DNA of 39,285 nt from an uncultured Eubacteriales bacterium. Its GTDB lineage: Bacteria > Bacillota > Clostridia > Peptostreptococcales > Anaerovoracaceae. The stretch spans positions 1-39,285 of the forward strand of contig ONRQ01000010.1 of assembly GCA_900320285.1 (NCBI GenBank), given 5' to 3'. Below are positions 1 to 39,285 of the stretch, one piece after another. Position 1 is the stretch's first letter. Each line of letters opens with the position of its first letter. A program made the translations under genes and the position numbers. Under the pieces are notes generated by a model that did not search any database, was not told the DNA's origin, and saw only the letters and a list, made by a program, of their open reading frames with translations.

Positions 1-618
1 AGCGTATGCCCGGATGTAGTAATGGATGTTACATTCACAGGTTCGTGGTATGACGAGACTGCTGAGAAGGAGGGCGCTACAAACCTGATCAACGGCGGAT
101 GCGACCTCATCAGCCAGCACGCTGACTCCATGGGAGCTCCTACAGCATGCGAGAACGCAGGTATTCCTGACGTTTCCTACAACGGAAGCACAGTTGACGC
201 TTGCCCTAACACATTCATCGTAGCTTCCAAGATCAACTGGTCGCCTTACTATGAATATGTAATCAATGCTGTTCAGAACGGCGAGACTATGGAGCCAGAC
301 TGGACAGGAACTATCGCTACAGGTTCTGTTGAGCTCACAGAGGTCAACGAGCAGGCAGCGGCTCCTGGAACAGTTGAGAAGCTCGAGGAGGTCAAGGCCG
401 GTCTCGAGGACGGTTCTATCCATGTATATGACACAAGTACATTCACGGTTGAGGGAGCGGCTCTCGATTCCTACAAGGCTGACGTTGACACCGATCCTGC
501 ATATGAGGGCGACACAGAGGTAATCTCCGATGGTTACTTCCATGAGTCCGAGTACAGATCGGCTCCTTACTTCGATCTGCAGATCGACGGCATCAACCTG
601 CTCGATACTGCGTTCTAA
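1..618 (+). CDS. BMP-family nucleoside ABC transporter substrate-binding protein, 3' end
   Basis: This is the C-terminal part of a substrate-binding protein; the frame is open from base 1, so the start lies outside the window. Visible residues include the NGGCDLISQHADS and the GIPDVSYNG stretches, which match the second lobe of the BMP/Med (PnrA-like) lipoprotein family that binds purine nucleosides. The family usually has about 350-400 residues with a lipoprotein signal, which would be upstream. The ATPase and two permeases of the same transporter follow at once, and adenine deaminase follows them, so a purine nucleoside or related ligand is likely. Specificity is inferred from family and context only; some BMP proteins bind other ligands. 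Confidence 0.85.
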   Translation, partial: SVCPDVVMDVTFTGSWYDETAEKEGATNLINGGCDLISQHADSMGAPTACENAGIPDVSYNGSTVDACPNTFIVASKINWSPYYEYVINAVQNGETMEPDWTGTIATGSVELTEVNEQAAAPGTVEKLEEVKAGLEDGSIHVYDTSTFTVEGAALDSYKADVDTDPAYEGDTEVISDGYFHESEYRSAPYFDLQIDGINLLDTAF

Positions 619-654
619 GATCAGTTAACAGAGCAATCGCTTGATCACAAAGAC

Positions 655-686
655 TTGACCGGTCTCGCGGGAGCGAGGCCGGTCAA
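655..686 (+). terminator. GC-rich hairpin between binding protein and ATPase genes
   Basis: A 14-bp stem (655-668 with 673-686, one G-U pair) closes a GGGA tetraloop. No clear T tract follows, so it is more likely a 3' end stabiliser or partial terminator than a full stop. Such hairpins commonly let a binding protein be made in excess over its transporter. A second small hairpin (700-714, loop GTG) lies just before the ATPase ribosome site. Confidence 0.5.
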
Positions 687-730
687 AGTTTAAGAAAAAC
701 GGGATGTGATCCCGGAAGGGGGATGATTTT

Positions 731-2299
731 TTGCAAGACAACAGAACACCCGCAGTTTCGATGAGAAACATTACAAAAACATTCGGCACCATAGTAGCCA
801 ACAACAAGGTCAACCTCGACATCTACAAGGGTGAGATCCTCTCTCTCCTCGGAGAGAACGGCTCGGGCAAGACCACGTTGATGAACATGCTGTCCGGTAT
901 TTATTATCCTGATGAAGGCGAGATCCTGATTGACGGCAAGCCCGTACAGATCTCATCGCCTAAGGATGCATATGATTACGGTATCGGAATGATCCACCAG
1001 CACTTCAAACTGGTGAATATCTTCAGCGCTGCGCAGAACATTATCCTCGGCATGGAGTCCGACCAGGGTGTTAAAAATACCCGCTTCGGAAAACTTGACA
1101 TAGAGAGGGCATCAAAGCGCATACGCGAGATCTGCGACCTTTACGGATTCGATGTTGATCCGGATCAGAAGGTTTACGACATGTCAGTGTCACAGAAACA
1201 GACGGTAGAGATCGTTAAGGTGCTCTACAGGGGAGCAGACATTCTGATACTTGATGAGCCTACCGCTGTACTGACTCCGCAGGAGACGGAAAAACTCTTC
1301 AACGTGCTGCGCAACATGAAGGCAGACGGAAAAACTGTCATCATTATCACTCACAAGCTGCACGAGGTAGAGGCTATCTCTGACAGAGTAGCAATACTTC
1401 GCAAGGGTGAGTATATCGGAGATCTGATAACAAGCGAGACCAACGCTCAGGAAATGACCAACATGATGGTAGGGCGTGAGGTCGAGCTCAATATAGACAG
1501 GCCTGAACCAAAGAACGTAAAACCACGTGTCATTATAAAAGACATGACAGTCAGGTCGGAAGACGGCATCCTCAAACTCGATCATGTTTCCTTTACGGCT
1601 AATACCGGAGAAGTGCTCGGCATCGCCGGCATCTCGGGCTGCGGTCAGAAGGAACTTCTTGAAGCAATAGCCGGACTTCAGCCTATCGAAAAGGGCGAGA
1701 TCATATATGTTGAGGATGACGGAACGGAAACAAATCTCGTAGGAATGGATCCTCTCGAGATCGATAAGAAGGGAGTATCGCTCGCTTTCGTACCTGAAGA
1801 CAGACTCGGCATGGGCCTTGTGGCAAACATGAACCTCGCAGACAACATGATGCTGAGGTCGTTCAGGAGAAAGGGCAGTATTGCCGGTTTCACGGACCGC
1901 AAGACACCTTGGGAGCTTGCGGAAAAGGTTGTGGAAGAGCTCGAAGTCGTTACTCCGGGCATTGAAACACCGGTCAGAAGGCTTTCAGGAGGAAACGTAC
2001 AGAAGGTGCTGGTAGGCCGTGAAATAGCCATGAACCCTACGGTGCTGATGTCGGCATACGCAGTCAGAGGACTGGACATCAATGCCTCATATACTATTTA
2101 CGATCTTATCAATCAGCAGAAAGAACGCGGAGTAGCCGTAATATTCGTCGGAGAAGACCTCGACGTTCTGCTCGAACTCAGTGACCGCATACTTGTACTG
2201 TGCGGAGGTAAGGTGAGCGGTATCGTCGACGGCAGAACAGCCGACAAGAATTCAGTAGGACTGCTCATGACAAAGGTCGGAGGTGATGCAGTTGGATAA
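731..2299 (+). CDS. Nucleoside ABC transporter, double ATPase subunit
   Basis: This 522-residue protein has two fused ABC ATPase domains, as in sugar/nucleoside importers of the RbsA/NupO type, and powers uptake by the two permeases that follow. The start is a TTG at 731 after a GGAAGGGGG ribosome site. Domain 1 has Walker A GENGSGKT at residues 41-48 and Walker B LILDEPTAVLTP. Its signature is MSVSQKQ instead of the usual LSVGQ. Domain 2 has a degenerate P-loop (GISGCGQKE), an intact LSGGNVQKV signature, and LMSAYAVRGLD where relatives usually have a QPTRGLD version, so the second site is probably not a normal hydrolysis site. The gene overlaps the first permease by 17 bases, which suggests translational coupling. 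Confidence 0.92.
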   Translation: MQDNRTPAVSMRNITKTFGTIVANNKVNLDIYKGEILSLLGENGSGKTTLMNMLSGIYYPDEGEILIDGKPVQISSPKDAYDYGIGMIHQHFKLVNIFSAAQNIILGMESDQGVKNTRFGKLDIERASKRIREICDLYGFDVDPDQKVYDMSVSQKQTVEIVKVLYRGADILILDEPTAVLTPQETEKLFNVLRNMKADGKTVIIITHKLHEVEAISDRVAILRKGEYIGDLITSETNAQEMTNMMVGREVELNIDRPEPKNVKPRVIIKDMTVRSEDGILKLDHVSFTANTGEVLGIAGISGCGQKELLEAIAGLQPIEKGEIIYVEDDGTETNLVGMDPLEIDKKGVSLAFVPEDRLGMGLVANMNLADNMMLRSFRRKGSIAGFTDRKTPWELAEKVVEELEVVTPGIETPVRRLSGGNVQKVLVGREIAMNPTVLMSAYAVRGLDINASYTIYDLINQQKERGVAVIFVGEDLDVLLELSDRILVLCGGKVSGIVDGRTADKNSVGLLMTKVGGDAVG

Positions 2300-3401
2300 G
2301 CAGAAAAAAGAACCATTGATCCACATCACTAAGAGAAAGATGATCTCTAAGAAACATGAGTGGGCAATCAGACTGGGAAGTATCGTTATAGCGCTCATCG
2401 TATGCGCTATCATTACTACCATCACTACACATCTTAATCCGATCGCAGTATACGCTTCGATGTGGGAAGGCTCGTTCGGTACAGAGCGTAAAATATGGGC
2501 TCTTCTTAAAGAACTGTCCATCCTGCTCATGATATCCGTAGCTCTCGCACCGTCCTTCAAGATGAAGTTCTGGAACCTCGGCGGAGGAGGCCAGACAATG
2601 GCCGGCGTCCTTGCTACGGCAGCCTGCATGATAACTCTTGCAGACAAAATGCCAAGCGGCGCAATAATGTTCGTATCGTTCATATCGGCTCTCTGCGCAG
2701 GCGCACTCTGGGCATTCATCCCGGCGTTCTGCAAGGCTAAATGGAACACGAACGAGACTCTGTTCACTCTGATGATGAACTATGTTGCCACACAGCTGGT
2801 GGCATACTACATTATCATCTGGGAGTCTCCTAAGGGATCCGGAAAGATCGGTATTATCAATCCTAACACTGAAGCAGGCTGGCTGCCTGTTATCGCAGGA
2901 AAGCAGTATCTGCTCGTTGTTATCGCAGCTATTATCGTCACGGTGTTCATGTATATCTACCTGAGATATACCAAGCACGGATACGAGCTCAGCGTAGTAG
3001 GTGAGAGCCAGAATACAGCGAAATACGTTGGTATAAACGTAGGCAAGGTTATCGTCCGTACGCTCATACTTACAGGTCTGATCTGCGGATTCGTAGGCTG
3101 GCTGCTTGTAGCCGGTACCGACCACACCATGACAACCACCATTGAAGCCGGAAGAGGATTCCTCGGCGTCATGGTAGCATGGCTCGCGCACTTCAACCCT
3201 ATCGGAATGGTGCTCTCCGGACTGCTCCTCGTGTTTATGGGCAGAGGCGCAGGTGAGATCTCCACAACGTTCGGACTTAATAAGTCGTTCGGAGACATTC
3301 TCACCGGAATAATTCTCTTCTTCGTAATAGGAAGCGAATTCTTCATCAACTATCAGGTGCACTTCCGTAAATCACACAGAAAGGAGGCTGCAGATGTTTA
3401 G
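2283..3401 (+). CDS. Nucleoside ABC transporter permease 1
   Basis: A 372-residue membrane protein of the BPD_transp_2 (LivH/RbsC/NupP) permease family. After a basic cytoplasmic N-terminus (residues 1-25, rich in Lys) there are about 8-10 hydrophobic segments, with family-typical stretches such as KFWNLGGGGQ, and GHEL-like YELSVVGESQNTAKYVGI. It overlaps the upstream ATPase by 17 bases and the second permease by 8, so the three are one operon. With the BMP lipoprotein it would form the heterodimeric channel. Nucleoside specificity is inferred from the whole transporter set. Confidence 0.9.
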   Translation: MMQLDKQKKEPLIHITKRKMISKKHEWAIRLGSIVIALIVCAIITTITTHLNPIAVYASMWEGSFGTERKIWALLKELSILLMISVALAPSFKMKFWNLGGGGQTMAGVLATAACMITLADKMPSGAIMFVSFISALCAGALWAFIPAFCKAKWNTNETLFTLMMNYVATQLVAYYIIIWESPKGSGKIGIINPNTEAGWLPVIAGKQYLLVVIAAIIVTVFMYIYLRYTKHGYELSVVGESQNTAKYVGINVGKVIVRTLILTGLICGFVGWLLVAGTDHTMTTTIEAGRGFLGVMVAWLAHFNPIGMVLSGLLLVFMGRGAGEISTTFGLNKSFGDILTGIILFFVIGSEFFINYQVHFRKSHRKEAADV

Positions 3402-4380
3402 TCTTGTAACATTCATCCCGAGAGCGATCGTACAGAGTATTCCGCTCCTTCTCGGCTGCGTAGGCGAAACACTGAACGAAAAATCAGGCAGCCTTAACCT
3501 CGGTATCCCGGGCGTAATGTATGTAGGAGCTATCTGCGGAGTAATCGGATCATTCATGTATGAGAACTCCGGGGCAACATTCAACTCGTTCGTTGGCCTG
3601 CTGATACCAATATTATGCTGTATGCTGGGATCACTTCTGATGGGACTCATATTCTGTTTCCTGACAGTTACACTGAGGGCCAACCAGAACGTAACAGGTC
3701 TCGCAATGACTACTTTCGGTGTTGGCTTTGGTAACTTCTTCGGCGGATCAATCATCAAGCTGACCGGAGCTGAAGTTCCATCGATCGCACTCTCCGCTAC
3801 AAGCAAGGCCTTCAAGGCGACGCTGCCGTTTGCTGATAAGGCCGGTGTGGTAGGAACACTGCTCTTCTCTTACAGCTTTATGACATATGTGGCTATCGCA
3901 ATAGCGATTATCACAAGCTATGTTCTGAAGAGGACACGTACCGGACTCGAGCTCAGAGCCGTAGGAGAAAACCCTGCAACAGCTGATGCTGCAGGTATCA
4001 ATATCAACAGATATAAATACTTCTCGATCTGCATCGGATGTATGATCGCCGGAATCGGCGGACTCTACTATGTACTCGACTACGCAAGCGGAGTCTGGTC
4101 GAACGACGCATTCGGTGACAGAGGATGGCTCGCCATCGCACTGGTAATCTTCTCGATCTGGCGTCCGAACTGGGCTATCTGGGAATCGATGCTCTTCGGT
4201 GGACTCTATATACTTTATCTGTATCTTCCTACGGGCACCAACTTTGCCATCAAGGAAATCTACAAGATGTTACCGTATATAGTAACCATCGTCGTTCTGA
4301 TTGCTATAAGCATCAGAAACAAGCATGAGAATCAGCCGCCTGAAGCTCTCGGACTGCCGTACTTCAGAGAAGACCGATAG
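3394..4380 (+). CDS. Nucleoside ABC transporter permease 2
   Basis: A 328-residue permease of the same BPD_transp_2 family and the usual partner (NupQ-like) of permease 1. Family features include the early ETLNEKSGSLNLGIPGVM region and the later LELRAVGENPATADAAGI region, which corresponds to the cytoplasmic coupling loop facing the ATPase. About eight to nine hydrophobic segments are visible. The start is the ATG inside the end of permease 1, preceded by AAAGGAGG. It is the last transporter gene and is followed by a hairpin terminator and adenine deaminase. Confidence 0.9.
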   Translation: MFSLVTFIPRAIVQSIPLLLGCVGETLNEKSGSLNLGIPGVMYVGAICGVIGSFMYENSGATFNSFVGLLIPILCCMLGSLLMGLIFCFLTVTLRANQNVTGLAMTTFGVGFGNFFGGSIIKLTGAEVPSIALSATSKAFKATLPFADKAGVVGTLLFSYSFMTYVAIAIAIITSYVLKRTRTGLELRAVGENPATADAAGININRYKYFSICIGCMIAGIGGLYYVLDYASGVWSNDAFGDRGWLAIALVIFSIWRPNWAIWESMLFGGLYILYLYLPTGTNFAIKEIYKMLPYIVTIVVLIAISIRNKHENQPPEALGLPYFREDR

Positions 4381-4409
4381 CAATTTATTATTTCAGATAA
4401 CACAACATG

Positions 4410-4434
4410 AAAGGCGCTTAATTGCGCCTTTTAC
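4410..4434 (+). terminator. Intrinsic terminator or attenuator before adenine deaminase
   Basis: An 8-bp stem (AAAGGCGC, 4410-4417, with GCGCCTTT, 4424-4431), a 6-base loop, and a short T run. The adenine deaminase start is only 26 bases further on and there is no room for a promoter, so this probably allows partial readthrough. Confidence 0.65.
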
Positions 4435-4459
4435 TGCATAGACAGAAAGGAGGGGAGTC

Positions 4460-6166
4460 TTGAAATACGAAACATATAAGAAACTGGCGCCTGCTGCGCT
4501 GGGAAAAGTTAAAGCCGACCTCATTTTCAAGAACTGCAGAATAGTAGATGTTTTTACCGGCGAAGTCGTTGAAGGAAATATCGGCGTAAAGGACGGTATA
4601 ATCATCGGAGTCTCAAGATCTCTTCAGGGCAAGAAGGAGATAGATCTCAACGGTGCATATATCGCCCCGGGATTCATTGATGCCCATCTGCATCTTGAGT
4701 CAACTATGGTTGCCCCGGCGGAACTCGTGGCAACAGCAGCATCTTTCGGTACCACGACATTCATTGTAGACCCTCACGAGGCCTGCAATGTATCCGGAGC
4801 TGACGGCATACAGTACATTCTCGACCAGACTGAAAAGTCGAATGCGAATGTATTCGTAATGCTTCCTTCATGCGTACCGGCAACAAATATCGATGATAAT
4901 GGCTGCATGTTTGCGGCAAACGACATGTATCCGTTTGTAGGAAACGAGCGTATCCTCGGTCTGGGCGAAGTCATGGATGATGATGCAGTTATCGACGGAG
5001 ATCCGAGGATGTTCGCGAAGTTCGCACTTTTCGATCACCAGACCATTGACGGACACGCGCCGTTCCTTCCTAACAGGAAGCTTTCGGCATACAAACTCGC
5101 AGGTGTGGATACAGACCACGAGGCTTCATCATTCGAGTACGCTCTCGAGGAAGCCAGAAGAGGCATACACGTTCATGTACGTGAAGGTTCGGCTGCACAT
5201 AATGTGGATGACATTATAAGCGGCATAGTAAGAACAGGTATCGACACCGAACACTTCAGCTTCTGTACTGACGATAAGCACATCGAGGATATCCTGAGGG
5301 AAGGTCATATCGTATATAACGTCAGAAGAGCTGTACAGCTTGGCCTCGATCCGTTCAAAGCTATCAAGATGGCTACGATCAACACCGCTAAGTGCTATGG
5401 CCTTAAACATATGGGCGCCATCGCACCGGGTTATCAGGCAGACTTCGTAATTTTTGACAACATGAAGGATTTCAATGTGCTTGATGTATACTTCAAAGGC
5501 AAGCGCATCGACAGGGATGCTCCTGTAAAGGTCAAAAAGTGCCCGCCGCATCTGAAGCACACGGTGAATATCAGCAAGGTGAGTGCTTCTGACTTTGCTC
5601 TTCCGATCAGATCAAAGACTACTCATGTTATCGGAATGGAGCCTAAGCAGATCGTGACCAGCGATATTGTCGCTCACTTCCCTAAGACTGAGAACTTTGT
5701 TCCTCATGACGGCTGGCTCAAGATCGCTGCTGTCGAAAGACATCAGAACAGCGGTAAGATCGGCGTTGCAGTCACGAAGGGTTACGGTATCAAGGGCGGA
5801 GCGGTCGCATCATCCGTTTCACATGACTCGCACAATATCATCGTAATAGGCGACAACGACGAAGATATCGCAATTGCAGTAAACGAGATAGCACGTGTCC
5901 AGGGCGGATATACCGTTGTTGAGAACGGCAAGGTCTTTGAGACTCTGCCTCTGCCTATCATGGGACTCATGACTGATGTACACTTCGCGGAAGTAAACGA
6001 AAAACTCAGGGTGATGAAGGAGAAAGCATATGCAATGGGCGTGTCTGAAGACTTCGACCCGTTCATAACTCTCTCATTTATGGCTCTCACTGTAATACCT
6101 GAGCTCCGTGTCACTCCGAGAGGTCTGTACAGAGTATCTGATAAAGGATCCGGATTCATTAAATAA
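4460..6166 (+). CDS. ade: Adenine deaminase (adenine to hypoxanthine)
   Basis: A 568-residue amidohydrolase of the AdeC/Ade family, which converts adenine to hypoxanthine plus ammonia and would feed the xanthine dehydrogenases further on. The start is TTG at 4460 behind GAAAGGAGGGGAG. Metal-site motifs are GFIDAHLHLEST near residues 70-82, PHEACNVSG near 110, HVREGSAAHN near 238, and CTDDKH near 268, followed by the C-terminal family domain. Length is within the usual 560-600. It sits directly after the purine-type transporter. The stop codon TAA shares its last A with an ATG of a 45-codon open frame. Confidence 0.93.
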   Translation: MKYETYKKLAPAALGKVKADLIFKNCRIVDVFTGEVVEGNIGVKDGIIIGVSRSLQGKKEIDLNGAYIAPGFIDAHLHLESTMVAPAELVATAASFGTTTFIVDPHEACNVSGADGIQYILDQTEKSNANVFVMLPSCVPATNIDDNGCMFAANDMYPFVGNERILGLGEVMDDDAVIDGDPRMFAKFALFDHQTIDGHAPFLPNRKLSAYKLAGVDTDHEASSFEYALEEARRGIHVHVREGSAAHNVDDIISGIVRTGIDTEHFSFCTDDKHIEDILREGHIVYNVRRAVQLGLDPFKAIKMATINTAKCYGLKHMGAIAPGYQADFVIFDNMKDFNVLDVYFKGKRIDRDAPVKVKKCPPHLKHTVNISKVSASDFALPIRSKTTHVIGMEPKQIVTSDIVAHFPKTENFVPHDGWLKIAAVERHQNSGKIGVAVTKGYGIKGGAVASSVSHDSHNIIVIGDNDEDIAIAVNEIARVQGGYTVVENGKVFETLPLPIMGLMTDVHFAEVNEKLRVMKEKAYAMGVSEDFDPFITLSFMALTVIPELRVTPRGLYRVSDKGSGFIK

Positions 6167-6303
6167 TGCCCGCATCTTACCCGGATATCTCCCTCGCGGA
6201 ATGGATTGCGGGTGTTTGTCGAAAGCTTGGAAAGCTTAAGGGCTGCGAGGTAATGAAATGCGACATGATTCACTACGATGTGAGGCCGCAACTCCGCTCA
6301 TGA
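6166..6303 (+). CDS. Possible 45-residue ORF coupled to adenine deaminase
   Basis: An ATG overlaps the adenine deaminase stop (TAATG) and opens a frame of 45 codons ending in TGA at 6301-6303. The product would be small, basic in the middle (RKLGKLKG), with three Cys, no membrane segment and no family I recognise. A frame of this length is not improbable by chance, and the DNA also forms nested inverted repeats, so it may instead be a structured RNA. Confidence 0.25.
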   Translation: MPASYPDISLAEWIAGVCRKLGKLKGCEVMKCDMIHYDVRPQLRS

Positions 6304-6322
6304 GCATATCCGGCGTGCGGGC
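6168..6322 (+). other. Nested inverted-repeat element, candidate structured RNA or MITE-like element
   Basis: The ends of this 155-base stretch pair over two blocks: 6168-6174 with 6316-6322 (7 bp) and 6181-6188 with 6306-6313 (8 bp), all Watson-Crick. Inside, 6192-6199 pairs with 6243-6250 (8 bp, one G-U) and encloses a small AAGCTT/AAGCTT hairpin (6223-6237). TTGCGG (6206-6211) could also pair with CCGCAA (6286-6291). There is no T tract, so a simple terminator is unlikely. I do not recognise an Rfam family. No clear target-site duplication is seen. Confidence 0.45.
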
Positions 6323-6372
6323 TTATACTAAAGATGCAATTTCAATCATGAGACAATTATCTAAAGCTGAAA

Positions 6373-7512
6373 ATGAATGATATTTTATTTAAACAGTTAA
6401 TGAATGAAGCTGTCAGAATAGCAGATAAACACTGGCAGTTTCTGCATACTATACCTGAAAGCGCATTTGAAGAACATGAGACGACCGCATATATTAAAGG
6501 GATATGCGGTCGTTATCCCGTAGAGAAAATTGATATCGGGATGGATACCGGAGCGGTATATTACCTCGATGCGGGCTGCGATGAGACAATAGCTCTCAGA
6601 GCGGATATTGATGCTCTGCTGACTGAACAGGGACCGCAGCACCTCTGCGGCCACGATGCACATTCGTCAACCCTGCTTGGCGCGATGCACTATCTCTGTG
6701 CTGTTAAAGAAGAACTTCCTTACAATGTGCTCTTTATATTCCAGCCGGCAGAAGAGGGGACGCGCGGCGCAAAGGCCATGCTCGATCACGGACTTCTTGA
6801 AAAAGTCCCGCAAAAGCCTGTACGCATATTCGGCATACACAACAGACCTGAAGTCGACTGCGGTGATGTAGTTGTCCATAAGGGCCCGCTGATGTCAGAG
6901 AAAAACATCTACAGGATCACTTATACAGGTGTTCCCGGCCATGGTTCACTGCCTCACAAGTGCGTCGATCCTATAATCGCCGCCGCGTCATTCGTTACCG
7001 GGCTGCAGACGATAGTGAGCAGAAATGTGGATCCGTTTCAGCCGGTCATCTGTACCGTTAACAGCATATCAGCCGGAGCCCCGGAGATCCCGGTACCTAA
7101 GGACGCAGTGATCACAGGCTACTTCAGATCGTTCGATCATGATACTCATTCTCGGATGGAAAAGAGGCTCAGACGGCTTGCAGAGAATACTGCGGAAGCT
7201 TTTGAGTGCGGATGCGATATCAGCATCGTTCATGCTGTTCCTGCGGTAGACAATTCAGAGAAAATGTATCTTGTGGCAATGCGTGCGGCTGAAGCTGCCG
7301 TCGGCAAAGAACATATAGTGGAAAGCCAGGCCTGTATGGCTTCGGAAGATTTCGCGGTATTCGGCGAAGAGATACCTTCGTTCTTCTACTGGGTAGGGAG
7401 CGGAACGCCGGGTAAGGAATGCGCGTCATGGCATGATCCGGCATTCAGTGTGGATCCTCATTATATGGAGACTGCAATTCCGGTGTTATGTGCGTCTGCA
7501 ATGACACGATAA
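6373..7512 (+). CDS. M20 family metallo-amidohydrolase
   Basis: A 379-residue zinc amidohydrolase of the M20D type (N-acyl amino acid or carbamoyl/amide hydrolases). Motifs in order are LRADIDALL, LCGHDAHSS (with the Cys and His metal ligands), FQPAEEGTRGA (catalytic Glu pair), FGIHNRP, and GHGSLPHKC in the dimerisation domain, with a late His in WHDP. Length is typical. The ribosome site is weak. Its position between adenine deaminase and the molybdenum genes suggests a role in nitrogen salvage, but the substrate cannot be read from the sequence. The ADIDALL motif is followed directly by the GHD region, slightly shorter than in many relatives. Confidence 0.85.
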   Translation: MNDILFKQLMNEAVRIADKHWQFLHTIPESAFEEHETTAYIKGICGRYPVEKIDIGMDTGAVYYLDAGCDETIALRADIDALLTEQGPQHLCGHDAHSSTLLGAMHYLCAVKEELPYNVLFIFQPAEEGTRGAKAMLDHGLLEKVPQKPVRIFGIHNRPEVDCGDVVVHKGPLMSEKNIYRITYTGVPGHGSLPHKCVDPIIAAASFVTGLQTIVSRNVDPFQPVICTVNSISAGAPEIPVPKDAVITGYFRSFDHDTHSRMEKRLRRLAENTAEAFECGCDISIVHAVPAVDNSEKMYLVAMRAAEAAVGKEHIVESQACMASEDFAVFGEEIPSFFYWVGSGTPGKECASWHDPAFSVDPHYMETAIPVLCASAMTR

Positions 7513-7540
7513 ACTAAAATGGTTTTAGTTTTAAACTTCA

Positions 7541-7568
7541 AAAAACAGCCCTAAATTGGGCTGTTTTT
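7541..7568 (+). terminator. Strong intrinsic terminator
   Basis: AACAGCCC and GGGCTGTT form the stem (about 7544-7551 with 7558-7565) around a TAAATT loop, with A runs on one side and five T on the other. It ends the amidohydrolase unit. An AT-rich hairpin (7512-7519 with 7523-7530) lies just upstream. Confidence 0.9.
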
Positions 7569-7569
7569 A

Positions 7570-7599
7570 TTGATTTTGCGTTTATTTCGCGCCTATAAT
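7570..7599 (+). promoter_or_regulatory. Sigma-A type promoter for the molybdenum block
   Basis: TTGATT at 7570-7575 and TATAAT at 7594-7599 are separated by 18 bases. It lies right after the terminator and 60 bases before the MoeA-like gene, as expected for the start of a new unit. Confidence 0.6.
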
Positions 7600-7658
7600 T
7601 ATACAACGGTTTTAACTCTTGTTAACCGTAAAGCACTATCATATTAACGAGGACTGAG

Positions 7659-8681
7659 ATGAGACTGATGAAAACAGAAGATGCCGTAGGGCAGGTGATC
7701 TGCCACGACATCACGCAGATCATAAAAGACGTCAAAAAAGACGCCGTGTTCCGTAAGGGACATATCATAAAGGAAGAGGATATACCTGTCCTGCTTTCTG
7801 TCGGGAAGGATCACATATACGTATGGGAAAACGATGAGACCATGATGCACGAGAACGATGCAGCTGAGGTGCTGTGCGCCATCTGCAAGGGCAATAACAT
7901 GTGCCGTGGAAGCGTCAAGGAAGGCAAGATCGAACTCTCGGCTGAGTGCGATGGCGTGCTCAGGATCGACAGGGAAAAGCTGACGGCTGTAAATTCGTTC
8001 GGACAGATGATGATAGCTACACGCCATGGTGACTTCCCGGTGAAAAAGGGTGACAAGCTTGCAGGTACGCGCATAATCCCGCTCGTCATAGAGAAGGAAA
8101 AGATGGAGCAGGTGAAAGCGGCTGCGGGTGATAAACCTATTATGAGCGTAGAACCGTACATTTTCCGCAAAGCAGGAATAGTCAGCACCGGCAATGAGGT
8201 TTTCTACGGACGCATAAAAGATGAGTTCACTCCTGTTGTAAAGGACAAGCTTGAGGAGTACGGCGCCGAAGTCGCAGGAATCAGGATGTCTGATGACAAC
8301 AATGAAAATATCGAGAAGTGCATCAGGGCGTTCATCGACGAAGGCTGTGACATGGTTGTCTGCACCGGAGGTATGAGTGTAGACCCTGATGACAGGACTC
8401 CTCTGGCAATACGTAATATATGCGGCAGTGCTGTTACCTACGGAGCTCCGGTACTGCCGGGCGCGATGTTTATGCTTGCATACTACGGAGAAAACAACAT
8501 TCCTGTCATGGGACTTCCGGGATGCGTGATGTATGCCCGCAGGACGATCTTTGATATCGTACTGCCAAGGATCATGACAGGAGAGATACTGGAAAAGAAA
8601 GACTTCGACAGACTCGGAGAGGGTGGGCTTTGCCTGAACTGCAAAGTATGCACCTTCCCGAACTGCGGATTCGGCAAATAA
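7659..8681 (+). CDS. MoeA/CinA-like molybdopterin-binding protein with Cys-rich tail
   Basis: A 340-residue protein with a molybdopterin-binding (MoCF_biosynth) domain at about residues 165-310: VSTGNEVFYGRI, later VVCTGGMSVDPDDRTP and PVMGLPGC. The N-terminal 160 residues are unlike full MoeA. The extreme C-terminus carries four Cys in the pattern C-x2-C-x2-C-x4-C, possibly a metal or cluster site. Family members sit beside molybdate transporters and molybdenum hydroxylases, so a role in inserting or handling molybdenum cofactor is likely; the exact step is not known to me. It heads the unit with modABC. Confidence 0.8.
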   Translation: MRLMKTEDAVGQVICHDITQIIKDVKKDAVFRKGHIIKEEDIPVLLSVGKDHIYVWENDETMMHENDAAEVLCAICKGNNMCRGSVKEGKIELSAECDGVLRIDREKLTAVNSFGQMMIATRHGDFPVKKGDKLAGTRIIPLVIEKEKMEQVKAAAGDKPIMSVEPYIFRKAGIVSTGNEVFYGRIKDEFTPVVKDKLEEYGAEVAGIRMSDDNNENIEKCIRAFIDEGCDMVVCTGGMSVDPDDRTPLAIRNICGSAVTYGAPVLPGAMFMLAYYGENNIPVMGLPGCVMYARRTIFDIVLPRIMTGEILEKKDFDRLGEGGLCLNCKVCTFPNCGFGK

Positions 8682-8740
8682 ATAAGGTGTTACAATCCAA
8701 AAGCGCGCTGGACTTTAACATATATAAATTAGTTCTGTTT

Positions 8741-8761
8741 ATTGCTGCGTAAAGCGGCAAT
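8741..8761 (+). other. Hairpin in the modA leader
   Basis: ATTGCTGC (8741-8748) and GCGGCAAT (8754-8761) can form an 8-bp stem with one G-U pair and a GTAAA loop, just before the modA ribosome site GGAAGGAAGG. There is no T tract. It may tune modA expression or be a 3' processing end; no known riboswitch is recognised. Confidence 0.35.
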
Positions 8762-8779
8762 ACTGGAAGGAAGGTTATT

Positions 8780-9637
8780 ATGAAGAAGAAATTTCTGGCA
8801 CTTGCTGTTATTTTCGCGATGATTTTTGCTCTCGCGGCATGCAGCGGCGGAAGCGGTGACAGTGAAGAAGCCGCACCGGCAGAAAAGACTACAGTCAACG
8901 TATTTGCAGCTGCATCACTCAGCGCGGTAATGGGGGAGTTTGAATCATCTTATGAGGAAGCTAATCCTGATGTGGACATAGTTGTTAATGCTGACAGCTC
9001 CGGAGCACTTCTCACACAAATCCAGGAAGGAGCTCCGTGTGATGTGTTCTTCAGCGCTGCTCAAAAGCAGATGGATGAGCTCGAAGGTGCAGGCATGGTG
9101 GTCGAAGGCACAAGAACCAATGTTGTCAACAACCAGCTTGTAGTAGTAACGCAGCCTGACAGCGAAACAGCTGTCACAGGACTTGCTGACATCGCAAACG
9201 CTAAAAGCATAGCTCTTGCGGATGGCAGCGTTCCTGTTGGCAAGTACACAAGACAGGCAATGATCAATTTGGGACTTCTAAAGGAGGTCGAAGACCCGGC
9301 AACCATTACGACTCAGGAAGTATCTGAGCAGCTTGGCGGAGTCGAGATCAGTGAGCAGGGCAACGTAAGCAAAGTGCTTGCCGCGGTTGAGGAAGCTTCA
9401 TGCGAAGTGGGAACTACATATCTGTCAGACACTATAGGACACGAAGACAGCATAAAAATACTTGAGACCGTAGGTTATGATGTGACAGGAAACATAATTT
9501 ATCCTGTTGCGCAGATAGTAAATCAGGATGCAGATGATGCTGAAACTGCTGCAGCAGCAGATTTCATCTCTTTCATCACAAATGACGATGCCAAGGCTCT
9601 TTATGAGCTGTTCGGATTCGATACAGATGTGGAATAA
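8780..9637 (+). CDS. modA: Molybdate ABC transporter substrate-binding lipoprotein
   Basis: A 285-residue lipoprotein: a basic start, a hydrophobic core and the lipobox LAAC at residues 18-21 for cell-surface anchoring, then the ModA fold. The characteristic FAAASLSAVMGEF region, the NADSSGALLTQIQEG loop and CDVFFSAAQKQMDEL are present; these contain the Ser residues that hold the oxyanion. It supplies molybdate for the many molybdenum enzymes in the window. modB and modC follow with almost no spacing. Tungstate binding cannot be excluded from the sequence. Confidence 0.95.
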   Translation: MKKKFLALAVIFAMIFALAACSGGSGDSEEAAPAEKTTVNVFAAASLSAVMGEFESSYEEANPDVDIVVNADSSGALLTQIQEGAPCDVFFSAAQKQMDELEGAGMVVEGTRTNVVNNQLVVVTQPDSETAVTGLADIANAKSIALADGSVPVGKYTRQAMINLGLLKEVEDPATITTQEVSEQLGGVEISEQGNVSKVLAAVEEASCEVGTTYLSDTIGHEDSIKILETVGYDVTGNIIYPVAQIVNQDADDAETAAAADFISFITNDDAKALYELFGFDTDVE

Positions 9638-9648
9638 TAAAAGGGTAA

Positions 9649-10353
9649 GTGAACGGATTTATTGAATTAGCAAAAACACTGGACTGGAGTCCTTTATGGA
9701 TATCCCTTAAGACCGGGGTCGTAGCGACCATTATATCGTTCTTCCTCGGCCTTTGGGCTGCCCGCAAGGTCATAAAGAAAGACTACAGGGCAAAGTCGAT
9801 CCTTGACGGGATACTGACTTTGCCTATGGTGCTTCCTCCGACCGTAGCGGGTTTCTTTTTGCTTCTTATATTCAGCCGCAGAAGGGCTTTCGGGATCTTT
9901 CTGAATGACACTTTTGACATACAGGTGGTCCACACATGGCTGGGCTGCATAATCGCTGCGACAGTCATAGCTTTCCCTCTGATGTACAGGAACGCAAGAG
10001 CGGCATTTGAGCAGATCGATGCAAATCTGGTTTATGCGGGACGGACGTTGGGTATGTCAGAATTATCGATATTCTGGCGGATAGTAGTACCGACTGCAGG
10101 TCCCGGAATCGCGAGCGGCACGATACTTACGTTTGCCCGTGCGATGGGTGAGTACGGAGCCACATCGATGCTTGCGGGCAACATACCGGGAAAGACGGGA
10201 ACCGTTTCACAGCGCATAGCGATGGTCATACAGGATGGAGATTATGTTACCGCGGGATTCTGGGTGATCATAGTGCTTATTATTGCTTTCTTTGCGATCT
10301 TTCTGATCAACATGATCACGGGGAAGCATATGAAGAACGTCAGAAAGTGGTAG
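9649..10353 (+). CDS. modB: Molybdate ABC transporter permease
   Basis: A 234-residue permease of the BPD_transp_1 type with about five hydrophobic segments. The cytoplasmic coupling motif region ARTLGMSELSIFWRIVVP (EAA loop) is at about residues 130-150, followed by RAMGEYGATSMLAGN, both diagnostic for ModB. Translation starts at GTG 9649 after AAGGG. The stop is directly followed by the modC start. Confidence 0.95.
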   Translation: MNGFIELAKTLDWSPLWISLKTGVVATIISFFLGLWAARKVIKKDYRAKSILDGILTLPMVLPPTVAGFFLLLIFSRRRAFGIFLNDTFDIQVVHTWLGCIIAATVIAFPLMYRNARAAFEQIDANLVYAGRTLGMSELSIFWRIVVPTAGPGIASGTILTFARAMGEYGATSMLAGNIPGKTGTVSQRIAMVIQDGDYVTAGFWVIIVLIIAFFAIFLINMITGKHMKNVRKW

Positions 10354-11412
10354 GTGTACGGAATGAAGAGACTGTACGCAGACATCCACAGAAGAATAGG
10401 TGAATTCGACCTGAACGTGCTGATCGATAGCGATGCTGAAAGAGTCGGCATACTCGGAGAGTCCGGAAGCGGCAAAAGCATGACTCTCAGGAGCATAGCA
10501 GGTATAGAAGCTGTTGATTCCGGTCATATTGAAGTAGACGGCAGGGTCCTGTATGATTCTTCAGAAAAGACAGACCTGAAACCTCAGAAGCGCAATGTAG
10601 GATACATGTTTCAGAACTACGCGCTGTTCCCGACCATGAGTGTCATGAAGAATGTCATGGCAGGGCTTGGCAGGCCGACAGAAGAAAACCGGGGCAAGGC
10701 TTCAGACATGCTGAAGCGTTTCCGCATGGATGGCTTTGAAGACAGACTCCCGGGAGAATTGTCCGGAGGCCAGCAGCAGAGGGTTGCTCTCGCGCGCATC
10801 ATGGTTACAGAACCTGCGCTTATACTTCTGGATGAGCCGTTCTCTGCACTTGACAGCTATCTGAGGGACCGTATGCAGGTGGAAATGCTGGAGATGCTCG
10901 AAGACTACACAGGTCAGGTCGTGATGGTATCTCACAGCAGAGATGAGCTTTACCGGTTCAGCAACGAGCTTTTCGTATTAAGCAAGGGAAGCATTATAAG
11001 ACACGGTGAGACAAAATCTGTTTTCAGGGAACCGGAGAATGCCATTGCCGCAAGGCTGACCGGATGCAAAAACTTCTCTGCTGCAAAAGTTGTGGATGAT
11101 CATACGATAGAAGCAGCTGACTGGGGAGTAACGCTGAAGCTTGACAGAGATATCCCTGCGGATATAACTTCAATAGGCTACCGGGCGCACAACTTCAGTC
11201 CTGTATATGGGGAGAAGCAGGAAAACTGCATCAGATTTGATCTGATGAGAGTAGATGATCTGCCGTTTGAAAAGAACTACTACATACGGACTCTGAATGA
11301 TGATGCTCCGCTATGCTGGTTCGTTCAGGGCGAAGAACAGCGGATCCTTGAAGAAAGAGGACTTCCGGATTACCTGAAAATGAATGAAGACGATATATTG
11401 CTTTTGAAGTGA
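10354..11412 (+). CDS. modC: Molybdate ABC transporter ATPase
   Basis: A 352-residue ABC ATPase. Walker A GESGSGKS is at residues 35-42, the signature LSGGQQQR at about 136-143 and Walker B LILLDEPFSALD at about 153-164. The last 120 residues are a weakly conserved regulatory region of TOBE/MOBE position. The start could be GTG 10354, immediately after the modB stop, or ATG 10363. Its stop overlaps the GTG start of the xdhC-like gene (GTGA), so molybdate uptake and enzyme maturation are translated together. Confidence 0.93.
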   Translation: MYGMKRLYADIHRRIGEFDLNVLIDSDAERVGILGESGSGKSMTLRSIAGIEAVDSGHIEVDGRVLYDSSEKTDLKPQKRNVGYMFQNYALFPTMSVMKNVMAGLGRPTEENRGKASDMLKRFRMDGFEDRLPGELSGGQQQRVALARIMVTEPALILLDEPFSALDSYLRDRMQVEMLEMLEDYTGQVVMVSHSRDELYRFSNELFVLSKGSIIRHGETKSVFREPENAIAARLTGCKNFSAAKVVDDHTIEAADWGVTLKLDRDIPADITSIGYRAHNFSPVYGEKQENCIRFDLMRVDDLPFEKNYYIRTLNDDAPLCWFVQGEEQRILEERGLPDYLKMNEDDILLLK

Positions 11413-12458
11413 ATGATATGAGCTTTTATGATGTAATAAGTGAACTGAATATAAATCTCGAAAACCGTCTGTTTACGGTCTGCGATGGAACTCATGCCGG
11501 GGAGAAGATGATCGTATCCGGCGGCAAACTTGTCTGGATGAGTGATGAGGAAGGATTCTTTTCGGTGCATGCATCCGAGGCTATTTCTGCAGAAGACGGC
11601 AAATTGACTGTGATAGGCGGCAGCAGGGTGTTCGCGGAGCTCCTCGGAAACGAAAAGAAGGTCGTTATCTGCGGTGCAGGCCATGTTTCCATGCCTGTCA
11701 TTGAGATCGCAAAAATGCTTGGCTTTCGCGTGACTGCCATTGATGACAGGGAGCAGTTCGTGCAGAATGCGCTTGAACATGGCGCAGATGAAGGAATATG
11801 CAGCGGCTTTGAAGAGGCGCTCGCAGGAATCACCGGTGATCCGGATACATTCTTCATCATCGTCACCAGAGGCCATATGTCGGATTCTGAATGCCTGCTG
11901 AGCATTGTAAATAAACCTCACGCATATGTAGGCATGATAGGCAGCCGCCGCAAGGTGGGACTGGTGAAGCAGATGCTTGCGGACAATGGTATTCCTAAGG
12001 ATGTTATAGATTCAGTGCATACCCCTATAGGCCTCGATATTGGCGCCGAGACACCTGAAGAGATTGCGGTCGCTATCCTTGCCGAGATCATAGAGGTGAA
12101 AAACAAAACAAGAAAGAGCACAGGAATTCCGGCGGACATAATGAAAGTTCTTATGTCTGATGAACGCGGACCGGCTGTCCTTGCCACGATAGTTTCCAAG
12201 CAGGGATCGTCACCGAGAGCTGCCGGCACACGCATGCTGGTCGAAGAGGATGGTGTCATTACCGGCACTATTGGCGGAGGCTGTGCTGAGGCAACTGTCA
12301 TAATCTATGCTTCTGAAGTGCTCATGAATCTAGAAAACAAAGAAAAACACGAGGCTGTAAACCCCGTGATAATGCATGTGGATATGACCGGAAAGGATGT
12401 TGCTGAATCCGGAATGATCTGCGGAGGAGCGATAGAAGTTCTCCTTGAAGTTGTCTGA
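11409..12458 (+). CDS. XdhC/CoxI-family molybdenum hydroxylase maturation factor
   Basis: A 349-residue accessory factor expected to bind molybdenum cofactor and help its sulfuration or insertion into xanthine dehydrogenases. A Rossmann domain comes first (VVICGAGHVSMP, GAGHVS at residues 89-94, to about 225). The XdhC_CoxI domain comes last (about 250-349) with the diagnostic KQGSSPRAAGTRM, GTIGGGCAEA and MICGGAIEVLL. In the textbook XdhC the CoxI domain is N-terminal, so the order here is reversed. It starts at GTG 11409, overlapping modC, or ATG 11418. It converges on the yqeC-mocA fusion with only 11 bases between stops. It must not be confused with the xdhC iron-sulfur subunit gene at 19489. 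Confidence 0.85.
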   Translation: MNDMSFYDVISELNINLENRLFTVCDGTHAGEKMIVSGGKLVWMSDEEGFFSVHASEAISAEDGKLTVIGGSRVFAELLGNEKKVVICGAGHVSMPVIEIAKMLGFRVTAIDDREQFVQNALEHGADEGICSGFEEALAGITGDPDTFFIIVTRGHMSDSECLLSIVNKPHAYVGMIGSRRKVGLVKQMLADNGIPKDVIDSVHTPIGLDIGAETPEEIAVAILAEIIEVKNKTRKSTGIPADIMKVLMSDERGPAVLATIVSKQGSSPRAAGTRMLVEEDGVITGTIGGGCAEATVIIYASEVLMNLENKEKHEAVNPVIMHVDMTGKDVAESGMICGGAIEVLLEVV

Positions 12459-12469
12459 CTCTCAGCAAG

Positions 12470-13699
12470 TCACAGTCTGTCGATGTCCTTCACTTCATCT
12501 TCGCTTTCGGCTTCGACAAGAAGGATGTCATCTTTATGGGAGGCGATGATCTGACGCCCGCCGGTATCACCTGACAGACTCATCAGTTCTTCCCTGTAGC
12601 GGGATGCAAAGATCTTGGGATTGCACATCTTTCCCTTCCATGAGAGGGAAACGATGCCGGCAGTTCCTTTTTTATATGCTTCGATCAGCCTTTCGAGTGT
12701 CGTGGTTTTTAGTCCCGGCTGGTCGCACACACAGAACATGTAGGCATCAGCGTCACCGGCTGCTGCCAGACCAAGCTGCATGCTGCGCGATATGCCGAGG
12801 TCAGGCCTGTCATTCATAACAATCTCAAGATCATCGGCCAGCGCAGCTACCTCATCATACTGTGTGACAAGGATCTTCCTATATACGTCAAGAGGGCGCA
12901 CCGCATTGAATATGGATGCTGCCATCGGATGCCCGTTGTCCATTATGTGCAGCAGTTTGTTGCTTCCGAATCTTGTGCTGTTGCCTGCAGCTTCCAGGAT
13001 TATTGCGATTTTTGGCTCTTCTGACAGCAATGATCCCCACGCACTCTGTATGCCCATTACGGCGAAAATCTGCTGCAGTCTGTAGGCGGCTGCAAGCCTG
13101 TCTATATCATCATCAATCTGATTCATGAACACGCGGAAATCTCCGCGCACTCCTTTCTGTCCGCCCTCCCTGGACGAGATCATGGCATGTATAAGATTAA
13201 TATCGACCGTTTCGCGCTTTAGCACTTCCGGAAGACCGTCGGCATTATATATGGCATCGGATGTTTTCCGGCCGAGTGCAGAGAGCCCCGCAACGCATAC
13301 CGTGAAATCCGTATAATCAGGTATGACCGGTTCATGGTCAGCAGGCCACTTGAGAGGCATGCGGCGGGATCCATCGGCTTCTATCAGCACCACATCTGCC
13401 GTATCGCGAAGTCCGTCCAGAACTTCAGCAGGGGGAGCCTTGACCTTATCAGGCCTTTCGGGATCATCCGATACCACTATCCTTATACCGTCTTCTTCCA
13501 TGCGGTCAGGACGGTACATGTGTGTCGTTGTCGTAATTACGACATTCTTTCCGGAGGCAGCCAGCTCCCGTGCCCATGAGAAAATGAGCGAGGTCTTGCC
13601 GCCTGCTCCTACGACGCTGATCACAGCATGCTCAGGCAGGCTGATCTGCAGCGCTTCCGTGATAGTATTCTGTTTGCCTCTGAAATTCCATAATTCCAT
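12470..13699 (-). CDS. YqeC-MocA fusion: selenium hydroxylase accessory protein joined to Mo-cofactor cytidylyltransferase
   Basis: A 409-residue two-domain protein. Residues 1-225 match YqeC, the accessory protein of selenium-dependent molybdenum hydroxylases, with the P-loop-like GAGGKTS at 31-37, ITTTTHMYRP and LIEADGSRRMPLKWPA. Residues 231-409 match MocA (YgfJ), an NTP-transferase that makes molybdopterin cytosine dinucleotide, with LEAAGNSTRFGSNKLL at 235-250 and FCVCDQPGL. In E. coli these are two genes. The fusion links selenium handling to nucleotide attachment on the cofactor used by XdhA/XdhD-type enzymes. There is no ribosome site before the ATG at 13699, and a promoter ends only six bases upstream. 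Confidence 0.88.
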   Translation of the reverse strand: MELWNFRGKQNTITEALQISLPEHAVISVVGAGGKTSLIFSWARELAASGKNVVITTTTHMYRPDRMEEDGIRIVVSDDPERPDKVKAPPAEVLDGLRDTADVVLIEADGSRRMPLKWPADHEPVIPDYTDFTVCVAGLSALGRKTSDAIYNADGLPEVLKRETVDINLIHAMISSREGGQKGVRGDFRVFMNQIDDDIDRLAAAYRLQQIFAVMGIQSAWGSLLSEEPKIAIILEAAGNSTRFGSNKLLHIMDNGHPMAASIFNAVRPLDVYRKILVTQYDEVAALADDLEIVMNDRPDLGISRSMQLGLAAAGDADAYMFCVCDQPGLKTTTLERLIEAYKKGTAGIVSLSWKGKMCNPKIFASRYREELMSLSGDTGGRQIIASHKDDILLVEAESEDEVKDIDRL

Positions 13700-13705
13700 A
13701 TTTGT

Positions 13706-13734
13706 ATTTTACAGTTATGGAAATGAGCGGTCAA
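13706..13734 (-). promoter_or_regulatory. Promoter of yqeC-mocA, apparently leaderless
   Basis: On the minus strand TTGACC (13734-13729) and TAAAAT (13711-13706) are separated by exactly 17 bases. The expected transcription start falls at or next to the ATG at 13699, leaving no 5' leader and no ribosome site. Confidence 0.6.
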
Positions 13735-13740
13735 CGGGAC

Positions 13741-13746
13741 TATAAT
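13741..13746 (+). promoter_or_regulatory. Possible -10 box for the NCS2 permease
   Basis: A consensus TATAAT lies 53 bases before the permease start. The best -35 at 17-base spacing is only TGGAAA (13718-13723), so the promoter may need an activator. It overlaps the region of the divergent yqeC-mocA promoter, allowing joint control. Confidence 0.4.
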
Positions 13747-13798
13747 AAAACCATATTAGGGTATGAGACCATAAAATGGAAAATGGGGAGGAGGTTAT

Positions 13799-15232
13799 AT
13801 GAAAAAAGAGAAAAAGGTAAAAGACACGAGCGTAAGTGTAAGCAATGTATATAGGCTGGAAGGCAGAGTGCCTGTAAGCAGAGCTATTCCGTTCGGACTC
13901 CAGCATGTACTGGCCATGTTTGTGGCAAACGTGGCACCGCTTATCATCATCGCTTCAGTTGCTGTATATGACGGACAGCCGTTCAGCGCGGTAGAGACGG
14001 CCAGACTGATACAGAACTGTATGCTGATAGCCGGTATCGGCACCATGGTGCAGCTCTATCCGGTCTGGAGGATAGGATCGGGACTTCCGATCGTCATGGG
14101 CCTGTCGTTTACATTCCTTGCAGCAGCCATGTCGGCCGCTTCGAAGGACTATGGCGTTATGGTAGGAGCCATCATTGTCGGCGGTATCTTTGAAGGTATT
14201 CTGGGTCTTACAGCGAAATACTGGAGAAAGATCATATCGCCGCTGCTCTCATCATGCGTAGTAGTTGCGATTGGACTCAGTATTCTTAATGTAGGTGTAT
14301 CATCGTACGCGTCATCCGGTAAGTATCCGGTAGGCGCATGGCAGAACCTCCTGGTCGCCACTCTCACCCTCATAGCTGCTCTTGTATTCCATATCAGGAT
14401 GAAAGGCGTCGCGAAGCAGATGTACGTTCTTTTCGGCCTGATATTCGGGTATATCATCTCGATATTCTTCGGAATGGTAGATTTCGGCGCAATGGGGGAT
14501 ACCATCAAGGAGATGGGAGTGTTCTCAATACCTGAACTCTTCGCGTTCAAGCCTAAATTCCAGGCAGGAGCCATAATCTCATTCTGTCTGGTATTCATGG
14601 TATCTGCGGTAGAGACCATCGGAGATACGACTGCGGCATGTACGGGAGGTCTTGGCAGGGATATCACTGAGAAGGAAGTCTCCGGATCCCTCTGCTGCGA
14701 CGGATTCATGTCGGCTATCTCGGGCGGAGTATTCGGCGTTTCGCCTATCACATCGTTCAGCCAGAACGTAGGACTCATTGCCATGACTCATGTAGTCAAC
14801 CGCTTCTGCATTATGTTCGGAGCACTGGCCATGATCCTCGGCGGACTGTTCCCGCCTATCGGAGCGTTCTTTACAACACTGCCTGACTGCGTACTCGGCG
14901 GATGCACGGTAATCATGTTCGGTTCCATCATGATGGCAGGCGTAAAGATGATGATAGATGCCGGACTCGACAACCGCAATACTCTGATAGCTGCAACTTC
15001 GTTATGCCTTGGAGTAGGAGTTACTCAGGTAGAAGGATTCTTTGATTATCTGCCGGCAATTTTCGGTGAGATTTTCGCGGGAAACATGGTTGCCGGAGTA
15101 TTCGTAGTAGGACTCATAATGGAACTCCTCCTGCCGAAGGATCCTGCAAAGTACGAAGCATATGTGGAGCATGGACTTGACGGCATCGATTTTGATCCGG
15201 CACTCCTGCACAATCAGAATGAAGAAAAGTAA
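13799..15232 (+). CDS. NCS2 purine (xanthine/uric acid) permease
   Basis: A 477-residue membrane symporter of the nucleobase-ascorbate/NCS2 family, with about 12-14 hydrophobic segments. FGLQHVLAMFVANV near residue 32 is the family N-terminal motif and QNVGLIAMTH near 321-330 is the signature. AVETIGDTTAAC near 275 is the other substrate-site helix. It probably imports xanthine or uric acid by proton symport for the dehydrogenases encoded next. The residue after the signature Thr is His, where relatives usually have Gly or Arg, which may affect specificity. It has its own ribosome site (GGGGAGGAGG) and a strong terminator, so it is a single-gene unit. Which purine it prefers is not decidable here. 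Confidence 0.9.
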   Translation: MKKEKKVKDTSVSVSNVYRLEGRVPVSRAIPFGLQHVLAMFVANVAPLIIIASVAVYDGQPFSAVETARLIQNCMLIAGIGTMVQLYPVWRIGSGLPIVMGLSFTFLAAAMSAASKDYGVMVGAIIVGGIFEGILGLTAKYWRKIISPLLSSCVVVAIGLSILNVGVSSYASSGKYPVGAWQNLLVATLTLIAALVFHIRMKGVAKQMYVLFGLIFGYIISIFFGMVDFGAMGDTIKEMGVFSIPELFAFKPKFQAGAIISFCLVFMVSAVETIGDTTAACTGGLGRDITEKEVSGSLCCDGFMSAISGGVFGVSPITSFSQNVGLIAMTHVVNRFCIMFGALAMILGGLFPPIGAFFTTLPDCVLGGCTVIMFGSIMMAGVKMMIDAGLDNRNTLIAATSLCLGVGVTQVEGFFDYLPAIFGEIFAGNMVAGVFVVGLIMELLLPKDPAKYEAYVEHGLDGIDFDPALLHNQNEEK

Positions 15233-15265
15233 AAAAGACACCGACAGCAGATAAAAATGTATTGG

Positions 15266-15293
15266 ACCGGCAGCATAATGCTGCCGGTTTTTA
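15266..15293 (+). terminator. Strong intrinsic terminator after the permease
   Basis: ACCGGCAGC and GCTGCCGGT form a 9-bp GC-rich stem with a 5-base loop (15266-15288), followed by a T run. The 220-base gap from 15233 to 15453 otherwise holds an AT-rich stretch and the promoter of the MerR gene. Confidence 0.93.
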
Positions 15294-15376
15294 TGCGTCT
15301 GAAGGGTGTTTAAAGGGGGGCTTTTTTGTGATAAAAAACACAACCCAAAATTATTTTAGGTTTTTGCCTTTATGTT

Positions 15377-15406
15377 CTTGTCTTGGTACAATCAAGCTCT
15401 TATAAT
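15377..15406 (+). promoter_or_regulatory. Promoter and probable MerR operator for the purine operon
   Basis: TTGTCT (15378-15383) and TATAAT (15401-15406) are 17 bases apart. The spacer and -35 contain an imperfect dyad, CTTG (15377-15380) with CAAG (15393-15396), and inside it TTG-GTA-CAA (15383-15391). MerR proteins typically bind a dyad placed between the two boxes, so autoregulation is likely. The 17-base spacer is normal for sigma-A rather than the stretched 19-20 of classical MerR-activated promoters. Confidence 0.6.
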
Positions 15407-15453
15407 TAAATTGATAAATTGTAATATGGTGTTTATTTCTACGGGGTAGACTG

Positions 15454-16239
15454 ATGAAAAACTACTATGACCGGACATGGAAAATAGGCGAGCTTGCCAG
15501 GATGTTCGACATAAATGTACAGCTCCTCAGACACTATGACAAAGAGGGACTGCTGGTGCCGGAGATCAGAAATCCGCATAATAATTGGCGCTCCTATAAA
15601 TATGACCAGATATATCCGCTGGGTATGATCCGTTTCCTCAGGCTGCTTGATTGCTCGCTTGAAGATATAGGCTGTTTTATGCCTGGACGCAACCCGGATA
15701 GTACCGAAAAATACCTGAGACGACGCATGAAGATGATCCGCGCGAATTACGAGAAGCTGCTCAAAATGGAGTCGGTGATGAACGACAGATTCGCGATGAT
15801 CAACCGTGAGATGAAATATGCTGCGTTCGATCAGGTTTTTGTTTGCTCTGAAGAAGATATCTACTATATCGAGATCGGCGGCATAGAAGAAATCTTCGTA
15901 AATGAGCAGTTCTATCTGTATCCGACGATCGTATTCTACACGGAAGATAAAACTGCATTCGCTGTAATGATTCCGGGCGAGGAGACAGCAAACTTCGACA
16001 GATACAGCGACAGGATCCGCGTCCTTTCGCCTGACGAATACCTTGTGGGCTATCACAAAGGCCCGCATGAAAAGCTGGCAGAGACATTCAGCAGGATGCG
16101 CGCCGCAGCGGAGGGAATACTCGATGAAGGCTGCAGCCTCAGCGATACGGAGATCTGCATCGACATAATCGATCAGTTCATTGAAGCAGATAAAAACAAC
16201 TTTGTTACGAAAGTTATGATTAAGATAAACAGAGAGTAA
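15454..16239 (+). CDS. MerR-family regulator of the purine operon
   Basis: A 261-residue regulator. The winged helix-turn-helix is at residues 6-75 (WKIGELARMFDINVQ, LLRHYDKEGLL, RSYKYDQI), followed by a coiled-coil dimerisation helix (about 85-120). The C-terminal 130 residues resemble a GyrI/BmrR-like effector-binding domain. The gene is 28 bases before xdhA with no terminator between, so it probably controls its own operon. A purine or pathway intermediate as effector is an inference from position only. The ribosome site (ACGGGGTAG) is modest. Confidence 0.85.
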   Translation: MKNYYDRTWKIGELARMFDINVQLLRHYDKEGLLVPEIRNPHNNWRSYKYDQIYPLGMIRFLRLLDCSLEDIGCFMPGRNPDSTEKYLRRRMKMIRANYEKLLKMESVMNDRFAMINREMKYAAFDQVFVCSEEDIYYIEIGGIEEIFVNEQFYLYPTIVFYTEDKTAFAVMIPGEETANFDRYSDRIRVLSPDEYLVGYHKGPHEKLAETFSRMRAAAEGILDEGCSLSDTEICIDIIDQFIEADKNNFVTKVMIKINRE

Positions 16240-16267
16240 GCACTATTCTCAGAAAGGAGGGCAGAGC

Positions 16268-18607
16268 ATGTCCAACAAATACATAGGACAGGCGGTGACC
16301 AGGCATGACGCTCATGATAAGGCGATGGGACGCATCAAATATACTGACGACATGTGCCCAAGCGGCGCACTCGTCATCAGGGTGCTCCATTCCACAGTAG
16401 CCAACGGCATCGTCAAATCCATAGACACGAGCGAGGCCGAGAAGATACCCGGCGTAGTCCGCATCTTCACATGCTTCGACCTGAAAGAAAAGCACTATTT
16501 CCCTACAGCAGGCCACCCGTGGTCAACAGATCCGCACCATCAGGATATTGCGGACCGTCTCATCATGACGGAGCATCCGCTGTTCTACGGTGACGATATC
16601 GGAGCTGTCGTTGCAGAGGACGAGGTTGCCGCTTCACAGGCCCTGAGCATACTCGAAAAGAGTGTCGTTTATGAGGAACTTCCATTCGTTCTCGACGCGC
16701 AGGAAGCCATGGAGGAGGGAGCACCTCTGCTTCACGAGAAATTCCCTAACAACGTTCTCGCTCACACCGAGATTCACATGGGAAGCGTAGAGGAAGCTAT
16801 CAAGGAACCGGGACTTACAAAGTGCGAGGGCTGGTATGAGACACAGCCTGTTCAGCACTGCCACATAGAGAACTTCATCTGCTATGCCTACGGTGAGGGC
16901 GACAGGACCGTAGTGGTAAGCTCAACTCAGATCCCTCACATAGCAAGGCGTGTCATAGGACAGGCTACCGGAATGGACTGGGGCAAGTTCAGAGTCATCA
17001 AGCCTTATGTAGGAGGAGGATTCGGAAACAAGCAGGACGTGCTCTATGAGCCACTGTGCGCGTGGATAAGCATACAGCTCGGCGGACGTCTGGTGAAGCT
17101 CGACGTTCCGCGCGAGGAGACTTTCATCTGCAACCGTATCAGGCACGCGATCAGATACCATATCACATCGTGGATGAGACCTGACGGAAGCTTTGCGGCA
17201 CGCACATTCAAGGCATGGTGCAACAACGGAGCGTACAGCTCACACGGCCATGCGATCGCGGCAAAGGGTCTCAACGCCTTCCCGCAGCTCTACCCATGCG
17301 ACAACATAGACGGAGAGACCTGGACGGTCTACACAAACCGCTCTGTTGCCGGAGCGATGAGAGGCTACGGAATGCCTCAGGCCAGTTACGCGTTCGAATG
17401 CCACGCAGAGGACTGCGCCAGGGCGATGGGAATGGATCCGCTTGAGTTCCGCCGTAAGAACCTGATGCCGGTGGGTTACTATCACGCGTTCTCACAGAAC
17501 GAGCTTTATTCTGATACATTCAATCAGTGCTTCGACAAGGGCGCTGAGATCATCGGCTACTACGATAAGGTCAAAAAATACGCGAAACAGACCGGAGATA
17601 TAAGACGCGGCATCGCGGTATCCACATTCTGGTACAACACAGCCGTATATCCAATCGCGCTTGAGACTTCATCCTGCCGCATAGTCATGAACCAGGACGG
17701 CTCGGTACAGTTCCAGCTTGGCGAGACCGAGATAGGTCAGGGTGCAGACACAGCGGCCGCTCAGATGATCGCAGATACCCTGGGCATACCATTCAGCATG
17801 GTGCATCCGGTATCGTGCCAGGACACCGACATCACACCGTTCGGCACAGGTGTATACGCTTCAAGAGGCACATACACGCTCGGCTTCTCAGTAAGGCAGA
17901 CGGCACTGCTCCTCAAGGAGAAGGTGCTGGAGGCCGCGCATCAGTTCACGCGTATGCCGGTCTATAACCTCGACCTGGTCGACGGAAAGATCATCAGGAC
18001 GACAGACGGACGCGAACTCATGACGATAGGCGAACTTGCGCTTTCAAAGCTCTACACCACTGACGGTTCGCAGCACCTTACAGCCGAGTCGACATATCAG
18101 ATCAAGTCGAATGCGTACTCGTTCGGCTGCTGCTTCGCGGAGGTAGAAGTAGACATACCGATGTGCCGCGTAAGGCTGCTCAACATAGTGAACGTGCATG
18201 ACTGCGGACAGGTCATCAACCCTCTGCTCGCAGCAGGTCAGGTGCACGGAGGCCAGAGCATGGGTATAGGCTATGCTCTTTCAGAGAAACTCATGTGGGA
18301 TGCCAAGACGGGCAGACCGCTGAACAACAACCTGCTCGACTATAAGATGTCTTCATTCATGGATCACCCTAGACTGGTCGCTGATTTCGTAGAGAACTAC
18401 GAACCTACCAGTGCATACGGAACCAAGGGACTCGGCGAGCCTCCTGCGTGCCCGGTCGCTCCGGCTATCAGGAACGCGATAGGACAGGCAACCGGCCTGT
18501 ATATCAACGAGCTTCCGCTGTCGCCGCATACGCTCTTCCGCGAGTTCTCAGATGCGGGACTTATAAACGATCCATGGAGAAAAGAAGAGGGAAAGGAGGG
18601 CAAGTAG
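16268..18607 (+). CDS. xdhA: Xanthine dehydrogenase molybdenum-binding subunit
   Basis: A 779-residue large subunit of a three-subunit xanthine dehydrogenase that hydroxylates hypoxanthine and xanthine. The N-terminal aldehyde oxidase/xanthine dehydrogenase a/b hammerhead domain (about 20-135) is followed by the molybdopterin domains. Visible motifs are GGGFGNKQD near 248, GAMRGYGMPQ near 361 (the Arg of the substrate loop is kept), GQGADTAAAQ near 494, and KGLGEPPA near 719 with the catalytic Glu. It has no iron-sulfur domain; that role is filled by xdhC downstream. A strong AAAGGAGG precedes the start. xdhB begins two bases after the stop. Confidence 0.93.
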   Translation: MSNKYIGQAVTRHDAHDKAMGRIKYTDDMCPSGALVIRVLHSTVANGIVKSIDTSEAEKIPGVVRIFTCFDLKEKHYFPTAGHPWSTDPHHQDIADRLIMTEHPLFYGDDIGAVVAEDEVAASQALSILEKSVVYEELPFVLDAQEAMEEGAPLLHEKFPNNVLAHTEIHMGSVEEAIKEPGLTKCEGWYETQPVQHCHIENFICYAYGEGDRTVVVSSTQIPHIARRVIGQATGMDWGKFRVIKPYVGGGFGNKQDVLYEPLCAWISIQLGGRLVKLDVPREETFICNRIRHAIRYHITSWMRPDGSFAARTFKAWCNNGAYSSHGHAIAAKGLNAFPQLYPCDNIDGETWTVYTNRSVAGAMRGYGMPQASYAFECHAEDCARAMGMDPLEFRRKNLMPVGYYHAFSQNELYSDTFNQCFDKGAEIIGYYDKVKKYAKQTGDIRRGIAVSTFWYNTAVYPIALETSSCRIVMNQDGSVQFQLGETEIGQGADTAAAQMIADTLGIPFSMVHPVSCQDTDITPFGTGVYASRGTYTLGFSVRQTALLLKEKVLEAAHQFTRMPVYNLDLVDGKIIRTTDGRELMTIGELALSKLYTTDGSQHLTAESTYQIKSNAYSFGCCFAEVEVDIPMCRVRLLNIVNVHDCGQVINPLLAAGQVHGGQSMGIGYALSEKLMWDAKTGRPLNNNLLDYKMSSFMDHPRLVADFVENYEPTSAYGTKGLGEPPACPVAPAIRNAIGQATGLYINELPLSPHTLFREFSDAGLINDPWRKEEGKEGK

Positions 18608-18608
18608 C

Positions 18609-19496
18609 ATGTATGACATAAAAGCACTGTATGAAGCTGAAAGTGTACAGGATGCCGTCAGACTGCTGCAGGAACATCCTGAAGCGCAGATACTGGCGGG
18701 CGGCTCCGATGTGCTCGTGCAGATACGTGAAGGCCGCAGAGCAGGATGTGAATTCGTCAGCATCTACATGCTCGATGAGCTCAGAGGCGTATCGATTGAT
18801 GAAGAGGAGAACATCCGCATCGGCTCGCTCACAAGCTTCTCACACATAACGAACGACCCGATCATTCAGAAATATATAAACGTACTCGGTGAGGCTGTAG
18901 ACATGGTAGGAGGTCCGCAGATCAGGGCGATCGGAACCATCGGAGGCAACACCTGCAACGGAGTTACTTCGGCGGATTCCGCATCAACGCTGACAGCCTG
19001 GGAGGCGATCATTGAACTGACAGGTCCTGACGGCGTAAGGCGCGTGCCTATCAAGGATTTCTACATCAAGGCAAAAGTCGTTGATATAAAGCCGGGCGAG
19101 ATCCAGACGGCGATACTGATCCCGAAGGAATCCTATGACAGATGCTACGGACACTACATCAAGTATTCAATGAGAAATGCGCTTGATATCGCTACCACGG
19201 GCTGCTCTGTAAACGTAAGACTGAGCGAGGATAAAAAGACCTTTGAGAGGGTCCGCATCGGCTACGGTGTAGCATCGCCTATACCGGTACGTGCTCCGAG
19301 TGCAGAGGCGTTCATTAACGGAAAAGAGATAACAGACGAAAACATAAAGACATTCGCACTGACCGTGCTCGAGGACATCAATCCGCGTGACAGCTGGCGT
19401 GCCGGCAAGGCTCTGCGTCAGCACATTTCGGTAGTCATGGCAGAGCGTGCTCTGCGTGAGTGCATAACACTGGCAGGAGGTGAGGTAAATGGCTAA
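18609..19496 (+). CDS. xdhB: Xanthine dehydrogenase FAD-binding subunit
   Basis: A 295-residue FAD subunit that passes electrons from the iron-sulfur subunit to NAD. The FAD_binding_5 domain shows QILAGGSDVLVQIREG at about 28-43 and RAIGTIGGNTCNGVTSAD near 110-127, and a CO_deh_flav_C domain covers about 185-290. It lies between xdhA (1-base gap) and xdhC (8-base overlap), the same order as in E. coli xdhABC, so the three form one enzyme. Confidence 0.93.
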   Translation: MYDIKALYEAESVQDAVRLLQEHPEAQILAGGSDVLVQIREGRRAGCEFVSIYMLDELRGVSIDEEENIRIGSLTSFSHITNDPIIQKYINVLGEAVDMVGGPQIRAIGTIGGNTCNGVTSADSASTLTAWEAIIELTGPDGVRRVPIKDFYIKAKVVDIKPGEIQTAILIPKESYDRCYGHYIKYSMRNALDIATTGCSVNVRLSEDKKTFERVRIGYGVASPIPVRAPSAEAFINGKEITDENIKTFALTVLEDINPRDSWRAGKALRQHISVVMAERALRECITLAGGEVNG

Positions 19497-20040
19497 ACAG
19501 TATAAAGTGGTCCACTGCACAGTCAACGGCAAGGAGATAGAGCAGATCGTTGATGTGCGTTCGTCGCTCACAGACATGCTGCGCAATGATCTTCACCTTA
19601 CATCGGTCAAGAAGGGCTGCGAAGTAGGTGAGTGCGGCGCCTGCACCGTTATCATCAACGGTGAGGGCTTCAACTCATGCATATATCTCGCGGTATGGGC
19701 AGAAGGCAAGGAGATCTGGACACTCGAGGGCCTTACAGGTCCTGGCGGAGAACTTTCGGATATCCAGCAGGCCTTCGTCGATGAAGGAGCCATACAGTGC
19801 GGATTCTGCACACCTGGCTTTATCATGACCAGCTGGGAGATAGTCAACTCAGGAAGGGAATATACAGATGACGAGCTCAGGAAGGCTCTCTCGGGACATC
19901 TGTGCAGATGCACCGGATACGAGAACATCTTCCGTGCCGTCAAGAAGACCATGCTGAGGCATCTCGGCAAATACGAAGAGGCTGAGCTGGTCAATTCGCA
20001 GGGCATCACGGAATATCCTGAACCGATGCCTTTCAAATAG
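19489..20040 (+). CDS. xdhC: Xanthine dehydrogenase 2Fe-2S subunit
   Basis: A 183-residue two-cluster iron-sulfur subunit. The plant-type cluster uses Cys44, 49, 52 and 64 (GCEVGECGACT), and the second cluster uses Cys104, 107, 139 and 141 (QCGFC and LCRCTGY). All eight ligands are present, so it is the intact electron conduit. It overlaps xdhB by 8 bases. It could also serve the following YgfM/XdhD pair, because XdhD has lost its own cluster ligands. The C-terminal tail (residues 150-183) extends past the domain. Confidence 0.94.
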   Translation: MAKQYKVVHCTVNGKEIEQIVDVRSSLTDMLRNDLHLTSVKKGCEVGECGACTVIINGEGFNSCIYLAVWAEGKEIWTLEGLTGPGGELSDIQQAFVDEGAIQCGFCTPGFIMTSWEIVNSGREYTDDELRKALSGHLCRCTGYENIFRAVKKTMLRHLGKYEEAELVNSQGITEYPEPMPFK

Positions 20041-20067
20041 GGTACAGGAACATAAAGGAGATTTATC

Positions 20068-20871
20068 ATGGCAACTCAACTGTTAATGGCAAAAAGCCCT
20101 GAAGAGGCTATCGGTGCAAAGAATGCGTCGGCAGTCTTCATTGCGGGCGGGACCGAAGTCAACCGGCTGGGTTCTGATGCCGCGGCAGCTGCAGAAACGC
20201 TGATTTCGCTTAAAAAATGCACCGGTCTTAATGACATCAAAGTCGAGGGCGACAAGGTATGCATCGGAGCGATGTGCACCTTCCAGCAGATCGTAGAGTC
20301 AGAAAAAGCGCCAGCATATCTTAAGGAAGCGGCTCTCTTCATGGCTTCACGCACGAAACGGAACATGGCGACTATAGGCGGTAACATCGCGGCACTCAGA
20401 GATGACTCGTATATGCTGCCTGTGCTCTTCGCTGTAAATGCTGAGCTTGAAGTGCTCAAGACTGACGGAACGGAAAAAATGTCTGCCTATTCATATATGG
20501 AAGCTGCGGAAGCAGGCGGAGACATGCTCATAACAGCAGTCAGCATTCCGAAAGACATCAAAGTCGTTTCAAAACGTTACGCAAATACTGCGCAGAGCCA
20601 TGCGGTTCTCACAATGGGTGCTGCAATGACTGATGAAGGCATCTCGCTGTATGGCGCAGTTAAAAACGCCGGTCTGCTGCATTTCTGCGATCTGGAAAAA
20701 GCATTCCGCGAAAACCCGGAAATAAGCGAGGACGAGATCATTGAAATGGTCAGAGTCTGCACCGGACTTGAGACCGCAGATGACATGTTCGGAAGCGATG
20801 CGTATAAACGCTATCTGATAGGTGTGACAGCTTTCGGCTTATACAGTAAGCTCGCAGGGAAGGAGGTATAG
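20068..20871 (+). CDS. ygfM: FAD-binding subunit YgfM
   Basis: A 267-residue FAD subunit of the molybdenum hydroxylase type, matching YgfM. Flavin motifs are FIAGGTEVNRLGS near residues 25-38 and MATIGGNIAALRDDS near 97-111; a CO_deh_flav_C-like region follows. It is placed directly before xdhD, two bases from it, so it most likely forms a complex with XdhD. The start has GGAGATTT before it. Its partner acceptor is unknown. Confidence 0.88.
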   Translation: MATQLLMAKSPEEAIGAKNASAVFIAGGTEVNRLGSDAAAAAETLISLKKCTGLNDIKVEGDKVCIGAMCTFQQIVESEKAPAYLKEAALFMASRTKRNMATIGGNIAALRDDSYMLPVLFAVNAELEVLKTDGTEKMSAYSYMEAAEAGGDMLITAVSIPKDIKVVSKRYANTAQSHAVLTMGAAMTDEGISLYGAVKNAGLLHFCDLEKAFRENPEISEDEIIEMVRVCTGLETADDMFGSDAYKRYLIGVTAFGLYSKLAGKEV

Positions 20872-20873
20872 AC

Positions 20874-23756
20874 ATGATCAGTTGTACCATAAACGGCAAA
20901 AAACGGTCATTCGATATCGACCCTACAAAGAGACTGCGTGAAATGCTGCTGATGAACGGCAACTTTGCAGTACGCGACAGCGATGATGCAGAGGGCTTCT
21001 GCGGAAGCGATACAGTACTGCTCAACGGCACGCCTGTATTCTCGAACCTCATCCTTGCAGGAGAGGTCGAGGGATGCAGTATCGTCACTCCTGACAGTCT
21101 CGGAGACTCAATGCACCTTTCAGTAGTGCAGCAGGCTCTCATCGATGCGGGAGTCGTACAGAGCGCGTATAACGCCCCGGCAGCGGCACTCCTGATGACA
21201 TGGCTGTTTGAGAACAATCCGATGCCTTCAAGAGAAGAAGTAAAAGACACGCTTTCCGGAATTTTCATCAGAGATGCCGGTTACGAGCATTATTACCTGG
21301 CTGCCGATCTGATAAAAGAAAAGATCGCCACAGGGAAATATCAATCTAAGATAGCGCCTGAGTTCAGGCCTCATCTCAAGGCGGTAGGGAAGGTAAAACC
21401 TAAGATCGATGCTCCTCAGCTCGTATCGGGCGAGAGAGCCTTTGTTGAGGACTATGTGGACGATGACACCACCTACATGGTAGTTCTCCGCTCGCCTTAC
21501 GCACAGGCCTATGTCAACAAAATAGATACATCCAAGGCAGAAGCTCTGCCGGGAGTCATAAAGATCATCACGGCATATAACTGTTCGGATGCTACATACA
21601 TGTCAGCCGGACAGGGAAACCCTGAGCCTTCGCCTCACGACAGAAAACTGCTGAATAAGAAGGTCAGACACGTTGGCGACCGTGTGGCCGCTATCGTCGC
21701 TGAGACGCTCGAAGAAGCGATAAAGGCACGTGACCTCATCGAAGTCGAATACGAGCCTCTCGAAGCCGTATTTACGGTTGAGGAGGCAATGGCAGAGGGA
21801 GCTCCTCTGGTGCATAACGGCAGAGTACAATACAACTCCGGAGCTCCGGCTGATCTTGACGAATACAACGCGAAGCTGTCGGGCGATGAGAGAGAGGGCA
21901 AGGTAGTTTACCAGTTCCCGCTCCACGGAGACATCCTACACAACGTGGCTGCTGCCAACCACGGCGGCATAGGTGATGTCGACAAAGCCTTTGCGGAGGC
22001 TGATGCAGTCGTCGAGGCTACGTACCAGACAAGTCAGATCCAGCACACACCTCTTGAGACTCACATCTGCTTCTCAAAAATAGAGAACGGAAGACTCATC
22101 ATCTATGCGAGCACGCAGGTCCCATACCATGTGCGCCGCATCGTCAGCTGGGTCACAGGTCTTTCGGAGAATAAGATACACGTAATAAAGACCAGAGTCG
22201 GAGGCGGATACGGCTCCAAGCAGGACATCCTGGTAGAGGATCTGACCGGCTACGCTTCTTTCGTGACCGGCAGACCGGTACTTTATCACAATACGCGCGA
22301 AGAGGAGTTCATCGCCAACTCCACAAGGCATCCGATGCGCGTCCATGTAAAGATGGGCGGCAAAAAGGATGGTTCCATCACCGGTATCTACATGAAAGTA
22401 GACGCCAATACCGGTCCTTACGGAAACCACGCGCTGACAGTGCCTATGAACAGCTGCTCAAAGACCCTGCCGCTGTTCAAGTGCGACAACATGAAATACG
22501 ATCTCACGATCTACTATACCAACACACCTCCGGCAGGAGCATATCAGGGATATGGAACGCCTAAGGGTACATACGGCCTCATGATGGCGATGTGCGAACT
22601 TGCAGACAAGCTGGGCGTCGACTACAAGGAAATGGTGCTCAAAAACCATGTCGAAGAAGGCTACATGCTCGAGATCCTCAAGGGACTTGGCGAAGGCCGT
22701 GAAGGAAATGTAGTACCTGTCGGATCATGCGGACTCAGAGAGGCAGTTGAAAAGGGCTGCGACATGATCGAGTGGGGCAAGCATGTAGAAAGCGATGATC
22801 CTGACTGGAAGATCGGTAAAGGCTTTGCGATGATAATGCAGGGCTCGGGACTCCCGGGACTTGACCATGCGAATGCAATAGCCAAGCTCGAGATGGACGG
22901 ATCGATAATCGTGCTCTCAGGAGCTGCAGATATCGGAACCGGCCTTGACACTATTATTGCAAAGGTAGCGAGCGATATTCTCTGCGTACCAATGGAGAGG
23001 ATAACCGTACTTTCAGGAGATACTGACTCCGGAGCCTTTGATACAGGCTCGTACGCATCATCAGGAACATTCTTCAGCGGCAATGCAGCAGTTGTTGCAT
23101 CCACTAACCTGAAGGAAAAGATACTCGATGAGGCTGCATATCAGCTCGGAGAAGACAAGGATGACATCGAAGTCGACTGGCCGGGAGTTGCAAGATCGAA
23201 GAAGACCGGTAAAGAGTTATCGTATTACGAGATCATCCACACCGCTACTTCGGGAACAGGCCGCGGACATCTGATCGCTCCTGGAAGCTTCACTACAGCG
23301 GCATCATCCGTACCTTACGGAGCGCATTTCGCACAGGTTGCCGTAAACGTGAAGACCGGTGAAATCAAGGTTCAGAAGTTCTACGCCATTCAGGATGCAG
23401 GTACACCTATCAACCCTGAAGCTGCGCTCTGCCAGATGTACGGCGCGGCACTCAAGTCAATAGGACACAGCCTGTATGAGGACATGATACTCGATAAAGA
23501 CGGACGCTGCGTGAACGCCACAATGACTGATTACGGAGTTCCTATGATCTCCGAGCAGCCGGATGACTTCAAGGCGGTGCTCATAGACGTGGATGATCCG
23601 GACGGTCCGTTCGGAGCTAAATCCATATCGGAGATCGCTTGCAACGGCGCGGCTCCTGCCATAGGCAATGCTATCCATGACGCCTGCGGAGTCTGGGTGC
23701 GCAGCTGGCCTATGACACCTGAAAAGATACTTAGAGAACTTGGAAAGATAAAGTAA
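20874..23756 (+). CDS. xdhD: Molybdenum hydroxylase XdhD with degenerate iron-sulfur domain
   Basis: A 960-residue protein: a 2Fe-2S-like domain (1-155) fused to the molybdenum-binding domains. In the N-terminal domain almost all cluster ligands are replaced: the CGFC site reads SAYN and the CRCTGY site reads IRDAGY; only Cys43 aligns with a ligand. The molybdenum part has GGGYGSKQD near 442, GAYQGYGTP near 554 (Gln where XdhA has Arg) and GAKSISEI near 912 with the catalytic Glu. As I recall, E. coli XdhD has the same losses, so this is a family trait, not a local defect. It probably acts on a purine different from that of XdhA, with YgfM and a borrowed cluster subunit. Confidence 0.9.
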   Translation: MISCTINGKKRSFDIDPTKRLREMLLMNGNFAVRDSDDAEGFCGSDTVLLNGTPVFSNLILAGEVEGCSIVTPDSLGDSMHLSVVQQALIDAGVVQSAYNAPAAALLMTWLFENNPMPSREEVKDTLSGIFIRDAGYEHYYLAADLIKEKIATGKYQSKIAPEFRPHLKAVGKVKPKIDAPQLVSGERAFVEDYVDDDTTYMVVLRSPYAQAYVNKIDTSKAEALPGVIKIITAYNCSDATYMSAGQGNPEPSPHDRKLLNKKVRHVGDRVAAIVAETLEEAIKARDLIEVEYEPLEAVFTVEEAMAEGAPLVHNGRVQYNSGAPADLDEYNAKLSGDEREGKVVYQFPLHGDILHNVAAANHGGIGDVDKAFAEADAVVEATYQTSQIQHTPLETHICFSKIENGRLIIYASTQVPYHVRRIVSWVTGLSENKIHVIKTRVGGGYGSKQDILVEDLTGYASFVTGRPVLYHNTREEEFIANSTRHPMRVHVKMGGKKDGSITGIYMKVDANTGPYGNHALTVPMNSCSKTLPLFKCDNMKYDLTIYYTNTPPAGAYQGYGTPKGTYGLMMAMCELADKLGVDYKEMVLKNHVEEGYMLEILKGLGEGREGNVVPVGSCGLREAVEKGCDMIEWGKHVESDDPDWKIGKGFAMIMQGSGLPGLDHANAIAKLEMDGSIIVLSGAADIGTGLDTIIAKVASDILCVPMERITVLSGDTDSGAFDTGSYASSGTFFSGNAAVVASTNLKEKILDEAAYQLGEDKDDIEVDWPGVARSKKTGKELSYYEIIHTATSGTGRGHLIAPGSFTTAASSVPYGAHFAQVAVNVKTGEIKVQKFYAIQDAGTPINPEAALCQMYGAALKSIGHSLYEDMILDKDGRCVNATMTDYGVPMISEQPDDFKAVLIDVDDPDGPFGAKSISEIACNGAAPAIGNAIHDACGVWVRSWPMTPEKILRELGKIK

Positions 23757-23778
23757 CAACAGGAAGGGAGGATCAAAC

Positions 23779-25119
23779 ATGCTTTTAATCGGAAACGGAC
23801 AATTAATTACAAGAGATCCTGAGTTTCCTTATCTTAAGGACGGAGCCGTCGTCATAGATGGAGAGGTCATCAAGGCGGTGGGATCGTTCGCAGATATGAA
23901 GGCAGCTTATCCTGATGCGGAATTTGTAGACGCAAAGGGCGGCATCATTATGCCGGGTCTCATAAATGCTCATACGCATATTTATTCAGGACTTGCAAGA
24001 GGACTTGCGATCGCAGGAAACAACCCGACAAACTTCTTCGAAGTGCTCGACGGTACCTGGTGGAATATAGACAGACATCTGACGATCGACGGCACCAAGG
24101 CGTGCGCATATGCTACGATCCTCGATTGTATCAGAGACGGTGTAACGACGATCTTTGACCACCATGCAAGCTTCTGCGAGATTCCGGGATCGCTCTTCGC
24201 TATCAAGGATGTTGCAAAGGAACTCGGCATGAGATCCTGCCTCTGCTACGAGGTGTCTGAGAGAGACGGAGCTGAGAAGACGGCACAGAGCATCCAGGAG
24301 AATGCTGACTTCGCTAAATGGGCTATCAAGGAAGATGATGACATGATCAAGGCCATGTTCGGCGGACATGCTCTCTTCACTATTTCGGACAAGACATTCG
24401 AGAAGATGGTAGAGGCCAACGACGGTATGACAGGCTTCCACATCCACGTATCTGAGGGCATGAACGACGTTTATGACAGCCTCAGAAACTACGGATGCAA
24501 GCCTATAAACAGACTGCTCTACAACGGACTGCTCGGAGATAAGACTCTGCTCGGACACTGCATCCATGTGAGCCCGGCCGAGATGGACATCATCAAGGAG
24601 ACCGGCACAATGGTAGTCAACAACCCTGAGTCCAACATGGGTAACGCAGTAGGATGCGCACCTGTGCTCCAGATGATGGCAAAGGGCATCACAGTCGGCA
24701 TGGGTACCGACGCATACACCCACGACATGCTCGAGAGCCTCAAGGTCTTCCTGATCATCCAGAGACACAACGCAGCAATGCCTAACGTCGCATGGGGTGA
24801 GGACGTCACGATGCTCTTCGAGAACAACAGAAAGATCGCTGCCAAGTACTTCAAGAAGCCTCTGGGCATCCTGAAGGAAGGCGCTGCTGCAGACGTCATC
24901 GTAATGGATTACAAGCCGTTCACACCGTTCTCAGACGAGAACATCGACGGCCACATGATCTTCGGAATGATGGGCAAGAACTGCAGAACAACGATAATCA
25001 ACGGAAAAGTCCTGTATAAGGACAGAGAATTCGTAGATATAGATGAAGAGGCAATCAACGCCTGGACTCTCGAGCAGAGCAAGAAGCTCTGGGGAGAGCT
25101 CAATCACAGACAGTATTAG
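23779..25119 (+). CDS. ssnA: Aminohydrolase SsnA
   Basis: A 446-residue metal-dependent hydrolase of the amidohydrolase superfamily (guanine deaminase/ATZ-TRZ branch), matching SsnA of purine clusters. Metal motifs are NAHTHIYSGLARG (His65, His67), FHIHVSEG near 220, LGHCIHVS near 257 and GMGTDAYTHD near 310. In gut anaerobes ssnA is part of the cluster needed for anaerobic uric acid degradation; the exact reaction is, to my knowledge, not firmly set, and purine ring hydrolysis or deamination are candidates. The start is preceded by GGAAGGGAGG. Confidence 0.9.
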   Translation: MLLIGNGQLITRDPEFPYLKDGAVVIDGEVIKAVGSFADMKAAYPDAEFVDAKGGIIMPGLINAHTHIYSGLARGLAIAGNNPTNFFEVLDGTWWNIDRHLTIDGTKACAYATILDCIRDGVTTIFDHHASFCEIPGSLFAIKDVAKELGMRSCLCYEVSERDGAEKTAQSIQENADFAKWAIKEDDDMIKAMFGGHALFTISDKTFEKMVEANDGMTGFHIHVSEGMNDVYDSLRNYGCKPINRLLYNGLLGDKTLLGHCIHVSPAEMDIIKETGTMVVNNPESNMGNAVGCAPVLQMMAKGITVGMGTDAYTHDMLESLKVFLIIQRHNAAMPNVAWGEDVTMLFENNRKIAAKYFKKPLGILKEGAAADVIVMDYKPFTPFSDENIDGHMIFGMMGKNCRTTIINGKVLYKDREFVDIDEEAINAWTLEQSKKLWGELNHRQY

Positions 25120-25141
25120 AAATTGTTGAGGAGGGACGATT

Positions 25142-28135
25142 ATGAGTGACATTATGAGACCGATGCCCTATAAGCAACTCCTGGGCTGGGTGCTCGACGA
25201 GTACGAAAAAAGCGGAAGCATCTTCGGTGTTTCCAAACTGGTAAAACACACAAACGGCCAGGCTCTTCCGATCTTCGATGAGAAGATCGAGTCTCCGTTC
25301 GGACCTGCTGCCGGCCCTAATACACAGCTGGCACAGAACATAATCGCATCCTACGTTGCGGGTTCCAGATTCTTCGAGCTCAAGACTGTTCAGGTAATGG
25401 ACGGTGCGGAGCTCGCAGCATGTGTTGCAAAGCCATGTATCACTGCTCACGATGAGTGCTACAACTGCGAATGGTCGACAGAGCTGTATGTACCTCAGGC
25501 TTACGAAGAGTACGTAAAGGCATGGTTCGTCTGCAAGATCCTCGCTAAGGAGCTTGGACTGGGCGATCCTGACGGTTTCGTATTCAATATGTCTGTAGGA
25601 TACGACCTTGAAGGCATCAAGACTCCGAAGGTAAACAAATACATTGAGGAGATGAAGGATGCATCGGATACGGATGTGTTCAAGGATGCCATGGCGGTAT
25701 CTCTGCAGGCTGTTAAGGACGGCAGATTCAAAAACGTAGATGAAGACTTCATTAAGGCTATCCCTGCAAGGATCTCGAATTCCATTACGGAGTCGACTCT
25801 GCACGGATGCCCGCCTGATGAGATCGAGAGGATCGCTTCCTATCTCATCACAGAGAAGGGCCTTAACACATTCATCAAGTGCAACCCGACTCTGCTTGGA
25901 TATGAGTTCGCCAGAAAGCGCCTCGATTCGCTTGGATTCGACTACATCGCGTTCGACGATCACCACTTCCTTGAAGACCTCCAGTGGGAGGACGCAGTCC
26001 CTATGTTTGAGAGACTGCAGGCACTCTGCGATGAAAAGGGACTGGAGTTCGGCGTCAAGCTGACCAACACATTCCCTGTAGATGTAAAGGCCGGCGAACT
26101 TCCTTCGGAAGAGATGTACATGGCCGGACGCAGCCTGTTCCCGCTGAGCATCTATCTTGCTGAGAAGATCTCAAAGCAGTTCAACGGCAAGCTCAGGATC
26201 AGCTACTCGGGCGGTGCTGACTACTTCAATATCAAGGAAATCTTTGAAGCAGGCATCTGGCCTATCACAATGGCAACAACCATCCTGAAACCGGGTGGAT
26301 ATCAGAGAATGTCGCAGATCGGCGAGAAGCTGATGGACTGCGGCAATGAGAGATTCAGCGTAGTGGATATCGAAAAGGTAGGAGCTCTTGTTGAGATGTC
26401 TCAGGGACCAAGAAACCGGAAGCCTATCAAACCGCTTCCGAACAGCAAGAGCGATGAGGAGCTTCCGATGCTCGACTGCTTCCATGCTCCATGCAGCGGC
26501 GGATGCCCGATCGAGCAGGATATCCCTGCATATCTTGAGGCCATGGAAGAGGGCAGGGTTGAAGATGCTCTGAAGATCATCCTCGAAAAGAATGCTCTGC
26601 CATTCACAACAGGAACGATCTGTCCGCACACATGCGCTGACAGATGTATGAGAAACCACTACGAATCTGCGCTGAAGATCCGTGAGGTGAAGCTGATGGC
26701 TGCAGAGGGCGGCTTCGATAAGGTTCTGCCTGGGCTCAAGGCGGCAGCTGCTGCAGATAAGAAAGTTGCTGTTATCGGCGGAGGTCCTGCAGGACTTGCA
26801 GCGGCATCATTCCTAAGCAGAGCAGGCGCTGATGTAACTGTATTTGAAAAGAATGACAAGATGGGCGGAGTACCTCGCTACGTAATTCCTGGCTTCAGGA
26901 TCGGCGACGACGCTCTCGACAAGGATGTGGCGCTTTGCTCGGCATACGGCGCAAAGATGGTTACAGGCAGAGAAATCGCTTCCGTACAGGAACTTAAGGA
27001 TGAAGGCTTCACGGATATCATCGTAGCTATCGGAGCATGGGCACACGGCCGCAAGGCTCTGAAGTACGGCGAAGAGTATGATGCTCTGGAGTTCCTTGAG
27101 AAAGTTAAAGCTGCACCTGGATCGGTCGATCTCGGTACTGACGTAGTCGTTATCGGCGGCGGCAATACTGCAATGGACGTTGCAAGAGCTGCAAAGATCC
27201 AGCCAGGAGTAGAGCATGTACGCCTTGTATACAGAAGAGACAGAAGAAACATGCCTGCTGACGAGGAAGAGCTGGTAATGGCGATCGAGGACGGAGTAGA
27301 GTTCATGGAACTCCTCGCACCGGAAGGCGTAGAGAACGGCGTTCTTAAATGCGAGAAGAACGTGCTCGGAGAGCCTGACGCAAGCGGCAGACGTTCACCT
27401 GTGGGTACAGGAGAATTCTGTGAGGTACCAGCGACAGCAGTCATCTGCGCTGTAGGTGAGAGAATAAAGACAGGCCTGTACGAAGCAGCAGGTGCTGAAA
27501 TCGACGGCAAGGGCAAACCGGTTGTTGATGATAACCTCATGACAACAGTACCTGGACTCTACGCAGCAGGCGACTGCAGAAGAGGACCGGCTACAGTAGT
27601 AAAGGCTATTGCTGATGCACAGACAATTGCTACGGCTATCATCGGAGCTGACTTCAGCAAGTACGCTGATCTGGATGCAAAGGGTGACATGGAGAAGCTG
27701 CTCGCACGTAAGGGCGACCTTGTTGATCCTCCTGCAGACAAGCCGGATAACAGATGTCTCGGATGCTCAACAGTATGTGAGGTCTGCGCAGATGTATGCC
27801 CGAACAGAGCAAACGTCGTCATCGATGTTCCGTTCTTCGAAAAACCGCAGATACTGCACGTGGACGGAATGTGCAACGAGTGCGGCAACTGCGCTATCTT
27901 CTGCCCATACAGCGGACGTCCGTACAAGGACAAATTCACCCTGTTCTGGAGCGAGGAAGACTTCGCGGACAGCGAGAACAACGGCTTCCTGCCGCTCGGA
28001 GGAGAGAAGGTACGCGTAAGACTGTTCGGAAATGCTGCTGATTACGACCTGGCAGATCCGAAGTGCGCTTTGCCTGAAGGCATAGCTGCATTCATTAAGG
28101 CAGTAAAAGAAAACTACGCATATTTAATGGCATAA
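25142..28135 (+). CDS. ygfK: YgfK multidomain iron-sulfur flavoprotein
   Basis: A 997-residue protein named putative selenate reductase subunit in E. coli. The first 430 residues resemble a dihydroorotate-dehydrogenase-like barrel. At about 445-510 there is a GltD-type Cys region (CHAPCSGGCP and CPHTCADRC). The FAD site is VAVIGGGPAGLAAA at about 542 and the pyridine nucleotide site VVVIGGGNTAMDVA at about 669. The end holds ferredoxin motifs CLGCSTVCEVC-x3-CP (about 873) and CNECGNCAIFCP (about 911). It would move electrons between NAD(P)H, flavin and clusters, probably reducing a purine intermediate in the uric acid pathway. That role is inference; the cluster membership is established for gut bacteria. 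Confidence 0.9.
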   Translation: MSDIMRPMPYKQLLGWVLDEYEKSGSIFGVSKLVKHTNGQALPIFDEKIESPFGPAAGPNTQLAQNIIASYVAGSRFFELKTVQVMDGAELAACVAKPCITAHDECYNCEWSTELYVPQAYEEYVKAWFVCKILAKELGLGDPDGFVFNMSVGYDLEGIKTPKVNKYIEEMKDASDTDVFKDAMAVSLQAVKDGRFKNVDEDFIKAIPARISNSITESTLHGCPPDEIERIASYLITEKGLNTFIKCNPTLLGYEFARKRLDSLGFDYIAFDDHHFLEDLQWEDAVPMFERLQALCDEKGLEFGVKLTNTFPVDVKAGELPSEEMYMAGRSLFPLSIYLAEKISKQFNGKLRISYSGGADYFNIKEIFEAGIWPITMATTILKPGGYQRMSQIGEKLMDCGNERFSVVDIEKVGALVEMSQGPRNRKPIKPLPNSKSDEELPMLDCFHAPCSGGCPIEQDIPAYLEAMEEGRVEDALKIILEKNALPFTTGTICPHTCADRCMRNHYESALKIREVKLMAAEGGFDKVLPGLKAAAAADKKVAVIGGGPAGLAAASFLSRAGADVTVFEKNDKMGGVPRYVIPGFRIGDDALDKDVALCSAYGAKMVTGREIASVQELKDEGFTDIIVAIGAWAHGRKALKYGEEYDALEFLEKVKAAPGSVDLGTDVVVIGGGNTAMDVARAAKIQPGVEHVRLVYRRDRRNMPADEEELVMAIEDGVEFMELLAPEGVENGVLKCEKNVLGEPDASGRRSPVGTGEFCEVPATAVICAVGERIKTGLYEAAGAEIDGKGKPVVDDNLMTTVPGLYAAGDCRRGPATVVKAIADAQTIATAIIGADFSKYADLDAKGDMEKLLARKGDLVDPPADKPDNRCLGCSTVCEVCADVCPNRANVVIDVPFFEKPQILHVDGMCNECGNCAIFCPYSGRPYKDKFTLFWSEEDFADSENNGFLPLGGEKVRVRLFGNAADYDLADPKCALPEGIAAFIKAVKENYAYLMA

Positions 28136-28154
28136 AGGATAAAGGTTTTAATTA

Positions 28155-28946
28155 ATGTTGGTTGTAATTAAAGGCGCCGGCGACCTCGCCAGCGGAATAG
28201 CGCTGAGACTGCATCGTTCAAAGATCGATGTAGTCATGACGGAGCTGCCGGTGCCTCTGGCGGTGCGCAGGACGGTGGCTTTTTCGGAAGCCATCCGTCT
28301 TGGCAGTACTGCAGTTGAAGATGTGAAGGCTGAAAGAGCCGAAAATGCAGATGAGGCGAGAGACTGTCTGAAAAGGGGAGTGATCCCTGTTTTGGCGGAT
28401 CCGGAAGCAGAAATAATAAAAATCATGAAACCGGAAGTCGTCGTGGATGCGATCCTCGCCAAAATAAATACGGGAACGACAAAAAAAGACGCAAAAATGG
28501 TCATTGGAGTCGGCCCGGGGTTTACCGCGGGCAAGGACTGCCACGCAGTAATAGAAACAAAACGCGGTCATACACTCGGAAGAGTAATAAGAAAAGGATC
28601 TGCCATTCCAAATACCGGAGTACCGGGCAATGTGGGAGGGCAAACCATAAGAAGGCTGCTTAAAGCGCCTGCTGATGGGATATTCCATCCTGAAAAGGAG
28701 ATCGGAGACCTTGTAAAAGAAGGGGATCGCGTCGGAAATGTTGACGGTGTACCTGTATATGCACTTACTGATGGAAAAATCAGGGGGCTGATTCAGGACG
28801 GTGTACCTGTCACAAAAGGACTTAAGTCAGGAGATGTCGATCCGAGAGGAGCGGCGGTCGATCACATGACAGTATCTGACAAGGCTGCGTCCATAGGCGG
28901 CGGAGTCCTTGAAGCAATACTGTCTTATGCAGGAGACCGGCTCTGA
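28155..28946 (+). CDS. yqeB: Selenium-dependent molybdenum hydroxylase maturation protein YqeB
   Basis: A 263-residue protein of the YqeB/EF2563 family, a marker gene of labile-selenium molybdenum hydroxylases. An N-terminal nucleotide-binding-like fold shows VVIKGAGDLASGIALRL at residues 3-19; later VIGVGPGFTAGKD (about 116-128), GNVGGQT and GAAVDHMTVSDKAASIGGG-like C-terminal motifs follow. It is thought to help place selenium in the active site. Its location just before the ferredoxin and the selenium-dependent xanthine dehydrogenase supports this. The ribosome site (AAAGGATAAAGG) is moderate. Confidence 0.9.
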   Translation: MLVVIKGAGDLASGIALRLHRSKIDVVMTELPVPLAVRRTVAFSEAIRLGSTAVEDVKAERAENADEARDCLKRGVIPVLADPEAEIIKIMKPEVVVDAILAKINTGTTKKDAKMVIGVGPGFTAGKDCHAVIETKRGHTLGRVIRKGSAIPNTGVPGNVGGQTIRRLLKAPADGIFHPEKEIGDLVKEGDRVGNVDGVPVYALTDGKIRGLIQDGVPVTKGLKSGDVDPRGAAVDHMTVSDKAASIGGGVLEAILSYAGDRL

Positions 28947-28964
28947 GGATCTGGAGATATAGAA

Positions 28965-29504
28965 ATGGCTAAAAGGATCAGGAAAACATCATATGTTCGC
29001 TGCAGGGGCGGAAGTCCGCTGCTTGAAGGGATAGACAGGGCATCGCTCCCAAGAGACTGCAGCGCGATACTCAGGTTATATCCTGATGGTATCAGCAAGT
29101 GCAGATATGGATGCCTCGGGGGCGGCTCATGCGAAGCTGCCTGCCATCTTGCGGCCATCAAGGTCGAATCCGGAGGCCCTCCTGCAGTTGACAAAGACAA
29201 ATGTGTCGGCTGCGGACTCTGTGTGCGGGCCTGCCCGCAGAACCTCATAGAGATCATATTACCAGACAGAAACATACAGCCGAAATGCAGCAACCGTGAC
29301 CTCGGAAAGGCTGCACGCGAGGCATGCGAAAACTCGTGTATCGCCTGCGGCATATGCGAGAGGGAATGCCCTGCCGGCGCGATAACTGTTGCGGAAGGAA
29401 AACCTGTGATCGACCCTGCAGCCTGCATTTGCTGCGGCATGTGCGCAGTCAAGTGTCCTCGCGGAGTCATCAGGGATTCCAACGGTATTATGACCGCTGA
29501 CTGA
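28965..29504 (+). CDS. RnfB-like soluble polyferredoxin
   Basis: A 179-residue protein with sixteen Cys in four 4Fe-4S patterns: Cys46/50/56/60 (CRYGCLGGGSCEAAC), 80/83/86/90, 125/128/131/135 and 154/157/160/164. The first, C-x3-C-x5-C-x3-C, is the arrangement seen in the C-terminal half of RnfB. The RnfB membrane helix and its N-terminal cluster domain are missing, so this is a soluble derivative. It sits between yqeB and the selenium xanthine dehydrogenase and probably exchanges electrons with that enzyme or with YgfK. Its origin from RnfB is inferred from spacing only. Confidence 0.8.
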   Translation: MAKRIRKTSYVRCRGGSPLLEGIDRASLPRDCSAILRLYPDGISKCRYGCLGGGSCEAACHLAAIKVESGGPPAVDKDKCVGCGLCVRACPQNLIEIILPDRNIQPKCSNRDLGKAAREACENSCIACGICERECPAGAITVAEGKPVIDPAACICCGMCAVKCPRGVIRDSNGIMTAD

Positions 29505-29517
29505 TCTGACAGAGGAG

Positions 29518-32397
29518 GTGAGTACAATTTCTTACACATTCACAGTAAACGGAATAGAAAGAACTACCGACGAAAAGAAGCCTCTGCTCAGGTATCTCAG
29601 GGATGATCTCAAGCTGTACTCGGTAAAGGACGGCTGCTCGGAAGGAGCATGCGGTACATGCACCATAGTTGTGGATGGCTACGCCGTAAAAGCCTGCGTC
29701 CTCACCACAGACAGGGCCGCGGGCAAAAATATCATTACGGTAGAAGGTCTCAGCCTGCGTGAAAAGGAAGCTTTTGTCTATGCTTTCGGAACAGCAGGAT
29801 CGGTTCAGTGCGGCTTCTGCATACCGGGTATGGTAATGGCAGGGAAGGCTCTTATTGACCGCAACCCGGATCCTACAGAGGATGAAATAAAGAAAGCCAT
29901 CAGGGGAAACATTTGTCGCTGCACCGGTTATAAGAAAATCATTAACGGCATAAAGAGAGCTGCGTCAATTCTGCGCGGCGAAGAAGAGGTCAGACAGATA
30001 AGCCAATTTACGGGCAAGATGATGCCTGAGCAGAATGAATTCATCTCGGTTGTAGGCTCAAACTACGATCCTGAACGTGCTTCGGGAATAGAAAATTACG
30101 AAAACAGGGGCAACAGCTCACAGTACGGCATGGGACAGAACGTGTTCCGTATCGATGTCAGGAAAAAGGTGCTTGGTTACGGAAAATATCCGGACGATAT
30201 CGGACCTGAATACTTCGTACCTGTGGACAGACCTGATCTGATAATGGAACAGACCGGCTGGGGAGAAAAAGAGTATGCAGATGCTGTTGCAAAGGGCCTT
30301 ATCAAGCCGGGTAAGACTATCTACATGAAAGACGAGCCTCTTGTTAATATCTGTGTCGCAGTCGATCCTGACATGCCTCCTATGGCATATGCATCGGCCG
30401 TCCGCTCGCAGTATCCAAGAGCAATAATAAAGAAAATAATTAAGGAAAAAGCCGAGTCACTGCCGGGCGTCCTTGGCGTTCTGACAGCAGCTGACGTGCC
30501 GAACAACAAAGTGGGCCATATACAGCAGGACTGGGATGTCATGATAGCAGAAGGCGATACGACAAGGATGGTGGGGGACACCATATGCGTCGTAGTTGCT
30601 GAATCACCTTACATACTTGAGCAGGCCAAAAAAGCGGTAAAAGTAGAGTACGAACCTCTCGAGCCTGTGAGAAGCATATCCGAGGCCAGAGCTGAAGGAG
30701 CACCGAAGGTCCATTCAGGCGGGAATCTCTGTCAGACGAGACACGTAACGCGCGGTGACGCAGCGAAAGCACTTGCGGAGTCGGCATATACTGCGACGGC
30801 ATCGTTCACAACTCCGTTCACGGAGCACGCCTTCCTTGAGCCGGAATGTGCCGTGTCGTTCCCGTACAGGGACGGAGTCAAGATTCTCTCGACAGACCAG
30901 GGAGCTTATGACACCAGACACGAGGTGGCTATCATGCTCGGCTGGGAGGATTGTCAGGAACGCATCGTAGTAGAGAACCAGCTCATCGGTGGCGGCTTTG
31001 GCGGCAAGGAAGACGTTACGACACAGCATCTGACTGCTCTGGCAGCGCTGAAGTACAACAGGCCGGTGAAGATGAAGTTCAGCCGTGCGGAATCCCTCAG
31101 GGTACACCCTAAGAGGCACTACATGGAAGGGACTTTCACTGTTGGCTGCGATGAGAACGGCATACTGACAGGCCTCGACTGTGAGATCAATTTCGATACA
31201 GGCGCTTACGCAAGCCTGTGCGGACCTGTTCTTGAGAGAGCATGCACGCACAGCGTTGGCCCATACAATTATCACAACACGGATATCAGAGGATTCGGAT
31301 ATTATACCAATAATCCTCCTGCGGGAGCATTCAGAGGATTTGGTGTATGTCAGAGCCAGTTCGCTCTTGAATCACTCCTGAACGTACTGGCAAAGAAGGT
31401 CGGGATCAGTCCATGGGAGATAAGATACCGCAACGCGATTGAGCCGGGCCTTGAGCTTCCGAACGGGCAGATCGCGGATGTATCAACTGCGCTGAAAGAA
31501 ACTCTCGTAGCTGTGAAGCCATACTTTGACGATGCGCCGGAAGACAGGGTAGGCATAGCCTGCGCAATGAAGAACGCAGGTGTCGGAGTAGGACTTCCGG
31601 ATAAAGGCAGGGCAGAACTCAGAGTAAAGGACGGTCTGGTATGGGTATTCACTGCTGCTTCAGATATAGGCCAGGGATGCCAGACTGTATTCCTTCAGGA
31701 TGTTGCTCAGGCAACAGATCTGCCTATTACACAGATCTGGATCGGTAACAGCAATACAGAGAACGCGCCAAATTCAGGAACCACATCAGGATCCAGGCAG
31801 ACGCTGGTAACGGGCGAGGCAGTAAGAGGCGCCGCGCTTATGCTCAGGAAAGCCATGGATGAAGAGGGCGTCACTGAAGACACTCTGGATAAACTGGAAG
31901 GCAGAAAGTTCTTCTATGAGTATTTTGAGCCTACAGATAAGCTGGGATCAGACAAGCCTCATCCGAAGAGTCATATTGCATATGGCTTTGCTACAAACGT
32001 GGCGGTGCTTGATGCAGAAGGAAGGGTCACAGATATATATGCGGCATTTGATGCCGGGAAGGTAGTGAACCCGCTGTCAATGTCCGGCCAGATAGAGGGC
32101 GGAGTACTGATGAGCATGGGATATGCGCTTACTGAGAGCTGGCCTCTGAAGGACTGCGTGCCAACGGCTAAGTATGGAACTCTCGGCCTGCTGCGTTCGA
32201 CTGACATTCCGGAACTCCATGCGATACACGTAGAAAAGGATGAGCTTCTGGAAGCATCATACGGCGCAAAGGGCGTAGGCGAGATCACATCGATACCTGC
32301 GGCACCTGCGATCGCCGGCGCGTATTACGCGAGAGACGGAGTCCTGAGAACAAAGCTCCCGCTCGAGAACACATTCTATAGTAAAAAGAAGAAGTGA
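29518..32397 (+). CDS. Selenium-dependent xanthine dehydrogenase, fused iron-sulfur and molybdenum domains
   Basis: A 959-residue molybdenum hydroxylase with an intact N-terminal 2Fe-2S region: Cys40/45/48/60, Cys97/100 and Cys132/134. A linker (150-225) precedes the molybdenum domains with GGGFGGKED near 490, GAFRGFGVCQ near 601 (substrate-loop Arg kept) and AKGVGEITS near 916 with the catalytic Glu. The arrangement fits the selenium-dependent xanthine dehydrogenase family and the neighbouring yqeB. The first possible start, GTG 29518, lies inside the perfect AGGAGG site; an ATT at 29527 has ideal spacing (see findings). There is no FAD domain, so electrons probably leave through the RnfB-like protein, YgfM or XdhB. 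No in-frame TGA is present; selenium is expected as a non-encoded ligand. Confidence 0.9.
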   Translation: MSTISYTFTVNGIERTTDEKKPLLRYLRDDLKLYSVKDGCSEGACGTCTIVVDGYAVKACVLTTDRAAGKNIITVEGLSLREKEAFVYAFGTAGSVQCGFCIPGMVMAGKALIDRNPDPTEDEIKKAIRGNICRCTGYKKIINGIKRAASILRGEEEVRQISQFTGKMMPEQNEFISVVGSNYDPERASGIENYENRGNSSQYGMGQNVFRIDVRKKVLGYGKYPDDIGPEYFVPVDRPDLIMEQTGWGEKEYADAVAKGLIKPGKTIYMKDEPLVNICVAVDPDMPPMAYASAVRSQYPRAIIKKIIKEKAESLPGVLGVLTAADVPNNKVGHIQQDWDVMIAEGDTTRMVGDTICVVVAESPYILEQAKKAVKVEYEPLEPVRSISEARAEGAPKVHSGGNLCQTRHVTRGDAAKALAESAYTATASFTTPFTEHAFLEPECAVSFPYRDGVKILSTDQGAYDTRHEVAIMLGWEDCQERIVVENQLIGGGFGGKEDVTTQHLTALAALKYNRPVKMKFSRAESLRVHPKRHYMEGTFTVGCDENGILTGLDCEINFDTGAYASLCGPVLERACTHSVGPYNYHNTDIRGFGYYTNNPPAGAFRGFGVCQSQFALESLLNVLAKKVGISPWEIRYRNAIEPGLELPNGQIADVSTALKETLVAVKPYFDDAPEDRVGIACAMKNAGVGVGLPDKGRAELRVKDGLVWVFTAASDIGQGCQTVFLQDVAQATDLPITQIWIGNSNTENAPNSGTTSGSRQTLVTGEAVRGAALMLRKAMDEEGVTEDTLDKLEGRKFFYEYFEPTDKLGSDKPHPKSHIAYGFATNVAVLDAEGRVTDIYAAFDAGKVVNPLSMSGQIEGGVLMSMGYALTESWPLKDCVPTAKYGTLGLLRSTDIPELHAIHVEKDELLEASYGAKGVGEITSIPAAPAIAGAYYARDGVLRTKLPLENTFYSKKKK

Positions 32398-32402
32398 CCG
32401 AC

Positions 32403-33800
32403 ATGAAAAAGCTGATAAAAAACGGAATGATCGCTACTGATACGGAAGTATTTGAGGGTGACATCCTGATTGACGGAGAAAAGATTATCGAAATCGGAAG
32501 CGGCCTGAGCGATGATGATGCTGAAGTCATCGACGCAAGCGGCAAATACGTGCTTCCGGGTGCTGTGGACGTTCATACGCATATGGACCTGGACGTTGGA
32601 TTTGCAAGGGCTATAGACGATTTCTACGACGGCACGGTAGCAGCGGCGTGCGGCGGCACTACTACAATAGTGGACCACATGGCGTTCGGCCCAAAAGACT
32701 GCAGCCTCTGGCATCAGGTGAATGAATATCACAGGCTCGCGGACGGCAACGCAGTCGTTGACTACGGATTCCACGGAGTATTCCAGCATCTGCATGAGGC
32801 GACTCTCGGCGAGATGTGCGAGATCAGTGAAGAAGAGGGCATCACCAGCTTCAAGGTCTATATGACTTACGATTACAGGCTGCAGGATGACGAGATCTTC
32901 AGGGTACTTAGAGCCGCGAAAAAGGCCGGCATAGTCATAACCGTCCACTGCGAGAACCACGGAGTGCTCACGCAGCTCAGAAAGGAATTCGTTGAAGCAG
33001 GCCATGGCGAGGCAAAGTATCACCCGCTCAGCAGACCTGCGAGATGCGAAGCAGAAGCTGTCAACAGGATGATTCATCTGGCGGCGATGGCAGGAGACGC
33101 ACCGCTTTATATAGTGCATCTTTCAAGTGCTGAAGGCCTGCACGAGGTGCAGAAGGCCAGATCTGAGAGCAGACCGAATCTGGGAGTTGAGACCTGCATA
33201 CAGTATCTGATCCTTACAGATAAGGAATACGAGGATCCGAAGGAGGGCCTCAAGGCGATCATGTCGCCGCCTCTCCGCAAGGATCAGGACAGGGAAGAAC
33301 TGTGGCAGGCGCTCGCTGACGGCACGATAGATACAGTTGCTACAGATCACTGCCCGTTCCATTTCAAGGCAGGTAAGGCCGAGAAGCAGTACGGCAAGGA
33401 CGATTTCACGAAGTGCCCTAACGGAGCGCCGGGCGTTCAGGAGAGACTGATACTGCTCTTCTCGGAAGGATTCATGAAGGGACGCATAAGCCTGCCTCAG
33501 GTGGTAAAATACAGCTCTTCAAATCCTTGCCGCATGTTCGGAATGTACCCGCAGAAGGGAAGCTTCGAGCCGGGTACTGATGCCGATATAGTCATCATCG
33601 ATCCGGAAAAGAAGACCGTGATCAGCAAAGACTACATACGCGGAGCTTCGGACTACTCATGCTACGAAGGAATGGAGCTGGAGGGATGCATCGATAAGGT
33701 ATTCCTCAGAGGAGAGGAAATCGTAAGTGACGGAGAATTCCTCGGAAAACGAGGTGACGGAAGGTATCTCAAACGGGGAAAGAGCATACTGGCAGTTTAA
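32403..33800 (+). CDS. hydA: D-hydantoinase/dihydropyrimidinase-type cyclic amidohydrolase
   Basis: A 465-residue cyclic amidohydrolase, called HydA/HyuA in purine clusters, that opens five- or six-membered cyclic amide rings. Motifs are DVHTHMDL (His58, His60), SFKVYMTY with Lys151 as the carboxylated metal bridge, VHCENH (His182), IVHLSS and ATDHCPF with the catalytic Asp. I place the start at ATG 32403; a GTG at 32394 overlaps the previous stop but adds residues without family match. It is the last gene of the long operon and is followed by a terminator. The substrate in this pathway is probably a ring-opened purine product, an inference. Confidence 0.92.
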   Translation: MKKLIKNGMIATDTEVFEGDILIDGEKIIEIGSGLSDDDAEVIDASGKYVLPGAVDVHTHMDLDVGFARAIDDFYDGTVAAACGGTTTIVDHMAFGPKDCSLWHQVNEYHRLADGNAVVDYGFHGVFQHLHEATLGEMCEISEEEGITSFKVYMTYDYRLQDDEIFRVLRAAKKAGIVITVHCENHGVLTQLRKEFVEAGHGEAKYHPLSRPARCEAEAVNRMIHLAAMAGDAPLYIVHLSSAEGLHEVQKARSESRPNLGVETCIQYLILTDKEYEDPKEGLKAIMSPPLRKDQDREELWQALADGTIDTVATDHCPFHFKAGKAEKQYGKDDFTKCPNGAPGVQERLILLFSEGFMKGRISLPQVVKYSSSNPCRMFGMYPQKGSFEPGTDADIVIIDPEKKTVISKDYIRGASDYSCYEGMELEGCIDKVFLRGEEIVSDGEFLGKRGDGRYLKRGKSILAV

Positions 33801-33815
33801 GAAACAGCTGCATCA

Positions 33816-33844
33816 GAAAAAGCTAAAATAGTTTTAGCTTTTTC
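33816..33844 (+). terminator. 13-bp perfect inverted repeat terminator closing the purine operon
   Basis: Bases 33816-33828 and 33832-33844 are exact inverse copies around a TAG loop, with A-run and T-run edges. It can work in both directions and separates hydA from ygeW. Confidence 0.8.
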
Positions 33845-33855
33845 ATCGAAATCTG

Positions 33856-33883
33856 TTGAATTACCTGGCGACAGGTATATAAT
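33856..33883 (+). promoter_or_regulatory. Sigma-A type promoter for ygeW
   Basis: TTGAAT (33856-33861) and TATAAT (33878-33883) are 16 bases apart, 67 bases before the ygeW start, right after the terminator. Confidence 0.7.
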
Positions 33884-33950
33884 AAAATTAATTAAGGAAA
33901 GCAAAAACATTTTAAGGAAGATAAAACTGAGGAACACAAGGAGAGAGATT

Positions 33951-35378
33951 ATGTCAAAGGCAACAGAACTTGCAGAAAAGCTCGCGAAGCTTAACATCGC
34001 AGACATGTATGAGAACGATTTCTTTCTGACATGGGAGAAGACAGACGATGAGATCGAGGCGGTATTCGCTGTGGCAGACGCACTGAGAGACCTGAGAGAG
34101 CGCAATAAATCCACAAAGATCTTCGACTCGGGGCTCGGTATCTCGATCTTCCGTGACAACTCAACAAGAACACGTTTTTCATTTGCCAGCGCCTGCAACC
34201 TGCTCGGACTTGAGGTAGCGGACCTCGACGAGAAGAAGTCACAGATCGCTCATGGTGAAACCGTACGCGAGACAGCTACAATGATCTCGTTCATGGCAGA
34301 CGTTATTGGTATCCGTGATGATATGTATATCGGCAAAGGCAACGCTTATATGCACGAGTTTATGGACTCTGTCACACAGGCACATGAGGACGGAGAACTC
34401 GAGCAGAAACCGACACTTGTAAATCTGCAGTGCGATATCGACCATCCGACACAAGCAATGGCTGACGCACTTCACATCATTCACGAGTTCGGCGGAGTAG
34501 AGAACCTGAAGGGCAAGAAGATCGCCATGAGCTGGGCTTACTCCCCATCATACGGCAAGCCTCTTTCAGTTCCTCAGGGAATCATCGGACTCCTGACTCG
34601 CTTCGGAATGGACGTCGTTCTTGCTCATCCGGAAGGATATGAGGTTATGGGCGATGTAGTAGAGGTAGCAAAGAAGAACGCTGCTGAAGCCGGCGGAAAG
34701 TTCTCCATAACAAATGACATGAAGGAAGCTTTCAAGGACGCGGATGTCGTATATCCGAAGAGCTGGGCTCCTTTCGCAGCTATGGAGGTACGTACCGATC
34801 TTTATGGCAAGGGCGATTTCGATGGCATTGACAAGCTCGAGAAGGAACTGCTTGAGATCCCGTCCAGGATCGATCATCAGAATGATCTTATCTCAAAGTG
34901 TGAGGACGATATCGGATACTGCACAGAGTGGAGAAAAGCCAATCCTCCTGTTACCGAGAACAAGCTCAAGAAGGAAGCGGCTCAGAAGCGAAAAGATCTG
35001 AGGGAGACCATAGGAAATGCAGTCAGGAATAACATCCTTCAGACCACCGAGAATCCGCTCATGGTCTACCGCGGATTTGCTATCGTCCTTCCTACGAACA
35101 TGACTTCCGAAAGACCTCATGTCTGGCTTGTCAGGAGCGGCAGATATCCTGTCGAGCTGGGTGATACCGATACCGGAAATCTTATAAGGATCGACAATGC
35201 TCTGGACACTTTGGATGAACATCTGGAAAAGCTTAAAAACGGCCTTCAGATGTTTAAGAAAAGGCAGTCCGATATCAAGTCGGAACTCGAAAAAGATGAG
35301 GGCTATGCTGACAAGATCGAATACTACAGAAACAAAGTCGATGAGCTCGATGAGAAGCTGGGAGCAAAGGAAAAATGA
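33951..35378 (+). CDS. ygeW: Chimeric ORF: truncated YgeW carbamoyltransferase joined to mobile-element helicase tail
   Basis: A 475-residue frame. Residues 1 to about 300 are YgeW, the knotted carbamoyltransferase of purine clusters, with the carbamoyl-phosphate motif STRTR at 71-75, HPTQ at 165-168, and AYSPSYGKP near 196-204. YgeW normally has about 395 residues and ends with a domain carrying an HCLP motif; that part is missing. From about residue 301 the sequence is unlike any transcarbamoylase and resembles the end of a very large helicase of integrative elements. The enzyme would lack its second-substrate site and is probably inactive. The ribosome site is AAGGAGAG. The stop overlaps the next ATG (ATGA). 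The join could be biological or an assembly error. Confidence 0.8.
   Translation: MSKATELAEKLAKLNIADMYENDFFLTWEKTDDEIEAVFAVADALRDLRERNKSTKIFDSGLGISIFRDNSTRTRFSFASACNLLGLEVADLDEKKSQIAHGETVRETATMISFMADVIGIRDDMYIGKGNAYMHEFMDSVTQAHEDGELEQKPTLVNLQCDIDHPTQAMADALHIIHEFGGVENLKGKKIAMSWAYSPSYGKPLSVPQGIIGLLTRFGMDVVLAHPEGYEVMGDVVEVAKKNAAEAGGKFSITNDMKEAFKDADVVYPKSWAPFAAMEVRTDLYGKGDFDGIDKLEKELLEIPSRIDHQNDLISKCEDDIGYCTEWRKANPPVTENKLKKEAAQKRKDLRETIGNAVRNNILQTTENPLMVYRGFAIVLPTNMTSERPHVWLVRSGRYPVELGDTDTGNLIRIDNALDTLDEHLEKLKNGLQMFKKRQSDIKSELEKDEGYADKIEYYRNKVDELDEKLGAKEK
34857..35378 (+). pseudogene. C-terminal fragment of an ICE/phage-type large helicase (fused in frame)
   Basis: Residues about 303-475 of the chimeric frame. 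Recognisable parts are DIGYCTEWRKANPPVTENKL, YRGFAIVLPTNM, VWLVRSGRYPVELG and GNLIRIDNALD, followed by a coiled coil (about 420-472) that ends the protein. From memory this is the standard end of DEAD/SNF2 helicase-methylase proteins of more than 1500 residues in Firmicutes conjugative elements. All the helicase motifs are absent here because the 5' part is not present. It lies directly before a MoxR gene with ATGA overlap. Confidence 0.65.
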
Positions 35379-36493
35379 GTGAAGTTAGATTATCCAATGT
35401 GCCGTCAATGTCTGTCGGCAAGCTGATCGAGGTGCTGGGCAGTTCATACTGCACGGTGATAAACAACATGCTGCCATTGAAGACAATGCCTTCCGTCATG
35501 CTTTGGGGTCCTCCCGGAGTCGGTAAATCGCAGGCGGTAAGGCAGATCGCATCTGTGATCGAAGATTCTACGGGCAAAAAGGTCAATGTTACTGACGTCA
35601 GACTTTTGCTTTTCAACCCCATTGATCTTCGCGGCATTCCTACTTCGAACGCAGATAAAACTTTGGCTGTATGGCTTAAGCCGCAGATCTTCCAGATGGA
35701 TGATTCTCCTGATGTGGTGAACATCCTTTTCTTAGATGAGATATCAGCTGCACCTCAATCGGTACAGGCGGCTGCTTATCAGATAACGCTGGACAGGACC
35801 GTTGGCGAGCACCGGCTGCCTGACAACTGCATCGTCATTGCGGCAGGCAACAGAGTGACTGATAAGTCTGTTGCTTTCAAGATGCCCAAGGCTTTGGCCA
35901 ACCGTCTCATGCATATCGAAGTTGAAGGCAGTTTTGATGCATGGAAGAAGTGGGCAATAAAGAACGGGATCAATGACAAGGTAATCGGTTTTCTCTCGTT
36001 CAGGAGCAATTATCTCATGGGCTTTGAGGGAAGCACTGACGATCTTGCGTTTGCGACACCGCGTTCCTGGGAGATGGTCAGCAACATATTAAACGGTATC
36101 GATAACAGCATCGAAAAGATGTATCCGCTTATCGCGGGTCTGATAGGTTCAGGAGTTGCGATCGAATTCCGGACATGGGAGAAGGTATATAAGGATCTTC
36201 CTTCTATAGAGGATATTTTCGCCGGCAAGATGCCAAAGGTTCCCAGGAGCATGGACGCGTTATATGCACTGACGTCTTCCATGACCGTCTATGCAAGAAA
36301 CCATAAGAATGACATGACGGCCATCGGTAATTCCATCAGGTATTCCGAGACCATGCCGCCAGATTTCAGTGTCGTTCTGCTTAAGGATTACATGTATATA
36401 GAGCCCGGCTTCAGGGAGAAGCTGATGATGGTCCCCGAGTTCGTCAAATGGATGCAGAGCAAAGGAAAACTTCTGAATGGATCTGTCAAGTGA
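35375..36493 (+). CDS. MoxR-like AAA+ ATPase
   Basis: A 372-residue ATPase of the MoxR/dynein-related AAA_5 group. Walker A is GPPGVGKS at 45-52, Walker B ILFLDEI at 117-123, sensor 1 VIAAGN at 154-159 and the arginine-finger region ALANRLMHIEV near 173. After the AAA module there is a helical region with FATPRSWEM near 227. MoxR ATPases work with VWA proteins to remodel or activate metal-dependent targets, and such a partner follows with a 17-base overlap. It starts in the ATGA shared with the helicase tail. The target in this element is unknown. Confidence 0.88.
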   Translation: MSEVRLSNVPSMSVGKLIEVLGSSYCTVINNMLPLKTMPSVMLWGPPGVGKSQAVRQIASVIEDSTGKKVNVTDVRLLLFNPIDLRGIPTSNADKTLAVWLKPQIFQMDDSPDVVNILFLDEISAAPQSVQAAAYQITLDRTVGEHRLPDNCIVIAAGNRVTDKSVAFKMPKALANRLMHIEVEGSFDAWKKWAIKNGINDKVIGFLSFRSNYLMGFEGSTDDLAFATPRSWEMVSNILNGIDNSIEKMYPLIAGLIGSGVAIEFRTWEKVYKDLPSIEDIFAGKMPKVPRSMDALYALTSSMTVYARNHKNDMTAIGNSIRYSETMPPDFSVVLLKDYMYIEPGFREKLMMVPEFVKWMQSKGKLLNGSVK

Positions 36494-37694
36494 GAAGAGA
36501 CGTGAATACGTAAAGCGCATACTGCTGTCGAGGATGAGGATCCTTTGTAATAACGGATTCTACGGCCTGCTTCTCATGCATATGAATTTCGCGATCGACA
36601 CGGGATGCGAGACAGCCTGCACCGACGGCAGGAAGATATATTTCGGTCCTTCGTTCCTGAATAATCTGGACGATGACGAGCTTGATTTCATAATGATGCA
36701 TGAGGTAATGCACTGTGCGCTGCAGCATTGCATCCGCGGCAAGGATTACGATCAGGAGGCTTTTAATATCGCGTGCGATATCGTTGTGAATTCCAACATT
36801 CTTGAATCTAACAAGGGTGACTTAAAGTCCATAACCCTGAAGAAATACGGCGAGTCAATGCACGTGGCTCCGGACGGCAAAGAAGGCAGGTTCTATACTG
36901 CTGAAGAAGTATATGCGATGCTTCCCGTCAAAGGAAAGAAAAAGGGTGCATCGGGGATGATGGGTTCCGGTGGTAATGGCAGTGGTAACTGGGATGACCA
37001 CAGCAAGTGGGGTACTGCTGATGAAGACGGGTCTCTCAAAGACGAATGGTCAAAGAATCTTTTAGATGCATGCGAAGCGATCGAGATCAGAGATCCGTCA
37101 AATCAGCGCGGCCTTATTCCTCTTTGTGCTGACCGTATCATTAAGGAGCTCCGCAAGCCGCAAACCGACTGGCGAACGATATTAAACGACTTTGTTCAGG
37201 AGGAGATAACCGACTATTCGTTCACTCCGCCTGACAGAAGATTCGATGAAAGTCCTTTCTTTCTGCCTGATTACAACGAGAAAGACGAAACGGTGAAAGA
37301 CATCCTCTTTATGATCGACACTTCCGGGAGTATGTCTGACGAAGCAATAACGGCAGTATATTCGGAGATCAAAGGAGCCATAGATCAGTTCAACGGACAT
37401 CTTCAGGGATGGCTCGGTTTCTTTGATGCAGAAGTCGTGGAACCTAAGCCTTTTTCCAGCGAAGAAGAGTTCAGGATAATAAGACCTAAAGGCGGAGGCG
37501 GAACCAGGTTCGATATTATTTTCAAATATGTGGAAAAGCATATGGATACATTACCGGCAAGCATAATTATCATGACGGACGGATATGCTGATTTCCCGAA
37601 AGAGGAAGAAGCGATGGAGATACCTGTCCTGTGGCTTCTGGTGACAGACGATGTCGAGCCGCCGTGGGGAAAAGTTGCACGGATCAAAGTATAA
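36477..37694 (+). CDS. VWA-like protein with zinc-peptidase motif (DUF2201 type)
   Basis: A 405-residue protein. The N-terminal half has HEVMH at 75-79 inside FIMMHEVMHCALQH, the HExxH motif of zinc metallopeptidase folds, with a possible third ligand in ACDIVVN (residues 99-105). A Gly/Ser-rich linker spans about 152-172. The C-terminal VWA domain starts near 275 with MIDAS motif DTSGSMS at 281-287 and later GGGGTRFD and MTDGYAD. It is translated in overlap with the MoxR gene, the RavA-ViaA type of pairing. It may bind or process a protein target under ATPase control; whether the peptidase site is active cannot be told from sequence. Confidence 0.87.
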   Translation: MDLSSEKRREYVKRILLSRMRILCNNGFYGLLLMHMNFAIDTGCETACTDGRKIYFGPSFLNNLDDDELDFIMMHEVMHCALQHCIRGKDYDQEAFNIACDIVVNSNILESNKGDLKSITLKKYGESMHVAPDGKEGRFYTAEEVYAMLPVKGKKKGASGMMGSGGNGSGNWDDHSKWGTADEDGSLKDEWSKNLLDACEAIEIRDPSNQRGLIPLCADRIIKELRKPQTDWRTILNDFVQEEITDYSFTPPDRRFDESPFFLPDYNEKDETVKDILFMIDTSGSMSDEAITAVYSEIKGAIDQFNGHLQGWLGFFDAEVVEPKPFSSEEEFRIIRPKGGGGTRFDIIFKYVEKHMDTLPASIIIMTDGYADFPKEEEAMEIPVLWLLVTDDVEPPWGKVARIKV

Positions 37695-37720
37695 ATCGAT
37701 GGCACAAAAATGACCCATGG

Positions 37721-37767
37721 ACCCGCTTATAATCAGGACAAAGTAGTAATCGTTATTATAAGCAGGT
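37721..37767 (+). repeat. 13-base inverted repeat upstream of the PcfJ-like gene
   Basis: 37721-37733 and 37755-37767 are inverse copies with one mismatch, 21 bases apart. The left arm contains TATAAT (37728-37733) without a good -35; the right arm runs into the ribosome site of the next gene. It may be an operator or an RNA hairpin that hides the ribosome site. Confidence 0.5.
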
Positions 37768-37773
37768 GCGTTT

Positions 37774-39066
37774 ATGAAGAATCTGACCAGATTTGAAAGA
37801 ATGATCAGCAGGTGCCCGGAGGTCGATTGTGATGACCTTGAGAGGTATCCGTTGGCATCAAGAGGGGAGTTTTTCGAGATGGAGAGGGAACTCTTTTTCT
37901 CGCATGTATGTTTCTTTGACAGGATCAGGGATGACGGATCACGCTATATTGAGATATACATTTGGGATCCCGGCATGTTCGACGGTGAAGATTACGGAAG
38001 GTTCATCATCGAAGAGGGGATGTGTCTTCCCGAAGATCGTGAGAAAGAGCTGATCCGTTATGCGAGGGGAGGACGCGGCATACTCCTGGCATCAGATAAT
38101 GAGATGAGGCATTTGAGCGATGTGTTAAGAGAGTACTTTCCTTATCTGAATTACTGCGGATATGAGGAACCGGGAAAAGTAATAGAGCACATCTACTATG
38201 CAAGCCACCGCTCGGGGCCGAAAGAGATCCTTTATAAAGCGGGGCTTGACAATATTGCTTTCGATCTTGAGATCATGGAGACTTATAACTTCATCGGCAG
38301 GACGCCTTCTGAGATAGTCGGACACAATGCTCCGCTGAGGCTTTTGCGAATACTTAATCAGGACGGTTTTCAGAGATACTACACTTCGGAGGAGATGCTC
38401 AGAAAGTCCATAGACATCTATTCTCATTTCGCCGGGGCTATAGGTGACGGATATCCGAATATCCACCAGTGGCATTATCTCGAGGGGTTATTTGATCAGG
38501 GATTGTTTGGGGCGAAGGATTTTGACAGAGATCTCTACAAAGACTTAAAAAGAGCAGTGATAGCACGGGTCTCGAGTCAAAGACTGGAAGGGTATTTCAG
38601 CATCATAGACACGCTCAGAAAACTGGGTCTGAAAGAAGAATTGAAACGGTTCCTATCGAGGCCGGATCACTACAAGATGCATGTAGGGGGAAGAGTCAGA
38701 GATCCTCTTATCGCGGAAATGTTTGATCTCAGGGCAAAAAACGAAGCGGCATTCTATGAATACACGGATGGCATTTACTTTATCAGGTATCCGAAGACTC
38801 CGATGGAGATAGCGTTGGAAGCGTGCGCTCTTTGTAATTGCCTTGCCGGTTATATCAGAAGACACGCTGAAGGTGATACGACGATCCTGTTTATCAGAAA
38901 GTGTTCTTCTCCCGATATGTCTTTTGCGGCTATGGAAGTAGATGGCTGTGAGGTGGTTCAGGCCAGGGCGCGCTTTAATACCAATCCGGGTGACGAAGTG
39001 ATGAAGTTCGTGGAGGAGTTTGCGAAGGCGAAGGGACTTGTGATGGGTTTCTTGGAGGCGGCGTGA
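37774..39066 (+). CDS. PcfJ-like protein
   Basis: A 430-residue protein. The C-terminal part (about 345-425) matches the PcfJ family of conjugative plasmids and integrative elements: ACALCNCLAGYIRRHAEGD, ILFIRK, AAMEVDG, VVQARARFN and VEEFAKAKGL. The first 340 residues are mostly helical with no domain I recognise. PcfJ is a protein of the pCF10 conjugation region whose function is unclear. No signal peptide or membrane segment is seen. It follows the MoxR/VWA pair after a 79-base gap containing an inverted repeat. Confidence 0.78.
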   Translation: MKNLTRFERMISRCPEVDCDDLERYPLASRGEFFEMERELFFSHVCFFDRIRDDGSRYIEIYIWDPGMFDGEDYGRFIIEEGMCLPEDREKELIRYARGGRGILLASDNEMRHLSDVLREYFPYLNYCGYEEPGKVIEHIYYASHRSGPKEILYKAGLDNIAFDLEIMETYNFIGRTPSEIVGHNAPLRLLRILNQDGFQRYYTSEEMLRKSIDIYSHFAGAIGDGYPNIHQWHYLEGLFDQGLFGAKDFDRDLYKDLKRAVIARVSSQRLEGYFSIIDTLRKLGLKEELKRFLSRPDHYKMHVGGRVRDPLIAEMFDLRAKNEAAFYEYTDGIYFIRYPKTPMEIALEACALCNCLAGYIRRHAEGDTTILFIRKCSSPDMSFAAMEVDGCEVVQARARFNTNPGDEVMKFVEEFAKAKGLVMGFLEAA

Positions 39067-39165
39067 AAGATAACAGCATATGCTATGCAAGTTGATCCTG
39101 CACAAACAGAGATGGGACACATTAGGTACATCGTGGCATATACACTGATATTGACGGGTGATATA

Positions 39166-39194
39166 TTAACGGCAGGAAGAGATAGATTTATAAG
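39166..39194 (+). promoter_or_regulatory. Possible promoter for the last gene
   Basis: TTAACG (39166-39171) and TATAAG (39189-39194) are 17 bases apart and 20 bases before the last start codon. The boxes are imperfect. The rest of the 39067-39214 gap shows nothing else convincing. Confidence 0.35.
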
Positions 39195-39214
39195 TGTTTT
39201 CGGAGGACAGACCT

Positions 39215-39285
39215 ATGATCGAACATAATGAGTGTCTGCAGCTTGTTTTCGACATCATCAAGAAGTATGTCGAGGAGAATGAGAT
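39215..39285 (+). CDS. 5' end of an unidentified gene
   Basis: An ATG follows GGAGG (39202-39206) at good spacing, and the frame is open for 23 codons to the window end. The start reads MIEHNECLQLVFDIIKKYVE, an amphipathic helix-like sequence. PcfK-like or other element genes often follow PcfJ, but this fragment is too short to assign. Confidence 0.55.
   Translation, partial: MIEHNECLQLVFDIIKKYVEENE

Follow-up and report, generated by a model that had tools for sequence, protein, structure and literature searches.

A fused YgeW-helicase frame interpreted as a probable metagenome-assembly chimera, with the missing end of ygeW on a second contig

The window analysed here is an entire contig (C55) of 39,285 bases, which belongs to a metagenome assembly (G000) of 88 contigs with a completeness of 78.6% and a contamination of 2.46%. 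Between positions 16268 and 33800 it contains a uric acid and purine degradation cluster, with matches to XdhA, XdhB, the Mo/Fe-S subunit of a molybdopterin oxidoreductase, SsnA, YgfK and YqeB, as well as to a selenium-dependent xanthine dehydrogenase and a dihydropyrimidinase/hydantoinase. A 959-aa frame in this region (29518-32397) matches an XdhC-type iron-sulfur subunit at the N-terminus, with a score below the family cut-off, and further on selenium-dependent xanthine dehydrogenase. The YgeW protein of E. coli is encoded in a uricolytic gene cluster together with YgfK, SsnA, HyuA and a carbamate kinase, according to PMC12507026. The pathway genes of the window would thus lead one to expect a complete ygeW with a kinase gene after it.

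The ygeW gene of the window lies instead within a single uninterrupted open reading frame of 475 aa (33951-35378, forward strand, in the ORF listing of the window), in which YgeW runs up to residue ~303 and is followed by the C-terminal tail of an SNF2-like helicase, so that the in-frame switch without a stop described in an earlier note on this DNA does exist in the contig. The YgeW-like start of the frame is equally clear, since residues 6-303 match the NCBIfam family TIGR03316 (ygeW) over positions 3-300 of a profile of 391, with 600 bits, which passes the curated cut-off of 500 bits despite the partial coverage of the profile. This 5′ part of the gene for a knotted carbamoyltransferase (33951-34854, forward strand, residues 1 to ~301) is native to the locus, being collinear with ygeW of the relatives G013, G026, G024 and G008 up to 34852-34854. 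On the other hand, the Asp/Orn-binding half of the enzyme is incomplete, as the OTCace domain (PF00185) covers only positions 20-81 of the 157 of its profile in the 475-aa frame, whereas the remaining positions, 86-154, were found on another contig of the same assembly (C53).

Scanned alone, the 178 aa encoded from 34842 on gave no match to any Pfam or NCBIfam family, and their nature was deduced from alignments with native helicases. These place them at the C-terminus of proteins of 1105-1192 aa, with 66-76% amino acid identity to the helicases of four loci, L049-L052 (1119-1192 aa), the alignments starting at 34834 for L051 and at 34839 for L049, L050 and L052. The segment 34855-35378 (forward strand) would therefore be the C-terminal tail of an SNF2-like helicase of about 1120-1190 aa, foreign to the locus as judged from its amino acid identity and alignment to L049-L052. 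The native proteins of L050 and L051, the two of the four that were scanned with Pfam, carry the domains SNF2-rel_dom, ResIII and Helicase_C, and their motor domains end at residues 844 and 895, with the tail lying beyond. In agreement with this, the motor domains SNF2-rel_dom and Helicase_C were absent from the tail of the window in the Pfam scan, and the helicase C-terminus announced by the earlier note holds as an alignment, with the correction that it is a tail beyond the motor domains. Two genes of the same helicase module follow on the forward strand: an AAA ATPase gene (35375-36493, Pfam AAA_3), which corresponds to the 372-aa gene located after the helicase in L049-L052, and a DUF2201 putative metallopeptidase/VWA-like gene (36477-37694, Pfam DUF2201_N and DUF2201), where the DNA matches to L050, L051 and L052 extend up to 37690-37698. 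The matches to the L049-L052 loci end at 37698 at most, and no DNA match to these four loci was obtained for the final ~1.6 kb, where a PcfJ-like gene lies near the right end of the contig (37774-39066, forward strand, Pfam PcfJ).

Loci of four genomes, G071-G074, share 74-78% DNA identity with the helicase arm, and matches of any kind to the arm were detected in 10 of the 85 genomes searched around G073, G071-G074 included; G135 and G084 had none, and a near-identical source was not found among the 85. A search of the genus of the window found the tail in 4 of 47 genomes, namely its own and G007 (twice), G025 and G029, the last three with 35-39% identity and within long frames, of which that of G025 runs off the start of its contig. 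Searches for the tail in the viral_contigs set and for the right arm among plasmids ('near' mode) found nothing. The N-terminal part of the helicase was not found in the same assembly at E <= 0.01 with a homologue from the genus as query, an absence that is weak as evidence in an assembly with 78.6% completeness. The order-3 composition of the right arm, expressed as the score for organism A (the bearer of ygeW) minus that for lineage B (the genus around G073) per kb, is -8.8, compared with -8.9 to 4.2 for seven values obtained at other lineage-B loci, the training set of the B model being made up of right-arm homologues, and 13.2 to 18.0 for 11 blocks of G013, which are homologous to the training sequence of A. 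This composition agrees with a chimera as far as the right arm is concerned, with the proviso that both training sets hold homologues of the scored DNA.

The C-terminus of YgeW is present in the same assembly. A search with this part of the protein located it at C53:622-912 with 98% identity, close to the end of a contig of 35,761 bases, which is where an assembly chimera would leave a missing continuation. The order of features on C53 is a RadA fragment, the YgeW end in frame with it, and a gene for a 314-aa protein of the amino-acid-kinase family. The fragment (L053, G000:C53:1-615) corresponds to positions 236-440 of TIGR00416, with a score below the family cut-off, as it is only a fragment. 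Both joins are marked by one and the same string: the 16 nt at 34839-34854 of the window recur exactly at C53:607-622. When the whole assembly was searched with up to one mismatch, the exact 16-mer occurred only at the two seams, with one further place showing one mismatch, and the backward control yielded 0 matches. The start of C53 is thus very probably chimeric as well, the second contig end of this kind, with its cut at the seam string of the window.

Comparison with relatives indicates how the two halves should be arranged. Among 60 relatives searched for ygeW, 22 had near-full-length frames, 21 from the same genus and one (G058) from the same order, while G006 and G009, with ygeW in two pieces, were left out. 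In G006 the two pieces (L026, G006:C161:6381-7306) overlap near residue 164, away from the position of the window seam, possibly because of a frameshift. In the translated rows of all 22 frames, the LEKEL-type stretch is followed by the usual end of a carbamoyltransferase, and the helicase tail is absent from every one of them. The end that the earlier note described as lost and HCLP-containing is indeed absent from the fused frame, although the motif reads HPLP in 19 of the 22 rows and HCLP in the other 3. At the DNA level, the crossover proposed from the letters is confirmed, as collinearity with ygeW stops at 34852-34854 and the helicase alignments begin at 34834 or 34839. The match of the window to G013 extends to 34854 and that of C53 starts at 604, with an overlap of 19 bases; for G026, G024 and G008 the corresponding limits are 34852 and 604, with an overlap of 17 bases, so the halves are neighbours, contiguous in all four relatives compared. 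In short, the assembly contains ygeW in two halves, which are cut at one string and each joined to foreign DNA, and which lie next to each other in four relatives. A real fusion with loss of YgeW activity, as had been envisaged, is rejected because the C-terminus exists in the same assembly, on the chimeric end of C53, and because the relatives have the gene in one piece.

The partner of the YgeW end on C53 does not come from the native radA, which is intact at C41:8471-9832 and whose product shares only 39% amino acid identity with the fragment. In the search for radA, with matches in 78 of the 85 genomes, the fragment showed DNA identities of 95% with G135, 94% with G084 and 79% with both G073 and G074; its composition (7.2) falls between A and B, and is indecisive for a piece as short as 606 bases. 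The nearest genomes of the helicase and RadA pieces differ, so the pieces need not share one organism, and both appear to point to the genus around G073, though not to one genome. These affinities bear on the idea of a real rearrangement inside organism A, in which recombination at a short repeat would have separated the halves of ygeW. The presence of the same 16-nt string at both seams is what such an event would leave, but the partners do not look native, with a RadA fragment from another lineage next to an intact radA of the organism itself and a helicase arm nearest to lineage B, and we regard this as the least probable of the explanations considered.

The preferred reading, to which we would assign a probability of about 95% from the sequence comparisons, is that the fused YgeW-helicase frame is a metagenome-assembly chimera and does not represent a real fused gene. 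The ygeW of organism A and a helicase gene of lineage B would carry nearly the same string of ~21 nt; the assembler would have left ygeW at this shared string and run on into the helicase module, producing the window, while the rest of ygeW would have remained on C53 with its cut end attached to the lineage-B RadA fragment at the same string. That the joins were made by the assembler and not by the cell, and by this route, is what we infer from the arrangement of the pieces. The real genome most likely contains an intact ygeW of ~398 aa followed by the gene of the amino-acid-kinase family, as in relatives, a gene that, judging from the pathway, would encode carbamate kinase, and YgeW is probably intact in the organism.

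The LEKEL-type stretch, which had been suggested as the guide of either recombination in the cell or a false join, is real, and the false join gains strong support. The seam string common to ygeW and the lineage-B helicase (34834-34854, forward strand) is matched in 20 of its 21 bases by the native L051, and in 16, 16 and 14 by L049, L050 and L052, respectively. The smallest k used by common assemblers is usually 21. With 20 of the 21 bases present in L051, the source strain could share one 21-mer with ygeW, and the join in the window could be explained by a shared k-mer. The RadA side is different. Of the 30 radA loci read, L110 stops short of the seam and gives no information, and in all the remaining 29 the native sequence agrees with ygeW from C53:607 over a run of no more than 11 nt: 2 nt in four loci, 5 in five, 8 in three, 9 in three and 11 in 14, where the first 11 nt of the seam string are thus native. 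Such a run falls short of what an ordinary graph with k=21 requires and leaves the join on C53 unexplained by a shared 21-mer, a mechanism that is plausible at the helicase seam and is not borne out at that of radA. This join is the weakest part of the chimera account, and would need another step, such as an overlap join during scaffolding, a chimeric fragment or a differing source strain.

The same 11-nt limit, in that it does not favour a k-mer misjoin at the radA seam, speaks for a real insertion, in which foreign DNA, from the helicase tail through the AAA, VWA and PcfJ genes to the RadA fragment, would have entered the ygeW of organism A with 16-nt direct repeats at its flanks, giving rise to the YgeW-tail fusion. 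The seams do have the geometry of an insert with a flanking 16-nt repeat, and neither flank belongs to the locus. However, the string is part of the native coding sequence of the helicase, and partly also of that of RadA, and hence is not a simple duplication of the target; the insert would have to start and end inside two genes, one of which, the RadA fragment, matches a housekeeping family; in G071-G074 the helicase and radA matches are found on separate contigs, which is compatible with linkage; no integrase or transposase family was matched by the four right-arm proteins scanned against Pfam and NCBIfam; and none of the four relatives (G013, G026, G024 and G008) has an insert at the site. 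Insertion of a mobile element was accordingly rejected, on the grounds that the foreign helicase itself carries the seam string natively and that the ends of the would-be insert fall inside genes, and the insertion in general seems very improbable. A cross-genus variant, with recombination at a coding string common to ygeW, the helicase of an element and radA that would create both the YgeW-helicase-tail and the RadA-YgeW fusions, deserves similarly little credence.

If read literally, the window would burden a uric acid degradation cluster with a spurious fusion protein and a spurious loss of a gene. With respect to the reductive uric acid pathway that includes YgeW (PMC12507026), the window likewise holds genes for SsnA, YgfK, a hydantoinase and xanthine dehydrogenase. 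As for the YgeW family, the first ~303 residues of the frame match, and the C-terminal ~97 are missing from it as assembled. In DNA, the tail matches L050-L052 together with the two genes after it, as an SNF2-like helicase module with AAA and DUF2201 genes, whereas, in comparison with native SNF2-like helicases, ~940-1010 residues on the N-terminal side, with the motor domains among them, are absent from the window. Inter-organism chimeric contigs occur in metagenome assemblies, and read support is the test named for them in PMC7111523. Compared with the chimeric contigs described there, two contigs are very probably chimeric here at one string, as judged from the assembled sequence, and for this reason the lost half could be found: a cheap test that dispenses with reads is to look for the lost half in the same assembly and to inspect what it is attached to.
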